A stretch of 64,000 bases of DNA. Origin: Duganella sp. BuS-21 (GTDB lineage Bacteria > Pseudomonadota > Gammaproteobacteria > Burkholderiales > Burkholderiaceae_D). Positions 1 through 64,000 of the stretch are shown here, in pieces; the first letter of the stretch is position 1; each line of letters begins with the position of its first letter. Location of the stretch: the NCBI GenBank assembly GCA_041874725.1, contig CP097466.1:1922001-1986000 (forward strand), read 5' to 3'. The notes below the pieces were generated by a model. That model saw nothing but the letters and a program-made list of their open reading frames with translations, did not search any database and had not been told where the DNA came from. A program made the translations under genes and the position numbers.

Positions 1-140
1 ACCGCTTCCTGCGGCTCCAGCTGCATGATGGGGCAGTGCGCCAGCATGTTGGCGACGGCGGCGTCATCGTCGGAGTTGCGCAGCAGTTGCAGGTCGCTGA
101 CCCGGTAGTTCGAAGAACCGAATGTGCTGATGTGTTTCAA
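1..140 (-). CDS. Start of a probable cyclic-nucleotide-binding-domain protein (partial)
   Basis: Only the first 46 codons are inside the window; the gene runs off the left edge. The reading begins at a TTG codon (138-140) with GAAAGAA a few bases upstream and an in-frame TGA just before that, so no earlier start is possible. The visible peptide starts (M)KHISTFGSSNYRVSDLQ and ends in CPIMQLEPQEA. The pattern 'leucine-rich helix, CPI, L, EPQE' resembles the opening of a cNMP-binding domain (Crp/cNMP family), where a Pro-containing turn is followed by L-x-x-G/Q-E. The family call is inference from this short piece; the C-terminal output domain is not visible. Confidence 0.5.
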   Translation of the reverse strand, partial: MKHISTFGSSNYRVSDLQLLRNSDDDAAVANMLAHCPIMQLEPQEA

Positions 141-291
141 GGCGTTCTTTCAGGATGCCGAAAGGCAATCAATCGTGGCTACAATCATAGCTGAAAGGAT
201 GTTGGCAGGTCACGCTTTGTACTGGAAGGGAAGTGTAAATTTTCCACAGCTTGTGGTTCAATACCGGCATCGCAATCTTTAGGGACACACC

Positions 292-1071
292 ATGGCTTAC
301 CTCGACGCGCTGGGCACCGAGCATCAACCCGCGCCGCAGGCGCGCATCGTCTCGCTGGTGCCGTCGATCACCGAGCTGCTGTGCGACCTCGGCTTGGCCG
401 CGCAGGTGGTGGGGCGCACCGGCTTCTGCATCCATCCCTGGGACACGGTGCAGGAGATTCCCAAGGTGGGCGGCACCAAGGACGTGAACCTGGAAAAGAT
501 CCGCAAGCTGGCGCCCACCCATGTGGTGCTGAATATCGATGAGAACGAAAAGCCGACCGCCGATGCGCTGGCCGAGTTCGTGCCGAACGTGGTGGTCACG
601 CATCCGCTGCGCCCGCGCGACAACCTGGAACTGGCGCGCTTGATGGGCGGCGTGTTCTGCCGCGAGCGCCAAGCGGCCGCATGGTGCGCCGCGTTCGAGG
701 CCGAGTACGCGCTGCTGCAGGCCACGCCGAAAGGGCCGCCGCAAACCATGTTGTACTGCATCTGGCAAGATCCGTGGATGAGCATTTCGCAGGACACCTA
801 TATCGCGCGCATGCTGGAGGAAATCGGCTGGAGCGTGCCGGACCTGGGCGACTCGCGCTATCCGGAATTCCGCTGGTCTTCGGAGTTGATCGACAGCGTG
901 GACGGCGTGCTGCTGTCGAGCGAGCCTTACCGCTACACGGAAGCGCACGCGGACGTGCTCGAGCGGCAGATCGGCAAGCCGGTGCTGCTGGTCGATGGCG
1001 AGATGATGTCGTGGTATGGCAGCAGGTCGCTGCAAGGCTTGCGTTACTTGCGGGAGCTGGCGCAACGTTAG
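292..1071 (+). CDS. BtuF-like helical-backbone metal receptor (ABC substrate-binding-type protein)
   Basis: A 259-residue protein of the periplasmic-binding fold class III (BtuF/FhuD/TroA-like). The N-terminal half carries the typical RIVSLVPSITELLCDLGL stretch (about residues 18-35), then VVGRTGFCIHP, IPKVGGTKDVNLEKI and LAPTHVVLNIDENEK, the pattern seen in cobalamin- or iron-chelate-binding proteins. No signal peptide is visible, although this family normally works in the periplasm with a BtuCD-type transporter, and no transporter genes are nearby. It may be a solitary cytoplasmic-looking member that is common in betaproteobacteria. AGGGAC lies 5-10 bases before the ATG. Family is confident; ligand (cobalamin, haem, other chelate) is unknown. 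Confidence 0.8.
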   Translation: MAYLDALGTEHQPAPQARIVSLVPSITELLCDLGLAAQVVGRTGFCIHPWDTVQEIPKVGGTKDVNLEKIRKLAPTHVVLNIDENEKPTADALAEFVPNVVVTHPLRPRDNLELARLMGGVFCRERQAAAWCAAFEAEYALLQATPKGPPQTMLYCIWQDPWMSISQDTYIARMLEEIGWSVPDLGDSRYPEFRWSSELIDSVDGVLLSSEPYRYTEAHADVLERQIGKPVLLVDGEMMSWYGSRSLQGLRYLRELAQR

Positions 1072-1099
1072 ATCAACGCCGGCAGCCCCCGCGGCGGGA

Positions 1100-1477
1100 T
1101 TACTCTTCGTCGACGTTGGCGACCACCGCAGCCGAGGCGGCGCCGACACCTTCGGCATGGCGTTTGTGATCATGCAGCTTGCCGACCGCCGTTTCGATTG
1201 AGCGTTTCAGCTTGTCGGTGGCGCCGCTGATGGCCTGGTGCAGCGTGGCCGCATGGTCGCTGACGGCGATCGGTTGCAGGCCGGTGAGACGGGCTTCCAT
1301 CAAGCAACGATTGTCGCCGTCGGCCGATTTCTGGCCCAGGTTGTCGCTCAGGTGCACTTCGACGCGGGTGATCTGCTCGCCGAAGCGGTGGAGGGCGTTG
1401 CTCACGACAGATTGCACATGTTCATCGAGACCCGCATGACGTTCGACGGTCTTGTCAGTATTAATTTGGATTTGCAT
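1100..1477 (-). CDS. HPF/RaiA-family ribosome-associated protein
   Basis: A 125-residue protein resembling the ribosome hibernation factor / sigma-54 modulation family (S30AE domain). It opens MQIQINTDKTVERHAGLDEHV and continues with RFGEQITRVEVHLSDNLGQKS, D-x-R-C-L-M-E-A-R and DLHQAI-like helix residues, the beta-alpha-beta-beta-beta-alpha layout of HPF. The start at 1477 is chosen because AGGAGC lies just upstream; a longer reading to 1534 has no ribosome site. The C-terminal tail after about residue 105 is Ala/Val-rich and not part of the domain. Members of this type in betaproteobacteria often have only weak similarity to E. coli HPF, so ribosome binding is inferred from the family. Confidence 0.75.
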   Translation of the reverse strand: MQIQINTDKTVERHAGLDEHVQSVVSNALHRFGEQITRVEVHLSDNLGQKSADGDNRCLMEARLTGLQPIAVSDHAATLHQAISGATDKLKRSIETAVGKLHDHKRHAEGVGAASAAVVANVDEE

Positions 1478-1552
1478 AAGCTTGCTCCTGTTGTTTGACT
1501 GCGAGACCATCTTACTCCTTCCCGCCTTAAGCACGCGTTAATTTCCTAACGC

Positions 1553-1900
1553 TCAAGCTTGCTGCAAATAGAAGCGTAACGCCCAGCCTGTAAGAATAAG
1601 CGAGGCGACGATGTTGACAAGCGCCAGCGAACGTTGTTGCCGAAACGGCAGATTGAGTGCGCTAATCGATGCTGCTACGCCTTGCCACATCAATGCAACT
1701 AGCAATCCGATTCCATAGAAGTGCATCGCAGGCGACTGCGCAAGCGTGGGATGTAAGAAGACCAGTGTGCCGGATAACACGATCGGCGTTAATGCCACCA
1801 GCGACAAGGCGGCGCTATTGCGCGCGCTGCCTGCAGGAAGGAGCAAGCCTGATAGAAGACCGGCACTGGCACCCAAAGTGAGAAAGCCTAGACTGTGCAT
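1553..1900 (-). CDS. Small four-helix membrane protein of unknown function
   Basis: A 115-residue, highly hydrophobic protein with about four transmembrane segments (roughly residues 3-22, 29-48, 60-80 and 91-112) separated by short polar turns (AGSARNS, NLPFRQQR). No signal peptide, no recognisable motif. It is divergent from the three-gene cassette that starts at 2036 and shares that cassette's lower GC by eye, so it may belong to the same transferred segment. I do not recognise the family. Coding is supported by the intact frame, ATG start and sensible membrane topology. Confidence 0.55.
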   Translation of the reverse strand: MHSLGFLTLGASAGLLSGLLLPAGSARNSAALSLVALTPIVLSGTLVFLHPTLAQSPAMHFYGIGLLVALMWQGVAASISALNLPFRQQRSLALVNIVASLILTGWALRFYLQQA

Positions 1901-1995
1901 AAATATCTGTAACTATGTATATTGCTACGATGCGCTTGCTGGTGGAAGGTTCTGCCGATTGGTAGCCGTCCGATGACAGCAAGGGTACAATTTGG

Positions 1996-2012
1996 AAACT
2001 TATCATAAGTTT
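1996..2012. promoter_or_regulatory. 17-bp palindrome, candidate operator for the cassette at 2036
   Basis: Perfect inverted repeat AAACTTAT-C-ATAAGTTT, with 8-bp arms, 23 bases before the ATG at 2036. A TACAAT hexamer at 1986-1991 could serve as a -10 box, which would place the palindrome on or just after the transcription start, the usual place for a repressor operator. No good -35 was found. The palindrome is seen directly; the regulatory role is inference. Confidence 0.5.
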
Positions 2013-2035
2013 GACATTATTGCTATGAGGATCAC

Positions 2036-2656
2036 ATGATTCTAGAGGTGGTCGAAGACGTATCCAACGGGAAGTTGTTGCGGTGTTTGAAATTGCTGCA
2101 AGCTGACGATGTGCTGCTGATCGAGGCTGCAAGCAGGTCTTATCGACACCAGCTCGGGTTTCTCAAGCTTGTACTGATGACTGGCTTGGATGGCGCTTGC
2201 CTGCGGCTGCACGTATGGGACCGGCTGGTCAATCCAGTGGAGGATATTCACTCGCATTGCGCAGACTTTATGTCTCGCGTGGTGCTTGGTCGTTTAGAGG
2301 AAAATGCCTTTGAACTCGCGGGCGGGGAGACTCACGCACTTTTTCGTTATCATTTTGACGTGGACGCTGGTCATAGCGTGGCGGTCAAGGGTGGCCTTAC
2401 TGGTATTTGCCTGCGGGAGAGCCGCACTGTGTTTCAGGGCGAAGCTTACATTAAGCATGCCTTCGACTTACATAGCGTCGGCAATGTTGTGCCCGGGACA
2501 GTGACGGTCTCTGCATGGGGCGCGCGGAATGGCGAGGCTCTGGTGCTAAAGCCGCTTGACGCGGAGCCTGAGGATTGCGCTGCGGCCTCCGGTATGCCAG
2601 TCGAGCAGATGCGTGCGATGCTGGCTAACATTAAGGAAAGGCTGCTTCATACATGA
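2036..2656 (+). CDS. Putative cupin-fold metalloprotein, first gene of a three-gene cassette
   Basis: A 206-residue protein that I cannot assign to a named family. Residues 58-95 read LRLHVWDRLVNPVEDIHSHCADF then SRVVLGRLEENAFE. An H-x-H pair (72, 74) followed by a glycine turn and a Glu/Phe strand is typical of metal-binding cupins such as cysteine dioxygenases. Further histidines at 141 and 146 could complete a metal site. No signal peptide or membrane segment. GAGG at 2027-2030 precedes the ATG. Its stop codon overlaps the next start (ATGA), so it is translationally coupled to the dCTP-deaminase-like gene. Base composition is lower in GC than the flanking housekeeping genes. Function unknown; fold call is inference. 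Confidence 0.6.
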   Translation: MILEVVEDVSNGKLLRCLKLLQADDVLLIEAASRSYRHQLGFLKLVLMTGLDGACLRLHVWDRLVNPVEDIHSHCADFMSRVVLGRLEENAFELAGGETHALFRYHFDVDAGHSVAVKGGLTGICLRESRTVFQGEAYIKHAFDLHSVGNVVPGTVTVSAWGARNGEALVLKPLDAEPEDCAAASGMPVEQMRAMLANIKERLLHT

Positions 2657-3489
2657 TTCTTCCTAGCCAGGAAATCAAGATGCTGTCGGAATACCGGCCT
2701 CATGACCCTTTACGTTTGATTACTCCTTTCGATAAAGACAATCTGCGCGGCAGTTCCTATGATTTGACCGTGGGGGCGGAATACTACGTTGGCCGAGATT
2801 TTTCTGCCTCCAAACTATCAACCGAGCAACTGACTCCTGGACAGTCCTTCACCATTCCTCCTCACGCGGTCTGCTTTATTTTGTCGACGGAATTGATTGA
2901 ACTGCCGAAAAATATAACGGCAAAAGTTTCGCTAAGGATGACGCATATCTATGCGGGAATGGTGCTTACTTCGCAGCCGCCATTTGACCCTGGGTACAAG
3001 GGACGCGTGGTCGTGATGCTTCACAATCTGTCCTCGGAACCGTTCTATTTGCGCAGCGGTGACCGGCTGGCTACGATTGAGTTCGTGCGACTGTCGCTGA
3101 GCACTACAAATGCAAAACCGCATCGCTCGGTACAGACATTGCAAGAGCAGTTGCCCAAGCCGTTGGTGAGCAGCCTGTCTGACATCGCGAAAATTTCGAC
3201 TGCCGCAAGTCAGAAAGTCGATTTGTTTGCCGCCCAGATGATGACTGTTGTTGCCTTGATCGTTGCCGTGTTTGCGGTTCCTGGTTTTTTCTCCTTCAGT
3301 AGCCTGACTGATCGCTTGAACGAGCAAAAGGATCAACTGAAGGAAATGAAGGAGGAGGTTGAACGCAATAATGTCACCATCGCTGAACTCACCAAGCAGG
3401 TTGGAACATTGAAACAGAAGACGACCAGTCCCACGCTCAAAAAGCCGCCACATGACATCATAGTGAATATAGAAAATGGGAGTCGGTGA
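2653..3489 (+). CDS. dCTP-deaminase/dUTPase-fold protein with C-terminal membrane anchor and coiled coil
   Basis: A 278-residue protein with three parts. Residues 1-155 resemble the dCTP deaminase (Dcd) fold: LRGSSYDLTVG (31-41), a beta-rich middle, and the hallmark FDPGYKG (111-117) followed by HNLSSEPFYLRSGDRLATIEF. Residues about 191-214 form one hydrophobic membrane segment, and 218-256 a charged heptad-like coiled coil (RLNEQKDQLKEMKEEVERN). Hand alignment with E. coli Dcd puts Met122 where the catalytic Glu138 should be, and Tyr where Arg115 sits, so deaminase activity is doubtful. Ordinary Dcd is soluble and about 190 residues. It overlaps the upstream gene by four bases and the downstream ThiL-like gene by one. 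A nucleotide-sensing or scaffold role is inference. Confidence 0.7.
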   Translation: MILPSQEIKMLSEYRPHDPLRLITPFDKDNLRGSSYDLTVGAEYYVGRDFSASKLSTEQLTPGQSFTIPPHAVCFILSTELIELPKNITAKVSLRMTHIYAGMVLTSQPPFDPGYKGRVVVMLHNLSSEPFYLRSGDRLATIEFVRLSLSTTNAKPHRSVQTLQEQLPKPLVSSLSDIAKISTAASQKVDLFAAQMMTVVALIVAVFAVPGFFSFSSLTDRLNEQKDQLKEMKEEVERNNVTIAELTKQVGTLKQKTTSPTLKKPPHDIIVNIENGSR

Positions 3490-4529
3490 TGGTGACGATG
3501 TCAGATCTTGGCGAGAAGGCATTTCTCAAAGCGCTTTTACCTGAACTCCATGTGGCCCCGATGTTTGTCAATGGCTTCGGACACGATGCGAGTATTGTCG
3601 ATGTCGGGTTGGAGCAGTGCCTGGCTGTCAAGATCGACCGCGCAGCCTTTCCTGTGGCCCTGAAACATGGTATCGGCGACTACCGGACATGGGGGCGTCT
3701 GGCCGTCGCGGCTAATGTCAGCGACTTATTGGCCGTAGGTGCTGTACCGCGAGCGCTGATGTTGTCACTGGTCGTGCCTGGCACTTTTGAGGCAAGTGAT
3801 GCACGCGCCATCGTTAAGGGCTGCGAGGAAGCTTGCGCGTGGCACGACATCGCTTTCGTTGGCGGGGATACCAAAGAAGGTGACGCAGCCCAAGTTATAG
3901 GTTCCGCATGGGGCACGGTTGAAAAAAAATTCGCCTTCGGACGCGCCGCCGCCAAACCTGGGGACCGCCTATTCATCGCGGGACGCCTGGGCGCTTTTGC
4001 CGGAGTTCTGGCATTACTGGAGCTGGTATCTGCGCAAGAGCAAAATGTGCCGGATGAATGGCAAGAGATTCTCACCATACCAATGGCCCGTCTGCATGAA
4101 GGGAAGTACCTGCGTAAGTCACGCATGGTGGCCGCTGCTTGCGATCTGAGTGATGGCTTGGCGGATGCACTGCATATTTTCTGCGCCGACGGTGCCGGCA
4201 TTACTATCGCAGAAACCAGTTTGCCGTTGCATCAGCTCGCAAGTGAGGCATCCGTTAAGACTGGTGTTCCGCTTTGGCGGTTTGCATTCGGTGTAGGTGA
4301 CTGGTCGATAGCCTTGGTGGTTCACGATCAGGACGTGAAAGCATTCAAGCGCGCGATAACAGGGAAGTTGGAGTTGTTTGAAATAGGGCAGTTCAATAAC
4401 ACGGGACGCAAGATAATTCGCGACGCCTGCGGTGCGGATATTGAAGTGCCGGATCTGATTAATGAACAATTTCGCCGCCGCCTTGAGGACAACGGGTCGT
4501 ATTTGAAGGATCTGATGTACAGGTCCTGA
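3489..4529 (+). CDS. ThiL/PurM-like (AIR synthase-related) protein, third gene of the cassette
   Basis: A 346-residue protein of the PurM/ThiL/SelD/HypE ATP-binding fold. Visible marks are GHDASIVDVG (31-40, where ThiL has GDDAA), ANVSDLLAVGAVPRALMLSL (75-94), FVGGDTKEGD (123-132), KPGDRLFIAGRLGAFAG and CDLSDGLADALHI. The ThiL GGEDYEL site is changed to GVGDWSIAL. The start at 3489 is preferred over GTG 3486 because GGGAG at 3478-3482 is correctly spaced and TGATG overlaps the upstream stop. No thiamine genes are nearby. The motif changes argue against a plain thiamine-phosphate kinase; it may phosphorylate or cyclise another small molecule made with its two partners. Family confident, substrate unknown. 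Confidence 0.75.
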   Translation: MVTMSDLGEKAFLKALLPELHVAPMFVNGFGHDASIVDVGLEQCLAVKIDRAAFPVALKHGIGDYRTWGRLAVAANVSDLLAVGAVPRALMLSLVVPGTFEASDARAIVKGCEEACAWHDIAFVGGDTKEGDAAQVIGSAWGTVEKKFAFGRAAAKPGDRLFIAGRLGAFAGVLALLELVSAQEQNVPDEWQEILTIPMARLHEGKYLRKSRMVAAACDLSDGLADALHIFCADGAGITIAETSLPLHQLASEASVKTGVPLWRFAFGVGDWSIALVVHDQDVKAFKRAITGKLELFEIGQFNNTGRKIIRDACGADIEVPDLINEQFRRRLEDNGSYLKDLMYRS

Positions 4530-4532
4530 CTC

Positions 4533-5198
4533 TTAGCTGTTAATCAAGGAGGCGGCGATGTTGATCGACAGGCCGAGGATCGCCAGGTTGTAGAAGAAGC
4601 ACAGCACCGATTGCCCCAACACCACCTGGCGCAGGCGGCGGCTGCGCACCGTGACGTCCGAGGTCTGCACCGCCACGCAAATCGTGAACGAGAAGTAGAG
4701 GAAGTCCCAGTAGTTGGGCGTGAGCTGGCTGTCCGGGAAGCCGAGCGGCTTGTCGCCGGTTTCCTCCATGTAGTACAGGTGTGCGTAGTGCGAGCAGAAC
4801 ATCACACCCACCATGAACCAGGAGCCGATCAAGGTCAGCAGCCCGAGCGCGTAGCGCAGCGCCAGGTCGGCGCCGGTCAAGTCTTTAACGGTCGCCAACT
4901 GCGAGACGATGGCCGCCAGGCTGACCAGCACCGCCAGCGACAGCACGGCCAGGATCACCGGCCCCCGTTCATCCTGGCGGCAGGCGGCGCGCTTGATGTC
5001 GTGGTGGTCGGCCTTCATCATCATCCAGGCCATCGTCAGCAGATAGGTCCAGACCAGGATGTCCCAGCATGCCAACAGCTGCGTCATCCATGACCAGGCG
5101 GCCGGCAGCAGCGGGCCGGCCAGCAGGCCCAGCACGACGGCCAGGCTCAGGTGCGGACGGCTGTGGATGATGGACGGCAGCGCCAGTGTCGGCTTCAT
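4533..5198 (-). CDS. DUF1345 family integral membrane protein
   Basis: A 221-residue protein with about five to six membrane segments. The C-terminal part, with YMEETGDKPLGFPD and NYWDFLYFSFTICVAVQTSDVTVRSRRLRQVVLGQSVLCFFYNLAILGLSIN, matches the DUF1345 layout, where the pattern DFxYFSFxxGxxxQTSDV recalls the pore-helix region of two-TM potassium channels. Function of the family is not established. The ATG overlaps the stop of the upstream MFS gene by four bases (ATGA), so the two are co-transcribed and probably translationally coupled. It converges with the cassette ending at 4529, leaving only three bases between stops. Confidence 0.8.
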   Translation of the reverse strand: MKPTLALPSIIHSRPHLSLAVVLGLLAGPLLPAAWSWMTQLLACWDILVWTYLLTMAWMMMKADHHDIKRAACRQDERGPVILAVLSLAVLVSLAAIVSQLATVKDLTGADLALRYALGLLTLIGSWFMVGVMFCSHYAHLYYMEETGDKPLGFPDSQLTPNYWDFLYFSFTICVAVQTSDVTVRSRRLRQVVLGQSVLCFFYNLAILGLSINIAASLINS

Positions 5199-6436
5199 TT
5201 TTTATCCTCGTGCGGGAAGCGGTCCATGCGCGACAAGGCCGGGAACAACAAGGTCCAGGCCCCCACCACGGCCAATGTTGCCGCGCCGCCGAACAGGATG
5301 GCGCGCGTCAACCCCAGCCAGCCGGCGGTGATGCCCGATTCAAATTCGCCCAGCTCGTTCGAGGCGCCGATGAACACCGAATTGACCGCGCTGACGCGGC
5401 CACGGATTTCATCCGGCGTTTCGTATTGCACCAGCAGGTGACGCACGTAGACGCTGATCATGTCGCCGGCGCCCATCAGGAACAGGGCCACCAGCGCGAC
5501 GATGAAGCTGGTGGTCGCGCCCAGCACCAGCGTGCCGACCCCGAATACCGCCACGCCGCCCAGCATCCATGCGCCGACCCGTCGCGTGACGGGGAAGAAG
5601 GCGAGGGCGATCGAGCACAGCGCCGCGCCCGCGCCCGGCGCCGTGCGCAAGGCGCCCAGTCCGCTCGGGCCGATGTGCAGCACATCGTGCGCCAGCGCCG
5701 GCAGCAGGGCGGTGGCGCCGCCGAACAGCACGGCGAACAGGTCGAGCGAGATGGCACCCAGCACGATCTTGCGCGACCACACGAAGCGCAGCCCTTCCAG
5801 CACCGTGTGCCACGAAGCCGGCCCGCTGGCGCTGGGCTGCTTGACCGATTTCACCATCGCCATCATCACCACCGACGCCAGCAGCAGGACCGAGGAAACC
5901 ATATACACCGTTTTCGGTCCGGCCAGGTAGAACAGGCCGCCCAGCGTCGGTCCCACGATCACGGCCACGTGGAAGCTGGAGGAGCTCAGCGCCACCGCCT
6001 TGCTGAAGCTCTCCTGCGGCACCAGGTTGACCAGGATGGCCTGCGTGGCCGGCCCCATGAAGGCGCGCGCGCTGCCGTACAGCACCAGCACCGCGAACAC
6101 CGGCCACACGGCCGTCAGCCCGGTGCTGGTGTAGCCGAGCAGCATCAGGCCGCATACCAGCTGGGCGCCGAGCGAGAGCGTGATCAGGGTGCGGCGGTCG
6201 TAGCGGTCGGCGGCGTGGCCGGCGATCAGGATCAGCAGCAGGAACGGCAGGAACTGCGCCAGGCCGATCAGGCCGAGGTCGAACAGATTGTGCGTCATCG
6301 AATAGACTTGCCAGCCGATGGCGACGTTTTGCATCTGGACGGCCAGGGTGGCCAGGGTGCGGGCGGAGAGGTAGAGCGTGAAGTTGCGGTGGCGCAGGAC
6401 GCTGAAACCGTTGGAGGAGGAAGTACTCGATGACAT
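5195..6436 (-). CDS. MFS transporter of the EntS/MFS_3 type
   Basis: A 413-residue major facilitator with twelve predicted helices. FSVLRHRNFTLYLSARTLATLA at the start, AGHAADRYDRRTLI in the loop between helices 2 and 3, and GPATQAILVNLVP and IGASNELGEFESG later are characteristic of the enterobactin-exporter-like MFS_3 family, which moves siderophores or drugs out of the cytoplasm. The start at 6436 is chosen because the domain begins shortly after it; a longer reading to 6559 would overlap the upstream reductase and adds only a low-complexity Ser/Pro tail. It lies upstream of, and overlaps, the DUF1345 gene. Substrate cannot be inferred. Confidence 0.8.
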   Translation of the reverse strand: MSSSTSSSNGFSVLRHRNFTLYLSARTLATLAVQMQNVAIGWQVYSMTHNLFDLGLIGLAQFLPFLLLILIAGHAADRYDRRTLITLSLGAQLVCGLMLLGYTSTGLTAVWPVFAVLVLYGSARAFMGPATQAILVNLVPQESFSKAVALSSSSFHVAVIVGPTLGGLFYLAGPKTVYMVSSVLLLASVVMMAMVKSVKQPSASGPASWHTVLEGLRFVWSRKIVLGAISLDLFAVLFGGATALLPALAHDVLHIGPSGLGALRTAPGAGAALCSIALAFFPVTRRVGAWMLGGVAVFGVGTLVLGATTSFIVALVALFLMGAGDMISVYVRHLLVQYETPDEIRGRVSAVNSVFIGASNELGEFESGITAGWLGLTRAILFGGAATLAVVGAWTLLFPALSRMDRFPHEDKK

Positions 6437-6506
6437 TCGCGCTTTCGGGGAGCAGAGCCTGGGGGACTCTGCATCCCCGTCAGCCCTGCCGTTGGGTGGG
6501 GTGCTG

Positions 6507-7532
6507 TTACTGGTGGATATCGGCTTCGGTGGTGAAGGCGTCGGCGTAGAACTCTTCATCCGGCAAGCCGCATAGGGCGACGAAATCCTGCTTCGCCGAT
6601 TCCACCATGATCGGGGCGCCGCAGGCGTAGACCTGGTGGCCGGACAGGTCGGGCAGGTCGGCCATCACGGCCTGGTGGACGAAGCCGCTGCGACCGTCCC
6701 AGTGGTCTTCCGCCAGCGCGCCGGAGATCACCGGCACGTAGCGGAAGTTCGGCAGCGTGGCGGCCCACTCGCGGCACAGCGCGTCCATGTACAAGTCCTG
6801 CGGGCGGCGACCGCCCCAGTACAGCGTCATGGCACGCTCGGCACCTTGGGCGCGCAGGTGCTCGACGATGGCCTTGATCGGTGCGAAGCCGGTGCCCGAG
6901 GCCAGCAGCACCATCGGCTTGTCGGAATCCTCGCGCACGAAGAAGGTGCCCATCGGGCCTTCGAAGCGCAGAATGTCGCGTTCCTTCATGGTGCTGAACA
7001 CCTGGTCGGTGAACAGGCCGCCCGGCAGGTGGCGGATGTGCAGGGCCAGCGGCTGGTCCTGGTCCGGCGGGGTGGCGATGCTGTAGCTGCGGCGCTTGCC
7101 GTCGCGCAGCATGAATTCGATGTACTGGCCGGCGCGGAATTTCAGCGTTTCATTGGCCGGCAATTGCAGCGTGATGACGATGACGTCCGGCGCCATTTTT
7201 TCCAGCGTCGCCACGCGCGACGGCATCTTGCGGATCGGGTACTCGTCGCTGCCCGCCACTTCGCGCGCTTCGATCACCAGGTCGCCCTGGGTGGTGGCGC
7301 AGCACAGCAGCGAGAAACCGGCCGCTTCCTCGTCCTTGCTCAGGGCCCGTTCCTGGTGCGACTTGTGGGTGACCGAGCCGGAAACGATCTTGCCTTTGCA
7401 GGAGCTGCAGGCGCCGTTCTTGCAGCCGTAAGGCAGGCCGACGCCGGCGCGCATGGCCGCCGCCAGGATGGTTTCGTCCGCCTCGCAGCTGAATTGATGG
7501 CCGCTGGGCTGTACAGTTATTTGAAACGTCAT
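6507..7532 (-). CDS. CDP-6-deoxy-delta-3,4-glucoseen reductase-like ferredoxin/flavin reductase
   Basis: A 341-residue soluble electron-transfer enzyme. Residues 1-90 are a plant-type 2Fe-2S ferredoxin domain with CKNGACSSCKGKI (cluster cysteines C-x4-C-x2-C) and a fourth Cys in FSLLCCATTQGD. Residues about 100-200 form the FAD domain with KRRSYSIATPP, and the rest is the NAD(P)H domain with LLASGTGFAPIKAIVEHL and YACGAPIMVESAK. This domain order is that of AscD/E3-type reductases and oxygenase reductase components. In betaproteobacteria this protein is widely annotated as the deoxysugar reductase without a sugar pathway nearby, so its electron acceptor is uncertain. The start is set at MTFQITVQPSG; its ATG is 12 bp from a divergent start. 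Confidence 0.85.
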   Translation of the reverse strand: MTFQITVQPSGHQFSCEADETILAAAMRAGVGLPYGCKNGACSSCKGKIVSGSVTHKSHQERALSKDEEAAGFSLLCCATTQGDLVIEAREVAGSDEYPIRKMPSRVATLEKMAPDVIVITLQLPANETLKFRAGQYIEFMLRDGKRRSYSIATPPDQDQPLALHIRHLPGGLFTDQVFSTMKERDILRFEGPMGTFFVREDSDKPMVLLASGTGFAPIKAIVEHLRAQGAERAMTLYWGGRRPQDLYMDALCREWAATLPNFRYVPVISGALAEDHWDGRSGFVHQAVMADLPDLSGHQVYACGAPIMVESAKQDFVALCGLPDEEFYADAFTTEADIHQ

Positions 7533-7545
7533 ACAATCTTTCAGA
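7509..7545 (+). promoter_or_regulatory. Possible leaderless promoter of the SDR gene
   Basis: A near-consensus -10 box TACAAT at 7532-7537 stands only seven bases before the ATG at 7545. CTGTAC at 7509-7514 is a weak -35 at 17-bp spacing. Transcription starting six to eight bases after the -10 would begin at or next to the A of the start codon, and no Shine-Dalgarno sequence precedes the ATG. The promoter lies inside the first codons of the divergent reductase gene. Inferred from sequence only. Confidence 0.4.
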
Positions 7546-8435
7546 TGAAAAACCTTAAAAATCACAAAATCGACCGGCCCCGGCTGCTGATCGTCGGCTG
7601 CGGCGATGTCGGCATGCGCCTGTTGCCGCTGTTGCGCGGGCGTTTCCGCGTGTTTGCCACTACCAGTCAGCAGGAGCGCTGCGCCGAACTGCGCGCCGCC
7701 GGCGCCGTGCCGCTGGTGGCCAACCTGGACGATCCGGCCAGCTTGCGCCGCCTGACCGGGCTGGCGCGGTGGGTCATCCACCTGGCGCCGCCGCCGGCCG
7801 ATGGCGTACTGGATAGCCGCACCCGTCATTTGACCGCTATTTTACCCGAGCAAGCGCGCATGGTTTATGTCAGCACCACCGGTGTCTATGGCGACTGCGG
7901 CGGCGCGCTGTTCGACGAGAGCCGTCCGGTGGCACCGCGCAACGCCCGCGCGCTGCGCCGGGTCGACGCCGAGCGCACCCTGCGGCGTTGGGCCACCCGC
8001 AGCGGGGCGGCGCTGTCCATCCTGCGCGTGCCCGGGATTTACGCCGAAGACCGCCTGCCGCTCAAGCGTTTGCAGCAGGGCACGCCGGCGCTGGTCGAGG
8101 CCGACGACGTGTACACCAACCACATCCACGCCGACGACCTGGCCGCCATCATAGTCCGCGCGCTGTTCGGTGCGCTACCGAACCGTATCTATCATGCGGT
8201 GGATGACAGCGACATGAAGATGGCGCACTATTTCGAGGCGGTGGCGGACGCCTTCCAGATGTCCCGGCCGCCGCGCCTGCCGCGTGCCGAGTTGCAGCAG
8301 GTGGTCACGCCGGCGCTGCTGTCGTTCATGTCGGAATCGCGCCGTCTGCGCAACGGCCGCATCAAGCGCGAGCTTGGCGTACGGCTGCGTTACCCTACTG
8401 TGGGCAGCCTGCTGGGACTGTTGCGAAATCGGTAA
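7545..8435 (+). CDS. NAD-dependent epimerase/dehydratase (extended SDR family)
   Basis: A 296-residue Rossmann-fold protein. LLIVGCGDVGMRLLPLL (about 14-30) is the dinucleotide-binding glycine motif, VIHLAPPP follows beta-4, and MVYVSTTGVYGDCGGALFDES carries the Ser/Thr and Tyr of the catalytic region, although the usual Y-x3-K is not obvious. NHIHADDLAAIIVRAL and YHAVDDSDMKM are typical of the YeeZ/SDR_a-type family. No ribosome-binding site precedes the ATG; a -10 box ends eight bases before it, suggesting a leaderless message. The gene is divergent from the ferredoxin reductase with a 12-bp gap. Substrate unknown. Confidence 0.8.
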   Translation: MKNLKNHKIDRPRLLIVGCGDVGMRLLPLLRGRFRVFATTSQQERCAELRAAGAVPLVANLDDPASLRRLTGLARWVIHLAPPPADGVLDSRTRHLTAILPEQARMVYVSTTGVYGDCGGALFDESRPVAPRNARALRRVDAERTLRRWATRSGAALSILRVPGIYAEDRLPLKRLQQGTPALVEADDVYTNHIHADDLAAIIVRALFGALPNRIYHAVDDSDMKMAHYFEAVADAFQMSRPPRLPRAELQQVVTPALLSFMSESRRLRNGRIKRELGVRLRYPTVGSLLGLLRNR

Positions 8436-8474
8436 ATATATGTAAAGAAGTAAATATAGTTAAACTATTGCAAT

Positions 8475-8491
8475 AGCCGCGTCGGCTTTTT
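8475..8491 (+). terminator. Weak terminator after the SDR gene
   Basis: A short hairpin AGCCG-CGT-CGGCT followed by TTTT, 40 bases past the stop at 8435. The stem is only five pairs, so strength is doubtful. The surrounding 8436-8585 is AT-rich and holds no gene. Confidence 0.35.
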
Positions 8492-8585
8492 GTGCCAAAA
8501 TTGCAAGCTGACGCGTTTGATCCTTCTCAATAAATCCGCTGCGTAATACGATATTGTTAGCCATCTTCCTTTAAGGAGTGCGTCC

Positions 8586-8837
8586 ATGGTCGCCAGTTTG
8601 CAGCCAACCAAGGAGCAGGTGCGGGCCTATATGCACCAGCGACAGCGTGAGTCTTGCCGCCGTCCGCCCCCCATGCCTGAAGAAATCCGCCGCCAGCTGG
8701 GCTGGCACCTCAGCGCTGACAATACCGATCACTGTTCCACCACCACGTTGTTCCTCCCAGGCACGATCGCCCAATTGGCCGCCTTGATGGCCGTTGAATG
8801 GTGTTTCCTTGCCGCCGGCCTTGGCCGTCCCAGCTGA
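8586..8837 (+). CDS. Small hypothetical protein
   Basis: An 83-residue protein beginning MVASLQPTKEQVRAYMHQRQ, with a helical, Arg-rich first half (PPPMPEEIRRQLGW) and a hydrophobic C-terminal helix. A clean AAGGAG at 8572-8577 sits eight bases before the ATG, which is the main support for it being expressed. I do not recognise a family. It stands alone between AT-rich intergenic regions, ahead of the small HTH-like gene at 9100. Antisense ORFs over the same stretch lack ribosome sites and are rejected. Confidence 0.6.
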   Translation: MVASLQPTKEQVRAYMHQRQRESCRRPPPMPEEIRRQLGWHLSADNTDHCSTTTLFLPGTIAQLAALMAVEWCFLAAGLGRPS

Positions 8838-9099
8838 ATCTTTACATGGTTTGATACCTTTTTTTACAACAAAAAGTGCCATAGCATAAAAAATAGGGTT
8901 AGAATCTCTCTAAATCTCACCGAAATGTATTCCGAGTTAGCCGTTTTGTAACGGAAACGTGTATTATCTCGGTTAAGCACTAAAAACCGGCATAAATGTC
9001 AGTGTTTTGTAGTGCTCCAATGGTAATTGAGCTAAAAATTTTTCTTACCCATGTGTCGTTTTTTTACAAAAATTCGACAGCGAACCTACTTAAAACGCC
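8838..9099. other. AT-rich leader region upstream of the small HTH gene
   Basis: A 262-base stretch without a credible gene. It contains several A/T runs and is clearly lower in GC than its neighbours. No consensus -35/-10 pair was convincing, and no clear ribosome-binding site precedes the ATG at 9100. It may hold a long 5' leader for that gene; nothing more can be supported. Confidence 0.4.
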
Positions 9100-9339
9100 A
9101 TGTCTCTCAAAGAAATCACCGCGTCGCCGACGTATAACCCGAACCGCGTGCTGGACGCCATCATTGAAAAGCTGCAGCTGAAAAACGATGCAGCCTTGTC
9201 GCGCGCGCTGGAAGTGGCCCCACCGGTCATCTCGAAAATCCGCCACAACACGCTGCCGATCGGCGCGACCATCCTGATCCGCATGCACGAGATCAGCGAT
9301 TTCAGCATCCGTGAACTGCGCGAGATGATGGCCTCCTGA
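9100..9339 (+). CDS. Small helix-turn-helix-like protein
   Basis: A 79-residue protein, almost all helix. The segment NDAALSRALEVAPPVISKIRHNTLPIGATILIRMHE (about 28-63) has the spacing of a Cro/CI-type helix-turn-helix: a helix with A-L-S-R-A-L, a turn, then a recognition-like helix P-x-I-S-K-I-R. It ends with DFSIRELREMM. Similar small proteins are common as single genes in Oxalobacteraceae (from memory, not checked). The 260-bp upstream region is strikingly AT-rich compared with its surroundings and could hold a strong promoter. A strong terminator follows directly at 9355, so it is a one-gene transcript. DNA binding is inferred. Confidence 0.7.
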   Translation: MSLKEITASPTYNPNRVLDAIIEKLQLKNDAALSRALEVAPPVISKIRHNTLPIGATILIRMHEISDFSIRELREMMAS

Positions 9340-9354
9340 GTCAGGATATCCATG

Positions 9355-9394
9355 AAAAACGGCGCGTCACCGCAAGGTGACGCGCCGTTTTTTT
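9355..9394 (+). terminator. Strong rho-independent terminator
   Basis: Stem GGCGCGTCACC / GGTGACGCGCC around a GCAA tetraloop, flanked by AAAAAC on the left and followed by eight T. It ends the transcript of the small HTH-like gene whose stop is at 9339. Confidence 0.9.
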
Positions 9395-9411
9395 TGAGTT
9401 CATTGCGGTTA

Positions 9412-9576
9412 GCGGGGGAAGACGGGGTTGACGTTGCCTGTCGCTTTAACAGCACGCGGCACCGACCCAACCCGCACACCGCTGCGGCCAGGGTCAGACC
9501 CTGTGGGGTCTGACCCTTTCGTTCGGGGTGCTGTTAAGGACGACGGTTGAGTCGCCAACGAGTATTCATCCTGGCC
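9412..9576 (+). repeat. Dispersed repeat family A, copy 1
   Basis: About 165 bases whose core is ACCGCTGCGGCCAGGGTC, then a hairpin of AGGGTCAGACCC and GGGTCTGACCCT. Copy 2 (12684-12848, opposite strand) matches over the full length with about 22 mismatches counted by hand. Shorter copies lie at 43446-43585 and 50291-50376. No open reading frame or transposase is inside. Nature unknown; a small non-autonomous element is one possibility. Confidence 0.8.
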
Positions 9577-9608
9577 ACCCGAAAGCCGCCTTTTTTGCGC
9601 CCGGCGTT

Positions 9609-9815
9609 TCAGGCCGAGGTGCTGATGGTGGTGCCGATGCGCTGGCCGCTGGTGTTGACGGTCGGCGCCACGGCCGCTTGCGGCGGCGGTGGTGGCGGCG
9701 GCTGCTCGACGCGTTCGGCCGGCTTGTCCACCGCTTTCACCTGCTCAGGCTGGCGGGCTGGAATGGCTTGCTGAACTGCGGCGTTGTTGCTGGGGGCGAC
9801 GGTATTGACGGCCAT
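9609..9815 (-). CDS. Small proline-rich hypothetical protein
   Basis: A 68-residue low-complexity protein: MAVNTVAPSNNAAVQQAIPARQ, then ERVEQPPPPPPPQAAVAP and a Ser/Thr-rich tail. The GGGAG six to ten bases before the ATG supports translation. No signal peptide or membrane segment. The poly-proline run and polar composition suggest a disordered peptide. It lies downstream on the same strand of the AHSGV-repeat protein, 70 bases away, and may be co-transcribed with it. Function unknown. Confidence 0.5.
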   Translation of the reverse strand: MAVNTVAPSNNAAVQQAIPARQPEQVKAVDKPAERVEQPPPPPPPQAAVAPTVNTSGQRIGTTISTSA

Positions 9816-9885
9816 GATGTACTCCCATCTTCTTCAGACCCTTGAGTATGCCACTTTTTTCAGCATGTCGCCGCTTTTTTCCGCC

Positions 9886-10509
9886 TCAGTTCGACAACGG
9901 AAGGCGCGGGCGCTGGCTGTAGAAGCTCGACTGCCGGGCCGCCGCGATCACCTCCGCAGCCTGCGCCGCGCTGGCGCCGATCACGCCCGAGTGGGCCGTT
10001 TTGGCGCCGATCACGCCGGAATGGGCGAACTGTACGCCCACCACGCCCGAGTGCGCGAAGCTGGCCGGGCCGGCTGCCACGCCCGAGTGTGCCGGATTGG
10101 CGGGCGCGGCGTCGCGCAGATAGTCCTCGCCGAAGGTGTCTTCGTACAGCTGCTTCATGCGCATGCCGAGGCGGAGATGGGCCGCTTCGTCATCCTCGCC
10201 GCGCAGGCCGATGTATGGGAAGTGGTGCAGGAAGTGGCCGAACGCGGCGTCGCAATCGGCCGCGTATTTCATGGTGTCCAGGATGTGGTAGTGCCAAAAA
10301 GTATCGACGTCCACCAGCGGCGCGCTCGGTTCGTTGGGGAACTTCTTCATCAGGATCAGGAAACGGCGGTATTCGAATTCCACGGCGTTGGCGCGTTCCA
10401 GCGTCCAACCTTCTCCCGACTCCTCGTGCATCAACTTGACCTTGATCGGCTCCAGGTCGAGGGCGGCGATGGCGTGCATGGCTTGGGCATTCATCTGTTG
10501 GGCGTTCAT
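9886..10509 (-). CDS. GRDP-like domain protein with C-terminal AHSGV repeats
   Basis: A 207-residue protein. Residues 1-125 resemble the 'glycine-rich domain-containing protein-like' family, with VEFEYRRFLILMKKFP, then VDTFWHYHILDTMKYAADC and FGHFLHHFPYIGLRGEDD; the WHYH and HH clusters could bind metal. From about residue 138 the protein carries four copies of A-H-S-G-V spaced by short linkers (PAHSGVAAG, FAHSGVVGV, FAHSGVIGA, TAHSGVIGA), ending in an Ala-rich tail. The start at 10509 is set by AAAGGAAA upstream; a longer reading to 10560 lacks one. The repeats recall a multi-core precursor or a structural repeat, but no maturation enzyme is adjacent. Function unknown. Confidence 0.65.
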   Translation of the reverse strand: MNAQQMNAQAMHAIAALDLEPIKVKLMHEESGEGWTLERANAVEFEYRRFLILMKKFPNEPSAPLVDVDTFWHYHILDTMKYAADCDAAFGHFLHHFPYIGLRGEDDEAAHLRLGMRMKQLYEDTFGEDYLRDAAPANPAHSGVAAGPASFAHSGVVGVQFAHSGVIGAKTAHSGVIGASAAQAAEVIAAARQSSFYSQRPRLPLSN

Positions 10510-10618
10510 CAGAATTTCCTTTGAAGTATTGATGCGGGTTGAAAAAAGCGGCGTACGCATTTGATTTTGCCCTTAGGAGATAGGTTTTCCTTGATGTTAA
10601 TCAATGTTTTAATGGAAA

Positions 10619-12442
10619 TTAAATTCCCAGGTCAACCATTCCCATCAGGGTGGTGCGCGCGGCGTGGGCGCCGACCGGCACCGTCACCGCCACCGTGGTG
10701 CCGGCGTTGGCGCTTCCCGTGATGGAGCAGGTGCCGCCCAGCAGGCTGATGCGCTCTTCGATGCCCACCAGCCCGAAGGAGCCGGCCTTGTTGCGGCTGG
10801 CGTCGCGCACGCCGACGCCGTTGTCGTTGATGGTCATGCTCAGCATGCCGTCGGCCTGCCGCAGTTCCACCCGCACCAGGCTGGCGTGGGCGTGCTGCAG
10901 GATGTTGCTCAGCGACTCTTGCAGCACACGGAAGAAGGCGGTGGCGCAATGGTCGTCGACGCGGATTTCGGTCTCGTAGTCGATCAGCTCGCACACGATG
11001 CCGGAGCGCGCGCGGAACTGGGCGATCTGCCATTCGACGGCCGCGTTCAGGCCGAGGTCGAGCACGGTGGGGCGCAGGTCGTTGATGATGTGGCGCACGC
11101 TCTTGATACTGCTGTCGATCTGGCTCAGCATGCGCTGGGCGCGCGCGTGCAGGCGCGGGTGGCGGGTGCGGGTGCGGGTCGACAGCAGGTCGACGTCGAT
11201 GCGCAGCACCAGCAGGTTCTGGCCGAGGTCGTCGTGGATCTCGCGCGCAATGCGCTTGCGTTCGAGCTCCTTGATCTGGTCGGCGTGCGCGGCCAGCCGG
11301 CGCAGCTTGTGGTGCGACTGCTGCAGCTTGGCCTGGCTGTTGCGCAGTTCGCGCGTCATCTCCTTGGCCATTTTCACGGCCCGCATGCGCGACGACGCCA
11401 TGGTGTGGAACAGCAGGAAGAACAACAGCGCGCCGGTGAAGCCCGAGGCCATCGCCAGCCACGGCAGCGAGGCGTCAAAGCGGCTGTACCAACTGGTCTT
11501 GGGGGCGCTGAAGTGGGCGCTCCAGTGGCGGTTGTTGAAGTCGATCGGCAGCACCACGCTGAACAGTTCGTTGGGGCGCGGGAAGGCGCTGCCTGGCTTG
11601 CTGTCGAACAGCTGCAGCGGGGGGCGGTGGCCGCCGTCCTGGCCGTCGCCGCTGTCGGACAGCACCAGGCGGGCGTCGCCCACCTGCATCTGCTCCAGCG
11701 CCGCCTGCATCAGGCGCGGCACGCTGAAGCCGATGCCCACCGAGCCGATGTAGGCGTGGCGGCGCGCGGCCAGGGTGTCCAGCGGCAGGTTCTTGCGGTA
11801 GACCGGCAGCCGCAGCGCCAGTCCGGCGCCCAGCGGCTGGTGTACGCTGTCGATCTGCATGCCGGACGCGCTCAGGCCGCCGCTGTCGCGGCCCTGCGCC
11901 AGTGCGCGCGCCACCGCCGGCCGGTAGCCGATGTCGCGCCCTATCTTTTCGCGGAACGCGGCCAGTGGTTCGATCATCGTCAGCACCCAGTATTCGGGGC
12001 GCGCTTCCGGCGTCGAGATCGCGGTGGTCGCGGGATAGCCGAGCGCGGCGTCGGCGGGGCGCTGCCGCAGGCCGTGTTCGAAGGCGTCGCGTTCGGTGCC
12101 GGTGACATATTCGGCGTAGTTGATGTTGTCGAGCGCCGGGAACTGGCGCGTGATGTTGAGACCGTCGACGTAGCGGTGGAAGCTGGCGCGGTCCACATGC
12201 TCGGCGGCATGGAAGAAGCTGGCGGTGCCGCGCAGCACGTCGGTGTAGGCGTTGATGCGCGAATTGATGTTGTATTGCGCGTTCTGCGCCTGATGCAGGA
12301 AGCGCTCGCCGGCGTCGTATTCGATGGTTTTGTGGGCGGCAAGGTAGAACAGCCCGCCGATCCCGAGCGACAGCAGCACGCTGGCCCACCACACCGGCCG
12401 CGATGATGAGAGCAGCTGTCTCAGTCCTGGAAAAGCGGTCAC
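10619..12442 (-). CDS. CHASE-domain sensor histidine kinase (NarL-partner type)
   Basis: A 607-residue membrane sensor. A first membrane helix (about 17-36) is followed by a periplasmic CHASE domain (FFHAAEHVDRASFHRYVDGL, FPALDNINYAEYV, YPATTAI), a second helix near 325-347, a coiled-coil linker, a HisKA_3 dimerisation domain with the phosphorylated His in RKRIAREIHDDLGQNLL, and a HATPase_c domain (ESLSNILQHAHAS, INDNGVGV, GSFGLVGIEERISLLGG). It should phosphorylate a LuxR/NarL-type response regulator, but none is adjacent, so it is an orphan kinase here. Start is GTG at 12442 with AGAGGG and GGCAGG upstream. It lies between the two inverted copies of repeat family A. Confidence 0.9.
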   Translation of the reverse strand: MTAFPGLRQLLSSSRPVWWASVLLSLGIGGLFYLAAHKTIEYDAGERFLHQAQNAQYNINSRINAYTDVLRGTASFFHAAEHVDRASFHRYVDGLNITRQFPALDNINYAEYVTGTERDAFEHGLRQRPADAALGYPATTAISTPEARPEYWVLTMIEPLAAFREKIGRDIGYRPAVARALAQGRDSGGLSASGMQIDSVHQPLGAGLALRLPVYRKNLPLDTLAARRHAYIGSVGIGFSVPRLMQAALEQMQVGDARLVLSDSGDGQDGGHRPPLQLFDSKPGSAFPRPNELFSVVLPIDFNNRHWSAHFSAPKTSWYSRFDASLPWLAMASGFTGALLFFLLFHTMASSRMRAVKMAKEMTRELRNSQAKLQQSHHKLRRLAAHADQIKELERKRIAREIHDDLGQNLLVLRIDVDLLSTRTRTRHPRLHARAQRMLSQIDSSIKSVRHIINDLRPTVLDLGLNAAVEWQIAQFRARSGIVCELIDYETEIRVDDHCATAFFRVLQESLSNILQHAHASLVRVELRQADGMLSMTINDNGVGVRDASRNKAGSFGLVGIEERISLLGGTCSITGSANAGTTVAVTVPVGAHAARTTLMGMVDLGI

Positions 12443-12683
12443 TGCCTGCCCTCTATGTGCCCATGGACTTTTGACTATAGGAAATAATGTGTAGGCTCGT
12501 CAAGTAATTTTGCTTAAATGACAGCTGTCCTGTACAAAGCGCCAATAAAAAAGCTGCTTCACGGATTGCCGGGAAACGCGGCTTGGATCTTGCGGAAGCG
12601 ACGGGCTGTCAAAGCTCCTTCGAGCGGCCACGCTTCATCTGTGGGGAATGCCGGCGACGCAGTTGTACCTCCCAGGGGGGGGG
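12443..12683. other. Intergenic region with a run of ten G
   Basis: No credible gene. The stretch next to 12442 is AT-rich and should hold the promoter of the kinase gene on the minus strand. A homopolymer of ten G occupies 12675-12684 and touches the end of repeat copy 2. Short open frames on both strands lack ribosome sites. This stretch and repeat copy 2 together fill the gap between the kinase and glnS. Confidence 0.5.
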
Positions 12684-12848
12684 GCTCAAGATGAATCCTC
12701 GTTGGCGACTCAATAGTCGTCCTTAAAAGCGCCCCTAACGAAAGGGTCAGACCCTGCGGGGTCTGACCCTGGCCGCAGCGGTGTGCGGTTTGGGATGGTG
12801 CAGCGTGCTTTTACGGCGACAAGCAAGGTCAAGCCCGTCTTCCTCCGC
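12684..12848 (-). repeat. Dispersed repeat family A, copy 2 (inverted relative to copy 1)
   Basis: Reverse complement of copy 1 at 9412-9576 over about 165 bases, roughly 87 percent identical by hand count. Shared blocks include GTCGCCAACGAG near one end, the GGGTCTGACCC hairpin in the middle and GGAAGACGGG at the other end. The hairpin loop has diverged while both arms keep pairing, which suggests the structure is conserved. Confidence 0.8.
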
Positions 12849-12864
12849 ATACTGCGATGAACCA

Positions 12865-12889
12865 TAAAAAAGGCGCCGCGAACGGCGCC
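12865..12889 (-). terminator. Terminator of glnS
   Basis: On the minus strand GGCGCCGTTCGCGGCGCC is followed by six T. It lies 21-45 bases beyond the glnS stop at 12910. Confidence 0.85.
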
Positions 12890-12909
12890 CTGGTGCAGCC
12901 GGCGATCGC

Positions 12910-14679
12910 CTACTTGCCCGGAGTCCAGCTGTCCTTCAGCGTGACGATGCGGTTGAATACCGGCTTGCCTGGCTGCGAATCGACGCGGTCGGCGACGAAG
13001 TAGCCGTGACGCTCGAACTGGTAGCGCTGGTCCGCTTGCGCGGCGCTCATGCCCGGCTCCAGGTAGGCCGTGATGACTTCCTTGGCGTTCGGGTTCAGCA
13101 GGGACAGGAAGTCCTTGCCGCCGGCGTCCGGCTGGGCGTCGGTGAACAGACGGTCGTACAGGCGTACTTCGGCTTCCACGGCGGCGGCGGCCGAGACCCA
13201 GTGGATGTTGCCCTTGACCTTGTAGGTGTCCGAGCCCGGCGTGCCCGACTTCGAGTCCTCGAAGTACTTGACGTGGACGGCGATGACCTTGCCGTTTTCA
13301 TCCCTGTCGTAGCCGGTGCATTCGGTGACGAAGCCGTGGCGCAGGCGCACCCGGCTGCCCGGGGCGTCGCCGATCGGCGGGGTGTAGCGGAAGTAGCCCT
13401 TGACCGGGGTTTCCATGAAATCGTCGGCTTCGATCCACAGCTCGCGCGAGAACGGGAAGGTGCGCACGCCCATTTCCGGGTGGTGCGGGTGGACCGGCGA
13501 GGTGCATTCCTCGGTCTGGCCTGCCGGATAGTTGTCGACGATCAGTTTCAGCGGGCGCAGCACGGCGGTGGCGCGCGGCGCCTTCGGATCGAGGTCTTCG
13601 CGCACGCAGCCTTCGAGCGTGCTCATGTCGATCCAGCCGTCGGCCTTGGTGACGCCGATGCGTTCGCAGAACAATTGGATCGCTTCCGGCGTGTAGCCGC
13701 GGCGGCGCAGGCCGACGATGGTCGGCATGCGCGGGTCGTCCCAGCCGTCGACGATGTTTTCCTCGACCAGCTGGCGCAGCTTGCGCTTGGAGGTGACCAC
13801 GTAGGTCAGGTTCAGGCGCGAGAATTCATACTGGCGCGGCACCGGCAGCGTGAAGAAGCCGCCTTGCGACAGGGTTTCCAGCAGCCAGTCGTAAAACGGG
13901 CGGTGGTCCTGGAATTCCAGCGTGCAGATCGAGTGGGTGATGTTTTCCAGCGCGTCCGAAATCGGGTGCGTGTAGTCGTACATCGGGTAGATGCACCAGG
14001 CGTCGCCGGTGCGCACGTGGTGGGCGTGGCGGATGCGGTAGATGGCCGGATCGCGCAGATTCATGTTCGGCGCCGCCATCGCGTCTTCGCTGATCCTGGC
14101 GCGCAGGATGTGTTCGCCGTCGGCGTATTTGCCGGCCTTCATGTCGCGGAAAATTTGCAGCGATTCCTCGCGCGGACGGTTGCGGAACGGCGAGTTGGTG
14201 CCCGGCGTGCTGAAGTTGCCGCGATTGGCCGCCATGTCTTCGGCCGACTGGCTGTCGACGTAGGCGTAGCCCTGTTCGATCAGGTATTCGGCCATGGCGT
14301 ACAGCTGGTCGAAGTAGTCGGAGGCGTAGTGCAGGTGATGCGCGACGCCGCCGTCGGCTTGCGGATAGTCGTAGTCGAAGCCCAGCCATTTCACGCTGTC
14401 GATGATGGTGTCGACGTATTCCTGCTCTTCCTTGGCCGGGTTGGTGTCGTCGAAACGCAGGTTGCAACGGCCTTGATAATCGCGCGCCAGGCCAAAGTTA
14501 AGGCAGATGGACTTGGCGTGGCCGACGTGCAGATAACCGTTCGGCTCGGGCGGGAAACGGGTAATGACGCTGGGCATGCCCTGGCGCACGTGGGTGCCGG
14601 CCGCCAGATCGTGTTCCACGATGGCGCGCAGGAAATTGGAGGGAAGTGCTGGCGCTGGGTTGTTTTTATCGTTGCTCAT
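12910..14679 (-). CDS. glnS: Glutaminyl-tRNA synthetase
   Basis: A 589-residue class I aminoacyl-tRNA synthetase that charges tRNA-Gln with glutamine in the cytoplasm. The Rossmann domain has the HIGH-type motif in PPEPNGYLHVGHAKSICLN (about 43-61), then LRFDDTNPAKEEQEYVD; the KMSKS-type loop is the GlnRS variant VTSKRKLRQLVEE. The C-terminal half is the two-barrel anticodon-binding domain ending in RYQFERHGYF and FNRIVTLKDSW. Length is close to the E. coli enzyme plus a short N-terminal extension. Start is MSNDKNN at 14679, where the protein family begins; the longer reading to 14757 runs into the divergent promoter region. A terminator follows at 12865. Confidence 0.97.
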   Translation of the reverse strand: MSNDKNNPAPALPSNFLRAIVEHDLAAGTHVRQGMPSVITRFPPEPNGYLHVGHAKSICLNFGLARDYQGRCNLRFDDTNPAKEEQEYVDTIIDSVKWLGFDYDYPQADGGVAHHLHYASDYFDQLYAMAEYLIEQGYAYVDSQSAEDMAANRGNFSTPGTNSPFRNRPREESLQIFRDMKAGKYADGEHILRARISEDAMAAPNMNLRDPAIYRIRHAHHVRTGDAWCIYPMYDYTHPISDALENITHSICTLEFQDHRPFYDWLLETLSQGGFFTLPVPRQYEFSRLNLTYVVTSKRKLRQLVEENIVDGWDDPRMPTIVGLRRRGYTPEAIQLFCERIGVTKADGWIDMSTLEGCVREDLDPKAPRATAVLRPLKLIVDNYPAGQTEECTSPVHPHHPEMGVRTFPFSRELWIEADDFMETPVKGYFRYTPPIGDAPGSRVRLRHGFVTECTGYDRDENGKVIAVHVKYFEDSKSGTPGSDTYKVKGNIHWVSAAAAVEAEVRLYDRLFTDAQPDAGGKDFLSLLNPNAKEVITAYLEPGMSAAQADQRYQFERHGYFVADRVDSQPGKPVFNRIVTLKDSWTPGK

Positions 14680-14817
14680 CTGAGAAGTTTGGCTAGGCAA
14701 AAGTTCGTGTATCGTGCATTTTACCGTATCCCCTGCGAAATGCTGCGCTGCGGCCATGCGGGGCGGGCAGGTATAATGCTTGTTTATTGGTTCGACCTAG
14801 CGCCCGGAGTTTCCCAA

Positions 14818-15111
14818 ATGGAAAATTATTACAATACACTGGGTATCGCGCCTAACGCCACGGAAGACGAGATCAAGAAAGTCTACCGCTCGCTGGCCAT
14901 GCGTTTTCACCCCGACCGCAATCCCGCGCCCGGCGCCGACGCGCGCTTCAAGGCCGTGACCAAGGCCTACGAAATCCTGTCGGACCCGGCCAAGCGCGAG
15001 GAATACAACCAGAGCCTGAACCACCGCATCATCATCGATGCGGAAGCGGAAGCCTATCAGTTATGGCGTTCGGTGTTTGCCCTGCACGGCACCACGCTGC
15101 CGGTGGCGTAA
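14818..15111 (+). CDS. Short J-domain (DnaJ-like) protein
   Basis: A 97-residue protein made of one J-domain (residues 1-66) plus a short helical tail. MENYYNTLGIAPNATEDEIK begins the domain, MRFHPDRNP contains the HPD tripeptide that stimulates Hsp70 ATPase, and AYEILSDPAKREEYN closes helix IV. It lacks the Gly/Phe and zinc-finger regions of DnaJ, so it is a type III co-chaperone. It is divergent from glnS (138-bp gap) and is the first of four tightly spaced plus-strand genes; the other three are unknown proteins that may be its clients or partners (inference). Confidence 0.85.
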   Translation: MENYYNTLGIAPNATEDEIKKVYRSLAMRFHPDRNPAPGADARFKAVTKAYEILSDPAKREEYNQSLNHRIIIDAEAEAYQLWRSVFALHGTTLPVA

Positions 15112-15139
15112 GCCCCGGTTTAAGAAAAGAAAGCAAGCA

Positions 15140-15640
15140 ATGAGAAAAGTACACCCGGAATTCGCCTATCAATCGCGCGAGCTGGAAGGCCAGATCGATG
15201 GCATCCTGGGCGACCCGCCGGACCGCAAGAATTACCAGCGCATGGTCGACGCGCTGGTGGGTGAGTACGCCGACGGCGGCGGCATCGAGGATGTGAACAT
15301 GCTGGCCTTCGCGCTGGTCGATCACATCGCGTTCAACGACCCGAAAGGCCTGCTGGCCGAAGCCGAGGACTACGAGTTCGGCGACGCCGCGCGCGTGTTC
15401 GCCATGGCCTCCTGCAAGGGCGACCAAGCGGCCCGCATGTACGAGGCCATCGGCCAGAGCATGCCGGACCTGGCGCGCCAGGCCATCATCACCGCCTTCC
15501 TGCACAAGAACCCGCGCAAGTGGGACGATGACGATCAATCGCTGGATCAACTGTCCGCCAACGACGATGGCGACGATCTCGCAGACGACGACGGCGCGAC
15601 CGACGACTTCGCGCAGATGTTCGACCAGGATGGAGAATAA
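15140..15640 (+). CDS. Hypothetical acidic protein, second gene after the J-domain protein
   Basis: A 166-residue protein starting MRKVHPEFAYQSRELEGQIDG, mostly helical up to about residue 133, then a very acidic tail (many Asp, ending DDFAQMFDQDGE). No signal peptide or membrane segment. Helical segments with repeated Ala/Leu spacing (DAARVFAMASCKGDQAARMYEAIGQ) suggest an alpha-helical repeat or bundle. The AAAGAAAGCAAG upstream can serve as ribosome site. Only two bases separate its stop from the next ATG, so it is in an operon with its neighbours. I do not recognise the family. Confidence 0.7.
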   Translation: MRKVHPEFAYQSRELEGQIDGILGDPPDRKNYQRMVDALVGEYADGGGIEDVNMLAFALVDHIAFNDPKGLLAEAEDYEFGDAARVFAMASCKGDQAARMYEAIGQSMPDLARQAIITAFLHKNPRKWDDDDQSLDQLSANDDGDDLADDDGATDDFAQMFDQDGE

Positions 15641-15642
15641 GC

Positions 15643-16413
15643 ATGTCGGAAAAATCTAATCTGCCGGCGCTGAGCAAGCAAGTGACCGAGCTGGTGCTGG
15701 CCGGCTCGCTGAGCCACGCCGAGCAAGCCTTTGCCGACGCCGCCGACCAGTACGGCGACCTGGCCGTGGTGGAAGTGCTCGACAATATCCCGCCGCAAGT
15801 GACGGCGCTGCACATGGCCGGCTTCGACGGCGGCAAGATGTCGCTGGCGACGCTGCTGGTGTCGCCCAAGGCCTGGGCCGACAGCCTGGCCTTCATCGCC
15901 GCCACCTGGCCGGACGACCAGATCGAGGACGATCCAGAGCGCATCGCCGAGTCGCTGTTTGCCCACGTGCACGGCGTGGCCTTCGCCAACGACGACGACG
16001 AGCGCCGCAACGAGCTGCTGGCGGCCGCCTCGGCCACCGACCACGGTGCGACCATCTTCGCCATCCTGTTCTCGCTGGCGCCGAAGGAAATCCTGGAAGT
16101 GGCCAGCGAAGTGATTTCCAAGGGCCCGTACCTGACCGGCCAGACCGCTTCCGACAGCGATGTGGTGCCGGTGGCGATCGCCCTGGCGCAGGCTTCGGAA
16201 GACGGCTGGGACCGCGCGCTGTTCGAGCTGTTCCCCGAGTTCCGCCACAGCGCCGACCTGGCCGATGCCGAGTACAACGACGATCCCGACGGCGAGCCGA
16301 ACTTCCTGCAGCGCTCGACCAAGGAATTGCTGTACCGCCTGCGCAAGCAAGTACCGTCCACGCGCGTGGTCAAGACCTCGCGCCGTTCGGTCGGCACCAA
16401 CATCTTCTCGTGA
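15643..16413 (+). CDS. Hypothetical cytoplasmic protein, third gene of the J-domain cluster
   Basis: A 256-residue, Ala-rich acidic protein with no signal peptide, membrane segment or catalytic motif that I can see. Stretches such as HAEQAFADAADQYGDLAVVEVLDNIP and ERRNELLAAASATDHGATIFAILFSLAPKEILE are helical and may form alpha-alpha repeats. The C-terminus turns basic (LYRLRKQVPSTRVVKTSRRS). It follows the previous gene by two bases and overlaps the next by four (GTGA), strong signs of one operon. Family not recognised. Confidence 0.7.
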   Translation: MSEKSNLPALSKQVTELVLAGSLSHAEQAFADAADQYGDLAVVEVLDNIPPQVTALHMAGFDGGKMSLATLLVSPKAWADSLAFIAATWPDDQIEDDPERIAESLFAHVHGVAFANDDDERRNELLAAASATDHGATIFAILFSLAPKEILEVASEVISKGPYLTGQTASDSDVVPVAIALAQASEDGWDRALFELFPEFRHSADLADAEYNDDPDGEPNFLQRSTKELLYRLRKQVPSTRVVKTSRRSVGTNIFS

Positions 16414-17300
16414 TCGGTGCGCGCCAGATGTTGCCAGCAATCGTAGTAGAAACCCTGCCGCGCCTGACGCGCGCGATCCAGCAACTGGCGGCCCATCCCG
16501 ACGAGGACGCCGCCTACGCGCTGGCCGATGAACTGACCGGCATCACCGCCATGGTGGCCGAGAAGTTCACCAACGACCGCACCGCCGACGGCATCCAGAA
16601 GGCCTTGCAGCTGACCACCGGCTGCGTCTCGCTGGGCCTCGACCATGAACTGGGCGACGCCGACGACCTGGCCGCGCTGGACGTGCTGATCGAGGAGGGC
16701 GCGGAACACGCGTTCCAGGTCGGCTTCCGCATGGTCAAGGATCTGGTGGCGATGCCCGAGGATGCGCTGGTCGGCGAGTACGACACCGACCCGGTGTACG
16801 CGGCGCGCCGCCTGCGCGACAAGTTGGTCGACATCTGCCAGGCCGATCCGAACCGGAACTGGGACGGCAGCACCCGTTACGCCCTGCAATTCCGGCAGCG
16901 CAAGGAAGTGCAGGCGGTGGTGCGGCTGGCCAACTGGCTGCGTCGCCATAACACCGAAGGCCCGGTCAGCGACGCCGACTTGAATGCCGAAGGTGTGATC
17001 GCGCTGGCCGTCATCTTCGCGGTGGAGGGCGGCGGCATGATCGTCGCGCGCACCGGGCAGAAGGAGTTCGAGCGTTTCGTGAAATCGGTGCGCAAGAACA
17101 AGCCCGACTACGAAGCCGGCTGGGCCGCGCTGGTGGCCAAGGTGCCGGTGCAACATCACCCGGTGCTGCTGGAGCGCATCGCCAGCTATCGCCAGACCTG
17201 CACCGTGCTGCAAAACATCAAGGGCCGCACGGCCATGAAAACGCTGTTCGCGGAACTGGAAAACTACGCCGGTTCCGAGCTCGACGCGGATTACTCCTGA
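16410..17300 (+). CDS. Hypothetical cytoplasmic protein, fourth gene of the J-domain cluster
   Basis: A 296-residue, mainly helical protein without signal peptide or membrane segment. I see no known motif; helices such as LPRLTRAIQQLAAHPDEDAA, GIQKALQLTTGCVSLGLDHE and AFQVGFRMVKDLVAMPEDAL suggest an alpha-helical solenoid similar in style to the upstream gene. GTG at 16410 overlaps the preceding stop as GTGA and is preferred for coupling; an ATG at 16428 is possible and neither has a clear ribosome site. A 21-bp tandem repeat array starts right after its stop codon. Confidence 0.7.
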   Translation: MIGARQMLPAIVVETLPRLTRAIQQLAAHPDEDAAYALADELTGITAMVAEKFTNDRTADGIQKALQLTTGCVSLGLDHELGDADDLAALDVLIEEGAEHAFQVGFRMVKDLVAMPEDALVGEYDTDPVYAARRLRDKLVDICQADPNRNWDGSTRYALQFRQRKEVQAVVRLANWLRRHNTEGPVSDADLNAEGVIALAVIFAVEGGGMIVARTGQKEFERFVKSVRKNKPDYEAGWAALVAKVPVQHHPVLLERIASYRQTCTVLQNIKGRTAMKTLFAELENYAGSELDADYS

Positions 17301-17301
17301 T

Positions 17302-17378
17302 CGTCGCACGCGCACCTTCCCGTCGCACCCGCGCATCTTCCCGTCGCACCCGCGCACCTTCCCGTCGCACCCGCGCAC
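17302..17378. repeat. 21-bp tandem repeat, about 3.7 copies
   Basis: Units begin CGTCGCACCCGCGCA and end CTTCC. The first copy is 19 bp (two bases missing), two full 21-bp copies follow (17321-17341 and 17342-17362), and a partial fourth ends at 17378. It fills the gap between two convergent genes and runs directly into a family B palindrome. Confidence 0.85.
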
Positions 17379-17405
17379 GCGGGTGCCCATACAACGCCGG
17401 CTCGG

Positions 17406-17435
17406 CATGGATTGCCGCCTACGCGGCAATGACGG
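17406..17435. repeat. REP-like family B, short copy overlapping the lysR stop
   Basis: CATGGATTGCCGCC and GCGGCAATGACGG form an imperfect palindrome of the same design as the elements at 30637, 54243, 57484, 58808 and 62874. The lysR stop codon (17419-17421) and its last codons lie inside. Confidence 0.65.
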
Positions 17436-18330
17436 TGGCGTTCTCGGCCGCCGCCGCCGCCACCGCGATGAAGGCGGCCACCAGCGGCGAGGCCGCATCC
17501 TTGCGCCTGGCAAGGTACAGCCCGGTCGTCGCCTCGGCATCGGCCATCGGCCGGTAACACACACCGCTCATCCGGATGATGTCGAAGGAACTCGGCAGCA
17601 CCGACACGCCGCAACCGGCCGCCACCAGGCCGATGATGGTGGAGGCTTCCCCGGCCTCCATGGCGATGGTCGGCTGGAAGCCGGCCTCCCGGCACAGGCG
17701 GTTGATCTGCGGATGGATGCCGGTGCCGGCGCTTTCCGGATACATCACCAGCGGCTCGCCCTGCAGATCGTTGATGGCGATGCTCTGCTTGCGCGCCAGC
17801 GGATGCGCCACCGGCAGCACCATCACCAGCGGATCGCGCCGCAAAATCGTCAACTCCACGGCATCGGGCAGGGTCAGCTCGGGCGGGCGCACCAGGCCCA
17901 GGTCCAGTTCACGGTTGGCGATGGCCTCGATCTGGCCCAGCGTCGACATCTCCTTCATGGTCAGCAGCACGCCGGGCGACTGCTGGCGGTAGCGGTTGAT
18001 CAGCGTGGCGAACAGCGGCGTCAGCGGGGTGGAAAAGGTGAAGCCCACGCGCAGTTCGCCGGCTTCGCCGCGCCCGGCCCGGCGTGCGGTCTGCATGGCT
18101 TGCTCGGACAGGGCCAGCACGCGGCGCGCATCGTCGAGAAACAGCTTGCCGGCCTCGGTCAGGCGCACCCAGCGCTTGCTGCGTTCCAGCAGCTGCGCGC
18201 CGACTTCGGCCTCCAGCAGCTGGATCTGGTGGCTCAGCGGCGGCTGGCCGATGTGCAGGCGCGCGGCGGCGCGGGTAAAGCTCAGCTCTTCGGCGACGGC
18301 GACGAAGTAGCGCAGGTGGCGCAGTTCCAT
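17419..18330 (-). CDS. LysR-family transcriptional regulator
   Basis: A 303-residue regulator. Residues 1-60 are the winged helix-turn-helix (MELRHLRYFVAVAEELSFTR, then AAARLHIGQPPLSHQIQLLE), followed by the linker helix and a two-lobed effector domain (ELRVGFTFSTPLTPL, GLVAAGCGVSVLPSSF). LysR proteins normally control a divergent neighbour: the MFS gene starts 98 bp away in the other direction, so that is the likely target. The last residues (ATVIAA) and the stop codon are encoded inside a REP-like palindrome at 17406-17435, so the natural C-terminus may have been altered by the repeat. Confidence 0.9.
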   Translation of the reverse strand: MELRHLRYFVAVAEELSFTRAAARLHIGQPPLSHQIQLLEAEVGAQLLERSKRWVRLTEAGKLFLDDARRVLALSEQAMQTARRAGRGEAGELRVGFTFSTPLTPLFATLINRYRQQSPGVLLTMKEMSTLGQIEAIANRELDLGLVRPPELTLPDAVELTILRRDPLVMVLPVAHPLARKQSIAINDLQGEPLVMYPESAGTGIHPQINRLCREAGFQPTIAMEAGEASTIIGLVAAGCGVSVLPSSFDIIRMSGVCYRPMADAEATTGLYLARRKDAASPLVAAFIAVAAAAAENATVIAA

Positions 18331-18428
18331 TATCTTTTTAAAGTATGACTAACGCCTTAAATATATATTGGACAGCTTACTGTGGCAATCCTAAGATGAA
18401 CTCATCGTACCTCGAAGGAATCGCAGCC

Positions 18429-19670
18429 ATGCTCGTCGCCACCGCTCCACGCATCGCCCTCGGCAGCCCGGAATTCCGCCGCAGCAACCGCGCCATGTTC
18501 TTCGGCGGCTTTTCCGCCTTTGCGCTACTGTACTGCGTGCAACCGCTGATGCCGCTGCTGTCGCACGAGTTCACACTGAGCGCGACGCAGAGCAGCATGG
18601 TGCTGTCGATCTCGACCGGAGCGCTGTCGCTGTCGCTGGTGGCCTCCAGCGCCGTTTCCGAGCGCCTGGGCCGCAAGCCGCTGATGGTGGCCGCGATGGC
18701 GGTCGCCGCCGTCATGACCCTGCTGTGCGCCTTCGCCCAAAGTTACCCGCAACTGCTGGCCATGCGCGCGCTGCTGGGCGTGGCGCTGGGCGGCATGCCG
18801 GCGATTGCCATGGCCTACCTGGGCGAGGAAATCGAACCGCAATCGTTAGGGCTGTCGATGGGCCTGTACATCAGCGGCAGCGCCTTCGGCGGCATGGCGG
18901 GGCGGGTGCTGACGTCGGTGCTGAGCGACCACGCCTCATGGCGGCTGGCGCTGGCGGTGGTCGGCGTGGCCGGCATCGCGGCGGCGGTGGAGTTCTGGCG
19001 CAGCCTGCCGGAATCGCGTCATTTCGCGGCGTCGCACGGCGGCTGGCGCGCGCTGCCGGCCGGCTTCAGGCAGCACCTGACGGACGCCGGCATGCCGTGG
19101 CTGTTTGCGCTGGCCTTCCTGCTGATGGGCGCGTTTGTCAGCCTGTACAACTACATCGCCTACCGCCTGCTGGGGGCGCCGCTGGGCCTGAGCCAGAGCG
19201 TGGTCGGCGCGGTCTCGTTCTTCTACCTGCTGGGGATCTACAGCTCGGTCTGGGCGGGCCGGCTGGCCGACCGTTACGGGCGCAGCAATGTGTTGTGGGT
19301 GATGGCGCTGATCATGCTGACCGGCCTGTTGCTGACGCTGTCGAACTGGCTGCCGCTGATCCTGCTCGGTGTGGCGGTGTTCACCTACGGCTTCTTCGCC
19401 ACGCACTCGGTGGCCAGCAGCTGGGTGGGGCGGCGCGCGGTGGGGCACAAGGCGCTGGCGTCGGCGCTGTACCTGTTCTTCTACTATCTTGGTTCCAGCG
19501 TGATCGGTTCGGCCACGGGCGTGATGTGGGGCCGCGCCGGCTGGCCGGGCGTGGTGGCCGTGCTGGCCGGCGCGCTGCTGCTGGCGCTGGCGATCGCACT
19601 CCACCTGCGTGTCAAGTTCGGGGTTAAGTTCGGGGTCAGGTCTGACATTCGGACACGAGCACAACCGTAG
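18429..19670 (+). CDS. MFS transporter, YnfM-like
   Basis: A 413-residue major facilitator with twelve helices. RSNRAMFFGGFSAFALLYCVQPLMP is helix 1, SERLGRKPLMV is the MFS signature loop between helices 2 and 3, and AMRALLGVALGGMPAIAMAYLGEEI carries the helix 4 pattern of the drug/arabinose-efflux group. The start at 18429 is chosen for GAAGGA at 18414-18419; an upstream reading to 18345 lacks one. It is divergent from a LysR gene and probably regulated by it. The final ten residues (RSDIRTRAQP) and the stop are read from the left arm of a long palindrome (19627-19720), so the original C-terminus has been replaced. Confidence 0.85.
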   Translation: MLVATAPRIALGSPEFRRSNRAMFFGGFSAFALLYCVQPLMPLLSHEFTLSATQSSMVLSISTGALSLSLVASSAVSERLGRKPLMVAAMAVAAVMTLLCAFAQSYPQLLAMRALLGVALGGMPAIAMAYLGEEIEPQSLGLSMGLYISGSAFGGMAGRVLTSVLSDHASWRLALAVVGVAGIAAAVEFWRSLPESRHFAASHGGWRALPAGFRQHLTDAGMPWLFALAFLLMGAFVSLYNYIAYRLLGAPLGLSQSVVGAVSFFYLLGIYSSVWAGRLADRYGRSNVLWVMALIMLTGLLLTLSNWLPLILLGVAVFTYGFFATHSVASSWVGRRAVGHKALASALYLFFYYLGSSVIGSATGVMWGRAGWPGVVAVLAGALLLALAIALHLRVKFGVKFGVRSDIRTRAQP

Positions 19671-19720
19671 CTGCCGCTACGGTTGTGCTCGTGTCCGAAT
19701 GTCAGACCTGACCCCGAACT
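19627..19720. repeat. Long perfect palindrome (family C), 45-bp arms
   Basis: Left arm 19627-19671 begins AGTTCGGGGTCAGGTCTGAC, loop TGCC (19672-19675), right arm 19676-19720 is its exact reverse complement. A related element with imperfect arms is at 32520-32604. The outer sequence CGGGGTCAG..TCTG.CATT.GGAC is shared. Elements of this look are often REP/BIME units mobilised by RAYT transposases, but no such transposase is in the window (inference). Confidence 0.9.
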
Positions 19721-20084
19721 GGTCGGCTGAAGTGGTAGCCCTGCATTTCGTCGCACTCGTGCTGCCGCAGGTAGCTGAGCTGCTCCTGCGTTGCAGGAGC
19801 TCGGTTTCCGTGTGGCCGTACTGGGCCACGGCGGCTGCGTTCACCACCAGAAAGCGCAGCGGTTCCAGGTGGTACACCCACATCGCTTGTGGGTGCGCCT
19901 CGAACAAGGGTTTGAAGCGCAGCCGTGATTCATAGACGTCGTAGTCGCCAATCGGATAGGTGGCGTACAGGGAACTGGCCGGCATGTCGTCCGAAAGCGG
20001 TCCCAGCACAGAGCTGCCGTGGTTATTAATGCTGAGCAACTTCCCGGATTCGGCGACGGTGAACACAAAGTAGGGCTGCGACCG
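19721..20084 (-). pseudogene. Remnant of a PAS-(GGDEF)-EAL signalling gene
   Basis: On the minus strand, residues such as FVFTVAESGKLLSINNHGSS and then LFEAHPQAMWVYHLEPLRFL and VVNAAAVAQYGHTETELLQ are two PAS-domain pieces joined by a deletion. In another frame just downstream (about 19721-19785), LSYLRQHECDEMQGYHFSRP is the typical end of an EAL (c-di-GMP phosphodiesterase) domain. The whole middle of the protein, expected to carry the catalytic domains, is missing, the frame shifts, and the 3' end stops at the long palindrome 19627-19720. No functional product is expected. Confidence 0.75.
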
Positions 20085-20250
20085 AATAGCTGGTCGAACG
20101 CCGAGGACTGCTGCTTGCCGCCCGTGCGCTGGCTGCGGAAGGTGGTCCATCGGATGCCCGGGCTGTATCGGTGCCATTCGATACCAGCAGAAGGTCTCGG
20201 CAGGCCGTCGCACGGCTAGCTCGTGTGTTTTGCAGCCCGGGCAGGGGCGA
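20085..20250. other. Non-coding gap between the PAS remnant and the alcohol dehydrogenase
   Basis: Mixed sequence that probably includes decayed 5' parts of the PAS gene; a frameshifted piece reading SSAFDQLFGRSP fits upstream of the PAS start. No intact gene or clear terminator seen. Confidence 0.35.
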
Positions 20251-21309
20251 TCAGGACGGTTGTTTCAGGGTCGCCATGTCGATCACAAAGCGGTATTTGA
20301 CGTCGTTTTTAAGCAGGCGGTCCCAGGCCTGGTTGATGTCCTGGATGGCGATCATCTCGACGTCGCTGACGATGTTGTGCTCGGCACAAAAGTCCATCAT
20401 TTCCTGAGTCTCCTTGAGCCCGCCGATTGCCGATCCCGCCACGGATTTGCGTCCCAGGATCAGGCCTATGCCCAGCGGCGGCGGGTCCAGTTCGGTCAGC
20501 ACGCCGACCATGGCCATGGTGCGGTCGCGGCGCAGCAGGGCCAGGTAGGGGTTGATATCGTGCGGCACCGGGATGGTGTTGAGCAGGAAATCGAAACTGT
20601 TGGCGGCGGCGCCCATGGCGTCGGCGTCGGTCGAGAGCAGCACGGCGTCGGCGCCAAGGCGCTGCGCATCCTTGCCCTTGTCCGGCGAGGTGGTGATCAT
20701 CACCACTTGCGCGCCCATGGCCTTGGCGAACTTGACCCCCATGTGGCCCAGCCCGCCCAGTCCGATCACGCCGACCTTCTGGCCGGGGCCGACCTTCCAA
20801 TGGCGCAGCGGCGAATAGGTGGTGATGCCGGCGCACAGCAGCGGCGCCACGGCTTTCAGGTCCAGCTGGTCGGACACCTTGACCGCGAAGTGCTCGTCCA
20901 CCACGATGAAGTCGGAGTAGCCGCCGTAGGTGGGGGCGCCACTGTCGCGCTCACGGCCGTTGTAGGTGACGGTGAGACCGCCTTCGCAATACTGCTCCAG
21001 GTCTTCCTCGCAGGCCGCGCAATGGCGGCAGGAGTCCACCAGGCAGCCGACGCCGGCCAAATCACCGACCTTGAACTTGTGCACACCGCTGCCGACTTCG
21101 ATCACGCGGCCGATGATTTCATGGCCCGGCACCATCGGGTAAATGGAACCGCCCCAGTCGTCGTGCGCCTGGTGCAAATCGGAGTGGCAGACGCCCGAAT
21201 ACAGGATGTCGATCACCACGTCGGCGGCGCGCGGGGCGCGGCGTTCGAAGCTGAAGGGGACGAGATGGGCATGCTTGTCGTGGGCGGCGTAGCCGTGTGC
21301 CTGGGACAT
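20251..21309 (-). CDS. Zinc-dependent NAD(P) alcohol/aldehyde dehydrogenase (YahK/cinnamyl-alcohol type)
   Basis: A 352-residue medium-chain dehydrogenase. Catalytic zinc ligands lie in SGVCHSDLHQAHDDWG and PMVPGHEIIGRV; the structural zinc cysteines are in CLVDSCRHCAACEEDLEQYC; the coenzyme fold has VGVIGLGGLGHMGVKFAKAMG. QYCEGGLTVTYNGRERD is typical of the YahK/CAD group, which reduces a broad range of aldehydes with NADPH. AGGAG precedes the ATG. The gene is divergent from a LysR regulator that starts 104 bp away, which may control it. Function as an aldehyde reductase is inferred from the family. Confidence 0.92.
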   Translation of the reverse strand: MSQAHGYAAHDKHAHLVPFSFERRAPRAADVVIDILYSGVCHSDLHQAHDDWGGSIYPMVPGHEIIGRVIEVGSGVHKFKVGDLAGVGCLVDSCRHCAACEEDLEQYCEGGLTVTYNGRERDSGAPTYGGYSDFIVVDEHFAVKVSDQLDLKAVAPLLCAGITTYSPLRHWKVGPGQKVGVIGLGGLGHMGVKFAKAMGAQVVMITTSPDKGKDAQRLGADAVLLSTDADAMGAAANSFDFLLNTIPVPHDINPYLALLRRDRTMAMVGVLTELDPPPLGIGLILGRKSVAGSAIGGLKETQEMMDFCAEHNIVSDVEMIAIQDINQAWDRLLKNDVKYRFVIDMATLKQPS

Positions 21310-21341
21310 GAGGGACTCCTTCGATTGTTGACTGTCATTGC

Positions 21342-21371
21342 ACTATAATTCTTGTGGTATGCAGGAGGCAA
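21342..21371 (-). promoter_or_regulatory. Candidate promoter of the alcohol dehydrogenase gene
   Basis: On the minus strand TTGCCT (21371-21366) and TATAGT (21347-21342) are spaced by 18 bp, about 33 bases before the ATG at 21309. A TATAAT on the plus strand at 21344-21349 overlaps it and could serve the divergent lysR gene. Sequence match only. Confidence 0.4.
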
Positions 21372-21413
21372 GCGGGTTAATCTGCATGGTTTAAACAGGA
21401 AATTTGCACAATC

Positions 21414-22316
21414 ATGCAGCTAGACAATCTGTCCCACCTGGCCGTGTTTGCTGCTGTCGCGCGCCACGGCAGCTTCCGCAAGGCGGCGGCCGAGCTGGCC
21501 TTGTCGGCGTCGGCGGTCAGTTATGCGGTGCGCACGCTGGAGGACCGGCTCGGCGTCGGCCTGTTCAACCGCACCACGCGCAGCGTCGCGCTGACCGAGG
21601 CCGGCAAGCATTTGCTCGAGCGCCTGCAGCCGGCGCTCGGCGGCGTCAAGACGGCGCTGGAGGAAATGAATATGTTCCGCGCCTCGCCGGCCGGCACCCT
21701 GCGCATCAACTGCTCGCGCGACGCGGCGGTGATGGTGATCGGTCCCCTGATCGAGCGCTACCTGACGGCCTATCCCGACATCTCGCTCGACATCGTCAGC
21801 GACGATGGCATGGTCGATATCGTTGATCGCGGCTTCGACCTCGGCATACGCTACGCCGAGCACGTGCCGGAAGACATGATCGCCGTGCCGGTATGGCCGG
21901 GGCAGCGCTTTCTGGTGGTGGGAGCGCCATCCTATCTGGCGCGGCACGGCGTGCCGCGGCAGCCGGACGATCTGATGCGGCACAACTGTGTGCGCTTCCG
22001 TTTCCCGCGCGGGAATTTCTACAAGTGGGAACTCGGCAAGGGCGAGGTCAAGCTGGAGCTCGATGTGCAGGGCCGCTTGTCGGTCGGCGATTCGCAACTG
22101 GCGCTGCGCGCTGCGCTGGACGGCGTGGCGCTGACCTTCCTGCCCGAGTTCCGGCTGCAACCCTATCTGGAGCAGGGGCGGCTGGTACGCGTGCTGGAGG
22201 ATTGGTGTCCTCCGAGCACGCGCCTGATGATGTACTACCCGCGCCAACGCCGCATGTCGTCGGCCCTGCGCGCCTTTGTCGACATGGCCCGCATTCCCGG
22301 CGAAAACCTTATTTGA
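21414..22316 (+). CDS. LysR-family transcriptional regulator
   Basis: A 300-residue regulator. The helix-turn-helix is MQLDNLSHLAVFAAVARHGS then FRKAAAELALSASAVSYAVR, and NRTTRSVALTEAGKHLLERL follows. The effector domain has AGTLRINCSRDAAVMVIGPL and GFDLGIRYAEHVPEDM, the style of the CrgA/DmlR-type group that often responds to small aromatic or aldehyde compounds. It is divergent from the alcohol dehydrogenase and is likely to control it (inference from arrangement). A small helical-protein gene follows 92 bases downstream. Confidence 0.9.
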   Translation: MQLDNLSHLAVFAAVARHGSFRKAAAELALSASAVSYAVRTLEDRLGVGLFNRTTRSVALTEAGKHLLERLQPALGGVKTALEEMNMFRASPAGTLRINCSRDAAVMVIGPLIERYLTAYPDISLDIVSDDGMVDIVDRGFDLGIRYAEHVPEDMIAVPVWPGQRFLVVGAPSYLARHGVPRQPDDLMRHNCVRFRFPRGNFYKWELGKGEVKLELDVQGRLSVGDSQLALRAALDGVALTFLPEFRLQPYLEQGRLVRVLEDWCPPSTRLMMYYPRQRRMSSALRAFVDMARIPGENLI

Positions 22317-22408
22317 TCACGGTCTGATCTGCATCAGTGCCGCGCTTGATAGGCGCAACTGTCGAGTCGCTCTTGCGGTCGAATTCAAATTCACCGGAGG
22401 AGACGATC

Positions 22409-22738
22409 ATGCTACAAGCGAACGATATCGAGCACAGGTTTTATTTTTTGGAACGGGCGGTCCGGCTGGCGGCGCAGGCCGCTTCGGCGGAGCCCGTTCT
22501 GCCGCGCGAACTGCGCGACTGTATCGAGCGCATGGACAAGCAGGCCGACCACGCGCGCGAGATCCTGCAATCGGCGGACGAACTGCGCATCCGCCGATTA
22601 ATCCGCGACATGGACCTGCTGGCCGAAAAAGCCAAGCGCGTCTGTACCTTCATCCCCACGCTGTCCGCCCAGATCAAGGGCGCGGTGACGCACATGCACA
22701 GCCAGATGCAGGAACTCAAGCGTGACATCGGCATGTAA
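22409..22738 (+). CDS. Small helical hypothetical protein
   Basis: A 109-residue, charged, all-helix protein: MLQANDIEHRFYFLERAVRL, then RELRDCIERMDKQADHAREIL and IRRLIRDMDLLAEKAKRV. The periodic hydrophobics suggest a coiled coil or two-helix bundle. A strong GGAGG at 22396-22401 fixes the start at 22409; the longer frame from 22337 lacks a site. No membrane segment. It converges with the CoA-transferase gene, 16 bases apart. Family not recognised. Confidence 0.65.
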   Translation: MLQANDIEHRFYFLERAVRLAAQAASAEPVLPRELRDCIERMDKQADHAREILQSADELRIRRLIRDMDLLAEKAKRVCTFIPTLSAQIKGAVTHMHSQMQELKRDIGM

Positions 22739-22754
22739 CGGCAACAAGCTGCCG

Positions 22755-23984
22755 TTACAGCACGCCTTGCGCGCGCAAGGCGGCGATGTCGTCGTCGCTG
22801 CGGCCCAGCAGTTCGCGCAGCACGGCGTCGGTGTGCTGGCCCAGCAGCGGCGGGGCGACGGCGTTGTCGGTCGGCGTGGCGGACATGCGCATCGGGCTGC
22901 GCACCAGCTTGGTCGTGCCGGCGCTTGGGTGCGGCACTTCCATCACCACGCCGCGCGCCTGCACTTGCGGGTTCTGGTAGACCTCGTCCAGGTTGTTGAT
23001 CGGGCCGCACGGCACGCCGACTTGCTCCAGCTTGACTATCCAGAAATCGCGCGACTGTTGCAGCACCATCTCGGCCAGCATCGGCACCAGCTCGTCGCGG
23101 TTTTTCACGCGCAGCGGATTGGTGGCGTAGCGCTCGTGGAAGGCCAGGTCGGCGCGGCCGCCGGCTTCCACAAACTTCTGGTATTGCCCGTCGTTGCCGG
23201 TGGCGACGATGATATAGCCGTCCGCGCACTGAAAGGTTTGGTAGGGCACGATGTTCGGGTGGGCGTTGCCCCAACGCTTGGGCGGCTTACCGCTGTTGAG
23301 GTAGTTGCTGCCGGCGTTGGCCAGCATGGCCACCTGCACGTCGAGCAGGGCCATGTCGATGTATTGGCCTGCGCCGCTGCGGTCGCGGTGCGTCAGCGCG
23401 GCCAGGATGGCGATGGTGGCGTACATGCCGGTCATCAAGTCGGTCAGCGCCACGCCGGCTTTCTGCGGACCGCCGCCCGGCAGGTCGTCGCGCTCGCCGG
23501 TGACGGACATCAGGCCGCCCATGCCCTGGATCAGAAAGTCGTAGCCGGCGCGGTGCGCGTAGGGGCCGTCCTGGCCGAAGCCGGTCACCGAGCAGTACAC
23601 CAGGTCCGGCTTGACGGCTTGCAGCGAGTCATAGTCGAGGCCGTAGCGTTTGAGCTGGCCGACCTTGTAGTTCTCCAGCACCACGTCGCTGTGCGCCGCC
23701 AGTTCGCGGATCAGCTGCTGGCCTTCGGCGCTGGCGATGTCGACCGTGACCGAGCGCTTGCCGCGATTGGCGGACAGGTAGTAGGCCGCTTCGGTGGTGT
23801 CCTTGCCGTCGGCGTCGCGCGCGTAGGGCGGGCCCCAGGCGCGGGTGTCGTCGCCGTTGCCGGGACGTTCGATCTTGATCACGTCGGCGCCGAGATCGGC
23901 GAGATTCTGCGAACACCACGGTCCCGCCAGCACGCGGCTCAGGTCGAGCACGCGGATATGGCCCAGCGCTTTTGGAGCTGTCAT
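22755..23984 (-). CDS. Family III CoA-transferase (CaiB/BaiF)
   Basis: A 409-residue enzyme that moves CoA between carboxylic acids. The N-terminus LGHIRVLDLSRVLAGPWCSQ and NLADLGADVIKIERPGNGDD is diagnostic, as are YYLSANRGKRSVTVD, SDVVLENYKVGQLKRYGLDY and CSVTGFGQDGPYAHRAGYDF; the Asp used as the covalent carboxylate carrier lies in VALTDLMTGMYA. It has the domain-swapped fold ending in PLLGQHTDAVLREL. It stands alone, with no acyl-CoA pathway genes beside it, so the acid pair (succinyl, formyl, glutaryl or other) cannot be told. Start ATG at 23984. Confidence 0.93.
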   Translation of the reverse strand: MTAPKALGHIRVLDLSRVLAGPWCSQNLADLGADVIKIERPGNGDDTRAWGPPYARDADGKDTTEAAYYLSANRGKRSVTVDIASAEGQQLIRELAAHSDVVLENYKVGQLKRYGLDYDSLQAVKPDLVYCSVTGFGQDGPYAHRAGYDFLIQGMGGLMSVTGERDDLPGGGPQKAGVALTDLMTGMYATIAILAALTHRDRSGAGQYIDMALLDVQVAMLANAGSNYLNSGKPPKRWGNAHPNIVPYQTFQCADGYIIVATGNDGQYQKFVEAGGRADLAFHERYATNPLRVKNRDELVPMLAEMVLQQSRDFWIVKLEQVGVPCGPINNLDEVYQNPQVQARGVVMEVPHPSAGTTKLVRSPMRMSATPTDNAVAPPLLGQHTDAVLRELLGRSDDDIAALRAQGVL

Positions 23985-24033
23985 GATTGATCTAGCCTTT
24001 TGAGTAACAAAATCAGGCCGCTAGTGTAGTGGC

Positions 24034-24765
24034 TCAGTCGCTTGGCTGCACGTTTTTTTGCAAGTCTGCTGCCAGCGCCTGCGCCGCGCGCCAGCGTTGC
24101 GCCGGCGATGGATAGTCGGGCTTGCTGCGGCGCGGCCAGTCGCTGGCGCGCAGCATCTTGCGGAAGTAGCCGGCCAGACGTTCGGCCGGCCAGCCGGCGC
24201 GCCACGCCAGGCGCAGGCCTTCGCGGTCGGCTTCTTCTTCCTGCGCGTAGTTGGTGGCGGCCAGCTTGCCGATCAGGGCCATGTCATGGTCGACCGCGTA
24301 TTCCAGCTCGATGAACGGGTGCTGGGCCCAGGCCGGCTCCAGCCGCAGCGCCGCCTCGTACTCCAGTAGGTTGTGGCGCAGGGCGGCGTGTTCGATTTCG
24401 TGCGCCAGCAGCATGGCCAGCTCGGCATCGCTGAGCGCGAGCCGCTCGACATAGGGCTGGCTGACCAGGATCTTGCCGCCGGCCATGCAGTCGGCGTTCT
24501 GGTCGGTGTCGTCGGTGCTGTGGACCTCCCAGGCCCAGCCGGCGGTGTCCGGATAATCGCGCCGGGCCTGCGCGATCAACACCTCGGCGATGGCGCGCAC
24601 GCGGGCGGTGAAGGCGGCGTGGGCGTCGATGGAGAGCACGGCCAGGCGGTCGGCGTACATCACGGCGGCGCGCGCCACCAGCTGCTGCTGCGTGGGTGCG
24701 GCATGGACCAGCTGCGCCGCTAGCAGCAGGGCGGCGATTCGTGATAACGTTGCTATCCTTGCCAT
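24034..24765 (-). CDS. Secreted M48-family metallopeptidase
   Basis: A 243-residue protein with a signal peptide (MARIATLSRIAALLLAAQLV, then HA at the likely cleavage site). The zinc motif is in LAMLLAHEIEHAALRHNLLEYE, i.e. H-E-x-x-H, and EEEADREGLRLAWRAGWP supplies the third ligand Glu and the E-x-x-A-D pattern of M48 peptidases (Ste24/HtpX/BepA group). It has no membrane domain or TPR repeats, so it is a short periplasmic member, perhaps in envelope-protein quality control. GGAGAG upstream of the ATG at 24765 decides the start. It is divergent from the glycerophosphodiesterase, 22 bases apart. Confidence 0.85.
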   Translation of the reverse strand: MARIATLSRIAALLLAAQLVHAAPTQQQLVARAAVMYADRLAVLSIDAHAAFTARVRAIAEVLIAQARRDYPDTAGWAWEVHSTDDTDQNADCMAGGKILVSQPYVERLALSDAELAMLLAHEIEHAALRHNLLEYEAALRLEPAWAQHPFIELEYAVDHDMALIGKLAATNYAQEEEADREGLRLAWRAGWPAERLAGYFRKMLRASDWPRRSKPDYPSPAQRWRAAQALAADLQKNVQPSD

Positions 24766-24787
24766 AACCACTCTCCGAGGCGTAGCC

Positions 24788-25540
24788 ATGTGGCCGTATC
24801 CTAAAATTGTTGCACATCGCGGCGGCGGCACGCTGGCGCCGGAAAACACCGTGGCCGGGCTGCGCGCCGGACTGGCCTACGGCTTTCGCGCCGTCGAGTT
24901 CGACGTCATGCTGTCGCGCGACGGCATCGGCATGGTGATGCACGACCCGGATTTCGGCCGCACCGTGGCCGGGCAGGGCAGTGTGGCCGGCACTGACGCA
25001 GCGGAATTGGCCGGCATGGACGCCGGCAGCTGGTTCAGCCCCGAGTTCCGCGACGAACCGGTGCCGTACTACACGCAGTTTATCGATTACTGCAAGGCGC
25101 AGCGGATCTGGATGAATGTGGAAATCAAGCCGGCCGACGGTTTTGAGGCCGCCACCGGCGCCTGGGTAGCGAGAGTGACGCGCGACAGCTACGCCGCCGA
25201 ATTGGCCGCCGGCGACCCGGCTGGCTATCCGCTGCTGTCCTCGTTCAGCTACGAGGCGCTGGCCGCCGCCCGCGACGCCGCCCCCGAGCTGCCGCGCGGC
25301 TACCTGCTGGATAACGTCCCGGACGACTGGCAGGCGCAAGCCGGGCAACTGGGCGCGGTGGCCATCCACACCAACCAGAAGCATTTGACGCGCGAGCTGG
25401 CGTCGGCGATCAAGGCGGCCGGCTACGGCCTGTTCTGCTACACCGTCAACGATCCGGCGCGCGGCCGCGAAATCCTGTCCTGGGGCGTGGACGGTTTCTG
25501 CACCGACCGTATCGACCTGATCGGCCCGGCCTTCACCTGA
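24788..25540 (+). CDS. ugpQ: Cytoplasmic glycerophosphodiester phosphodiesterase
   Basis: A 250-residue GDPD-family enzyme that cleaves glycerophosphodiesters to glycerol-3-phosphate and an alcohol. MWPYPKIVAHRGGGTLAPEN contains the H-R-G-G and P-E-N catalytic motif, FRAVEFDVMLSRDG the metal-binding E-x-D, and MVMHDPDFGRT the second His. MNVEIKP supplies the next Glu, and AAGYGLFCYTVNDPARGREI the C-terminal strand. No signal peptide, so it matches the cytosolic UgpQ type rather than GlpQ. The start overlaps the promoter region shared with the divergent peptidase gene. No ugpBAEC transporter is adjacent. Confidence 0.93.
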   Translation: MWPYPKIVAHRGGGTLAPENTVAGLRAGLAYGFRAVEFDVMLSRDGIGMVMHDPDFGRTVAGQGSVAGTDAAELAGMDAGSWFSPEFRDEPVPYYTQFIDYCKAQRIWMNVEIKPADGFEAATGAWVARVTRDSYAAELAAGDPAGYPLLSSFSYEALAAARDAAPELPRGYLLDNVPDDWQAQAGQLGAVAIHTNQKHLTRELASAIKAAGYGLFCYTVNDPARGREILSWGVDGFCTDRIDLIGPAFT

Positions 25541-25564
25541 GACCCGGTCGACTTCACGGTCATA

Positions 25565-25570
25565 TATAAT
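25565..25570 (+). promoter_or_regulatory. -10 box of the alaS promoter
   Basis: A perfect TATAAT 39 bases before the alaS start at 25609, inside the only gap between the phosphodiesterase and alaS. No convincing -35 at 16-18 bp was found, so this is a partial promoter call. Confidence 0.5.
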
Positions 25571-25608
25571 CAACCCTTTGCATTTTGCCAGCTACCACTG
25601 CTTACGAC

Positions 25609-28221
25609 ATGAAATCATCTGAAATCCGCGAGAAGTTCCTCAAATTTTTTGAGTCCAAAGGTCACACGATTGTTCGTTCCAGCTCCCTGGTGCCTGGCAA
25701 CGACCCAACCCTGCTACTGACCAACAGCGGCATGGTGCAGTTCAAGGACGTGTTCACCGGCACCGACAGCCGCCCGTACAGCCGCGCCACCTCGGTGCAG
25801 CGCTGCGTGCGCGCCGGCGGCAAGCACAACGATCTGGAAAACGTCGGCTACACCGCGCGTCACCACACTTTCTTTGAAATGCTGGGCAACTTCAGCTTCG
25901 GCGACTATTTCAAGCGCGACGCCATCAACTTCGCCTGGGAATTGCTGACCAAGGTCTACCTGCTGCCGGCCGACAAGCTGACCGTCACCGTCTACCAGGA
26001 AGATGACGAAGCCTACGATATCTGGGCCAAGGAAGTGGGCGTGCCGAAAGAGCGCATCATCCGCATCGGCGACAACAAGGGCGCGCGCTACGCTTCGGAC
26101 AACTTCTGGCAAATGGCCGACACCGGTCCATGCGGCCCGTGCACCGAGATCTTCTACGACCATGGCGCCGACATCTGGGGCGGTCCTCCAGGCTCGCCGG
26201 ACGAAGACGGCGACCGCTTCATCGAAATCTGGAACCTGGTGTTTATGCAGTTCAACCGCGACGAAGCCGGCGTGCTGCACAAGCTGCCGAAGCAATCGGT
26301 CGACACCGGCATGGGCATGGAACGCCTGGCCGCCGTGCTGCAGCATGTGCATTCGAACTACGAGATCGACCTGTTCCAGGCCTTGATCAAGGCCGCCGCG
26401 CGCGAAACCGGCGCTACCGACCTGGAAAACAAATCGCTGCGCGTGATCGCCGACCACATCCGTTCGGCCGCCTTCATGATCGTTGACGGCGTGATTCCGG
26501 GCAGCGAAGGCCGGGCCTATGTGCTGCGCCGCATCATCCGCCGCGCGCTGCGTCACGGCCACAAACTGGGCCAGACCAAGCCGTTCTTCTACAAGCTGGT
26601 GGCCGACCTGGCGATCGAAATGGGCGGCGCCTATCCGGAGCTGGAAGAAGCCAAGGGCAACGTCGCCAATATGTTGAAAGCGGAAGAAGAGCGCTTCGGC
26701 GAAACGCTGGAAACCGGCATGAAAGTGCTGGAAGCGCAGCTGGCCAAGGATGCCACCGGCATTGACGGCGCCACCGCCTTCACCCTGTACGAGACCTACG
26801 GCTTCCCGCCGGACCTGACCGCCGACATCTGCCGCGAACGCAACATCACGTTCGACCAGGAAGGCTACGACGTCGCCCTCAAGGAAAGCCAGGAACTGTC
26901 GCGCAAGGGCGGCAAGTCGGCCAAGGACAGCAAGGTTGAATACTCGGGCGAGAAGAACAAATTCGTCGGCTACGACAAGCTGAGCCACGCCAACGCCAAA
27001 GTGGTCGCGCTGTACGCGGCCGGCACGGCGGTGCAGGAACTGACGGCCGGCCAGGCCGGCATCGTGGTGCTCGACACCACGCCGTTCTATGCCGAATCGG
27101 GCGGCCAGGTGGGCGACCAGGGCGTGATCGCCACGGCCACTGCGCAGTTCACTGTCAGCGACACGCTGAAGGTGCAGGCCGACGTGTTCGGTCACCACGG
27201 CGTGCTGGCCTCCGGCGCGCTGAAAGTGGGCGATGCGGTCTGCGCCGACGTCGACCAGGCCAAGCGCGCACGCACCATCCGCAACCACTCGGCCACCCAC
27301 CTGATGCACAAGGCATTGCGTGAAGTGCTGGGTTCGCACGTGGCGCAAAAAGGCTCGCTGGTCGATCCGGACAAAACCCGTTTCGACTTCAGCCACAACG
27401 CGCCGCTGACGGCCGAGCAGATCGCCGAAGTGGAGGCCAAGGTCAATCAAGAGATCCTGGAAAATCACCCGACCAAGGCCCAGCACATGTCGTTCGACGA
27501 CGCCGTCAAGCATGGCGCCATGGCGCTGTTTGGCGAGAAGTACGGCGACGAAGTGCGCGTGCTCGATATCGGTACCTCGAAAGAGCTGTGCGGCGGTGTG
27601 CACGTGCAGCGCACCGGCGACATCGGCCTGTTCAAGATTATTTCGGAAGGCGGCGTGGCAGCCGGCATCCGCCGCGTCGAAGCCGTCACCGGCGAAGGCG
27701 CGCTGGCGCTGGTGCAGGGCATGGCCCGCAAGCTGAACGAAGCGGCCGCCGCGCTGAAATCGAACCCGGAAGAACTGACCGTCAAGATCGTCGCCGTGCA
27801 GGACCAGGTGAAATCGCTGGAGAAGGAACTGGCGGCGCTGAAATCCAAGCTGGCATCGGGCCAGGGCGATGAGCTGGCCGGCCAGGCGGTCGATGTCAAG
27901 GGCATCAAGGTGCTGGCGGCAACGCTGGACGGCGCCGACGTCACCGCGCTGCGCGAAACCATGGACAAGCTGAAGGACAAGCTGAAGACCGCCGCCATCG
28001 TGCTGGCTTCCGTCAACGACGGCAAGGTCAGCCTGATCGCCGGCGTCACGGCGGACTCGACCTCCAAGGTCAAGGCTGGCGAACTGGTCAACTTCGTCGC
28101 ACAACAAGTGGGCGGCAAGGGCGGTGGACGCCCTGATATGGCGCAGGCCGGCGGCACCGATCCTAGTGGTCTGGCGGCGGCGCTGGCCGGCGTTTCAGCA
28201 TGGGTGGGCGAGCGCGCTTAA
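25609..28221 (+). CDS. alaS: Alanyl-tRNA synthetase
   Basis: An 870-residue class II synthetase that charges tRNA-Ala and edits mischarged Ser/Gly. The catalytic domain opens [19 protein letters not shown] and includes [20 protein letters not shown] and [18 protein letters not shown] (motif regions), then [14 protein letters not shown]. The editing domain has the zinc-type pattern in [19 protein letters not shown] and [20 protein letters not shown] (C-x3-H). The C-terminal oligomerisation domain ends [18 protein letters not shown], which is invariant. Start is MKSSEI at 25609; a TTG 24 bases upstream is less likely. Length is normal. Confidence 0.98.
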
Positions 28222-28397
28222 CACCTTCCATATTGCTGTAAAGCAGTGTTAATGCGGCTTGTGTGTGATTTTGCATCACATGCAGGCCGTTGTCGTATGT
28301 GGCGGACTGTTGTATACTTTCCAGTTCCCGTTGCAAACTTGCAACGTACAACGAACTATTTTGGTGCGGCGCGTCATCCCTCCAGAAAAGGAGTAGT

Positions 28398-28691
28398 ATG
28401 GCCACACCTCCCCACAAACGAGCGGGTTTTTTGATGACCGAAACGATACTTGAAAACGAAATCATCGAATTCCACAAGGAACTCGACGCCCGCGGTTTGA
28501 ACTGCCCGCTGCCTATCCTCAAAGCCAAGAAGGCGTTGGCGGAGCTGCAGAGCGGCGAAGTGCTGCGCATTATGGCGACCGACCCGGGTTCCGTGCGCGA
28601 CTTCCAGGCATTCTGCAAGCAGACCGGCAATGCCCTGTTGTCGCACGTCCAGATCGGCCGTGAGTTTGTCTTTTTGATGCAGCGCAAATAA
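28398..28691 (+). CDS. TusA-family sulfur-carrier protein
   Basis: A 97-residue TusA/SirA-type protein. LDARGLNCPLPILKAKKALA contains the C-P-x-P motif whose Cys carries persulfide sulfur, followed by GEVLRIMATDPGSVRDFQAF and the strand REFVFLMQRK. Members donate sulfur for tRNA 2-thiolation, molybdenum cofactor or related pathways. Compared with typical 75-80-residue TusA it has about 20 extra N-terminal residues (MATPPHKRAGFL). The upstream start is chosen because AAAAGGAG at 28385-28392 fits it; an internal ATG at 28434 would give the standard length. It stands alone between alaS and the etf genes. Confidence 0.88.
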   Translation: MATPPHKRAGFLMTETILENEIIEFHKELDARGLNCPLPILKAKKALAELQSGEVLRIMATDPGSVRDFQAFCKQTGNALLSHVQIGREFVFLMQRK

Positions 28692-28786
28692 CAGCCGCTG
28701 TATTTTTCCTTCTAGAAGTTCGTCTGAAACATTTATTTTTTAGACGATTTCTACTAGCTAAAAAACGCACGATCGTGCTTAAATTT

Positions 28787-28814
28787 CTTGTGCGGGCTGG
28801 ATTTCTCATATAAT
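28787..28814 (+). promoter_or_regulatory. Candidate promoter of etfBA
   Basis: TATAAT at 28809-28814 with CTTGTG at 28787-28792 (16-bp spacer) about 50 bases before the etfB start. The -10 is perfect, the -35 weak. Confidence 0.5.
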
Positions 28815-28864
28815 CTAGCCCACATTATTTAGTCCCGAATTCAATTTTTCCCAAAGGCACAGCT

Positions 28865-29614
28865 ATGAAAGTCTTGGTACCCGTCAAACGTGTGGTCGAC
28901 TACAACGTCAAGGTGCGTGTGAAGTCCGATGGCACCGGTGTTGATATCGCCAACGTCAAAATGTCGATGAACCCATTCGATGAGATCGCTGTCGAAGAAG
29001 CGACCCGTTTGAAAGAAGCCGGCAAGGTCACCGAAGTGATCGCCGTGTCCGCTGGCGTGAGCCAGTGCCAGGAAACCCTGCGCACCGCCATGGCCATCGG
29101 CGCCGATCGCGGCATCCTGGTGGAAACCGCCGTTGAGCTGGAGCCGCTGGCGGTCGCCAAGCTGCTGAAAGCGCTGGCCGACAAGGAACAGCCACAGCTG
29201 ATCATCCTGGGCAAGCAGGCCATCGACGACGACTCCAACCAGACCGGCCAGATGCTGGCTGCGCTGCTGGGCTGGCCGCAGGCGACCTTCGCCTCGAAAG
29301 TGGTGCTGGAAGACGGCAAAGTCACCGTCACCCGCGAAGTGGACGGCGGCCTGGAAACCCTGGCGCTGACCCTGCCGGCCATCATCACCACCGACCTGCG
29401 CCTGAACGAGCCGCGCTACGTGACCCTGCCGAACATCATGAAAGCGAAGAAGAAAACGCTGGATGTGACCAAGCCGGAAGACCTGGGCGTCGACGTGACC
29501 CCGCGCCTGAAAACCGTCAAAGTCGCCGAGCCTGCAAAACGCTCGGCCGGCATCAAAGTACCGGACGTCGCTACCTTGGTCGCAAAACTGCGCACCGAAG
29601 CTAAAGTCATCTAA
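28865..29614 (+). CDS. etfB: Electron transfer flavoprotein, beta subunit
   Basis: A 249-residue subunit of the FAD/AMP-containing heterodimer that takes electrons from acyl-CoA dehydrogenases and passes them to ETF-ubiquinone oxidoreductase. [20 protein letters not shown] begins the fold, [19 protein letters not shown] and [20 protein letters not shown] (AMP-binding loop) are diagnostic, and [20 protein letters not shown] contains the recognition loop for partner dehydrogenases. It precedes etfA by 12 bases in one operon, and an acyl-CoA dehydrogenase gene lies downstream. Confidence 0.97.
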
Positions 29615-29626
29615 AGGAAACCGAAA

Positions 29627-30559
29627 ATGGTCGCATTAGTTATCGCAGAACACGACAACGCTAGCCTGAAGGCGAGCACCCTGCACACCGTTACCGCAGC
29701 CGCACAATGCGGCGGCGACGTACACGTCCTGGTGGCCGGCTCCAACGCTGGCGCCGTCGCCACCGCTGCCGCCGCCATCGCCGGCGTCTCGAAAGTGATC
29801 GTTGCCGATGCAGCGCACTTCGCCGACGGCCTGGCCGAGAACGTTGCCGAGCAGGTGCTGGCAATCGCCGCCTCGTACAGCCACATCCTGGCCCCGGCCA
29901 CCGCCTACGGCAAGAACATCCTGCCGCGCGTTGCCGCCAAGCTGGACGTGGCGCAGATTTCGGAAATCACCAAGGTCGACTCGCCGGACACCTTCGAGCG
30001 TCCGATCTACGCCGGTAACGCCATCGCCACCGTGCAGTCGAGCGACAAGATCAAGGTCATCACCGTGCGTTCGACCGGTTTCGACGCCGCTGCCGCCACC
30101 GGCGGTTCGGCCGCCACCGAAACCGCCGCTGCCGTGGCTGATTCGGGCAAGTCCTCGTTCGTCGGCCGCGAAGTGGCCAAGTCGGACCGTCCAGAGCTGA
30201 CCGCCGCCAAGATCATCGTCTCCGGTGGCCGTGGCATGGGTTCGGGCGAAGCCTTCAAGATCCTGGAACCGCTGGCAGACAAGCTGAACGCCGCCATGGG
30301 CGCATCGCGCGCCGCCGTGGACGCGGGCTACGTGCCGAACGACTGGCAAGTGGGCCAGACCGGCAAGATCGTTGCGCCCAACCTGTACATCGCGGTCGGC
30401 ATCTCCGGCGCGATCCAGCACCTGGCCGGCATGAAGGATTCGAAAACCATCGTCGCCATCAACAAAGATCCGGAAGCGCCGATCTTCTCCGTTGCCGACT
30501 ACGGCATCGTAGGCGACCTGTTCGACATCGTGCCACAACTGGTTGCTGAACTGGGCTAA
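29627..30559 (+). CDS. etfA: Electron transfer flavoprotein, alpha subunit
   Basis: A 310-residue FAD-binding subunit. [20 protein letters not shown] starts domain [21 protein letters not shown], then [43 protein letters not shown] and [20 protein letters not shown] form the C-terminal FAD domain with all conserved glycine turns. Residues [14 protein letters not shown] linker ([10 protein letters not shown]) join the two. Together with EtfB it carries electrons from fatty-acid or amino-acid oxidation to the quinone pool. The ribosome site AAGGAAACC precedes the ATG. A hairpin terminator follows at 30581-30626. Confidence 0.97.
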
Positions 30560-30580
30560 ACCCGCACACCAGCACCGCTC

Positions 30581-30626
30581 AGGCCACGCTGATCCGGAAC
30601 GCCGGGTTGCCGTGGCCTTATTTTTA
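30581..30626 (+). terminator. Terminator after etfA
   Basis: AGGCCACG (30581-30588) pairs with CGTGGCCT (30611-30618), followed by TATTTTT. The loop is long (22 bases) but may contain an inner CCGG pairing. It separates etfBA from the acyl-CoA dehydrogenase gene. Confidence 0.65.
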
Positions 30627-30636
30627 ACCGCGACAC

Positions 30637-30699
30637 GTCGTCCCCGCGCAGGCGCGGATCCATGCTGAGTATGGACTCCCGCCTGCGCGGGAGCGACGG
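30637..30699. repeat. REP-like family B copy
   Basis: GTCGTCCCCGCGCAGGCG and CCGCCTGCGCGGGAGCGACG form inverted halves around CCATGCTGAGTATGG. It lies between the etfA terminator and the ribosome site of the acyl-CoA dehydrogenase gene. Confidence 0.8.
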
Positions 30700-30714
30700 C
30701 GAAGGAGACATGAG

Positions 30715-32505
30715 ATGCCGTATCAAGCACCGATCAAAGACATGCTGTTCGTCATCAACGAACTGGCCAACCTGCAAGCCGTGAGTGAACTGCCGGGCTG
30801 CGAGGACGCCACCCCGGAAACCGCCGAAGCCGTGCTGGAAGAAAGCGCGAAATTCGTCGCCAACGAAATCGCCCCGCTGAACCACGAAGGCGACAAGGAA
30901 CCGAGCTACTGGACCAAGGACGGCGTGATCACCACCAAGGGCTTCAAGCAAGCCTTCCGCCAGTTCGCCGACGCCGGCTGGCAGGGCCTGCAACATCCGA
31001 CCGACTTCGGCGGCCAGGGCCTGCCCAAGCTGGTCGGCACGCCCTGCGTGGAAATGCTGCACGGCGCCAACCTGGCGTTCGCGCTGTGCCCGCTGCTGTC
31101 GGACGGCGCCATCGAAGCGCTGCTGACCGCCGGCAGCGACGAGCAGAAAGCCACCTACCTGGAACCGCTGGTGACCGGCAAATGGACCGGCACCATGAAC
31201 CTGACCGAGCCGCAAGCCGGCTCCGACCTGGCCGCCGTGCGCACCCGCGCCGAGCCGCAGGGCGACGGCACCTACAAAATCTTCGGCACCAAGATCTTCA
31301 TCACCTACGGTGATCACGACATGACCGACAACATCGTCCACCTGGTGCTGGCGCGTACGCCGGATGCACCGGCGGGCGTGAAGGGCATCTCGCTGTTCAT
31401 CGTGCCGAAGTTCATGGTCAACGCCGACGGCACGCTGGGCGCGCGCAACGACGCCCACTGCGTCTCGCTCGAACACAAGCTCGGCATCAAGGCCAGCCCG
31501 ACCGCCGTGCTGCAATTCGGCGACAACGGCGGCGCCATCGGCACGCTGGTGGGCGAAGAAAATCGCGGCCTGGAATACATGTTCATCATGATGAATGCGG
31601 CCCGCTTCGGCGTCGGCATGCAAGGCATCGGCCTGTCGGAGCACGCTTACCAGCACGCGCTGGCCTACGCCAAGGACCGCGTGCAGTCGCGCGACCTGAA
31701 CGGCTCGCCGTCGGGCGTGGCCATCATCCACCATCCGGACGTGCGCCGTCTGTTGATGAATATGCGTTCGCAAACGGAAGCGGCGCGTGCGCTGGCCTAC
31801 GTCGGCGCCGCACTGTACGACGCCGCCCACCACAGTGAGGATGCCGAAGTGCGCGCGGAAAACCAGGCGGTGTACGAATACCTGGTGCCGATCATCAAAG
31901 GCTGGTCGACCGAACTGTCGCAAGACGTCACGCGCGACGGCGTGCAGATTCACGGCGGCATGGGCTTCATCGAAGAAACCGGCGCAGCGCAGCACTACCG
32001 CGACGCCAAGATCCTCACCATCTACGAAGGCACGACGGCGATCCAGGCCAACGACCTGATCGGCCGCAAAACCGTGCGCGACGCCGGCAAGGTGGCCAAG
32101 GGCCTGATCGCGCAAGTGCGGGCGACGGAAGCCGAGCTGGCCAAGCTGGAAGGCGCCGACTTCGCCGCCATCCGCAAGCAGTTGGCGCAGGGCGCGGCCG
32201 ATCTGGAAGCGGTGGTGGACTACGTGGTGGCCAACATCAAGTCGGACATCAAGGGCGTGTTCTCGGGCAGCGTGCCGTACCTGAAACTGGCCGGCATCGT
32301 GCTGGGCGGCTGGCAGATGGCGCGCGCGGCGGTGATCTCGCAGCAGAAACTGGACGCCGGTTCCGGCGACGTCGGCTTCTACAAAGCCAAGATCGGCACC
32401 ACGCGCTTCTTCGCCGACCATTTCCTGAGCCAGTCGTCGGGTATCCGCGCCTCCATCATCGAAGGCAGCGCGGGCGTCCTCGCCCTCGACATCGACCAGT
32501 TCTAA
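30715..32505 (+). CDS. Acyl-CoA dehydrogenase with extended C-terminal domain (DmdC/AcdB-like)
   Basis: A 596-residue FAD enzyme that makes the alpha-beta double bond in an acyl-CoA and hands electrons to ETF. MNLTEPQAGSDLAAVRTRAE is the acyl-CoA dehydrogenase signature, YKIFGTKIFITYGDHDMTDN the next flavin-contact region, and GGMGFIEETGAAQHYRDAKI with TIYEGTTAIQANDLIGRKT the C-terminal region that holds the catalytic base in related enzymes. The extra ~120-residue C-terminal domain makes it longer than ordinary short-chain enzymes (about 380) and matches the long-chain or methylmercaptopropionyl-CoA dehydrogenase subgroup. AGGAG precedes the ATG. Position after etfBA fits a direct electron partner. 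Substrate is not certain. Confidence 0.92.
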   Translation: MPYQAPIKDMLFVINELANLQAVSELPGCEDATPETAEAVLEESAKFVANEIAPLNHEGDKEPSYWTKDGVITTKGFKQAFRQFADAGWQGLQHPTDFGGQGLPKLVGTPCVEMLHGANLAFALCPLLSDGAIEALLTAGSDEQKATYLEPLVTGKWTGTMNLTEPQAGSDLAAVRTRAEPQGDGTYKIFGTKIFITYGDHDMTDNIVHLVLARTPDAPAGVKGISLFIVPKFMVNADGTLGARNDAHCVSLEHKLGIKASPTAVLQFGDNGGAIGTLVGEENRGLEYMFIMMNAARFGVGMQGIGLSEHAYQHALAYAKDRVQSRDLNGSPSGVAIIHHPDVRRLLMNMRSQTEAARALAYVGAALYDAAHHSEDAEVRAENQAVYEYLVPIIKGWSTELSQDVTRDGVQIHGGMGFIEETGAAQHYRDAKILTIYEGTTAIQANDLIGRKTVRDAGKVAKGLIAQVRATEAELAKLEGADFAAIRKQLAQGAADLEAVVDYVVANIKSDIKGVFSGSVPYLKLAGIVLGGWQMARAAVISQQKLDAGSGDVGFYKAKIGTTRFFADHFLSQSSGIRASIIEGSAGVLALDIDQF

Positions 32506-32519
32506 AGGTCGGTAAACTT

Positions 32520-32604
32520 CGGGGTCAGCTCTGTCATTTGGACATTCCGGAACTTTTTGGAGCAGGAAAAGTTCCCAAATGTCCAAATGACAGAGCTGAC
32601 CCCG
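32520..32604. repeat. Long imperfect palindrome (family C)
   Basis: Left arm from 32520 (CGGGGTCAGCTCTGTCATTT) pairs with the right arm ending 32604 over 38 bp with two mismatches; loop about 9 bases. Seven T follow shortly after the right arm, so it could also act as a terminator for the acyl-CoA dehydrogenase gene. It shares its outer motif with 19627-19720. Confidence 0.88.
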
Positions 32605-32666
32605 ATTTTTTTGAATCCGTTGCGGGATGAGGTGCGTACAAGCTGGATATCCTTTGTGAGGCCAGC

Positions 32667-32891
32667 ATGAGACCTATCTTTATTCGCACCGCTCCTATTT
32701 CCGATCGCAAGGCGTATGCCGTCAGGCGCATGAATGCGGCCGCGCAGCGCTTGCTGCACGCCGAGACCGTCGCCGAGGAGATCCAGGCCGGGCATTGGGT
32801 GCTGGCCTGGGCGGTCGCCGCCGGCGCGCGGCCTTCGTCGCGCTCAGCCGTCGCAGGCGTGACTTCTTTCGGCTTGATTAACCTGCATTGA
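32667..32891 (+). CDS. Small hypothetical protein
   Basis: A 74-residue frame starting MRPIFIRTAPISDRKAYAVR with a helical middle (MNAAAQRLLHAETVAEEIQ) and a hydrophobic stretch (WVLAWAVAAGA). GTGAGG lies eight or more bases before the ATG. Its end overlaps the convergent proline dehydrogenase stop by 14 bases. No family recognised; coding is plausible but not proved. Confidence 0.45.
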   Translation: MRPIFIRTAPISDRKAYAVRRMNAAAQRLLHAETVAEEIQAGHWVLAWAVAAGARPSSRSAVAGVTSFGLINLH

Positions 32892-33855
32892 GGTCGACGA
32901 TGGCCTGGTAGACGCGGATCGGTTCCTCGGCGATGCGGTTCAGCACGTAGAGGAAGTGTTCTTCGCCGAAGACCGCGTATTCACGGGTGGGGAAGCCGCT
33001 GGCCTGCAGGGCGTCGAGCTGCTCGGTGCCGAGGCCGATCAGCGATTCGAATTCGAACCAGCGCGGGTCGATGCGTTCCTGTACGATCAGGTCGACCAGG
33101 TTGGCCTGGATGCTGCGGTCGTGCGTGGCGATCGAGCATTTGTGGCCGCTCAGCAGCAGCTCCTGCGCGTAGCGGCGGTAGGCGGCCGCCAGCTCGGGGC
33201 TGTTGCGGCTCCAGGAGACGCTGTCCGGCTCCAGGAAGGCGCCTTTGACCAGGCGGATGCGTCCCGGCAGCTTCATTAGCTGCGGCAAGTCCTGCGCCGT
33301 GCGGTGGCGTTTGGCCGGTACCGTGATGCCGACGTTGCGCAGCTCGTCCTCGCGGTGCAGGCGCGTGTAGATGGCGTAGATGTCGTCGCTGCGGTCGATG
33401 CCTTCCATCGAGATCATGACCTCGCGGTTGATCTCGGCGGCGGCCAGGGCGATGCGGCGCGCGTTGCGGTAGCCCAGTTCGCTGTCCACCAGCGAACCCA
33501 CGTGCGACAAATCGAAAGAAATCGAGCAGTTCAGGTTGCGCTGGCCGATGGCTTTCACCAGTTCCATGAAGACTGCCGTTTCGGCCATGGCGAAGGCTTC
33601 GTCGCGCACGCTTTCGCCCATGTATTCGGCCGACGCCGCATGGCCGCGCGCGATGATCTGCTCGACGCGCTGCAGCGCTTCCGTCACCGTTTGGCCGGCC
33701 ACGTAGCGCTGCGATACCTTGTGCATGAATGGCCGCAACTGCGGGTCGTTGCAGAATTTTTCCTTGGCCGTTACATCGAGCGCCAGTGCGCGCAGGGCGC
33801 CGGCTGCCTGGTCGACCAGTGCTTGCCATTCGGCGGGGAAGGTGGGTGCGGTCAT
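32878..33855 (-). CDS. Proline dehydrogenase (monofunctional)
   Basis: A 325-residue FAD-dependent enzyme oxidising proline to pyrroline-5-carboxylate. It has the (beta/alpha)8 PRODH motifs: NLNCSISFDLSHVGS near the first strands, REVMISMEGIDRSDDIY, GRIRLVKGAFLEP (Lys contacting the flavin), CSIATHDRS, and WFEFESLIGLG. Typical bacterial monofunctional PRODH is about 300 residues, so the length fits; the P5C dehydrogenase half found in PutA is absent. The gene is followed on the same strand direction by two envelope-protein genes upstream, with 6 bp to the glycine-zipper gene, suggesting read-through. Confidence 0.85.
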   Translation of the reverse strand: MTAPTFPAEWQALVDQAAGALRALALDVTAKEKFCNDPQLRPFMHKVSQRYVAGQTVTEALQRVEQIIARGHAASAEYMGESVRDEAFAMAETAVFMELVKAIGQRNLNCSISFDLSHVGSLVDSELGYRNARRIALAAAEINREVMISMEGIDRSDDIYAIYTRLHREDELRNVGITVPAKRHRTAQDLPQLMKLPGRIRLVKGAFLEPDSVSWSRNSPELAAAYRRYAQELLLSGHKCSIATHDRSIQANLVDLIVQERIDPRWFEFESLIGLGTEQLDALQASGFPTREYAVFGEEHFLYVLNRIAEEPIRVYQAIVDLNAG

Positions 33856-33861
33856 GATGCC

Positions 33862-34452
33862 TTATCGACGAATGATGCTGCCGTTGGCGTTCTGCACGCG
33901 GTCGCCGCTCAGCATTTGTGGGTCGTGGTCGAAGTTGTAGGAGGCCTGGCGGCCGTCGTCGTATTTGACGTGCACGGTCCACTGTTTGCTCGACTTGGCC
34001 TGTTCTTCGATCTTCTTGCCGGCGTAGGCGCCGCCGGCGGCGCCGGCCACCGTCGCCAGCTTGCGGCCGCCGCCGCTGCCGACCTGGTTGCCGAGCAGGG
34101 CGCCCGCCACGCCGCCGGCGATCATGCCCAGTGCGCTGCCTTCGCCCGCCTTGTCGTTGACCACCACCTGGGTCACCTTGCCGCAGTCATGGCAGGCGCC
34201 CGGCTTGGCCGAGGATGCCTGGTGCTGGGCCTTGGCCTGCGCCAGCGCTTTGTCGTGCTCGGTTTTGGAGTCGCGCAGGCATTGCATGCGCTGGCCGGAA
34301 TCCTGCTCGTCGGCGCAGAGTTTTTTGTCTTCGCCGTAGCGGGTGGCGATGCGCTTGGCTTCGGCGTTGTATTGTTCTTTGCTGCTTTGCGCCTGCACCG
34401 GGGAGGCCAGGGCGGCCAGGGTCAGTGCGGCGATGAGGGAGCGGTTGAACAT
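33862..34452 (-). CDS. Glycine-zipper 2TM domain envelope protein
   Basis: A 196-residue secreted protein. The signal peptide is MFNRSLIAALTLAALASPVQAQ. The centre, GEGSALGMIAGGVAGALLGN and QVGSGGGRKLATVAGAAGGAYAGKK, is a glycine-zipper pair as in the SlyB/Rickettsia 17-kDa surface antigen family. The C-terminus WTVHVKYDDGRQASYNF is the usual beta segment following this motif. Before the zipper lies a charged helix with two Cys pairs (CADEQ, CLRD, CHDCGK). No lipobox is evident, so it is probably periplasmic or outer-membrane associated. Confidence 0.8.
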   Translation of the reverse strand: MFNRSLIAALTLAALASPVQAQSSKEQYNAEAKRIATRYGEDKKLCADEQDSGQRMQCLRDSKTEHDKALAQAKAQHQASSAKPGACHDCGKVTQVVVNDKAGEGSALGMIAGGVAGALLGNQVGSGGGRKLATVAGAAGGAYAGKKIEEQAKSSKQWTVHVKYDDGRQASYNFDHDPQMLSGDRVQNANGSIIRR

Positions 34453-34470
34453 GATGGTCTCCTTGTTGTG

Positions 34471-34899
34471 TTAACCGTAGGCGCCACCAGTGTACAACAA
34501 GTCAAACAGGCGGGAGATGGTGGCGATCAGCGAGCCGGTGCCGATCATCATGGTGGCCACCAGGATCACGGCCACCGGCCAGCGCGTGTCCGATTGCCGG
34601 CCCGAACCGGCGTTGTGGCGCACATCCCATTTGTCGTCCGGCGTCAGTCCCAGCACCAGCGCTTGCAGGAAACCTGCCAGGGTCGAGACCATGATCGGCA
34701 GCAGCTTGTAGAAGACGTTGGCCTCCGGCGCCAGTTGCGTCACCAGCCAGGCCGCCGGCAGGCAGCTCAGGTGCAGCCACAGCCAGCGGTCGCGCCAGCC
34801 GCCGAGGTAGAGCCGGTGCAGGCCCAGGCCGCCGAGTAAAAAGGCCAGCAGGGTGGCGATTGTCTTGTTTTTGTGACGGGTCTGGTGCGAAACAGGCAT
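34471..34899 (-). CDS. TM2-domain membrane protein
   Basis: A 142-residue protein. Residues 9-32, HKNKTIATLLAFLLGGLGLH and RLYLGG, are the TM2 domain signature (a short helix pair with G-x-x-G-x-H-R-F/L-Y-L-G). Two further hydrophobic helices follow (about 40-60 and 110-130). Inner-membrane location; function of the family is unknown. It starts 222 bp upstream of rpsP in the opposite direction and is followed by the glycine-zipper gene 18 bp downstream, so the two may be co-transcribed. Confidence 0.8.
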   Translation of the reverse strand: MPVSHQTRHKNKTIATLLAFLLGGLGLHRLYLGGWRDRWLWLHLSCLPAAWLVTQLAPEANVFYKLLPIMVSTLAGFLQALVLGLTPDDKWDVRHNAGSGRQSDTRWPVAVILVATMMIGTGSLIATISRLFDLLYTGGAYG

Positions 34900-35049
34900 G
34901 GTTGTTCAGCAAAATAGTCGGTAAACCACCAGTATCAGGCATAATACCGGCCCCGGCACGCCTTTTTTGCAAGCAAGCCTATTGCCCCAGGTGCCGGAAC
35001 AAGGGATAATCTTCGATTACCCCAACATGCCCAATTATTTCATTAACGC

Positions 35050-35079
35050 TTGCTGCCTTGCGGCAAAGCGCGCTATAAT
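35050..35079 (+). promoter_or_regulatory. Promoter of the rpsP operon
   Basis: TATAAT at 35074-35079 and TTGCTG at 35050-35055 with an 18-bp spacer, about 43 bases before rpsP. The perfect -10 and the position ahead of a ribosomal-protein operon support it. Confidence 0.6.
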
Positions 35080-35121
35080 TTGCGGCTTTTTCCGTCCTAG
35101 CACAAATTTTTTGGAAATATT

Positions 35122-35373
35122 ATGGTCGTTATTCGTTTAGCTCGTGGTGGTGCCAAGAAGCGCCCTTTCTTCAACATCGTTGCAACTGATTCGCGCAATC
35201 GTCGCGATGGCCGTTTCATCGAGCGCATTGGTTTCTACAACCCTATGGCTTCGGGCCAGGAAGTTGCTCTGCGTATTACCGCTGACCGTCTGGCTCACTG
35301 GGAATCCGTCGGCGCACAACTGTCGCCTACCGTTGCTCGTCTGGTCGCCCAGAACAAAAAAGCAGCAGCCTAA
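35122..35373 (+). CDS. rpsP: Ribosomal protein S16
   Basis: An 83-residue 30S subunit protein. [20 protein letters not shown] and [20 protein letters not shown] are the invariant S16 opening; the C-terminus reads [20 protein letters not shown]. It is the first gene of the classical rpsP-rimM-trmD-rplS operon that couples small and large subunit proteins with ribosome maturation and tRNA methylation. GGAAATATT upstream is a weak ribosome site. Confidence 0.98.
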
Positions 35374-35388
35374 GTTCAGGTTACCGGT

Positions 35389-35952
35389 TTGACCGATAAG
35401 AATGCATCCGGGGTGCAAGTCCCCGACGATTTGGCACAGGTAGGCTTTGTCTTCGGTGCTTTTGGCGTAGCAGGCTGGGTCAGGATTCGTCCTTTCTCGG
35501 AAGATGCGGATGCACTCCTTCAGGTTAAAACCTGGTGGCTCGATAAACCGGCGTTGCGCGATGTGGACGTTCAGCAGTGCAAGCTGCATGGCGGCGATGT
35601 CGTAGCGCGTCTGGTTGGCGTGACTGACCGGAACCAGGCCGAAGCCCTCAAAGGCACCGGCGTGTTCATTCCGCAAAGCCGCTTCCCGGTCTTGACCGGC
35701 GATGAGTTTTACTGGACCGAGTTGATCGGTCTGGAAGTAGAAAATCTGCAAGGTGAGCACCTCGGTAAGGTGACTGACATGATGAGCAACGGTCCCCAGT
35801 CGATCCTGCGCATCACGCCAGCCGCGCCCGCAGGCGCTGTTCCCGAAGAAGTTGCGGCGCAAGAGCGCCTGATCCCATTTGTGGACGCGTTCATCATCAA
35901 GGTGGACAAGGAAGCCAAGCAGATCACCGTCGACTGGGGCCTTGATTACTAA
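35389..35952 (+). CDS. rimM: Ribosome maturation factor RimM
   Basis: A 187-residue factor for 16S rRNA processing that binds S19. The N-terminal barrel has LAQVGFVFGAFGVAGWVRIR, then EDADALLQVKTWWLD; the PRC-barrel half has DEFYWTELIGLEVENLQGEH and the end has LIPFVDAFIIKVDKEAKQIT plus a W-G-L-D-Y tail typical of the family. The only in-frame start with proper position is TTG at 35389, 16 bases after the rpsP stop; its ribosome site is weak, which suggests low, coupled translation. Second gene of the operon. Confidence 0.95.
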   Translation: MTDKNASGVQVPDDLAQVGFVFGAFGVAGWVRIRPFSEDADALLQVKTWWLDKPALRDVDVQQCKLHGGDVVARLVGVTDRNQAEALKGTGVFIPQSRFPVLTGDEFYWTELIGLEVENLQGEHLGKVTDMMSNGPQSILRITPAAPAGAVPEEVAAQERLIPFVDAFIIKVDKEAKQITVDWGLDY

Positions 35953-35981
35953 TACCAGCGCAATATTGAGGGCGGTTCGCC

Positions 35982-36728
35982 ATGCAATTTGATGTCGTAA
36001 CCCTGTTCCCGGAAATGTTTGCCGCCATCACGCAGTCGGGTGTGACCCGGCGCGCGTTTGATCAGAATAAATGTGGCCTGTCGCTGTGGAATCCGCGTGA
36101 TTTCACCACCGACAATCACCGCACCGTGGACGATCGCCCGTATGGCGGCGGTCCCGGCATGGTGATGCTGGCCAAGCCGCTGGAAGCGACGCTGTCCGCA
36201 GCCAGGCAACGCCAGATCGATGCCGGTTTGCCGGCGCCGCGCGTGGTGTTCATGTCGCCCCAGGGCAAGCAGTTGACGCACGAACGTGTCATGCAGCTCA
36301 AGCAGGAAGCCGGTCTGGTGATCCTGTGCGGCCGCTACGAAGCGGTGGACCAGCGCCTGCTCGATCGTTGCGTGGATGAGGAAATCAGCCTTGGCGATTT
36401 CGTGCTGTCCGGCGGCGAGCTGCCGGCCATGGCCTTGATGGATGCGGTGATCCGCCAGATTCCCGGCGTGCTCAACACCGACGCCTCGGCCATCGAGGAC
36501 AGTTTCGTCAACGGCTTGCTGGATTCGCCGCACTACACGCGGCCGGAAACGTATGAAGGTGTGGGCGTGCCGCCGGTACTGATGGGCGGCAACCATGCAG
36601 AGATAGAAAAATGGCGTCGCCAGCGCATGCTGGAGGCGACTTCGCGCAAGCGACCGGATTTGCTTGTCAAAGCGCGTGAGGCGGGACTGCTCACCAAGCA
36701 CGACGAGCGATTTTTGGCGGGCCTTTAG
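35982..36728 (+). CDS. trmD: tRNA (guanine-37-N1)-methyltransferase
   Basis: A 248-residue SPOUT-class enzyme using S-adenosylmethionine to make m1G37 in tRNAs. [20 protein letters not shown] starts the fold, [20 protein letters not shown] is the conserved loop, and [20 protein letters not shown] followed by [20 protein letters not shown] forms the trefoil knot that holds the cofactor. The C-terminal domain has [20 protein letters not shown]. Third gene of the operon; 92 bp then separate it from rplS. Confidence 0.98.
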
Positions 36729-36820
36729 TGGTTATTGGCCTGCTCGTTATAACCCCATCCTCTACTGGGCACGAGTTTTAACTCATAGCGCGCCAGCAAG
36801 ATGGTTTTTGGAGTCTCAAA

Positions 36821-37204
36821 ATGAACGTGATTCAACAACTCGAGCAAGAAGAAATCGCTCGCCTGGGCAAGAAGATCCCTGACTTCGCTCCTGGCGATAC
36901 CGTGGTGGTCAACGTTAACGTAGTCGAAGGCACCCGCAAGCGCGCCCAGGCATACGAAGGCGTGGTCATCTCCCGTCGTAACCGTGGCCTGAACTCGAAC
37001 TTCATCGTTCGTAAGATCTCGTCCGGCGAAGGCGTTGAGCGTACCTTCCAGCTGTACTCCCCGCTGATCGCTTCGATCGAAGTGAAACGCCGCGGTGACG
37101 TACGTCGCGCTAAACTGTACTACCTGCGTGATCGTTCCGGTAAATCGGCACGTATCAAGGAAAAACTGCCAAACCGTCGCCCAGCGGCGAAAGCAGCCGT
37201 TTAA
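36821..37204 (+). CDS. rplS: Ribosomal protein L19
   Basis: A 127-residue 50S subunit protein at the subunit interface. [20 protein letters not shown], then [40 protein letters not shown] and [20 protein letters not shown] are diagnostic. Last gene of the rpsP operon, ended by a strong terminator at 37225-37251. Confidence 0.98.
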
Positions 37205-37224
37205 TATCGGTTGTGTTTGGAGAG

Positions 37225-37251
37225 AGGGCGCCCGTGGGCGCCCTTTTTTTT
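37225..37251 (+). terminator. Terminator of the rpsP-rimM-trmD-rplS operon
   Basis: AGGGCGCCC-GT-GGGCGCCCT followed by a T run, 21 bases beyond the rplS stop. Strong hairpin with canonical U-tract. Confidence 0.92.
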
Positions 37252-37268
37252 CTTCCCGAGGAGTGATA

Positions 37269-37937
37269 TTGGCCCAGCCCCCATTCGATCCCCAATTGCT
37301 GCCGGTTGACGCGATTGCCGGCGAACCCGCCGTTGCGCCGGAGCGCCTGGCGCCCACGTGGCTGCGCCAGCGCTTTGCTGTCCATCGCGAGTGGACGCCC
37401 GAGGGCAGCGAGCGCGTGATGCCCGACCGCGAAGGCCGGCCGCCGACCCCGGCCTCGGTGCTGATTGCGCTGGTGCGGCGTGCCACCGGCCTGACCGTGC
37501 TGCTGACCCAGCGCACCGCCCACCTGACCGACCATGGCGGCCAGATCAGCTTTCCCGGCGGCCGCGCCGAAGACTACGACCAGGACGCCGTCGACACCGC
37601 GCTGCGCGAGTCGGAAGAGGAGATCGGCCTGGCGCGCCGCCACGTCGAGATCCTGGGCGCGCTGCCCGAGTACCTGACCGGCACCGGCTACTGCGTCACC
37701 CCGGTGGTGGCGCTGGTGCAGCCGCCGTTCGAGGTCACCGCCGATCCGTCCGAGGTGGCCGCCATCTTCGAGGTGCCGCTGGCCTTCCTGATGGACGGCA
37801 TGCACCATCAGCGCCTGTCGGTGGACCTGCCCAGCGGGCGCCGCAGCTTCTACGCCATGCCGTACGAGGGCTATTACATCTGGGGCGCCACGGCCGGCAT
37901 GCTGCGCAATCTGTTCCATTTCTTGCGTGCAGAGTGA
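37269..37937 (+). CDS. Nudix hydrolase, probable CoA pyrophosphatase (NudL-like)
   Basis: A 222-residue protein. The Nudix box spans GGQISFPGGRAEDYDQDAVD to TALRESEEEIGL (G-x5-E-x5-R-E-x-x-E-E-x-G-L pattern). The upstream LLTQRTAHLTDHGGQISFPG is the UPF0035/NudL signature linked to CoA and acyl-CoA cleavage. The start is taken as TTG at 37269 with GAGGAG at 37258-37263; GTG at 37263 would overlap that site, and the long frame from 37095 runs back into rplS. Located after the operon terminator, 51 bp before the CbiB-like gene. Confidence 0.85.
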   Translation: MAQPPFDPQLLPVDAIAGEPAVAPERLAPTWLRQRFAVHREWTPEGSERVMPDREGRPPTPASVLIALVRRATGLTVLLTQRTAHLTDHGGQISFPGGRAEDYDQDAVDTALRESEEEIGLARRHVEILGALPEYLTGTGYCVTPVVALVQPPFEVTADPSEVAAIFEVPLAFLMDGMHHQRLSVDLPSGRRSFYAMPYEGYYIWGATAGMLRNLFHFLRAE

Positions 37938-37988
37938 GAACTAGGCTATCGTAACGACCATTAAGGGCAGGACGACACAAGGACATAC

Positions 37989-38954
37989 ATGACTTTTCTT
38001 TCCATCTTATGCGCGCTGTTGATCGAACAGATGAAACCGCTGCGCGCAGACAATCCGATTTACGCCGAGATCAAGAGCCTGGCGTTGCGGATGGAGACCT
38101 GGTTCAACGCCGGCCACTCGACCCACGGCCGCATGGGCTGGTTCCTGATGATGGCCCTCCTGATGGTGCCGACCGCCGCCATTTACTGGGTGCTGCGCCA
38201 TTACGACTGGTTCCTGGCCGCGTTCGCGTGGAACGTGCTGATCGTCTACCTGACGCTGGGCTTCCGCCACTACAGCCATTATTTCACCTCGATCCAGCTG
38301 GCCCTGAACGCCGGCGACGAAGCCGCTGCGCGCGCGCTGCTGGCCGAGTGGACCCGGCTCGATACGGTGGGCATGGATGCCTCCGAAATCGCCCGGCTTG
38401 CCGTCGAGAAGTCCCTGATCACCACCCACCGCAATGTGTTCGGCGTGTTCTTCTGGTTCCTGATGCCGCTCGGCCCTGCCGGCGCCGTGATGTACCGCGT
38501 GGCCGAGCACCTGGCCCGCGCCTGGAACGAGCCCGAGCATATGCGCAACGAAGCCTTCGGCCAGTTCGCCGCGCGCGCCTACTACTGGATCGACTGGATT
38601 CCGGTGCGCCTGACGGCCGTGGCGTTTGCCGTGGTCGGCAACTTCGAAGACGCGATTTACGCCTGGCGCAATTTCGCCCACCGCTGGTCGAACGAGGCGA
38701 TCGGCATTATCCTGTCGGCCGGCGGCGGCGCCATGGGTGTGCGCCTGGGTTCGCCGCTGGAAAACGCCGTCAAGGCCCAGTTTGTGGACGCCACCACGGT
38801 CGATGTCGAAGTGGAGCAGGACGTGATGCCGGGCGAAGAACCGAACATCCGCGCCCTGCAAAGCACGGTCGGCCTGGTCTGGCGCGCGCTGCTGTTGTGG
38901 ATGATGTTGCTGCTGCTGCTGTCGAGCGCCGCCTGGCTCGGCGGATCGCCGTAA
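37989..38954 (+). CDS. CobD/CbiB-like inner-membrane protein
   Basis: A 321-residue protein with about five membrane segments and the CbiB layout: MTFLSILCALLIEQMKPLRA, then LGFRHYSHYFTSIQLALNAG, LAVEKSLITTHRNVFGVFFW and FLMPLGPAGAVMYRVAEHLA. In cobalamin synthesis CbiB joins aminopropanol to cobyric acid, but no other cob genes are nearby. In many betaproteobacteria this gene is kept without the pathway, so the role could be different. The C-terminus (LWMMLLLLLSSAAWLGG) is a further helix. ATG follows CAAGGACATAC. Confidence 0.8.
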   Translation: MTFLSILCALLIEQMKPLRADNPIYAEIKSLALRMETWFNAGHSTHGRMGWFLMMALLMVPTAAIYWVLRHYDWFLAAFAWNVLIVYLTLGFRHYSHYFTSIQLALNAGDEAAARALLAEWTRLDTVGMDASEIARLAVEKSLITTHRNVFGVFFWFLMPLGPAGAVMYRVAEHLARAWNEPEHMRNEAFGQFAARAYYWIDWIPVRLTAVAFAVVGNFEDAIYAWRNFAHRWSNEAIGIILSAGGGAMGVRLGSPLENAVKAQFVDATTVDVEVEQDVMPGEEPNIRALQSTVGLVWRALLLWMMLLLLLSSAAWLGGSP

Positions 38955-38987
38955 TCGCGCGCAAACCCGGTACAATAGCGGTATTGC

Positions 38988-39019
38988 CTTGGTGCAGAAA
39001 TATCATTTTCTGCACCAAA
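38988..39019. other. Inverted repeat after the CbiB-like gene
   Basis: CTTGGTGCAGAAA and TTTCTGCACCAAAG pair over 12 bp around TATCA. It has no T-run on the plus strand, so it is not a standard terminator there. A tiny frame MKIPLRIKDLLI starts at 39032 just after it, with no clear ribosome site; it is too short to call a gene. Confidence 0.45.
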
Positions 39020-39155
39020 GTGGATTTTCTGATGAAAATTCCTTTGCGTATCAAGGACTTACTTATTTAGGTCTTCTATAAGATATAATACGTAAGATTC
39101 TTTCCTCCACGCATTCTTGTTACCAACAAGTATCCACGCAGAAGCAGCCGCGCCT

Positions 39156-39485
39156 ATGTCAGTTCAAAAACCGGCAGAACAGCAAGATTCGTTCTTCATC
39201 CTTGGCCAAACCAGCAATGGCAGGCAGTTCCGTCCCAGTGACTGGGCTGAACGCTTGTGCGGGGTGATGGCCTGCTTCAAGCCGGAAGGCTCCGGCGGCG
39301 GCCGCGATTCCCATTTGCAGTTCTCTCCCTACGTGACCCCGACCGTGGTTAACGGCATCAAGTCGGTGGTGGTCAACGGCAAGCTGCGCGCGCTGGAACC
39401 GATGGCGTATCACTTCGTGCTGTCCTTCGCCAAGGACAACGACCTGCAAGTGGTCGACGCCTGCCTCGTTCCCGAAAAAACTTAA
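39156..39485 (+). CDS. DUF3579 protein
   Basis: A 109-residue soluble protein. QDSFFILGQTSNGRQFRPSD and WAERLCGVMACF, then SHLQFSPYVTPTVVNGIKSV and VVNGKLRALEPMAYHFVLSF are the conserved parts of DUF3579, a small family found mainly in betaproteobacteria. Function is unknown. The start is MSVQKPAEQ at 39156; an upstream reading to 39117 is not supported by a ribosome site. It stands alone before the M16 protease gene. Confidence 0.85.
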   Translation: MSVQKPAEQQDSFFILGQTSNGRQFRPSDWAERLCGVMACFKPEGSGGGRDSHLQFSPYVTPTVVNGIKSVVVNGKLRALEPMAYHFVLSFAKDNDLQVVDACLVPEKT

Positions 39486-39573
39486 TTCATTGTATTAATT
39501 TTTACTTAAGTATCTACCCACGATAACGGCGTGGGCGTATGCTGCGTGTTCGTATCTTTTTTTGAGAGAGAAC

Positions 39574-42393
39574 ATGAATAACAGCCGTCTGAAACACGCC
39601 GCCGCCGCCAGCCTCCTGCTGTGCGGAATGTCCTTCGTCGCCACCGGAACCGCCTGGGCCGCCGCCGCCAAGGCGAGCACCGCCACCGCCGCCGCGCCTG
39701 CGCTGCCGGCCGGGGTGGTGAAAGGTCCTTCGGTGGAAGGCATCACCGAATACCGGCTGCCGAACGGCTTGAAAGTGCTGCTGTTCCCGGACGCCTCCAA
39801 ACCCACCGTTACCGTCAACGTGACCTACCTGGTCGGCTCGCGGCATGAGAACTACGGCGAGACCGGCATGGCCCACTTGCTGGAGCACCTGGTGTTCAAG
39901 GGCTCGCCGAAGAACAAGGCGATTCCGAAGGAATTCGCCGATCGCGGCATGGAGTACAACGGCACCACCTCCAACGATCGTACCAACTACTACGAAGTGT
40001 TCCAGGCCAGCCCTGAGAACCTGAAGTGGGCGCTGGAGATGGAAGCGGACCGCATGGTCAACTCCTACATCTCGCGCAAGGATCTGGATTCGGAAATGAC
40101 CGTGGTGCGCAACGAGTACGAGTCGGGCGAGAACAGCCCGTTCGGCGTGCTGCTCAAGCGCATGCAAAGCATCGCCTACGACTGGCATGGCTATGGCCGT
40201 TCCACCATCGGCAACCGCAGCGACATCGAGAACGTCAAGATCGAGAACCTGCAGGCCTTCTACCGCACCTACTACCAGCCAGATAACGCGGTGCTGCTGG
40301 TGGCCGGCAAATTCGATCCGGCGCAAACGCTGGCATGGATCGGCAAATCCTTCGGCGCGATTCCAAAACCGAAGCGCGTGCTACCGCCATTCTGGACCGT
40401 CGAGCCGACCCAGGACGGCGAACGCAGTTTCACCGTGCGCCGCAAGGGCGACGTGCAGATCGTCGCGCTGGGCTACAAGATTCCTAGCTCGCTGCAGGGC
40501 GACAGCGATGCGCTGAGCTTCATGTCGCAGATCCTCGGTGACGAGCCGACCGGGCGCCTGCACAAGCAACTGGTCGAAAGCGGCAAGGCGGCGCAGGTGT
40601 TCAGCTTCGGCATGACCGGCTATGCGCCGGGCCTGCAGATCATCGGTGCGGTGGTCAAGTCCGGCGAACCGCTGGAGCCGGTGCGCGCCGCACTGACCGA
40701 AGCGGTGGAGAGCTTCGCCAAGACGCCGCCGACCGAAGAAGAGATGGAGCGCACCCGCCGCAACTTCGCCAACTACATCGAGAAGTCGCTCAACGACCCG
40801 CAGCGCGTGGGCGTGACGCTGTCGGAGGAAGTGGCGCTGGGCGACTGGCGCTTGCTGTTCCATGGCCGCGACAAGATCCCGAGCATCACCTCGCAGCAGG
40901 TGGCCGAGGTGGCGGGGCGCTATCTGAAGCGCGACAACCGCGTGGTCGGTGAATTCATCCCGGAAGACAATCCGCAGCGCGTGGACGTTCCCGCCGCGCC
41001 GAGCGTGGCCGAGGTGATGAAGGACTTCAAGGGCAAGGACAGCGTGCTGACCTCCGAGGTGTTCGATCCGACCCAGGACAATATCAACGCCCGCACCGAG
41101 ATCAAGACCATCGGCGGCCTGAAAGTAGCGCTGCTGCCGAAGAAGAACCGCGGCGAAACCGTGGCCGTGAATCTGAGCCTGCATTGGGGCGATGAGAAGA
41201 ACCTGGCCGGTACCTCGGTGGCTGGCGCCATCGCCAACGAGATGCTGTCGCGCGGCACCAGCAAGTACACGCGCGAGCAACTGGCCGACGCCTTCTCGAA
41301 ACTGAAGATCACCGGCTCGCCGTATAACTTCGAAACCACCGGACCTAATCTGGACGCCTCGCTACGCCTGGTGGCGCACGTGCTGAAGGAAGCCAGCTTC
41401 CCGCAGTCGGAATTTGAACAGCTGCGCCAGCAGTGGATCGTCGGCCTGGAATACTCGCGCAGCGAGCCGCAGGTGCTGGCCAATGAAGCCATCGAGCAGC
41501 ACTTCAACCACTATCCGAAAGGCGACATCCGCAACGCGCTGACCGTGGCCGAGCGCCTGGCGGCGATCAAGGCGCTGAAGTTGGAAGACGTGGTGGCTTA
41601 CCATCGCAACTTCTACGGCGCCAATCACGGCGAGCTGTCCATCGTCGGCGATTTCGACAAAGCCGCCATCAGCAAGACCATCGATGAGAGCTTCAGCGGC
41701 TGGACCAGCAAGGCCGCGTATGCGCCTGTCCTGGTCACCAATCCGGACAAGGCGCCGCTGCATGCCAATCTGAATGCGCCGGACAAGGAGAACGGCTCGT
41801 ATAGCGCGCGCCTGCCGTTGGACCTGAACGTCAACGATCCCGATTATCCGCTGCTCGACCTGGGCAACTACATCTTCGGCGGCGGCGCCTTGAAATCGCG
41901 CCTGATGGACCGCATCCGCCAGAAGGACGGCCTGTCCTACGGCGGTGGCAGCGGCGTGCACGCGGGCGATGAAGACCGCGCCGGTTCCTTCGGCATGGGC
42001 GCCATCGCCGCACCGCAGAACCTGAAGAAGCTGGAAGTGGCGATCCGCGAAGAACTCGATCGCGCGATCAAGGACGGCTTCACCCAGGCGGAACTGGACG
42101 GCGCCAAATCGGGCCTGCTGCAACAGCGCCTGCAGAACCGCGCCAAGGACAATGTGGTGGCTTCGGGCTGGACGCGCAACCTGTATCTGGGCCGCACCTA
42201 CAGCTGGAGCAAGGACTACGAGACCAAGCTGAAGGCGGCGACGCTGGCGCAGGTCAACGCAGCTTTCCGCAAGCACATCGACCCGGCCAAGGTGTCCGTG
42301 GCCATCGCCGGTGATCAGGCCAAGGCCGCAGCTGCCGCAGCAGCACCAGCACCAGCACCAGCACCAGCACCAGCGGCGCCGAAGACGCCTTAA
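39574..42393 (+). CDS. Fused two-domain M16 zinc peptidase, secreted
   Basis: A 939-residue protein with a signal peptide (MNNSRLKHAAAASLLLCGMS, cleaved near ATGTAWA). The N-terminal M16 half (about 55-470) has TGMAHLLEHLVFKGSPKNKA with the inverted zinc motif H-x-x-E-H and the downstream Glu in NEYESGENSPF. The C-terminal half (about 500-910) has the same fold without the zinc motif (GTSVAGAIANEMLSRG), as in pitrilysin-type clamshell proteases. It should act in the periplasm on unfolded peptides. It ends with an Ala-Pro tail coded by a six-base repeat. GAGAGAGAAC precedes the ATG. Its stop overlaps the convergent GH26 stop by four bases. Confidence 0.92.
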   Translation: MNNSRLKHAAAASLLLCGMSFVATGTAWAAAAKASTATAAAPALPAGVVKGPSVEGITEYRLPNGLKVLLFPDASKPTVTVNVTYLVGSRHENYGETGMAHLLEHLVFKGSPKNKAIPKEFADRGMEYNGTTSNDRTNYYEVFQASPENLKWALEMEADRMVNSYISRKDLDSEMTVVRNEYESGENSPFGVLLKRMQSIAYDWHGYGRSTIGNRSDIENVKIENLQAFYRTYYQPDNAVLLVAGKFDPAQTLAWIGKSFGAIPKPKRVLPPFWTVEPTQDGERSFTVRRKGDVQIVALGYKIPSSLQGDSDALSFMSQILGDEPTGRLHKQLVESGKAAQVFSFGMTGYAPGLQIIGAVVKSGEPLEPVRAALTEAVESFAKTPPTEEEMERTRRNFANYIEKSLNDPQRVGVTLSEEVALGDWRLLFHGRDKIPSITSQQVAEVAGRYLKRDNRVVGEFIPEDNPQRVDVPAAPSVAEVMKDFKGKDSVLTSEVFDPTQDNINARTEIKTIGGLKVALLPKKNRGETVAVNLSLHWGDEKNLAGTSVAGAIANEMLSRGTSKYTREQLADAFSKLKITGSPYNFETTGPNLDASLRLVAHVLKEASFPQSEFEQLRQQWIVGLEYSRSEPQVLANEAIEQHFNHYPKGDIRNALTVAERLAAIKALKLEDVVAYHRNFYGANHGELSIVGDFDKAAISKTIDESFSGWTSKAAYAPVLVTNPDKAPLHANLNAPDKENGSYSARLPLDLNVNDPDYPLLDLGNYIFGGGALKSRLMDRIRQKDGLSYGGGSGVHAGDEDRAGSFGMGAIAAPQNLKKLEVAIREELDRAIKDGFTQAELDGAKSGLLQQRLQNRAKDNVVASGWTRNLYLGRTYSWSKDYETKLKAATLAQVNAAFRKHIDPAKVSVAIAGDQAKAAAAAAAPAPAPAPAPAAPKTP
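42342..42374 (+). repeat. Six-base microsatellite in the M16 gene
   Basis: About five and a half copies of AGCACC coding for the Ala-Pro tail of the M16 peptidase. Because the unit is a multiple of three, changes in copy number would only alter tail length. Confidence 0.85.
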
Positions 42394-43310
42394 AACTTCG
42401 GCAGGCGATCCAGCGTGATCACGCGCGGGTCGTTGTAGACCTTGCGCTTGTGCGCATTGCTGTTGTGGTGTTCACCGGTCCAGAAGTTATTTGGATCGGT
42501 GACGCCCGCTGGGCCGGCGCCGTCGTTCCATGTCAGGAACCACAGCCAGCGCGGACCTTCCGCCGGATCGGGGATATGGCCGGTCTCGCTGAGCGCCACC
42601 GGCTTGCCGTGCTGTTTCGTTTTTTGCCATGCTTCGGCGTAGGCATGGTCGTAGACATCGTAGCCGGTGATGTCCACCACATCGTCGCCCGGATACCAGG
42701 CCGGGTCTTGTCCGTTCCATACCCAGATCAGATTGCGCAGGCCATGCGTTTGCGTCAGGCGTTCGTGCATGTGGCGCCATAGCGCGATATAGCCCTCGCG
42801 CGACGTGCCCCACCAGAACCAGCCGCCGGCCGCCTCGTGCAAGGGGCGCCACAGCACCGGCACGCCGGCGTCCTGCAGGCGCTTGAGTTCCAGCGCGATG
42901 CGGTCGATGGCTTGATCGATCTTGCGGTAGTCCGCAGCCGGCAGGCGGAATGGCGTCTCCTTGGTGTAGAACTTGCCGTTCTCCATGCGCCAGTGCCAAT
43001 GGAAGGACACCAGGCCGCCTCGGGCGTGCCAGGCGATGGCTTCCTCGGTCTGGTGGCGGCCGTCGCCTTCGGTGGCGTCGTAGTAGTTCATGAAGTCATA
43101 GCCCATCAGTGCTGGATACTTGCCGGTGTCGTCGTGGACGCGCTGCGCCATGTCGATGCTGTCGCGCCAGGTCAGGTCGGACTGGCCGGCGAGGGTGCTG
43201 TTGCCCCAGATGCCGAGCAGGTAATCGTAGAGGGCTTGCGTTTTATCGTCACGCGGCGCCGCGCTGGCAAGCGGCAGGGCAAAGGCCAGAAGAAGGATCA
43301 GATATCTCAT
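42390..43310 (-). CDS. Secreted glycoside hydrolase family 26 (beta-mannanase-like)
   Basis: A 306-residue secreted enzyme. Signal peptide MRYLILLLAFALPLASAAPR. The GH26 acid/base Glu is in VLWRPLHEAAGGWFWWGTSR and the nucleophile Glu in GKPVALSETGHIPDP, with LIWVWNGQDPAWYPGDDVVD and ITGYDVYDHAYA between them, all typical of the family. Likely substrate is beta-1,4-mannan, with mixed-linkage glucan as the alternative. The start at 43310 is set by the signal peptide; the frame extends to 43505 into repeat family A, which is not coding. It lies apart from the chitin genes by repeat copy 3. Confidence 0.88.
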   Translation of the reverse strand: MRYLILLLAFALPLASAAPRDDKTQALYDYLLGIWGNSTLAGQSDLTWRDSIDMAQRVHDDTGKYPALMGYDFMNYYDATEGDGRHQTEEAIAWHARGGLVSFHWHWRMENGKFYTKETPFRLPAADYRKIDQAIDRIALELKRLQDAGVPVLWRPLHEAAGGWFWWGTSREGYIALWRHMHERLTQTHGLRNLIWVWNGQDPAWYPGDDVVDITGYDVYDHAYAEAWQKTKQHGKPVALSETGHIPDPAEGPRWLWFLTWNDGAGPAGVTDPNNFWTGEHHNSNAHKRKVYNDPRVITLDRLPKF

Positions 43311-43445
43311 GCAGTCAATGTAGCGCCATACGGCGTCGCCAACAATGGGGTGCGCCAGTTTAGCGCTGTTGCGCGCACGTTTACTGATAAGGGGGTAGGT
43401 CCCGAACGATGTCGTTAGCGCCAAGCAGGTTTGCTGCCAATTCTC
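43311..43445. other. Upstream region of the GH26 gene
   Basis: No gene seen. The part next to 43310 should hold the GH26 promoter on the minus strand. No convincing -35/-10 pair or operator was found. Repeat copy 3 and a terminator occupy the rest of the gap to 43646. Confidence 0.4.
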
Positions 43446-43585
43446 ACCCCAAGCGAAAGGGTCCGACCCAGGGTCGGGGATAGGGGCTGCGCCCCGCTGG
43501 CCCATGGGCCAGCCCCTGTGCCGCAGCGGTGTGCGGGGTGGGTTGGTGCCGCGCGCTTTTTAGGCGGCAAGCAACGTCAACCCCA
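43446..43585 (-). repeat. Dispersed repeat family A, copy 3 with loop insertion
   Basis: On the minus strand it contains GTTGACGTTGCTTGCCGCC, then CCGCACACCGCTGCGGCACA and GGACCCTTTCG, matching copies 1, 2 and 4. The central hairpin has been replaced by a larger one (GGGGCTGGCCC..GGGCCAGC) of about 50 bases. Confidence 0.75.
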
Positions 43586-43586
43586 C

Positions 43587-43622
43587 AAAAAAATCCCGCC
43601 AGGGCCGGGGAGCCGTGGCGGG
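43587..43622 (-). terminator. Terminator of the halogenase-like gene
   Basis: On the minus strand CCCGCCA..TGGCGGGA forms the stem with an inner GGC/GCC pairing, followed by seven T. It lies 24-59 bases beyond the stop at 43646. Confidence 0.8.
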
Positions 43623-43645
43623 TCAAGACGACACAATGAAAATGT

Positions 43646-45160
43646 TTACATCTCGGCTGGGCGACCCAGCTCATTCAGCACCGCGCGATGGTCGCGGAAG
43701 TTGAGGGCGCAGCGGCGCATGAAGTCATCCAGCGGCGCCAGCGCATCTGCGCCGCTTCCTGTCTGCGCGATCTCCGGGAACGAACCCATGCCCGCCAGCA
43801 GCGCATACCACGAACCCACCGGGTAGTAACGCTCGATGTTCTGACGACGAATCTCCGCCGCCAGGTCGCGGCCTTCGATCCAGGTTTGGAAGATGTGCTT
43901 GAGCGAGTCCGATACGCCGCCCAGGTTCTCCGCGTTGGCGCGCCAGTACGGCGTGTCGCTGCGGCTGTTGGTCTTGTAGTGGGCCACGATGTAGTCGCGG
44001 TGGCCGTCGAAGTAGTCGTGGATTTCCTGGTTGTAGACGTCTTGCGCCTGCTCGCTCATGTCGCCCTTTTCCAGGAACAGCAGGAAGATCGCGGCCGTCA
44101 TCTGCGTCAGGTACAGCGCGGTCGCTTCCAGCGGCTCCAGGAAGCCCTGCGACAGGCCCACCGCCAGCACGTTGCGGTTCCAGTGCTTGCTGACGCGGCC
44201 CAGCTTCATCTTCAGGTGCCGCGCCTGTGTGTCCGATGCCAGCAGGCCCAGTTTGGCGCGCAGTTCGTGCTCGGCTTCGTCGGCCGAGACGAAGGAGGAG
44301 CTGTACACATAGCCGTTGCCATAACGGTTGGTGAGCGGGATTTTCCACGACCAGCCGTGCTTCATGGCGGTCGACACGGTCAGGGTCGGGATCTTTGCGC
44401 CGATCTCGCTCGGCATGGCGATGGCCGCATCGTTGAACAGGTTGTCGGCATAGCTGACGAACGGCGTCTCCAGCGTTTTGCCGATCAGGAGCGCCGAGAA
44501 GCCGGAGCAGTCGATGAAGAAGTCGGCGGCAATCTGTTCGCCTTCCTTGGTGGCGACGGCGGCGATGTCGCCGCGTTCATTCATTACCGCGTGCGTGACG
44601 TGGCAGCTCTTGTACTGCACGCCCAGCGCGGCTGCGCGCTGTTGCAGGAACTGGCCCAGCAAGGCGGCGTCGAAGTGGTAGCCGTAGGTGGTGAAGAAGG
44701 GGAAGTTCTCGGACGCCTGCGGCGCCAGGCAGTCGTCCGCCAGGCGCGCCGACAGGAAGTAGCGGTTGGGACGAGCGTCGACGTCGGCGCCGCGTTGGCG
44801 CGCGTGGACGTTCTCCATGAAGTTCGGCAGGGTCAGGTTGTCGACCATGGTGGCGAACTGGTGGAAGTAGCTTGCGTATCCGGGCTTGGTGGACCAGCCG
44901 TCGAAGGTGATGCCGCTTTTGTAGGTGGCGTTACAGGCCGGCATCCATTCGGATTCCGCGATGCCCAGGCTGTCGAAGTAGCGCTTGAGGGCAGGGGTGG
45001 AGCCTTCACCCACGCCGATCACGCCTACGGTCGGCGATTCGAGCACGATGATCTCGACGCCTTTTTTGATCAGTGCTTCGCCGTACATCAGTGCCGTCAT
45101 CCAGCCGGCGCTGCCGCCGCCGACGATGATGATTTTCTTGGGAGGCATGGTCTGGTTCAT
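43646..45160 (-). CDS. Flavin-dependent tryptophan-halogenase-family protein
   Basis: A 504-residue FADH2-dependent enzyme. PKKIIIVGGGSAGWMTALMY has the G-x-G-x-x-G nucleotide motif, GWSWKIPL the W-x-W-x-I-P motif that blocks monooxygenase activity, Lys81 in TYKSGITF matches the catalytic Lys79 of PrnA, and FLEPLEATALYLTQ contains the conserved Glu region. Many such proteins sit next to TonB receptors in chitin or glycan loci of Caulobacter/Xanthomonas types and have unproven halogenase activity. Here it lies directly downstream of a TonB receptor on the same strand but behind a terminator. A partner flavin reductase is not adjacent. Substrate unknown. Confidence 0.88.
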   Translation of the reverse strand: MNQTMPPKKIIIVGGGSAGWMTALMYGEALIKKGVEIIVLESPTVGVIGVGEGSTPALKRYFDSLGIAESEWMPACNATYKSGITFDGWSTKPGYASYFHQFATMVDNLTLPNFMENVHARQRGADVDARPNRYFLSARLADDCLAPQASENFPFFTTYGYHFDAALLGQFLQQRAAALGVQYKSCHVTHAVMNERGDIAAVATKEGEQIAADFFIDCSGFSALLIGKTLETPFVSYADNLFNDAAIAMPSEIGAKIPTLTVSTAMKHGWSWKIPLTNRYGNGYVYSSSFVSADEAEHELRAKLGLLASDTQARHLKMKLGRVSKHWNRNVLAVGLSQGFLEPLEATALYLTQMTAAIFLLFLEKGDMSEQAQDVYNQEIHDYFDGHRDYIVAHYKTNSRSDTPYWRANAENLGGVSDSLKHIFQTWIEGRDLAAEIRRQNIERYYPVGSWYALLAGMGSFPEIAQTGSGADALAPLDDFMRRCALNFRDHRAVLNELGRPAEM

Positions 45161-45174
45161 GATGGGGACTCAAT

Positions 45175-45205
45175 AAAAAAACGGGGCGCGAACGCCCCGT
45201 TTTGA
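45175..45205. terminator. Terminator between the TonB receptor and the halogenase-like gene
   Basis: ACGGGGCG and CGCCCCGT arms around CGAA; on the minus strand the stem is followed by seven T. It lies just past the receptor stop at 45213, so much of the receptor transcript should end here. Confidence 0.88.
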
Positions 45206-45212
45206 CGACGTC

Positions 45213-47915
45213 TTAGTACTTGGCGTGCAAGGTCAGGTAGACCTGGCGACCATTCTTGTACAGCGAACCTGGCAGGTCCATCGCGCCGGCGGTGTGGATG
45301 ATCGAACGCACCAGCGGGTTGTTCAGGTCCTTGCCATCCAGCGTGATGCTGTAGCTGTCGTTGATCTGGTAAGCCAGCGAAGCGGACAGCGTACCGATCG
45401 GCGCCTGGAAGGCGGCGCTGTTACGGCTGGTGCCGTTCAGGAAGCCCGAACGCCAGCTGTAGGTCAGACGCGCGCTCAGCTTGTCCTGCTCGTAGAACAG
45501 GCCGACGTTGTAGGCGTTCTTCGAGGTACCGATCAGGGTGCAATCCGGCGAGGTCAGGTTGCCGCATGGCGAACCTGGGGCCTTGCCGGTTTCCTTGCCC
45601 AGCGTGTAGGTGTAGTTGGCGTTAATGCCGAAGCCTTTAGGCAGCTCCTGCACATACGAGAACTCCAGGCCTTTGACTTCGGCCGTGGTGTTGACCGGGG
45701 TCGAGACCTGGTACACCGTGTTCTTCTTTTCCAGCTGGTTGTAGAAGGTGGCGGTGCTCGAACCGTAGGTCACGTAGCCGTCCAGCGCCGAGTAGAACGC
45801 GCCGGCCGACACCAGCGATTTCGGTGCGAAGTACCACTCCAGACCCAGCTCGTAGTTGTTGGCACGGATCGGACGCAGGTTAGGGTTGCCGACGTTGCCG
45901 GTGCCCTGTACGTCGCGCAGGTCGACGCCGGCCATCATGCCCAGCTCAGGACGCGCCATGGTGCGGCTGGTGCCGAAGCGGCCCACCAGATCCTTGGTGA
46001 CGTCGAGGCGGAAGTTCGCGCTTGGCAGGAAGTCGATGTAGCCGTTCTTGTACTGCTTAGGCTCGAAGCCGCCCGATGGGCCGATCTCGTAGCGGTTGAC
46101 TTCTTCGGTGGTGTGCACCACGCGCAGGCCGAAGTTACCCGACAGGCTTTCGGCGCCGAAGTTCGCCATCGCGTAAGCCGACTGGGTCGGTTCCTTGATG
46201 GTGAATTCATTCTGACGCAGGTTGCCCGAGTAGTTGCCGTATTTCGACAGCCAGCCGTTGACGGCGTCCTGCGAGAAGGTCCAGTAGCCGGCGCCGTTGG
46301 CGCCCAGGTCGTTGAAGTCGTTCGGGAACGAGGTCAGGCCCGACATCGGCAGGTTGGCCACGGAATCCAGGCCAGGCAAGGCGTTGATGCCGATGGCGGT
46401 CAGGTCGCGCTTGTGTTCCGCGACGCGTGCGCCGAATTGCACCGAGCTGACTGCGCCCCAGTCGGTGCGCAGCGTGCCGCCCAGTTCACCGTAGTTTTCA
46501 CGGTCGTTCGCGGTGACGTGCGAACCGTAGGTGTACGGGGTGGCCTGCATGCCGCCGATCGAGAACTTGTCTGCGCCCGGGGTGGTGTAGATCACCGCCG
46601 AACCAGCGTCCTTGATGGTGTAGCTGCCGCCGGTCCATGGCATCCATACGCCCAGCGCGCCGCTGACGGTGTTGCCGACGCCTTTGGTGGTGCCGATGCG
46701 GCCCTTCATGGTCAGCTGCTCGTTGATGCGCCATTTGGCATCGACATCGAAGAACTGCGATTTGCTTTCCGCCACAGGACGGCTGAACTCTTCCTGCACG
46801 GCGCTGGACATGGTGGCGCAGGCGGTGCAGTTGGCCGGCACGGTGCCGGTCAGCTGGGTGATGACGCCGTTGCTCAAGGTGCCCGATACGCCGCTGTTCG
46901 GGAAGTTGGTGGTGGCCCACGACGGCGCCAGGAAGCGACCCAGCGATTGCATGAAGTTGTGGTTGATGTTCGGTGCGTCCAGGTGCGAGCGGAAGGCCGT
47001 CACGTCCAGGGTCAGGTCGCTGCTAGGCTTGATCTGCACGTCGATCAGGCCGCCCTTGCGGGTGCGCTCCTGTTCGAACCAGGCGGTGCCGCCCAGGTAG
47101 TTGGCCATGGCGCCGGCAGCGCCGGGAACCACGTTGGCGATCGGGCTGCCCGCTTCAACGCGGTCGTACCAGATCTGGTTTTCCTGGCCGACGCGGCTCA
47201 GGGTGCGCTTCTGATGGAAGCCTTGCACCAGCACGCCCAGGGTGCCCTGGTCGTTCTTCCATGCCACCATGGCGCTCAACTGCGGATCGGTCTTGCCGGA
47301 GTTGGAGGAGTTGACGCCACCCAGGCTCACTTGCGCATTGAAGGTTTTCTTGAAGTCCAGCGGCTTGCGGGTCTCGATATCGACCACGCCTTCGGCGCCG
47401 CCTTCGAGCAGGCTGGCTTGCGAGCCTTTGTGCACGGTGACGCGGCCGATCAGTTCGGAAGGGAACAGCGAGAAGCTGACGCTGCGGCCGCCGCCCAGGA
47501 TGTTATCGGCGAACCAGTCGCCGCTCGATACCGAGTGACCGTTCAGGGTGGTCAGGGTCAGGCCGAACGGGGTGCCGCGCAGTGCCACGCGGTCGTTCTC
47601 GCCGAACGAACCTTCGCCGCCGCCGGCTGCCGCCACGCTCACGCCAGGCAGGCGTTGCAGGGAGTCGGCCACGTTTTTGTCCGGCATCTTGCCGACGTCT
47701 TCGGCGGTGATCACTTCCACCAGCGTGTCGGAATTGCGCTTCTGGTTCAGCGATTGCTGCAACGATGCGCGGATACCGGTCACGATAACCTGTGCCGGTT
47801 CTTCGGCTGCCTGCTGTGCCTGGACCGTCATGCTGGCGCCCATGATCATCAGACCGACCGCAGTAGCGATAGGCGTCAGTTTGGACAGTTTGGTATTTTT
47901 CGAATGGTGTTGCAT
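45213..47915 (-). CDS. TonB-dependent outer-membrane receptor (Xanthomonas/Caulobacter type)
   Basis: A 900-residue protein with a signal peptide (ending GASMTVQAQQA). The plug domain has EDVGKMPDKNVADSLQRLPG and GENDRVALRGTPFGLTLTTL; the barrel ends with GRQVYLTLHAKY, a terminal aromatic residue as needed for outer-membrane insertion. The style (long plug with VIVTGIRASLQQSLNQKRNS and DTLVEVITAEDVGK) is that of TonB-Xanth-Caul receptors, used for glycan uptake. It neighbours a chitinase and GntR gene, so chitooligosaccharides are the likely cargo (inference). GGGAGGG precedes the ATG. Confidence 0.92.
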   Translation of the reverse strand: MQHHSKNTKLSKLTPIATAVGLMIMGASMTVQAQQAAEEPAQVIVTGIRASLQQSLNQKRNSDTLVEVITAEDVGKMPDKNVADSLQRLPGVSVAAAGGGEGSFGENDRVALRGTPFGLTLTTLNGHSVSSGDWFADNILGGGRSVSFSLFPSELIGRVTVHKGSQASLLEGGAEGVVDIETRKPLDFKKTFNAQVSLGGVNSSNSGKTDPQLSAMVAWKNDQGTLGVLVQGFHQKRTLSRVGQENQIWYDRVEAGSPIANVVPGAAGAMANYLGGTAWFEQERTRKGGLIDVQIKPSSDLTLDVTAFRSHLDAPNINHNFMQSLGRFLAPSWATTNFPNSGVSGTLSNGVITQLTGTVPANCTACATMSSAVQEEFSRPVAESKSQFFDVDAKWRINEQLTMKGRIGTTKGVGNTVSGALGVWMPWTGGSYTIKDAGSAVIYTTPGADKFSIGGMQATPYTYGSHVTANDRENYGELGGTLRTDWGAVSSVQFGARVAEHKRDLTAIGINALPGLDSVANLPMSGLTSFPNDFNDLGANGAGYWTFSQDAVNGWLSKYGNYSGNLRQNEFTIKEPTQSAYAMANFGAESLSGNFGLRVVHTTEEVNRYEIGPSGGFEPKQYKNGYIDFLPSANFRLDVTKDLVGRFGTSRTMARPELGMMAGVDLRDVQGTGNVGNPNLRPIRANNYELGLEWYFAPKSLVSAGAFYSALDGYVTYGSSTATFYNQLEKKNTVYQVSTPVNTTAEVKGLEFSYVQELPKGFGINANYTYTLGKETGKAPGSPCGNLTSPDCTLIGTSKNAYNVGLFYEQDKLSARLTYSWRSGFLNGTSRNSAAFQAPIGTLSASLAYQINDSYSITLDGKDLNNPLVRSIIHTAGAMDLPGSLYKNGRQVYLTLHAKY

Positions 47916-48026
47916 TTGTTCCCTCCCGTTGTTGAAGGCTCCGCCGAGCCAACCGATTGTTGATGTGCTGATGTATCTCTTCTTTTAAATCACGTTCAAA
48001 ACCAATCCAACGCCAATATACCTGCG

Positions 48027-48047
48027 TTTTAATACCAGATCACTACC
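48027..48047 (+). promoter_or_regulatory. Candidate GntR operator, copy at the TonB receptor/gntR gap
   Basis: Contains AATACC and ACTACC half-sites 11 bp apart. It matches the site at 62730-62750 (minus strand) at 18 of 21 positions. It lies 112-132 bases before the TonB receptor ATG. A regulatory role is inferred from the match and from the two related GntR genes. Confidence 0.6.
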
Positions 48048-48071
48048 ACTTTAAAATTCTTTTTTGTTATG

Positions 48072-48088
48072 TTGTATGCAGCATACAA
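48072..48088. promoter_or_regulatory. 17-bp palindrome in the TonB receptor/gntR gap
   Basis: TTGTATGC-A-GCATACAA, perfect 8-bp arms around one base. Possible operator for a second regulator; no owner is identified. Confidence 0.5.
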
Positions 48089-48294
48089 AGTATCTTTTCA
48101 GCAACTCGTTAATACCGGATAGATGGTGGTATGGAAAGCTGATGTGCGCCGTTGCAACACGCATAAAGCCTTTACCTAAAGGCTCTATGCGATCCGGTTG
48201 AAATTATTTATGGCTGTTGCGCGGCCGCTGGATTTGTGGTGGTCTTTTTTTGGTATTATCGTCGAACTAACAGAGAGGATAGGTCACCATCGTT

Positions 48295-49050
48295 ATGAAA
48301 AGCGATCAAACGACACCACTGGTACACATTCGACAGCACCTCAATGAGACCAGTAACCTACCCCTGTACCAACGCCTTCAGCGCGCGCTGCGCTCAGCGA
48401 TCGAGCATCATTTGCTGAAGCCGGAGGATGCCTTGCCGGCCGAACGGCAACTGGCCGCCGACCTGGAGGTCTCCCGCATCACGGTGCGCAAGGCCATCGA
48501 CGGCCTGGTGAGCGATGGCGTGCTGGTGCGCCGGCCCGGCTCCGGCAATTTCATCAACACCCGGATTGAAAAGAACTTCGCCAAGCTGACTTCCTTTTCC
48601 GAGGACATGCGGGCGCGCGGCCGCACGCCGCGCAGCGTGTGGCTCAAGCGCTCGGAAGGCACGGTCACGCCGGACGAGGCGATGCGCCTGCGGCTCAGTC
48701 CCGGCGCCAGGGTGTTCCGCTTCAACCGCATGCGCTATGCGGACGACGTGCCGATGTGCCTTGAATACGCGACCATCGTGGCGTCCTGCCTGCCGTCGCT
48801 GGAGGCGGTGGACCTGTCCATGTACGACGCGCTGGAGAAGGCGGGCAACCGCCCGGTGCGGGCGTTGCAGCGTCTCTCCGCGTTGCTGTTAAACGCGGAG
48901 CAGGCCATGCTGCTGCAGGCGAAGGAGGGGGATGCTGGGCTGGCGGTGGAGCGGCTGGGCTTTTTGCGCGACGGACGGGCGGTGGAATTCTGCCGTTCCT
49001 ACTTCCGTGGCGATATGTATGACTTTGTGGCGGAACTCAATGCAAGCTAA
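48295..49050 (+). CDS. GntR/HutC-family regulator with UTRA domain (first GntR)
   Basis: A 251-residue regulator. Residues about 15-85 are the winged helix (ALPAERQLAADLEVSRITVR, KAIDGLVSDGVLVRRPGSGN); the UTRA effector domain follows (TSFSEDMRARGRTPRSVWLK, VFRFNRMRYADDVPMCLEYA). This group often binds GlcNAc-6-phosphate or related sugar phosphates (NagR/DasR type). It is a close paralogue of the GntR gene in the nag operon at 61020-61766, sharing LTSFSE and the E-x-x-x-I pattern. Its 3' end overlaps the chitinase start by 11 bases, so the two are co-transcribed. Regulation of chitinase, TonB receptor and itself is inferred. Confidence 0.88.
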   Translation: MKSDQTTPLVHIRQHLNETSNLPLYQRLQRALRSAIEHHLLKPEDALPAERQLAADLEVSRITVRKAIDGLVSDGVLVRRPGSGNFINTRIEKNFAKLTSFSEDMRARGRTPRSVWLKRSEGTVTPDEAMRLRLSPGARVFRFNRMRYADDVPMCLEYATIVASCLPSLEAVDLSMYDALEKAGNRPVRALQRLSALLLNAEQAMLLQAKEGDAGLAVERLGFLRDGRAVEFCRSYFRGDMYDFVAELNAS

Positions 49051-50266
49051 ATTACTTCCTCTTGTCGCCGCGTTGGCGGCGTCGATCCCCGTCCCCCACG
49101 CGGCGGCGTCCGAAGTGGTCGGTTACTACCCCGGCTGGAAACATGCATCCTTCCCGGTGTCCAAGGTCGATGCGTCAAAGCTGACCATGGCGCTGTATGC
49201 CTTCGTGGACCTGTGCTGGGACGGTAAGCACGGCAACCCCGAGCCGTCGGTGAACGATGTGGCGCCCTGCCAGGAGCCGCTCAACGGCGCCTTGGCGTGG
49301 CGCGATGAAGCCTCCGATGCCGCCAACCTGCGCGCGCTGGCGGCGCTGAAAAAGCAGCATCCGAAGTTCAAGGTGGTGTTGTCGATTGGTGGCTGGGACT
49401 GGTCCAACCGTTTTTCGAATGTGGCGGCATCGGCGCCGGCGCGCGCCAACTTCATCGCGTCTTCGTTGAAGGCCATGCGCCGCCATGGGCTCGATGGGGT
49501 GGACCTCGATTGGGAATATCCGGGCGAAGCGGGCGTGCCTTGCGTGGCGGGTGAAGTGTGTGCGCGGCCTGAAGACCGGCAGAATTTCATCACCTGGACG
49601 CGCGAGTTGCGTGCGGCTTTCGACGCGGCGGGCAAGCAGGATGGCAAGCATTACCTCCTCACCATCGCCGCCGGCGCCAACGGCAATTACGTCGGCGACG
49701 GCGCGTGGGTGCAGGAGCTGGCGCGCAGCCTGGACTGGATCAACATCATGGCCTACGACTACCACATGCCGTGGGAGAAGCGCACCGGCCATCATTCGGC
49801 TTTGTTTGCCGATGCAGGCGATCCGGTGACGGCGGACGGTTTTTATGCATCGCGTTCGGTGCAGCGTTATCTGGCGGCTGGCGTGGCGGCGGACAAGCTG
49901 GTGCTGGGCGTGCCGTTCTATGGCTACGGTTGGAAAGGCTGCGCGGCGGGGCCGCAGGGCGATGGGCAGTATCAGCTGTGCCAGGGCGGTGTGAGCGACG
50001 GTATCAACGGCGGCAATTCATATGGCTATTGGCAGTTGCTGAAGAAGGGGGATGGGTACAAGCGCTATCGCAATGCCTTGGCCAGGTCGCCGTATATGTA
50101 CAGCGCGGCGGAGCAGGTGTGGATTACGTATGAAGATCCGACGTCGCTACAGGAGAAGGCGCGTTATATCAAGCAGCAAGGGCTGCGCGGCGCGATGTTC
50201 TGGGAGTTGAGCGCGGACGGCGAGGGGCAGTTGTTGCGGACCTTGTCGGAGGCCATGGAGCGTTGA
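49040..50266 (+). CDS. Secreted GH18 chitinase
   Basis: A 408-residue enzyme that hydrolyses beta-1,4-linked N-acetylglucosamine. Signal peptide MQAKLLPLVAALAASIPVPH. KFKVVLSIGGWDWSNRFSNV is the GH18 S-x-G-G region and HGLDGVDLDWEYPGEAGV holds the catalytic D-x-x-D-x-D-x-E; LDWINIMAYDYHMPWEKRTG and LVLGVPFYGYGWKGC and GLRGAMFWELSADGEG are the later barrel strands. No chitin-binding domain is seen, so it may prefer soluble oligomers. The ATG lies within the gntR coding sequence (11-base overlap). Downstream, repeat copy 4 occupies the gap. Confidence 0.93.
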   Translation: MQAKLLPLVAALAASIPVPHAAASEVVGYYPGWKHASFPVSKVDASKLTMALYAFVDLCWDGKHGNPEPSVNDVAPCQEPLNGALAWRDEASDAANLRALAALKKQHPKFKVVLSIGGWDWSNRFSNVAASAPARANFIASSLKAMRRHGLDGVDLDWEYPGEAGVPCVAGEVCARPEDRQNFITWTRELRAAFDAAGKQDGKHYLLTIAAGANGNYVGDGAWVQELARSLDWINIMAYDYHMPWEKRTGHHSALFADAGDPVTADGFYASRSVQRYLAAGVAADKLVLGVPFYGYGWKGCAAGPQGDGQYQLCQGGVSDGINGGNSYGYWQLLKKGDGYKRYRNALARSPYMYSAAEQVWITYEDPTSLQEKARYIKQQGLRGAMFWELSADGEGQLLRTLSEAMER

Positions 50267-50290
50267 CGAGGGTTTCATGGGGTTGAACTA

Positions 50291-50376
50291 AGCGCATGCG
50301 GCACTACCTCAACCCGCACACCGCTGCGGCACAGGGTCGGACCCGGTACGGGGTCCGACCCTTTCGGTCGGGGTGG
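50291..50376 (+). repeat. Dispersed repeat family A, copy 4 (short)
   Basis: CCCGCACACCGCTGCGGCAC, then AGGGTCGGACCC, a short loop and GGGGTCCGACCCT, then TTCGGTCGGGGTGG. Same orientation as copy 1. The hairpin arms carry paired G/C changes relative to copies 1 and 2 (GGTCGGACCC versus GGTCAGACCC), so pairing is kept. Confidence 0.78.
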
Positions 50377-50423
50377 ATTTGAACCTGCAAACCGGTTCAC
50401 CGCAAACGATGTACCCTTTTCAA

Positions 50424-51716
50424 TTACTTGGCTGCTGCCGGCGGGTTCTGGTACATGATCCAGTAACGCGCCAGGTCGTTGCGGCCGTCGGTGCCGGTGA
50501 TGCTGTTCAACAGCGCCACCGATTCGTCCTTCTTGCCGGCCATGGCCAGGGCGTAGCCCAGGCGCAGCTTGGCGTCGTCAGGATTCTTCGCTATGCCTTT
50601 GGCGATACCTTGCTTCATCAGGTCGATACCTTTGTCGAACTGGCCCAGGGTCACATAGTTGTAGCCCAGGTTGACCAGGCCGACGCCGTCTTTCGACTTC
50701 TGCGCAGCCGGGATGCCGCTGTCGATGTTTTTGGCATCGTCAGCTGCGCCCTTGTTGGCGCTGGCGCGGATCTTCTCCAGCGCGACTTTGTCCTTGCCGG
50801 CAGGGATGGCGCCTGGGAAGCCCTTGTCCATCGCGATCTTCGCTTCGGTGAAGAAGCCGCCCAGCACGGCCAGTTCGGCCTGTTCCGCGTAGTCTTCAGG
50901 TTCCATCTTCGATGGCACGGCGACGGCCTTCAGGCGCACCAGGTCCAGGTCGAAACGGTTGGAGTAGGTCTTCTTGCCGCGGGTGCGGTTCAGCAGGTCG
51001 TTCCAGTAGTCTTCGGTCGGGTAGTAGCGGGTCAGCTCTTCCACGGCGGTCAGATACAGTTCGGTGTCCTTGGTCTTGATGCCGACGTTGCCCAGCAGGT
51101 TCAGGGTGTCTTTAGGCGGCACGACGCCGGTCTTCTTGGCCGCTTCCAGATCCTTCAGTACTTCGGTCTTGGTGGTGGCGAAGTCGTTCTTCAGGAAGTA
51201 CGAACGTACGATGAACTGGCGCTGCTTGACCTGGTCGCCCGATTCGGCGCCATAACGCTCGAACCATTTGATGGCGTTGTCGAAGTCTTTCAGACCGCTG
51301 TAGTAGATGGTGGCGATGGCGTCGATGAAGCGCAGTTTGTCTTCCGGCTTCAGGCGGCCCGATTCGATCATCGCGGTCAGGCCCTTGATGGTCATGTCGT
51401 TGTTGCCCGATGCCTGCCCCAGTTGCACGCGCATCTGGTTCAGCACAAAGCTTTCGTACGGCGTGATGTTCTGCATCGCCGCAGCCTGGTCGATGCGGCT
51501 CTGGAATTCGGTGTAGTTCTTCGCATCGAGCAGCGGCTTGGTTTGCGCTGGGTCGATCAGCTTGTAGATCTCAGGACGGACGGCGTCTTTCGGCGGTTCC
51601 GGTGCTTTCTTTTCTTCGGCGGCGTGGACTGGCGCCATGCCCATGATGGCAGGGGCGGCGTTCAGGCCAATCGCGGCCAGGAGCAGGCTGATACGAGCAA
51701 GACGGGAATGGGACAT
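50424..51716 (-). CDS. Secreted tetratricopeptide-like protein
   Basis: A 430-residue protein with a signal peptide (MSHSRLARISLLLAAIGLNA, then APAIMGMAPVHAA). The rest is helical; TPR-like pieces include YYSGLKDFDNAIKWFERYGA and NLGYNYVTLGQFDKGIDLMK, GYALAMAGKKDESVALLNS. It is likely a periplasmic scaffold or lipid/sugar-handling partner, but the binding partner is unknown. It is a single gene between the chitinase (convergent) and the distal end of the nag operon. Confidence 0.75.
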   Translation of the reverse strand: MSHSRLARISLLLAAIGLNAAPAIMGMAPVHAAEEKKAPEPPKDAVRPEIYKLIDPAQTKPLLDAKNYTEFQSRIDQAAAMQNITPYESFVLNQMRVQLGQASGNNDMTIKGLTAMIESGRLKPEDKLRFIDAIATIYYSGLKDFDNAIKWFERYGAESGDQVKQRQFIVRSYFLKNDFATTKTEVLKDLEAAKKTGVVPPKDTLNLLGNVGIKTKDTELYLTAVEELTRYYPTEDYWNDLLNRTRGKKTYSNRFDLDLVRLKAVAVPSKMEPEDYAEQAELAVLGGFFTEAKIAMDKGFPGAIPAGKDKVALEKIRASANKGAADDAKNIDSGIPAAQKSKDGVGLVNLGYNYVTLGQFDKGIDLMKQGIAKGIAKNPDDAKLRLGYALAMAGKKDESVALLNSITGTDGRNDLARYWIMYQNPPAAAK

Positions 51717-51789
51717 GGTTATCCTTCTATCAAACGTATGGGTATGTAAACCCGCGTATTGTTACACAAAACCGGCCGAAACTCCGAAT

Positions 51790-52911
51790 TCAAATGTGCT
51801 GCGGTGCACGAGGCAACGCCCGGCCTTCGGAGTTAAAAAGCAGGCAACGCGACGGCGGCAGATGGACGCGGGCAGGGCTGCCAGCGTGCAGCGGCGCCGC
51901 TTCGGCGGTCTGCTTGACGGCGATCATCTCGGGCAGGCCGTCCAGCGTGGTGTAGACGATGGACAGGTCACCCAGATACTCAACGTGGCCGACCCCCACT
52001 TGGATGACATTGTCTTCCTGCTGCGCTGCGGCGATGGACAGGTGTTCGGCGCGTACGCCCAGCGTAACGCGGTCGCCCGGCTGCGGCGCGGCGTCCGTGC
52101 CGGTGCAGGCTTCGACCTTGATGATGGCGCCGTCGGGCAGCAGCACCGACACGCCATTGCCGCCGGCAGCGACCACCTGGCCGGGAATGAAATTCATCTT
52201 CGGCGTGCCGAGGAAGCCGGCCACGAACAGGTTGGCCGGCGCGTTATACAGTTCATGCGGCGTGCCCACCTGCTCGATGCGGCCGCCGTTGAAGACCACG
52301 ATGCGCTGGCCCAGCGTCATCGCCTCGACCTGGTCGTGGGTGACGTAGATCATGGTGGTGTTCAGCTCCTTGTGCAGGCGGCTGAGTTCCACCCGCATCT
52401 GCACGCGCAGGCTGGCGTCGAGATTCGACAGCGGTTCGTCGAACAGGAACACTTCGGGCTTGCGCACGATGGCGCGGCCGATCGCCACGCGCTGGCGCTG
52501 GCCGCCCGACAGTTCCTTCGGCTTACGCTTGAGCAGCGGCGCAATCTGCAGGATGGCGGCGGCGCGTTCCACCGCCTCCTGCACGGCTGCCGGCTTGTGG
52601 CCGGCCAGCTTGAGGGCGAAGGCCATGTTCTCGTACACCGTCATGTGCGGGTACAGCGCATACGACTGGAACACCATGGCCAGCTTGCGCTGCGCCGGCG
52701 CGATGTCGTTGGCCAGTGTGCCGCCGATGTGCAGCGCGCCGCCGCTGATGGTTTCCAGGCCGGCGATCATGCGCAGCAGGGTGGACTTGCCGCAGCCGGA
52801 AGGTCCGACGAAGACCATGAATTCGCCGTCGGCGATATCGAGGTCGATGCCGTGGATGACCGGCGTTTTATCGTAATGCTTGACGATGTTACTGAGACTG
52901 ACACTGGCCAT
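51790..52911 (-). CDS. Sugar ABC transporter ATPase (MalK/UgpC type)
   Basis: A 373-residue ATP-hydrolysing subunit. Walker A FVGPSGCGKSTLLRMIAGLE, signature LSGGQRQRVAIGRAI, Walker B EVFLFDEPLSNLDASLR and the H-loop MIYVTHDQVEAM are complete; the TOBE/regulatory C-terminal domain starts near residue 235. This CUT1-family ATPase energises the binding-protein/permease set at 55817-58903. It is the last gene of the nag operon, four bases after the AmpG-like gene and separated from its permeases by two unrelated genes, which is unusual but consistent with CUT1 ATPases shared between systems. Confidence 0.93.
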   Translation of the reverse strand: MASVSLSNIVKHYDKTPVIHGIDLDIADGEFMVFVGPSGCGKSTLLRMIAGLETISGGALHIGGTLANDIAPAQRKLAMVFQSYALYPHMTVYENMAFALKLAGHKPAAVQEAVERAAAILQIAPLLKRKPKELSGGQRQRVAIGRAIVRKPEVFLFDEPLSNLDASLRVQMRVELSRLHKELNTTMIYVTHDQVEAMTLGQRIVVFNGGRIEQVGTPHELYNAPANLFVAGFLGTPKMNFIPGQVVAAGGNGVSVLLPDGAIIKVEACTGTDAAPQPGDRVTLGVRAEHLSIAAAQQEDNVIQVGVGHVEYLGDLSIVYTTLDGLPEMIAVKQTAEAAPLHAGSPARVHLPPSRCLLFNSEGRALPRAPQHI

Positions 52912-52914
52912 TGC

Positions 52915-54222
52915 TTATCCCGCGTGGGCGGCTTGCTGCACCGCCGGTTCTTCGTCCTTCGGCTGCGGGCGCGCCGTCATCGGAATCAGTTGCGACAGGA
53001 TGGCGACCGGAATCGCGCAGATCATCACCCAGACGAAGAAGTGCTGGTAGCCCAGCGCGATCTGGATGTCGCCGCTGAATAGCTTGAACAGCACGAAGCC
53101 CAGCTGCATGATGCCGGTGGCGAAGGCGTAGTGCGCGGTCTGGTATTTGCCCGGCGCGACCACCTGCATCATGTACAGGATCAGACCCACGAAGCCGAAG
53201 CCGTAGCCGAACATCTCCACGCTGAGCGCCGCGCCGATGATGGCAAGGTCGGTCGGCTGGAAATAGGACAGCAGATAGAACGCCACATTCGGCAGATTGA
53301 CCGCCAGGATCAGCCACAGGATGGCGCGCTTGAGGCTCAGCCACGAAGTGAAGTAGCCGCCGGCGATGGAGCCGATCAGGAAGGCCACCGTGCCGACCGT
53401 GCCATACACCGCCCCCACTTCGGCGGTGGACAGGCCAAGGCCGCCGAGGTTGCGCGCCTCGCGCAGGAACAGCGGACCGATGGACTGCACCTGCGCCTCG
53501 CCAGCGCGGAACAGGATGATGAACACGATCGAGACCCAGATGCCGGGCTTCTTGAAAAACTCTACGATCACTTCGCGCAGCGTGCGGGCGATGGCGGCGG
53601 CGTTGGTGTCGGCGGTGACTTCGTTCTTCGCCAGCGGCAGCGCCCAGCCGTTGTAGAGACCCAGCGCTACCATCATGCCACCGAGGATGCAGAAGCAGAT
53701 GGTCCACGCGGGCACCACGCCGAGCGTCTTCTCGAAGTGACCGGCCAGCAGCAGCAGGGCGCCGGTGGTGAAGAACTTGGCGGCATTGAAGAAGGTGCCG
53801 GTCCAGCCGGCGTACTTGGCCTGGTCTTTTTCATCGAGGCTGGTGATGTACAAGCCGTCGCAGGCGATATCGTGGGTGGCGGCCGAGATGCCGACCAGCG
53901 CGAGCATGCCCATGCAGGCGGCAAACCAGAACGGCGCCTGCAAGGCCAGCGCAACGCCGCCCAAACACAAACCGCCGAACACCTGGAAGAAGGTAACCAC
54001 CAGCTTCTTGCTGCTGACCAGTTCCAGGAAGGGACTCCACAAAGGCTTGAACACCCACGCAAAACCGATCAAGCCGGTCCAGTGATTGAGTTCGTCGTTG
54101 GGCACGCCCATGCTCTTCAACATCTGGTTGGCGACAATCGCGACGGCGAAGAACGGCAGGCCCTGCGCGAGGTACAGGCTGGGCACCCAGAACTTCGGAT
54201 TGCGGATTTGTTTGTTTTCCAT
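52915..54222 (-). CDS. AmpG-like MFS transporter
   Basis: A 435-residue carrier with twelve or more helices. WVPSLYLAQGLPFFAVAIVA, WTGLIGFAWVFKPLWSPFLE, ATHDIACDGLYITSLDEKDQ (the conserved D-I-A-x-D-G/A motif) and GWTGTFFNAAKFFTTGALLL mark the PAT/AmpG family, which carries GlcNAc-anhydro-muropeptides or small acetylated sugars. Inside this operon, import of GlcNAc, chitobiose or anhydro-sugars is likely. A REP-like element lies in the 104-bp gap to the upstream GH3 gene. Confidence 0.85.
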   Translation of the reverse strand: MENKQIRNPKFWVPSLYLAQGLPFFAVAIVANQMLKSMGVPNDELNHWTGLIGFAWVFKPLWSPFLELVSSKKLVVTFFQVFGGLCLGGVALALQAPFWFAACMGMLALVGISAATHDIACDGLYITSLDEKDQAKYAGWTGTFFNAAKFFTTGALLLLAGHFEKTLGVVPAWTICFCILGGMMVALGLYNGWALPLAKNEVTADTNAAAIARTLREVIVEFFKKPGIWVSIVFIILFRAGEAQVQSIGPLFLREARNLGGLGLSTAEVGAVYGTVGTVAFLIGSIAGGYFTSWLSLKRAILWLILAVNLPNVAFYLLSYFQPTDLAIIGAALSVEMFGYGFGFVGLILYMMQVVAPGKYQTAHYAFATGIMQLGFVLFKLFSGDIQIALGYQHFFVWVMICAIPVAILSQLIPMTARPQPKDEEPAVQQAAHAG

Positions 54223-54242
54223 GCTGTGTTATCTCCACTAGT

Positions 54243-54305
54243 GTCGTTCCCGCGCAGGCGGGAACCCATACTCAGCATGGATTCCTGCTTTCGCAGGAAT
54301 GACGG
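54243..54305. repeat. REP-like family B copy between the GH3 and MFS genes
   Basis: GTCGTTCCCGCGCAGGCGGG and CCTGCTTTCGCAGGAATGAC form inverted halves around ACCCATACTCAGCATGGATT. It sits within the operon and could affect mRNA processing or stability between the two cistrons. Confidence 0.82.
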
Positions 54306-54326
54306 TGTCTTTTTGACGGTGTTATT

Positions 54327-55820
54327 TTATTTGTCGAAGCCTGGAACCGGTGCGTTGCCGGTGGCTTGAAGTTCGCCTGAAAGCCATGCGTTGACCGCTT
54401 CCAGCGCAGGCTGAGCGAAACCGTAGGTCATCAGGGCCGGGGCGTCGATGTCCAAGGCCTGGTAGGGATTCCAAAGCGCCAGGTGCAGGTTCGGACGCCA
54501 GGTGTCGCGCGCGTGCCGGCCGTAGCGCAGGCGCGAGGTGGAGGCCAGCATGGTGAAACGGCCGTCCTGCGGCAGCGCGTTCCAGTCGAAGGTGTCGGCG
54601 TCGGCAAAGGTGACCAGTTCGACGTCGTACAGCTTGCGCAGCGACTCGGCCACCACGCCGGCAGGCACGCCGGCTTCGGACACGCCGTCGCTCACCACAT
54701 CCTGGCGCGCGATCAGGCGCAGCTTGGCGCCGGCCGCCGGCCGCTGTGGCGCACCGTAGGCAGTCAGGCTGCGACGCCAGCCTTCGGCCATCACCTCGCG
54801 GTCGGCCGCATCTTCCTTGTACGAGCGCGGTTTGCATGGATAGGCTTTCGCCAGCGCCGCCAGGCGGTCCAGGCGATGCTGCACTTCGTCCTGCGACAGC
54901 GCACCTGATGCGAGGGCGGCGGCGATGGCGTTCAGCGTTTCTTCCTGCGTTTCGGTGGTGCCCAGCGCCATCACCATGTCGGCGCCGGCGGTCAGCGCGC
55001 GTACGGCGGCGTTGCCGACGCCATAGCGGCCGGCGATGGCGTGCATGTCCATGCCGTCGGTGATGATGATGCCCTGGTACTTCCATTCATCGCGCAGCAG
55101 GTCGTTGAGGATGCGGCGCGACATGGTGGCCGGATTCTCGGGATCGAGCGTCGGGTAGACAATGTGCGCGGTCATCATGGCCGGCGCCGCGCCGGAGGCG
55201 ATGCGGAACGGCGCCAGTTCCAGGCGGTTCAGTTCTTCCACCGGCTTGTTCACGGTCGGCAGGTCGCGGTGCGAATCGACGTTGGTGTCGCCGTGGCCGG
55301 GGAAGTGCTTGACGCAGCAAGCCACGCCTTCGGCATGGCTGCCGGCCATCCACGCCATCGCCAGTTCGGCGGCGCGCTGCGGCTCGGCGCCGAAGGAGCG
55401 CTCGGCGATGACCGGATTGTGCGGGTTGTTGTTCAGGTCCAGCACCGGCGCGAAGTTCCAGTTGAAGCCCAGCGCCTTGACGGCGCGCGCCACGGCGGCG
55501 CCGGTGCGGTAGGCCAGATCGGTGTCGTTGGCCGCGCCCAGGCCCATGGCGGCCGGCGGCGCCGGCACCCAGGTCGAACGCACCACGGCGCCGCCTTCCT
55601 GGTCGATGGCGATCAGCGATTCCGGGCCCATGGCGGCGCGCAGGTCGGCGGTCAGCTTGGCCAGTTGCTCGGAATCGGTCATGTTCCCGCGGAACAGGCA
55701 GACGGCGCGGATGCTGTTCGCTTTCAGGAAGTCGGCGGTGGCCGTGTCCAGCACGGTGCCTGGGAAGCGGATCATGATAAGTTGGCCGGCGATTTTTCTG
55801 TAGTCGTTTTGAGTTGTCAT
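54327..55820 (-). CDS. Glycoside hydrolase family 3 beta-N-acetylhexosaminidase (NagZ-like, extended)
   Basis: A 497-residue enzyme without a signal peptide. AIDQEGGAVVRSTWVPAPPA and CCVKHFPGHGDTNVDSHRDL hold the NagZ catalytic loop (the His-Asp dyad in K-H-F-P-G-H-G-x-T-x-x-D-S-H), and GIIITDGMDMHAIAG the nucleophile Asp. The N-terminal 340 residues are the barrel. NagZ of E. coli is about 340 residues, so the C-terminal 150 residues are an extra domain. It should cleave GlcNAc from chitooligosaccharides or muropeptides in the cytoplasm. ATGA overlap with the preceding permease shows tight coupling. Confidence 0.88.
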   Translation of the reverse strand: MTTQNDYRKIAGQLIMIRFPGTVLDTATADFLKANSIRAVCLFRGNMTDSEQLAKLTADLRAAMGPESLIAIDQEGGAVVRSTWVPAPPAAMGLGAANDTDLAYRTGAAVARAVKALGFNWNFAPVLDLNNNPHNPVIAERSFGAEPQRAAELAMAWMAGSHAEGVACCVKHFPGHGDTNVDSHRDLPTVNKPVEELNRLELAPFRIASGAAPAMMTAHIVYPTLDPENPATMSRRILNDLLRDEWKYQGIIITDGMDMHAIAGRYGVGNAAVRALTAGADMVMALGTTETQEETLNAIAAALASGALSQDEVQHRLDRLAALAKAYPCKPRSYKEDAADREVMAEGWRRSLTAYGAPQRPAAGAKLRLIARQDVVSDGVSEAGVPAGVVAESLRKLYDVELVTFADADTFDWNALPQDGRFTMLASTSRLRYGRHARDTWRPNLHLALWNPYQALDIDAPALMTYGFAQPALEAVNAWLSGELQATGNAPVPGFDK

Positions 55821-56620
55821 TTCACTGCTCCGTCCATGCCGCGCATGAAGAATCGTTGGGTAAATAAGAAGGCTGCCAGCGTGGGCAGGATGGTCAGCAC
55901 GGTGCCTGCGGCGATCACGCGCGTGCTGCTGCCGAAGGTGCCGCGCAAATACAGCACGCCCACCGACAGCGGGAATTCGTCCGGCTTGCTCATGACGATG
56001 GAAGGCCAGATGTATTCGTTCCATGCCTCGACCGCCGTCAGGATGCCGACGGTGGCCAGCCACGGGGCGATCAGCGGCAGCATGATCTTGCTGAAGATGA
56101 TCCACTCGGAGGCGCCGTCCACGCGGGCGGCGTCGATCAGGTCTTGCGGTACTTCTTCGAAGGCTTGCTTCAGCAGCAGGATGGCGACGGCGTTGACCAC
56201 GTTGGGCAGGATCACGCCGGTGTAAGTGTCGACCAGGCTCAGTTTCGTGACGGTGATGAAGTTGACCAGAAAGTTGACTTCCGACGGCAGCACCAGCGTG
56301 GCGAGGATCAGGCCAAACACCAGCTTGCGGCCCTTGAACTGCATGCGCGCCAACGGGTACGCGGCGGCGGAGCACAGCACCAGTTTCCAGAACACGGTGC
56401 AGGCGGCGATGAACACCGAGTTGCGGAAGAAGCGCCAGATCGGGATGGCGTTGAACACTTCGATGAAGTTATCCAGCGACGGCTTCTGCGGCCAGAAGGT
56501 GGGCGGGTAGGCGAAGATGTTGCCTTCGGTGGACAGCGCGGTGACCAGCGTCCACCAGAACGGGAACACGCAGACCACGGCGATGGCGCACAGCAGCAGG
56601 TAGTGTGTGATGGTCTTCAT
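55817..56620 (-). CDS. Sugar ABC transporter permease, MalG type
   Basis: A 267-residue inner-membrane subunit with six helices. The cytoplasmic EAA loop is ILLLKQAFEEVPQDLIDAAR and VDGASEWIIFSKIMLPLIAP (E-A-A-x-x-D-G-A pattern), which docks with the ATPase; EAWNEYIWPSIVMSKPDEFP is the conserved MalG region after helix 5. It overlaps the MalF-type gene by four bases and the GH3 gene by four. Component of a CUT1 importer for GlcNAc or chitobiose (inferred from context). Confidence 0.9.
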   Translation of the reverse strand: MKTITHYLLLCAIAVVCVFPFWWTLVTALSTEGNIFAYPPTFWPQKPSLDNFIEVFNAIPIWRFFRNSVFIAACTVFWKLVLCSAAAYPLARMQFKGRKLVFGLILATLVLPSEVNFLVNFITVTKLSLVDTYTGVILPNVVNAVAILLLKQAFEEVPQDLIDAARVDGASEWIIFSKIMLPLIAPWLATVGILTAVEAWNEYIWPSIVMSKPDEFPLSVGVLYLRGTFGSSTRVIAAGTVLTILPTLAAFLFTQRFFMRGMDGAVK

Positions 56621-57582
56621 CGATGCTTGGGCCGAATGTAGCGCAGGCAAAGCAGGGCGATGCCGACGCAGAAGATGGAGACCACGAAGCTGGCGGCCAA
56701 AGCGCGCGGCAGCTTGAGGTGCTTCAGGCCCTGGTCGTAGGCGTAATACAGGCCGGTGAAGGTGGAGTTCATCGGGCCGCCCTGGGTCAGCACATCGACT
56801 TCCTGATAGGCCTTGAGCGCGGCCAGCACCGAGAGCACGGAGCAGATCATGATGGTCGGGCGCAGCATCGGCACGGTGATTTTCCAGAATCGCTGCCAGC
56901 GGTTGGCGCCATCGAGGATGGCGGCTTCCTGCATGTCGGCGGGGACGGCTTGCAATGCGGCGAGGTACATCACCATGTACCAGCCAAGGCCGCGCCACAG
57001 CGTGACGAACATGATGGCGAACAGCGCGATGGTGTCGTTGGACAGCCAGCCGACCGGCGCGTTCACCAGTTGCAGCGTTTGCAGCACGTAGTTGAGCGTG
57101 CCCTGTTCGTGGAACATGAAGCCCCACATGATGCCGACCACCGAGACCGTGGTCACCACCGGCACGTAGAACGCGGCGCGGAAGTAGCGGATGCCGGGCA
57201 GTTTGTTGTTCACCAGGACGGCCAGGCTTAGGGCGCCGATTTGCACGAAGGGCACCATCAGCAGGAACAGCAGCGAGTTTTTCAGGCCGGTGACGAACAT
57301 CTCGTTGTCGAAGATGTAGCGGAAGTTATCCAGGCCGACCCAGTGCGTTTCGCGTATCAGGCTGTAGTCGGTGAAGGCCAGCAGCGAGCCGAAGGCCACG
57401 GGCCAGAACGAGAACACGGCCAGCAGAATTAGCGCGGGCGCGAGGAACAGCCAAGCGGCGAAATCTAAGCGACGGCGTGCCCCGTCGTCCTCGCGCATGC
57501 GGGGACCCATACCGAGCGAACCGGGATGCTCAGCATGGGTTCCTGCGTGCGCAGGAGCGACGGGGGGCTGTTCGGCGCTCAT
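56617..57582 (-). CDS. Sugar ABC transporter permease, MalF type
   Basis: A 321-residue inner-membrane subunit. AAWLFLAPALILLAVFSFWP starts helix 1 at about residue 42, and YLAALQAVPADMQEAAILDG plus ANRWQRFWKITVPMLRPTIM is the EAA loop. The first 40 residues are unlike the family (MSAEQPPVAPAHAGTHAEHP and so on) and are read from a REP-like element at 57484-57563; an internal ATG or GTG after the repeat could be the true start. ATG at 57582 overlaps nothing and follows the binding-protein stop by one base. Confidence 0.88.
   Translation of the reverse strand: MSAEQPPVAPAHAGTHAEHPGSLGMGPRMREDDGARRRLDFAAWLFLAPALILLAVFSFWPVAFGSLLAFTDYSLIRETHWVGLDNFRYIFDNEMFVTGLKNSLLFLLMVPFVQIGALSLAVLVNNKLPGIRYFRAAFYVPVVTTVSVVGIMWGFMFHEQGTLNYVLQTLQLVNAPVGWLSNDTIALFAIMFVTLWRGLGWYMVMYLAALQAVPADMQEAAILDGANRWQRFWKITVPMLRPTIMICSVLSVLAALKAYQEVDVLTQGGPMNSTFTGLYYAYDQGLKHLKLPRALAASFVVSIFCVGIALLCLRYIRPKHR
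57484..57563. repeat. REP-like family B copy inside the MalF-type permease gene
   Basis: GTCGTCCTCGCGCATGCGGG and CCTGCGTGCGCAGGAGCGAC are inverted halves about 80 bases end to end. It encodes residues about 7-33 of the annotated permease. Confidence 0.82.
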
Positions 57583-57583
57583 C

Positions 57584-58903
57584 TCAATGACTCCGCTGCG
57601 AGGCGAGCTTCTTGTTCCAGATCGCGACTGCCTGGTCGAGCGCCTGCTGGATGTCCTGCTTGCCGGTGACGCCGGCTTCGACGGCTTTTACCAGGTAGCG
57701 GCGCAGTTCGTCGTAGTCGGTGATGCCGGCGACGTACAGCGTGTGCGCATGCGGCATCGATACGGCGCCCGCCGCCACGGCTTTTTCCGCCGCACCGGCG
57801 CCTGGTGGCACGTTGGTGAAGAAGGGATCGTTGGCCGCTTGCGCCATCGCCGGGAACACGCTGGCCTGTTTGGCGAAGGCCAGCTGGTTGGCGTCGTTGG
57901 TGAGATAGCGGGCGAATTTGCCGATGGCCGGCATCAGTTTCGGGTCGACGTTCTTCGGCACGGCGTAGTGTATCAACCAGCCGCCATCGGCGATGCCGGT
58001 GGGGCCGAGCGGTGCCGGAGCGACGTCGGTGATGGCGTAGATATCTTTGGCGTCGCTCTGGATGCGTTTTACCGCCGTCGGTGGCGCCAGCAGCATGCCG
58101 AGGCGGCCGCCCTTGTAGGCGTCGATTGCAGCGGGGAAGTTATCTTCGGCGAACAGCGCGTCCTTCAGCAGGCCGCCGGCCTTGTAGGTCTCGGCCAGCT
58201 TGCGGATCAGCGCCACGTGGCCGGGCGAATTGAAGACTGCCTTGCCATTGGTGATGACGGGCAGGCCTTGCTGCATCATCAGGCCGTCGATCTTGGATAG
58301 CGCCGGACACAGGCCGGCCTTGCCGGTGTGCGCGGCGATCCGGCGCGCGAACAGCAACTGTTCGTCGAGATTGCGCGGCGCGTGCGGGATGCCGGCGGCC
58401 TTGAAAATCTGGGTGTTGTAGGCGATGACGGCGACGTTGCTATACATCGGGAAGCCGTAGGTCTTGCCGTTGAAGGTGAGGTCCTCCAGCGTGCTGGGGA
58501 TATAGCGTTGGCGGGCGTCGGCCAGCAGATTGTCGATGGGGGCGAGCAGGCCGTCGCGGGCGAATTCGTCGGCCCATGGGACGTTGAGGTTGACCAGCGC
58601 GGGCGGCGTGCCGGCCACGATGCGGGTCACCAGTTTGGTCTGGATGATATCCCAGGGGAAGTCCACCCACTCCACCTTCACGCCCGGATTCGCTGCCTCG
58701 TAGTTTTTCACCAGCGTCTCGTAATAGGGCGTGAACTTGGGCTTCATGCTGAAGGTCCAGAACTCGATCTTGTCGGCAGCGTGGGCGCTCGCTGCCAGCA
58801 GCAGCGCCGTCGTCCCCGCGCAGGCGGGGATCCATAGACTGCGTGCGATCACGTTCAGTATGGATCCCCGCGTGCGCGAGGATGACGGCTTTGCGGACAA
58901 CAT
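57584..58903 (-). CDS. Sugar ABC transporter binding protein with a repeat-derived signal region
   Basis: A 439-residue extracytoplasmic binding protein of the CUT1 (MalE-like) class. After the export signal the mature part begins ADKIEFWTFSMKPKFTPYYE, with YEAANPGVKVEWVDFPWDII and DEFARDGLLAPIDNLLADAR, all typical. The first ~35 codons are read through a REP-like element (58808-58888), giving SSSRTRGSILN and LWIPACAGTT before ALLLAASAHA. An internal GTG (VIARSLW) would give a shorter signal peptide of reasonable shape. Ligand GlcNAc or chitobiose is inferred from the operon. It starts four bases after the deaminase stop. Confidence 0.88.
   Translation of the reverse strand: MLSAKPSSSRTRGSILNVIARSLWIPACAGTTALLLAASAHAADKIEFWTFSMKPKFTPYYETLVKNYEAANPGVKVEWVDFPWDIIQTKLVTRIVAGTPPALVNLNVPWADEFARDGLLAPIDNLLADARQRYIPSTLEDLTFNGKTYGFPMYSNVAVIAYNTQIFKAAGIPHAPRNLDEQLLFARRIAAHTGKAGLCPALSKIDGLMMQQGLPVITNGKAVFNSPGHVALIRKLAETYKAGGLLKDALFAEDNFPAAIDAYKGGRLGMLLAPPTAVKRIQSDAKDIYAITDVAPAPLGPTGIADGGWLIHYAVPKNVDPKLMPAIGKFARYLTNDANQLAFAKQASVFPAMAQAANDPFFTNVPPGAGAAEKAVAAGAVSMPHAHTLYVAGITDYDELRRYLVKAVEAGVTGKQDIQQALDQAVAIWNKKLASQRSH
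58808..58888. repeat. REP-like family B copy inside the binding-protein signal sequence
   Basis: CGTCGTCCCCGCGCAGGCGG and CCGCGTGCGCGAGGATGACG are inverted halves around GGGATCCATAGACTG..TATGGATCC. It overlaps the 5' end of the binding-protein gene. Confidence 0.83.
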
Positions 58904-58906
58904 GAC

Positions 58907-59929
58907 TTAGTTAGTCTTCGTGACTTTGCTCAAGTGACGCGGCTGGTCCGGGTCCAGGCCGCGCGCGGCCGACAACTGGGCCGCCATCACATAGAAGGCC
59001 TGGATCGCCACGATAGGATCGAGATCCGGCGTCGCCGCAATCGGCAAGGTCAGATCGCGTTCCGCCACATCGGCCGGAGCGGCCAGCAGTACGCGTGCGC
59101 CACGGCCACGCATTTCGCTCGCCAGCGCCAGCAGGCTGGCCTGGGTCGGGCCGCGCGTGGCGAAGATCACCAGCGGATAGCCTTCTTCGATCAGTGCCAT
59201 CGGACCATGCTTGATCTCCGCGCCGCTGAAGGCTTCCGCCTGCAGCGCCGAGGTTTCCTTGAACTTCAGCGACGCTTCCAGCGCCACCGGGAAGCTGATG
59301 CCGCGTCCCACCACCATGATGTTGCGGGCCGGCGTCAAGACTTCAATCGCCTTCGACCAGTCTTCATTGGTCGCTGCGCGCAGCGATTCCGGCAGGGCTT
59401 CCAGGCCTGCCAGCAGCTCCGGGTCGTTCTGCCATGCCGCCACCAGGCGTGCGCTCGCCACCAGGCTGGTGATGAAGCTCTTGGTCGCGGCCACGCTCTG
59501 CTCTTTACCGGCGCGCAGCGGCATTGCGAATTCGGCGGCGTGTGCCAGCGGCGAATCGATGTCGTTCACCAGCGCGATGGTGGTGGCGCCGCCGTCGCGG
59601 AAGTAGCGGATCGGCTCGACCACGTCCGGGCTCTGGCCCGATTGCGAAATTGAGATCGCCAGCGTGTCGCGCGTGATCAGCGGCGATTTGTTCAGGGTCA
59701 CCAGCGACATCGGCAGCGAGGCCACCACGCGGCCCAGACGCGCCATGATCAGGTAGGCCGCATAGGCGCAGGCGTGGTCCGAACTGCCGCGCGCGATGGT
59801 CAGGGCGGTCGAGAAGGACGTGCTCCTCAATTTGCGGCCCAGCTCCGCGTAACGGTCGCCGTCGTTGGCCAGTTGCAGGGCGACGCAATCAGCTGCGGAC
59901 AGGGCTTCTTTCAACATCATTGAGGTCAC
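58907..59929 (-). CDS. SIS-domain glucosamine-6-phosphate deaminase (NagB-II type)
   Basis: A 340-residue enzyme related to the isomerase half of GlmS, converting glucosamine-6-phosphate to fructose-6-phosphate and ammonia. Two SIS domains are seen: TIARGSSDHACAYAAYLIMA with AISISQSGQSPDVVEPIRYF, and MVVGRGISFPVALEASLKFK with EIKHGPMALIEEGYPLVIFA. The end RGLDPDQPRHLSKVTKTN matches the GlmS tail. The start is GTG at 59929, overlapping the nagA stop as GTGA, with GGAGAA before it. It replaces the unrelated NagB in this operon. Confidence 0.92.
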   Translation of the reverse strand: MTSMMLKEALSAADCVALQLANDGDRYAELGRKLRSTSFSTALTIARGSSDHACAYAAYLIMARLGRVVASLPMSLVTLNKSPLITRDTLAISISQSGQSPDVVEPIRYFRDGGATTIALVNDIDSPLAHAAEFAMPLRAGKEQSVAATKSFITSLVASARLVAAWQNDPELLAGLEALPESLRAATNEDWSKAIEVLTPARNIMVVGRGISFPVALEASLKFKETSALQAEAFSGAEIKHGPMALIEEGYPLVIFATRGPTQASLLALASEMRGRGARVLLAAPADVAERDLTLPIAATPDLDPIVAIQAFYVMAAQLSAARGLDPDQPRHLSKVTKTN

Positions 59930-61023
59930 AACAATTCTCCTTCGATATAGACGGCTTTAAGGTTCAGGTCACGGTCGAGCACCACGAAGTCGGCGAAAGC
60001 GCCGGGGGCCAGGCGGCCCCGCTCGGAGAGGCCGAGGTAATCGGCCGCATACGTTGAGACCCGTGCCGAGGCGTCCGCCAGATCGAGGCCGAGTCCGACC
60101 AGGTTGCGCAGCGCCTGGTCCATGGTGAGGGTGCTGCCGGCCAGCGTGCCGTCTGGCAGGCGCACGCCGCCCATGCATTTCATGACGGTGTGGCGGCCCA
60201 GCATATACTCGCCGTCCGGCATGCCGGTGGCGGAGGTTGAATCGGTCACGCAGTACAGGTGCGGAATGCAGCGCAGCGCGGTCTTGATGGCGCCTGGATG
60301 CACGTGCAGCAGGTCGGGAATGAATTCGGCGAAGCGCGCATGGGCCAGCGCCGCACCGACCATGCCGGGCTCGCGGTGATGCAGGCCGGTCATGGCGTTG
60401 AACAGGTGGGTGAAGCCGTGCGCACCGTGCTCCAGCGCGGCCACGCCATCCTCATAGGTGCCGAGGGTGTGGCCGATCTGCACGCGCATGCCGGCTTCCG
60501 ACAGTTCCTTCACCAGCGCCAGGTGACCTTCGATTTCCGGCGCCACGGTGATCAATTTGAGCGGCGCCAGTTGTTCCAGCTTGCGCACGTCGGCCAGCTT
60601 GGCCGAGCGCGCGTAGGGTGGCTGCGCACCGAGCTTGCCGGAGTTGATGAACGGGCCTTCGAGGTGGGCGCCGAGCACGCGCGCTTCGCCGACGCCGCGC
60701 TGGGCCGCCGCTGCGCCGATGCCTTTCAATGCGAGGTCGATGTCCTCGGGCGGCGCGGTCATGGTGGTGGCCAGCATGCTGGTGGTGCCATGCTTGGCGT
60801 GGATGGCGGCGATGGTGCGCACAGCGTCGCCGCCTTCCATCACGTCCTTGCCGCCGCCGCCGTGCACGTGCAGGTCGATAAACCCAGGCAGGATATAGAC
60901 TTCCTCGTTCAGCGCGGGATCGGCGCCGGCGCCGATGACGGATGCGATGCGCTCGTCGAAAGTGAGTTCACCGTGGATCCAGCCGGCCGGTGTCAGGATA
61001 TTGCCTTTGATTGCATCGCTCAT
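59926..61023 (-). CDS. nagA: N-acetylglucosamine-6-phosphate deacetylase
   Basis: A 365-residue amidohydrolase removing acetate from GlcNAc-6-phosphate. LPGFIDLHVHGGGGKDVMEG starts the barrel with the H-x-H pair, GAHLEGPFINSGKLGAQPPY holds the metal Glu, GHTLGTYEDGVAALEHGAHG and FTHLFNAMTGLHHREPGMVG the next His residues, and VTDSTSATGMPDGEYMLGRH the catalytic Asp. It overlaps the GntR gene upstream by four bases and the SIS deaminase downstream by four, showing tight operon structure. Confidence 0.95.
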   Translation of the reverse strand: MSDAIKGNILTPAGWIHGELTFDERIASVIGAGADPALNEEVYILPGFIDLHVHGGGGKDVMEGGDAVRTIAAIHAKHGTTSMLATTMTAPPEDIDLALKGIGAAAAQRGVGEARVLGAHLEGPFINSGKLGAQPPYARSAKLADVRKLEQLAPLKLITVAPEIEGHLALVKELSEAGMRVQIGHTLGTYEDGVAALEHGAHGFTHLFNAMTGLHHREPGMVGAALAHARFAEFIPDLLHVHPGAIKTALRCIPHLYCVTDSTSATGMPDGEYMLGRHTVMKCMGGVRLPDGTLAGSTLTMDQALRNLVGLGLDLADASARVSTYAADYLGLSERGRLAPGAFADFVVLDRDLNLKAVYIEGELL

Positions 61024-61766
61024 CTGCGCGACTCCGCTACGAATTCATAATAATCACTACGGCAGAACGAGTGGGTCAATTCCACTGCCGCGCCGTTGTC
61101 GAGATAACTCACGCGGGTGATATGCAGCATCGCCGCACCCGCAGGAATATTGGCCAGGCGTGCTTGCTCCTCGCTGGCGTTGACGGCGCGGATATGCTGC
61201 AGCGCGCGCATCGGGATGGTGCCATTGGCCTCCAGATAGCCGTACAGCGTATCGGTCACGCTGTGCGGGTTGGGCATGTACTGCGCCGGGATGGTGGTGG
61301 TTTCAATCGCCATCACCACATCGTCGGCGGTGCGCAGGCGTTTGAGGCGCGCCACCGGCATATTCGGTGAGAGGCCGAGCGACAGCAGTTCCACCGGCGA
61401 GGCGAGGCCGAGCTCGCGCTGCAGCCAGCGCGAGCCGGCCTTGAAGCCGCGCTCGCGCAGCTCTTCGGAGAAGCTGGTCAGGCGCGACAAGGGTTGTTCG
61501 AGTTTCGGCGTGATGTAGGTGCCGGAGCCGCGCTTGCGGGTCAGCATGCCGCGCTCGCACAGCATGTCGATGGCTTTGCGTGCGGTCACGCGCGAGATGT
61601 TGAGCATGTCCGACAGCACGCGCTCGGACGGCAGGGCCTCGTTGGCGCGCCAGTCGCCGCCGGCGATACCGTCGGACAGCTTGTTCGCCAGTTGCATGTA
61701 CAGTGGCGTGTCGCTGCCGGCGTCCGGCCTGAAGTCACTTAACTGCGCGCTCAACTGGGCTAGCAC
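61020..61766 (-). CDS. GntR/HutC-family regulator with UTRA domain (second GntR, NagR-like)
   Basis: A 248-residue regulator. LYMQLANKLSDGIAGGDWRA and EALPSERVLSDMLNISRVTA are the winged helix; the UTRA domain includes LTSFSEELRERGFKAGSRWL and RLKRLRTADDVVMAIETTTI. It is the second gene of the nag operon and probably represses it until GlcNAc-6-phosphate or glucosamine-6-phosphate rises, as in NagR/DasR of other bacteria. Start is GTG at 61766 with AAGGAG eight bases before it. Its best operator candidate is at 62730-62750, against the nag promoter. Confidence 0.9.
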   Translation of the reverse strand: MLAQLSAQLSDFRPDAGSDTPLYMQLANKLSDGIAGGDWRANEALPSERVLSDMLNISRVTARKAIDMLCERGMLTRKRGSGTYITPKLEQPLSRLTSFSEELRERGFKAGSRWLQRELGLASPVELLSLGLSPNMPVARLKRLRTADDVVMAIETTTIPAQYMPNPHSVTDTLYGYLEANGTIPMRALQHIRAVNASEEQARLANIPAGAAMLHITRVSYLDNGAAVELTHSFCRSDYYEFVAESRR

Positions 61767-61770
61767 GGAC

Positions 61771-62652
61771 TCACTCCTTGAAGCGGGTTTGGATCAGGCG
61801 CAGCGCGCCGGCGGCGGAGTCGCCATGCGGCGCGACCACGCGCTGCGACATCGACGACGGCAGGTAAGGGCGCATCGGCGCGGCCAGGCCGCCGCACAGC
61901 GCGATCGGCAGCGTGGCGCTGGCGTCGAGCGCATGGGCCATCAATTCCACTTCGCGGCCGGCCGCTTGCAGGATGGCGCGTGCGGTGTCGTTGCTGTCGC
62001 CGTGCAGGAGGACGATGCGCGCCAGTTGCGCGTAATGGGTCTGGGTGGCGCGCGCCAGCCAGTTCTGGATGGCGTTGCGCGGTTCTGCTTGATTCGCGCC
62101 GCAGGCATTGGCGACGTCGGTGGCGAAGGCGTTGGCCGGCATGCGGCCGTCGAGCACTTGCTGCACGTGGTTGATGGCGCGCAGGCCCATCCAGGCGCCG
62201 CTGGCTTCATCACCGGCGGGGAAGCCCCAGCCGCCGACTTCGACGTGACGGCCATCGGCCAGTTTGATTTCGCCGACGCTGCCGGTGCCGAGCGCGATGA
62301 TGGCGCCGGGCTGGCCCTGGTGCGCGCCGAGCACGGTGGTATGGCCGTCGCTTTCCAGCGCCACCTGGGCGTAGCCCGGATTGGCGGCGACGAATTCGGC
62401 GGCCCATTGTCGGTTGTGCACGCCGGCCAGGCCGAGGCCGATGGCGATGGTGCTTTTGTCGGGAAAATCCAGTGCGGCGGCGTCGAAGGCTTGCGTGGCG
62501 GCTTCTTCCACGGCGGCCCAGGCTTTGGCGATGCCGTGCATCAAGCCGGAAGGGCCGCCGGCGCCTTCAGCGATTTCCACACCATCGGCGCGCGCCAGGC
62601 GCACCCGGGTGCCACTGCCGCCGCCGTCTACGCCGATGAAAAATTCGATCAT
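61771..62652 (-). CDS. N-acetylglucosamine kinase (BadF/BadG family)
   Basis: A 293-residue ASKHA-fold kinase. MIEFFIGVDGGGSGTRVRLA is the phosphate-1 motif, GLGLAGVHNRQWAAEFVAAN the middle segment, and IALGTGSVGEIKLADGRHVE with VGGWGFPAGDEASGAWMGLR the adenosine-binding region. In this setting it phosphorylates GlcNAc entering from the importers to GlcNAc-6-phosphate, the NagA substrate. Start is ATG at 62652 (the reading to 62727 extends into the promoter). First gene of the ten-gene operon, 4 bp before gntR. Confidence 0.88.
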   Translation of the reverse strand: MIEFFIGVDGGGSGTRVRLARADGVEIAEGAGGPSGLMHGIAKAWAAVEEAATQAFDAAALDFPDKSTIAIGLGLAGVHNRQWAAEFVAANPGYAQVALESDGHTTVLGAHQGQPGAIIALGTGSVGEIKLADGRHVEVGGWGFPAGDEASGAWMGLRAINHVQQVLDGRMPANAFATDVANACGANQAEPRNAIQNWLARATQTHYAQLARIVLLHGDSNDTARAILQAAGREVELMAHALDASATLPIALCGGLAAPMRPYLPSSMSQRVVAPHGDSAAGALRLIQTRFKE

Positions 62653-62697
62653 GTTTACCTGAGAAAGCTGATGCCGGGATACCCCGCGATGAAGGGC

Positions 62698-62727
62698 ACT
62701 ATAGGGCGTGGCAAACCAGCTTGTCAA
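62698..62727 (-). promoter_or_regulatory. Near-consensus promoter of the nag operon
   Basis: On the minus strand a perfect TTGACA (62727-62722), an 18-bp spacer and TATAGT (62703-62698) lie about 46 bases before the nagK start at 62652. This is the strongest promoter match in the window. Confidence 0.8.
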
Positions 62728-62729
62728 CA

Positions 62730-62750
62730 GGTATTTAACTGGTATTAAAA
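62730..62750 (-). promoter_or_regulatory. Candidate GntR operator next to the nag -35
   Basis: On the minus strand TTTTAATACCAG, then TTAAATACC: two AATACC half-sites 11 bp apart, ending two bases before the TTGACA. It matches 48027-48047 at 18 of 21 positions. A repressor bound here would cover the -35. Owner (either GntR) is inferred. Confidence 0.65.
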
Positions 62751-62981
62751 AATATTGAAGTGGACTGGGGTTGTCGTCTTGTAATCGTTTTCTAAGTGCT
62801 TGTTTTTAATAAATAAAAAGTAAATTATCGGCCCGCAGTCCAATGTCGCATTTGAATGCCACTTCGTCAGCCTCGTCGTTCCCGCGAAAGCGGGAATCCA
62901 TAGCGGCTGGGCTCCATCGTTGGCGTATGGATTCCCGCTTTCGCGGGAATGACGCGTGCGTGGCGCGGGGGACGGGGGGCG
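62751..62981. other. Intergenic region between the nag promoter and the DUF2807 gene
   Basis: Upstream of the operator the sequence is AT-rich (62751-62830), then the family B palindrome at 62874-62954. The DUF2807 gene ends at 62982 in the same direction. No separate gene is supported; the palindrome may end its transcript. Confidence 0.5.
62874..62954. repeat. REP-like family B copy, longest-stem version
   Basis: CGTCGTTCCCGCGAAAGCGG and CCGCTTTCGCGGGAATGACG are inverted halves with long uninterrupted pairing GTTCCCGCGAAAGCGGGAAT; the core is the common 'ATGGATTCCCGC' REP design. Located after the DUF2807 stop. Confidence 0.85.
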
Positions 62982-64000
62982 TCAGCGGTGGTAGGTGACC
63001 AGGCGGGTACGGCTGGCGTCGGCGTTCTCGGCGACCGTCACTACTGCATTGCCTGGGCCGTGGACGGTGACGTCGGTTTGGCGCGTGCACAGCTGGCGCG
63101 CGTCGAGGTCGCCCGAGCCGCTCACTTGCGCGTTCAGCACGGCGGTATTGCCGGACAGGACCATGTTGCCGGGACCGCTCAGCCGCGCACGCACGCTTTG
63201 CGCTTCCAGGCCGCGCACCGTGAGGTCGCCCGAACCATGGACTTCGGCGTCGAGTTTCTTGATGTGGCCGGCGATGCATGCCTCGCCCGGACCGTGCAAC
63301 GAGGCGCTGGCCGCTTCGGCGCTGAGGGTGCAGGCGTCGAGGTCGCCCGAGCCGTGGACGTCGGCGCGGATTTCCTTGGCGCTGCCGTGCAACGCCACCG
63401 AACCGGGGCCATGCAGCGCGGCGTTGACGCGGTTGGCGCGGATGTCGCTGATGTCGAGGTCGCCAGAGCCGTTGACCACCAGGTTCAAGTCCTGCGTGAC
63501 GCCGGCGAGGCTGACGTCGCCCGGGCCGCCCATCTGCAGGTTGAGGTTGGCCGACGACAGCGCGCGCAGGTCGAGGTCGCCGCTGCCGTTGGCGGTGATG
63601 CTGAGGTCGCCCACCTTGCCGGTGGCGTGGATGTCGCCCGGGCCGTCCGACACCAGGGTCAGCGCCTTGCCCTGGAATTGCTGCAGGTCGACGTCGCCGC
63701 TGCCGGCGTTGCGCAGGCTTTTCAGGCCGGCCGCGCTGATGCGGATGGTCATTGGCGGCCGGCTTTCCTTGCCCCAGCTGAGGTTGAGTGTCCAGCCTTT
63801 TTGCTTGCGCGGCTGGCGCACGGTGAGCGTGTCGCCGCTGACCGAGGTTTCGATCTCGGCAAACTGGCGGCGCAGACCGCTCAGCTCCACCGCATTGCCC
63901 GGCTGCGCGGTGACGATCACGCGGAATGGGCCGATGAGATTGAGGTTGGTGAACGGCGCGACGCTGCGCGTTTCGCTGCCGTAGCTGTCGTCTTTGGTAT
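62982..64000 (-). CDS. DUF2807/GIN-domain secreted protein (partial, 5' end outside window)
   Basis: At least 339 residues are visible; the frame is open to the right edge (SETRSVAPFTNLNLIGPFRV, then IVTAQP), so the signal sequence is missing. The protein is a beta-helix of the 'head GIN' type. Turns alternate GSGDLDL and GPGD or GPG about every 20 residues (AGSGDVDLQ, DGPGDIHA, NGSGDLDLR, GGPGDVSLA, NGSGDLDI, HGPGSVAL, HGSGDLDA, HGPGEACIA and on). Such domains are usually exported and may bind surfaces or act as adhesin-like or anti-sigma-linked proteins. Precise role unknown. Confidence 0.8.
   Translation of the reverse strand, partial: TKDDSYGSETRSVAPFTNLNLIGPFRVIVTAQPGNAVELSGLRRQFAEIETSVSGDTLTVRQPRKQKGWTLNLSWGKESRPPMTIRISAAGLKSLRNAGSGDVDLQQFQGKALTLVSDGPGDIHATGKVGDLSITANGSGDLDLRALSSANLNLQMGGPGDVSLAGVTQDLNLVVNGSGDLDISDIRANRVNAALHGPGSVALHGSAKEIRADVHGSGDLDACTLSAEAASASLHGPGEACIAGHIKKLDAEVHGSGDLTVRGLEAQSVRARLSGPGNMVLSGNTAVLNAQVSGSGDLDARQLCTRQTDVTVHGPGNAVVTVAENADASRTRLVTYHR

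What the first reader, a model, noticed from the sequence alone, without database searches (positions are those of the whole stretch)
2036..4529. Undescribed-looking three-gene cassette: cupin-like + membrane dCTP-deaminase-fold + ThiL/PurM-like
Seen: three overlapping genes (ATGA and TGATG junctions), lower GC than the flanking genes by eye, and an upstream 17-bp palindrome. The three proteins belong to folds linked to nucleotide or cofactor chemistry (metal cupin, Dcd/dUTPase, PurM/ThiL), but none keeps the standard active-site pattern of the best-known member. Strict coupling argues for one shared function. Inference: a small-molecule synthesis or sensing system, possibly stress- or phage-responsive because Dcd-type proteins are known in nucleotide-depletion defence. 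This is the best candidate in the window for a new system.
Basis: partly seen in the sequence, partly recalled or inferred. Interest (0 to 1): 0.85.

Follow-up and report, generated by a model that had tools for sequence, protein, structure and literature searches.

The report
Mobile cupin, dead-deaminase, ThiL-like cassette
Three overlapping genes of unknown function, a metal-binding cupin, a membrane-anchored protein built like dCTP deaminase but without its catalytic residues, and an orphan relative of a thiamine kinase, travel together as one inserted block between distantly related bacteria and probably form a small-molecule or nucleotide sensing system that I found described nowhere.

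Summary
Three coupled genes (P1 2036-2656, P2 2653-3489, P3 3489-4529) form a real unit: same order in 6 of 6 loci compared, in Oxalobacteraceae, Pseudomonas, Bowmanella, Saccharospirillaceae and Ralstonia. The block (about 1546-4534) is an insertion: in 16 of 21 relatives the flanking HPF and DUF1345 genes lie under 200 bp apart. It also carries a small divergent membrane gene (1553-1900), found beside 3 of 6 cassettes. P1 is a cupin without Pfam match, with the three His of thiol dioxygenases in 36 of 36 homologues and relatives in giant phages. P2 is a dCTP-deaminase fold that lost the deaminase residues and gained a membrane helix. P3 keeps ThiL's ATP/Mg residues but not its His-Phe pair; all six genomes have a separate true ThiL. 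It is not a housekeeping operon, not in PADLOC, and seven literature searches aimed at it (open-access library) showed no description. Best guess, inferred: P1 and P3 make or alter a nucleotide-like molecule that membrane-bound P2 senses. A phage-defence role is possible on thin evidence. The unit is near certain, the mechanism is not.

The parts
1546..4534 (.). inserted block (boundaries approximate) between HPF/S30EA gene and DUF1345 gene; no transposase or integrase gene seen inside
   Evidence: blastn to relative G007: window 253-1545 and 4535-6266 align to neighbouring stretches there; HPF within the 1.5-kb flank of DUF1345 in 17 of 21 relatives, under 200 bp in 16
1553..1900 (-). sm: 115-aa hydrophobic protein, divergent from P1; optional fourth gene
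   Evidence: homologue at the same divergent position in L003 (45% identity over 76 residues) and L040/G021 (E 2e-17); not found in L004, L005, L006; no Pfam match
1996..2012 (.). perfect 17-bp palindrome AAACTTATCATAAGTTT, possible operator (unproven)
   Evidence: not seen upstream of the other five cassettes (by eye)
2036..2656 (+). P1: 206-aa cupin, 3-His type (H72, H74, H146)
   Evidence: AF2 model pLDDT 94; Foldseek PDB hits led by cysteine dioxygenases; His invariant in 36 of 36 homologues
2249..2257 (+). codons H72-S73-H74, HxH metal motif of P1
   Evidence: aligned with HDH of thiol dioxygenases (weak) and with HDH of phage homologues
2471..2473 (+). codon H146, third His of P1
2653..3489 (+). 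P2: 278-aa protein, dCTP-deaminase/dUTPase-fold domain (residues 1-147) and a long C-terminal helix
   Evidence: PF22769 E 3.8e-18; AF2 model; Foldseek 8y1w TM 0.90 on target length; catalytic positions replaced
3223..3291 (+). P2 transmembrane segment (about residues 191-213) inside the predicted helix 174-257
   Evidence: Kyte-Doolittle 19-residue maximum 2.49 at residue 191; helix H174-257
3489..4529 (+). P3: 346-aa ThiL-like AIRS-family protein with altered acceptor site
   Evidence: TIGR01379 158.9 bits, under its 184.15 cut-off; residues compared with six canonical ThiL

Best explanation
A horizontally exchanged cassette that works as one small-molecule system. Shown by comparison: the three genes are one inherited unit, inserted here between two host genes; P1 has a predicted cupin fold with the three His of a mononuclear metal site; P2 is a dCTP-deaminase/dUTPase-fold protein without the deaminase residues and with one predicted transmembrane helix; P3 is a ThiL-type protein with intact ATP/Mg residues and a changed acceptor site. 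Inferred: P3 phosphorylates or activates, and P1 oxidises or binds, a small molecule that is most likely nucleotide- or pyrimidine-like; the P2 domain, probably a trimer like other Dcd/dUTPase proteins, binds that molecule at the inner membrane and passes its state through the long helix, so P2 is receptor and effector rather than enzyme.
For: Unit: same order in 6 of 6 loci, overlapping or near-adjacent reading frames, correlated divergence (P1-P2 0.90, P1-P3 0.96, P2-P3 0.90 over 15 triplets; P2-P3 0.81 over 47 pairs), insertion with empty sites in relatives. Metal site: H72, H74, H146 in 36 of 36 homologues and in 3 of 3 phage relatives aligned. P2 pocket rebuilt under strong constraint: Met at the catalytic Ser position in 100 of 100 homologues, Met or Leu at the catalytic Glu position in 100 of 100 (95 and 5), Tyr at the Arg position in 98 of 100, while Q108, P109, P110 and D112 are 100 of 100 (columns mapped by hand). 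One strongly hydrophobic segment in a predicted 84-residue helix. P3: D33, D50, S78-D79, G125-G126-D127-T128, R152, D219-x-S221-D222 and D271 invariant in 28 of 28 and shared with canonical ThiL; the His-Phe of ThiL (6 of 6) is absent, and K48, R51, K129, E130 (28 of 28) are new.
Against: No substrate, product or ligand is known; nothing here proves a nucleotide ligand. Shallow alignments (19 and 30 rows) were used for the models and no complex was predicted. P1 could be a metal enzyme with an unrelated substrate; its superposition on solved thiol dioxygenases by Foldseek is loose (rmsd 5.6 A or more, TM on target up to 0.58). P2 could still be a hydrolase of the dUTPase kind: D112 and R95 are kept and 15 of 100 homologues carry a precomputed PF00692 dUTPase domain. 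The only functional parallel (a thymidylate-synthase-like gene beside a distant ThiL-like gene in G1882) is one locus. Nine of the 28 P3-like rows are distant (P0229 and below) and not tied to a P2 by contig.
Confidence: 0.35

Rival explanations
1. Anti-phage or other conflict system: P1 and P3 respond to infection (or make a signal) and P2 disturbs the membrane. This overlaps with the best explanation and differs in claiming defence.
For: Patchy, rare, horizontally moved, low GC. In P. palleroniana (L003) the cassette lies about 7 kb from a GajA-like fragment and near a MazG_C protein and an IrrE/CapP-like peptidase. In Ralstonia (L006) a protein about 2.5 kb upstream of P1 matches the PADLOC model DzbB at 2.3e-7. 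The same HPF-DUF1345 site holds a Fic-domain protein in two relatives, one with an AbiEi-like N-terminus. P1 has relatives in giant phages.
Against: No PADLOC match for P1-P3 (E up to 1). The four host genes around the cassette in this window are ordinary by Pfam. In L004 and L005 the one flanking ORF scanned in each had no PADLOC match, and the flank ORFs of G021 (L040) were only read, not scanned. The P2 deaminase residues that the known dCTP-deaminase defence needs are gone.
Confidence: 0.25
2. A short biosynthetic or detoxifying pathway for a pyrimidine- or thiamine-like compound (P1 oxygenase, P3 kinase, P2 membrane-tethered house-cleaning hydrolase), with sm as transporter or immunity factor.
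For: P1 and P3 keep the residues of real enzymes; P2 keeps D112 and R95 of the dUTPase pattern and 15 of 100 homologues carry a precomputed PF00692; sm is a small hydrophobic protein.
Against: Only three genes, no further enzyme or regulator recognised beside them, and no sm in 3 of 6 loci.
Confidence: 0.25
3. Toxin-antitoxin-like module with P2 or sm as membrane toxin and the others as neutralisers.
For: Small mobile coupled genes, membrane proteins.
Against: Two enzyme-like proteins of 206 and 346 aa are unusual for it; sm is missing in 3 of 6 loci.
Confidence: 0.07
4. Extra thiamine or nucleotide housekeeping genes (paralogues of ThiL and Dcd).
For: Public annotation calls P3 orthologues thiamine-phosphate kinase and P2 orthologues dCTP deaminase.
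Against: Own genome has a full ThiL (323.9 bits, over cut-off) and a full Dcd (159.7 bits, over cut-off) elsewhere; the five other genomes also have a canonical ThiL; P2 and P3 score below both NCBIfam cut-offs.
Confidence: 0.03
5. Unrelated passenger genes that happen to sit together.
For: None beyond general caution.
Against: Order and coupling kept in six loci of different families in different genomic sites.
Confidence: 0.02

Closest known systems
Thiol dioxygenases (cysteine dioxygenase PF05995, 3-mercaptopropionate dioxygenase, ADO/PCO)
   Same: Cupin fold; HxH and late His in register in a weak profile alignment; by hand, the same spacing from HxH to G-x-L-E-E and from the third His to V-S as in one thiol dioxygenase (L055, sequence); 4 of 19 P1 members match phrog_4786 'cysteine dioxygenase' at E up to 0.1, best 1.4e-4
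   Different: No PF05995 match for any of 19 members; Ser-His-Tyr motif not kept (S159, W161, A163 by hand alignment); hhalign to nine thiol dioxygenases only P 0.03, probability 1.6%
phrog_4784, uncharacterised proteins of giant Caulobacter and Brevundimonas phages
   Same: 15 of 19 P1 members match at E up to 0.1 (best 3.8e-6); shared GF, R-x-H-x-W, HxH, F-x-S, G, Y, H; hhalign P 6e-6, probability 85% to the Domovoi protein; among the best fold matches in BFVD. That these phage genes belong to phrog_4784 is inferred.
   Different: 18-20% identity; no annotated P2 or P3 like gene within 6 kb in the three phages read
dCTP deaminase / dUTPase family (TIGR02274, PF22769), nearest solved: Thermococcus pacificus dUTPase 8y1w
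   Same: Fold, SYDL and DPGY-G motifs, R95, R138
   Different: Ser, Arg and Glu of the deaminase replaced by Met, Tyr and Met; transmembrane helix added; below TIGR02274 cut-off (67.3 of 92.8 bits)
Thiamine-monophosphate kinase ThiL (TIGR01379)
   Same: ATP/Mg-binding acids, GGDT, DxSDG
   Different: ThiL His-Phe missing, first Asp of GDD is His in 24 of 28, new invariant K48, R51, K129, E130, N325, E326, R331, E333; below cut-off
Nucleotide-signal systems with membrane effectors (CBASS, type III CRISPR Cam1/Cap1, Panoptes)
   Same: Working analogy only: a ligand-binding domain joined to a membrane helix (titles and abstract starts seen in the listing; the CBASS membrane effector is recalled)
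   Different: No nucleotidyltransferase or CARF/SAVED domain was found in P1-P3 by Pfam, NCBIfam or PADLOC

Membership tests
Cysteine dioxygenase / thiol dioxygenase | cupin fold with three-His metal site | tested here: met
   fold by AF2 and Foldseek; H72, H74, H146 in 36 of 36; the three-His rule is from passages of PMC8503633. Metal geometry not measured.
Cysteine dioxygenase / thiol dioxygenase | match to PF05995 sequence profile | tested here: not met
   0 of 19 members at E up to 10, though HMMER filters drop most above 0.1
Cysteine dioxygenase / thiol dioxygenase | Ser-His-Tyr outer-sphere motif | tested here: not met
   hand alignment to the L055 sequence: S159, W161, A163; motif residues as given in the start of the abstract of PMC10966181 (listing); ADO and PCO also vary it (passage)
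Cysteine dioxygenase / thiol dioxygenase | thiol oxidation to sulfinate | not testable with these tools
   needs enzyme assay
dCTP deaminase (TIGR02274) | score over curated cut-off | tested here: not met
   67.3 of 92.8 bits
dCTP deaminase (TIGR02274) | catalytic Ser, Arg, Glu (E. coli 111, 115, 138; Ser and Arg recalled, Glu138 from PDB titles) | tested here: not met
   M96, Y100, M122; 100, 98 and 95 (+5 Leu) of 100
dUTPase (PF00692) | score over gathering cut-off | tested here: not met
   17.6 of 22 bits for the window protein; 15 of 100 homologues carry a precomputed PF00692 (table)
dUTPase (PF00692) | dUTP hydrolysis | not testable with these tools
   needs enzyme assay
ThiL (TIGR01379) | score over curated cut-off | tested here: not met
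   158.9 of 184.15 bits; the cassette copies in G021 and G344-G347 are also below
ThiL (TIGR01379) | ATP/Mg-binding acidic residues | tested here: met
   28 of 28 at D33, D50, D79, D127, D219, D222, D271
ThiL (TIGR01379) | His-Phe of the EGxHF motif, thought to line the acceptor site (role recalled) | tested here: not met
   H52-F53 in 6 of 6 ThiL; A57 (A 20, S 4, L 4 of 28) and L58 in P3
Known anti-phage systems (PADLOC 2.0.0) | match to any PADLOC protein model | tested here: not met
   0 families for P1, P2, P3 at E up to 1
phrog_4784 | profile match | tested here: met
   15 of 19 members, best 3.8e-6; the window protein itself only E 0.0017

The most novel reading that the evidence does not exclude
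A previously unnoticed bacterial signalling or immune system in which a three-His cupin and a ThiL-type kinase generate or police a modified nucleotide, and a catalytically dead, membrane-anchored dCTP-deaminase-fold protein is its receptor and effector; giant phages carry the cupin alone, perhaps to interfere with it or to make the same molecule.
Probability: 0.2. Interest if true: 0.9.

Novelty: categorically new. Interest (0 to 1): 0.66.

Why it matters
Public annotation hides the cassette under two misleading names (thiamine-phosphate kinase, dCTP deaminase) and 'hypothetical protein'. If the reading is right, it shows a deaminase fold turned into a membrane receptor, a ThiL-type kinase with a new substrate, and a cupin family shared with giant phages, and it points to an unknown small molecule. 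The three genes span about 2.5 kb, so expression, phage and metabolite tests are easy.

Tried and rejected

I considered that the palindrome marks an operator and dropped it as unsupported. I considered the Dcd nucleotide-depletion defence and rejected membership because the catalytic residues are absent. Promoter-like sites were 4 against 2.2 (sd 1.5) and terminator-like 2 against 3.6 in shuffles, so neither stands out. PF05995 was sought in 21 genomes and gave ten loci, of which nine (L046-L053, L055) were used and L054 was left out. In the genome searches with A3 only the best 5 to 8 first-look candidates of a genome were scored.
Full report
What is there. Three ORFs overlap head to tail: P1 2036-2656, P2 2653-3489, P3 3489-4529. 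The block from about 1546 to 4534 has GC 0.530 against 0.634 in the rest of the window and GC3 of 0.58-0.60 in its three cassette genes against 0.74-0.93 in four flanking genes.

It is an insertion. I looked for the DUF1345 gene next to P3 in 41 genomes (22 with a match, one of them the window's own). In 17 of the 21 relatives the HPF gene, which lies on the other side of the cassette here, is within the 1.5-kb flank: in 16 under 200 bp away by tblastn ends (about 30 bp in G007) and in one 759 bp away. Against G007, window 253-1545 and 4535-6266 align to neighbouring stretches, with no long match for the sequence between. The other four relatives carry different cargo at this spot: a Fic-domain protein in two (one with an AbiEi-like N-terminus), an alpha/beta-hydrolase-TPR protein in one and about 8 kb of other genes in one. 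So the site is variable. G021 has its own cassette elsewhere, downstream of an ssb-like gene (read from sequence), and an empty HPF-DUF1345 site. I saw no recombinase gene inside the block; a 23-bp imperfect direct repeat (83%) lies near both ends (1595-1617, 4542-4564).

It is a unit. Four loci were found by P2 and one by P1, so a locus without the other genes could have been found. Flanking genes differ from locus to locus. For homologues tied by equal contig length (47 P2-P3 pairs, 15 triplets), identity matrices correlate: P2-P3 r 0.81 over 47; P1-P2 0.90, P1-P3 0.96, P2-P3 0.90 over 15; each with 0 of 2000 permutations as high. Shared host ancestry adds to such correlations.

It is rare. 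A pattern-based scan of 84,980 species genomes gave 18 pattern stretches and 4 confirmed loci, a lower bound. The P3 profile matched 1 of 398 Pseudomonas, 1 of 299 genomes of the Ralstonia family, 1 of 398 of the window's phylum, 1 of 236 of the Bowmanella family and 2 of 234 of the Saccharospirillaceae order; each set was centred on a genome known to carry the cassette, which is one of the matches, and the sets may overlap. The only other match, G1882, is distant (180 bits) and has no P1 or P2 within the 18 kb searched. P2 matched 1 of 294 family members, the own genome, and P1 2 of 60 relatives. Homologous protein clusters in the 5.8-billion set: 36 for P1, 100 for P2 and 151 for P3 at E 1e-60 or better, of which 120 were listed.

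The fourth gene. A 115-aa hydrophobic protein, divergent from P1 (1553-1900), lies inside the insert. Homologues sit in the same divergent position in L003 (45% identity over 76 residues) and in G021 (E 2e-17); none was found in L004, L005 or L006. It is optional.

P1. No Pfam family is plausible for any of 19 members (five single chance-like matches, best E 0.084). The AF2 model has mean pLDDT 94.1. Foldseek's best PDB hits are B. subtilis cysteine dioxygenase and other thiol dioxygenases (E from 2e-6, TM on target up to 0.58, loose superposition); VIA-align agrees on a cupin but does not separate subfamilies. H72, H74 and H146 are in 36 of 36 homologues, as are R57, H59, W61, D62, E69, D70, S80, Y138 and W161. 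Thiol dioxygenases use a three-His iron site (passages of PMC8503633). By hand, the spacing from HxH to G-x-L-E-E and from the third His to V-S equals that of one thiol dioxygenase, in L055 (sequence), but the Ser-His-Tyr motif (start of the abstract of PMC10966181) is not kept. P1 also has phage relatives: phrog_4784 matches 15 of 19 members (best 3.8e-6) and phrog_4786 (cysteine dioxygenase) 4 of 19; in BFVD the three best models, one of them of Caulobacter phage CcrBL9 and two without names, match at E 2.5e-10 to 2e-9; aligned proteins of CcrBL9 and of Brevundimonas phages Domovoi and Gurke keep R-x-H-x-W, HxH, F-x-S and the third His, hhalign P 6e-6 for Domovoi. Annotation within 6 kb of these phage genes names no P2 or P3 like gene, but most genes there are hypothetical.

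P2. Dcd family by Pfam (E 3.8e-18), below the dCTP-deaminase cut-off, nearest solved structure a Thermococcus dUTPase (TM 0.90 on target). Against the genome's own Dcd (GKSTYARCG ... TLEF) the P2 stretch reads LRMTHIYAG ... VVML, so Ser, Arg and Glu of the deaminase are Met, Tyr and Met. Glu138 as a studied residue shows in PDB titles; Ser111 and Arg115 are recalled. Met96 is 100 of 100, Met122 is 95 with 5 Leu, Tyr100 is 98 of 100. The Thermococcus dUTPase also has Met at the Glu position, so that change alone does not mean a dead dUTPase; D112 and R95 are kept, and 15 of 100 homologues carry a precomputed dUTPase domain. The pocket is rebuilt and conserved, not decaying. A hydrophobic segment near 191-213 lies within a predicted helix 174-257. 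Topology (domain inside, helix tail outside) is inference.

P3. It aligns along ThiL but scores 158.9 of 184.15 bits. Against six canonical ThiL from the same genomes, the ATP/Mg residues are kept in 28 of 28 P3-like sequences (nine of them distant and not tied to a P2) and the His-Phe pair is lost; the loop that binds the ATP ribose-phosphate is described in PMC6416309 (passages). The own genome has a canonical ThiL at 323.9 bits and Dcd at 159.7 bits, and 5 of 5 other cassette genomes have a canonical ThiL. So P3 is very unlikely to be the cell's thiamine kinase.

How it may work. The enzyme-like residues of P1 and P3 and the rebuilt pocket of membrane-bound P2 fit a small-molecule system with P2 as receptor. 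That the molecule is nucleotide-like rests on the P2 fold and on one distant parallel: in G1882 a ThiL-like gene precedes a thymidylate-synthase-like gene (Pfam E 1e-10) in a stretch that also holds a NACHT protein. This is weak. Defence is possible: L003 lies near a GajA-like fragment and other accessory genes, L006 has a DzbB-like match 2.5 kb upstream, and the insertion site holds Fic proteins in two relatives. PADLOC has no match for the three proteins.

Literature. Seven full-text searches of the open-access library were aimed at the cassette, of which 49 and 50 returned no papers; three more were for residues of known families. I saw listings, and passages of two papers (PMC6416309, PMC8503633). 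In what I saw nothing described the cassette. Subscription papers and preprints outside this library are not covered.

Verdict. The claim of one mobile functional unit is near certain, the mechanism is open, and no known system that I tested covers it. I rate it categorically new as a gene system, with each part a divergent member of a known fold.

Noticed in passing
L064 (G1882:C4:220000-238000), 67-11706, minus strand: A distant orphan ThiL-like gene (8204-9304) followed by a thymidylate-synthase-like gene (7502-8179) and a 905-aa unknown protein, with YcjX/DUF697 genes upstream and a SLFN_AlbA_2-NACHT protein downstream: another gene set that joins a ThiL-like protein with a nucleotide-enzyme fold.
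   Followed up: partly
L041 1415-2986, L043 1659-3188, L042 12472-14013, L044 about 5.7-14 kb (same site as window 1546-4534): The HPF-DUF1345 gap is a variable insertion site in this genus, holding Fic-domain proteins, a hydrolase-TPR protein or a longer gene set in four relatives.
   Followed up: partly
window 1595-1617 and 4542-4564: Imperfect 23-bp direct repeat (83%) near both ends of the insert, at the 3' ends of the sm and DUF1345 genes; may be a recombination footprint or chance.
   Followed up: no
L065 5926-6669, L066 5878-6621, L067 5968-6705: Giant Caulobacter/Brevundimonas phages carry a P1-like three-His cupin of unknown function; in the two Brevundimonas phages it directly follows a gene annotated single-stranded-DNA-specific exonuclease.
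   Followed up: partly
L003 206-664 and 1318-5761: P. palleroniana: GajA-like fragment, MazG_C protein, C1 peptidase, IrrE/CapP-like peptidase upstream of the cassette.
   Followed up: partly
tables: Public records name several P3 orthologues thiamine-phosphate kinase and several P2 orthologues dCTP deaminase, which the residue comparison puts in doubt.
   Followed up: yes
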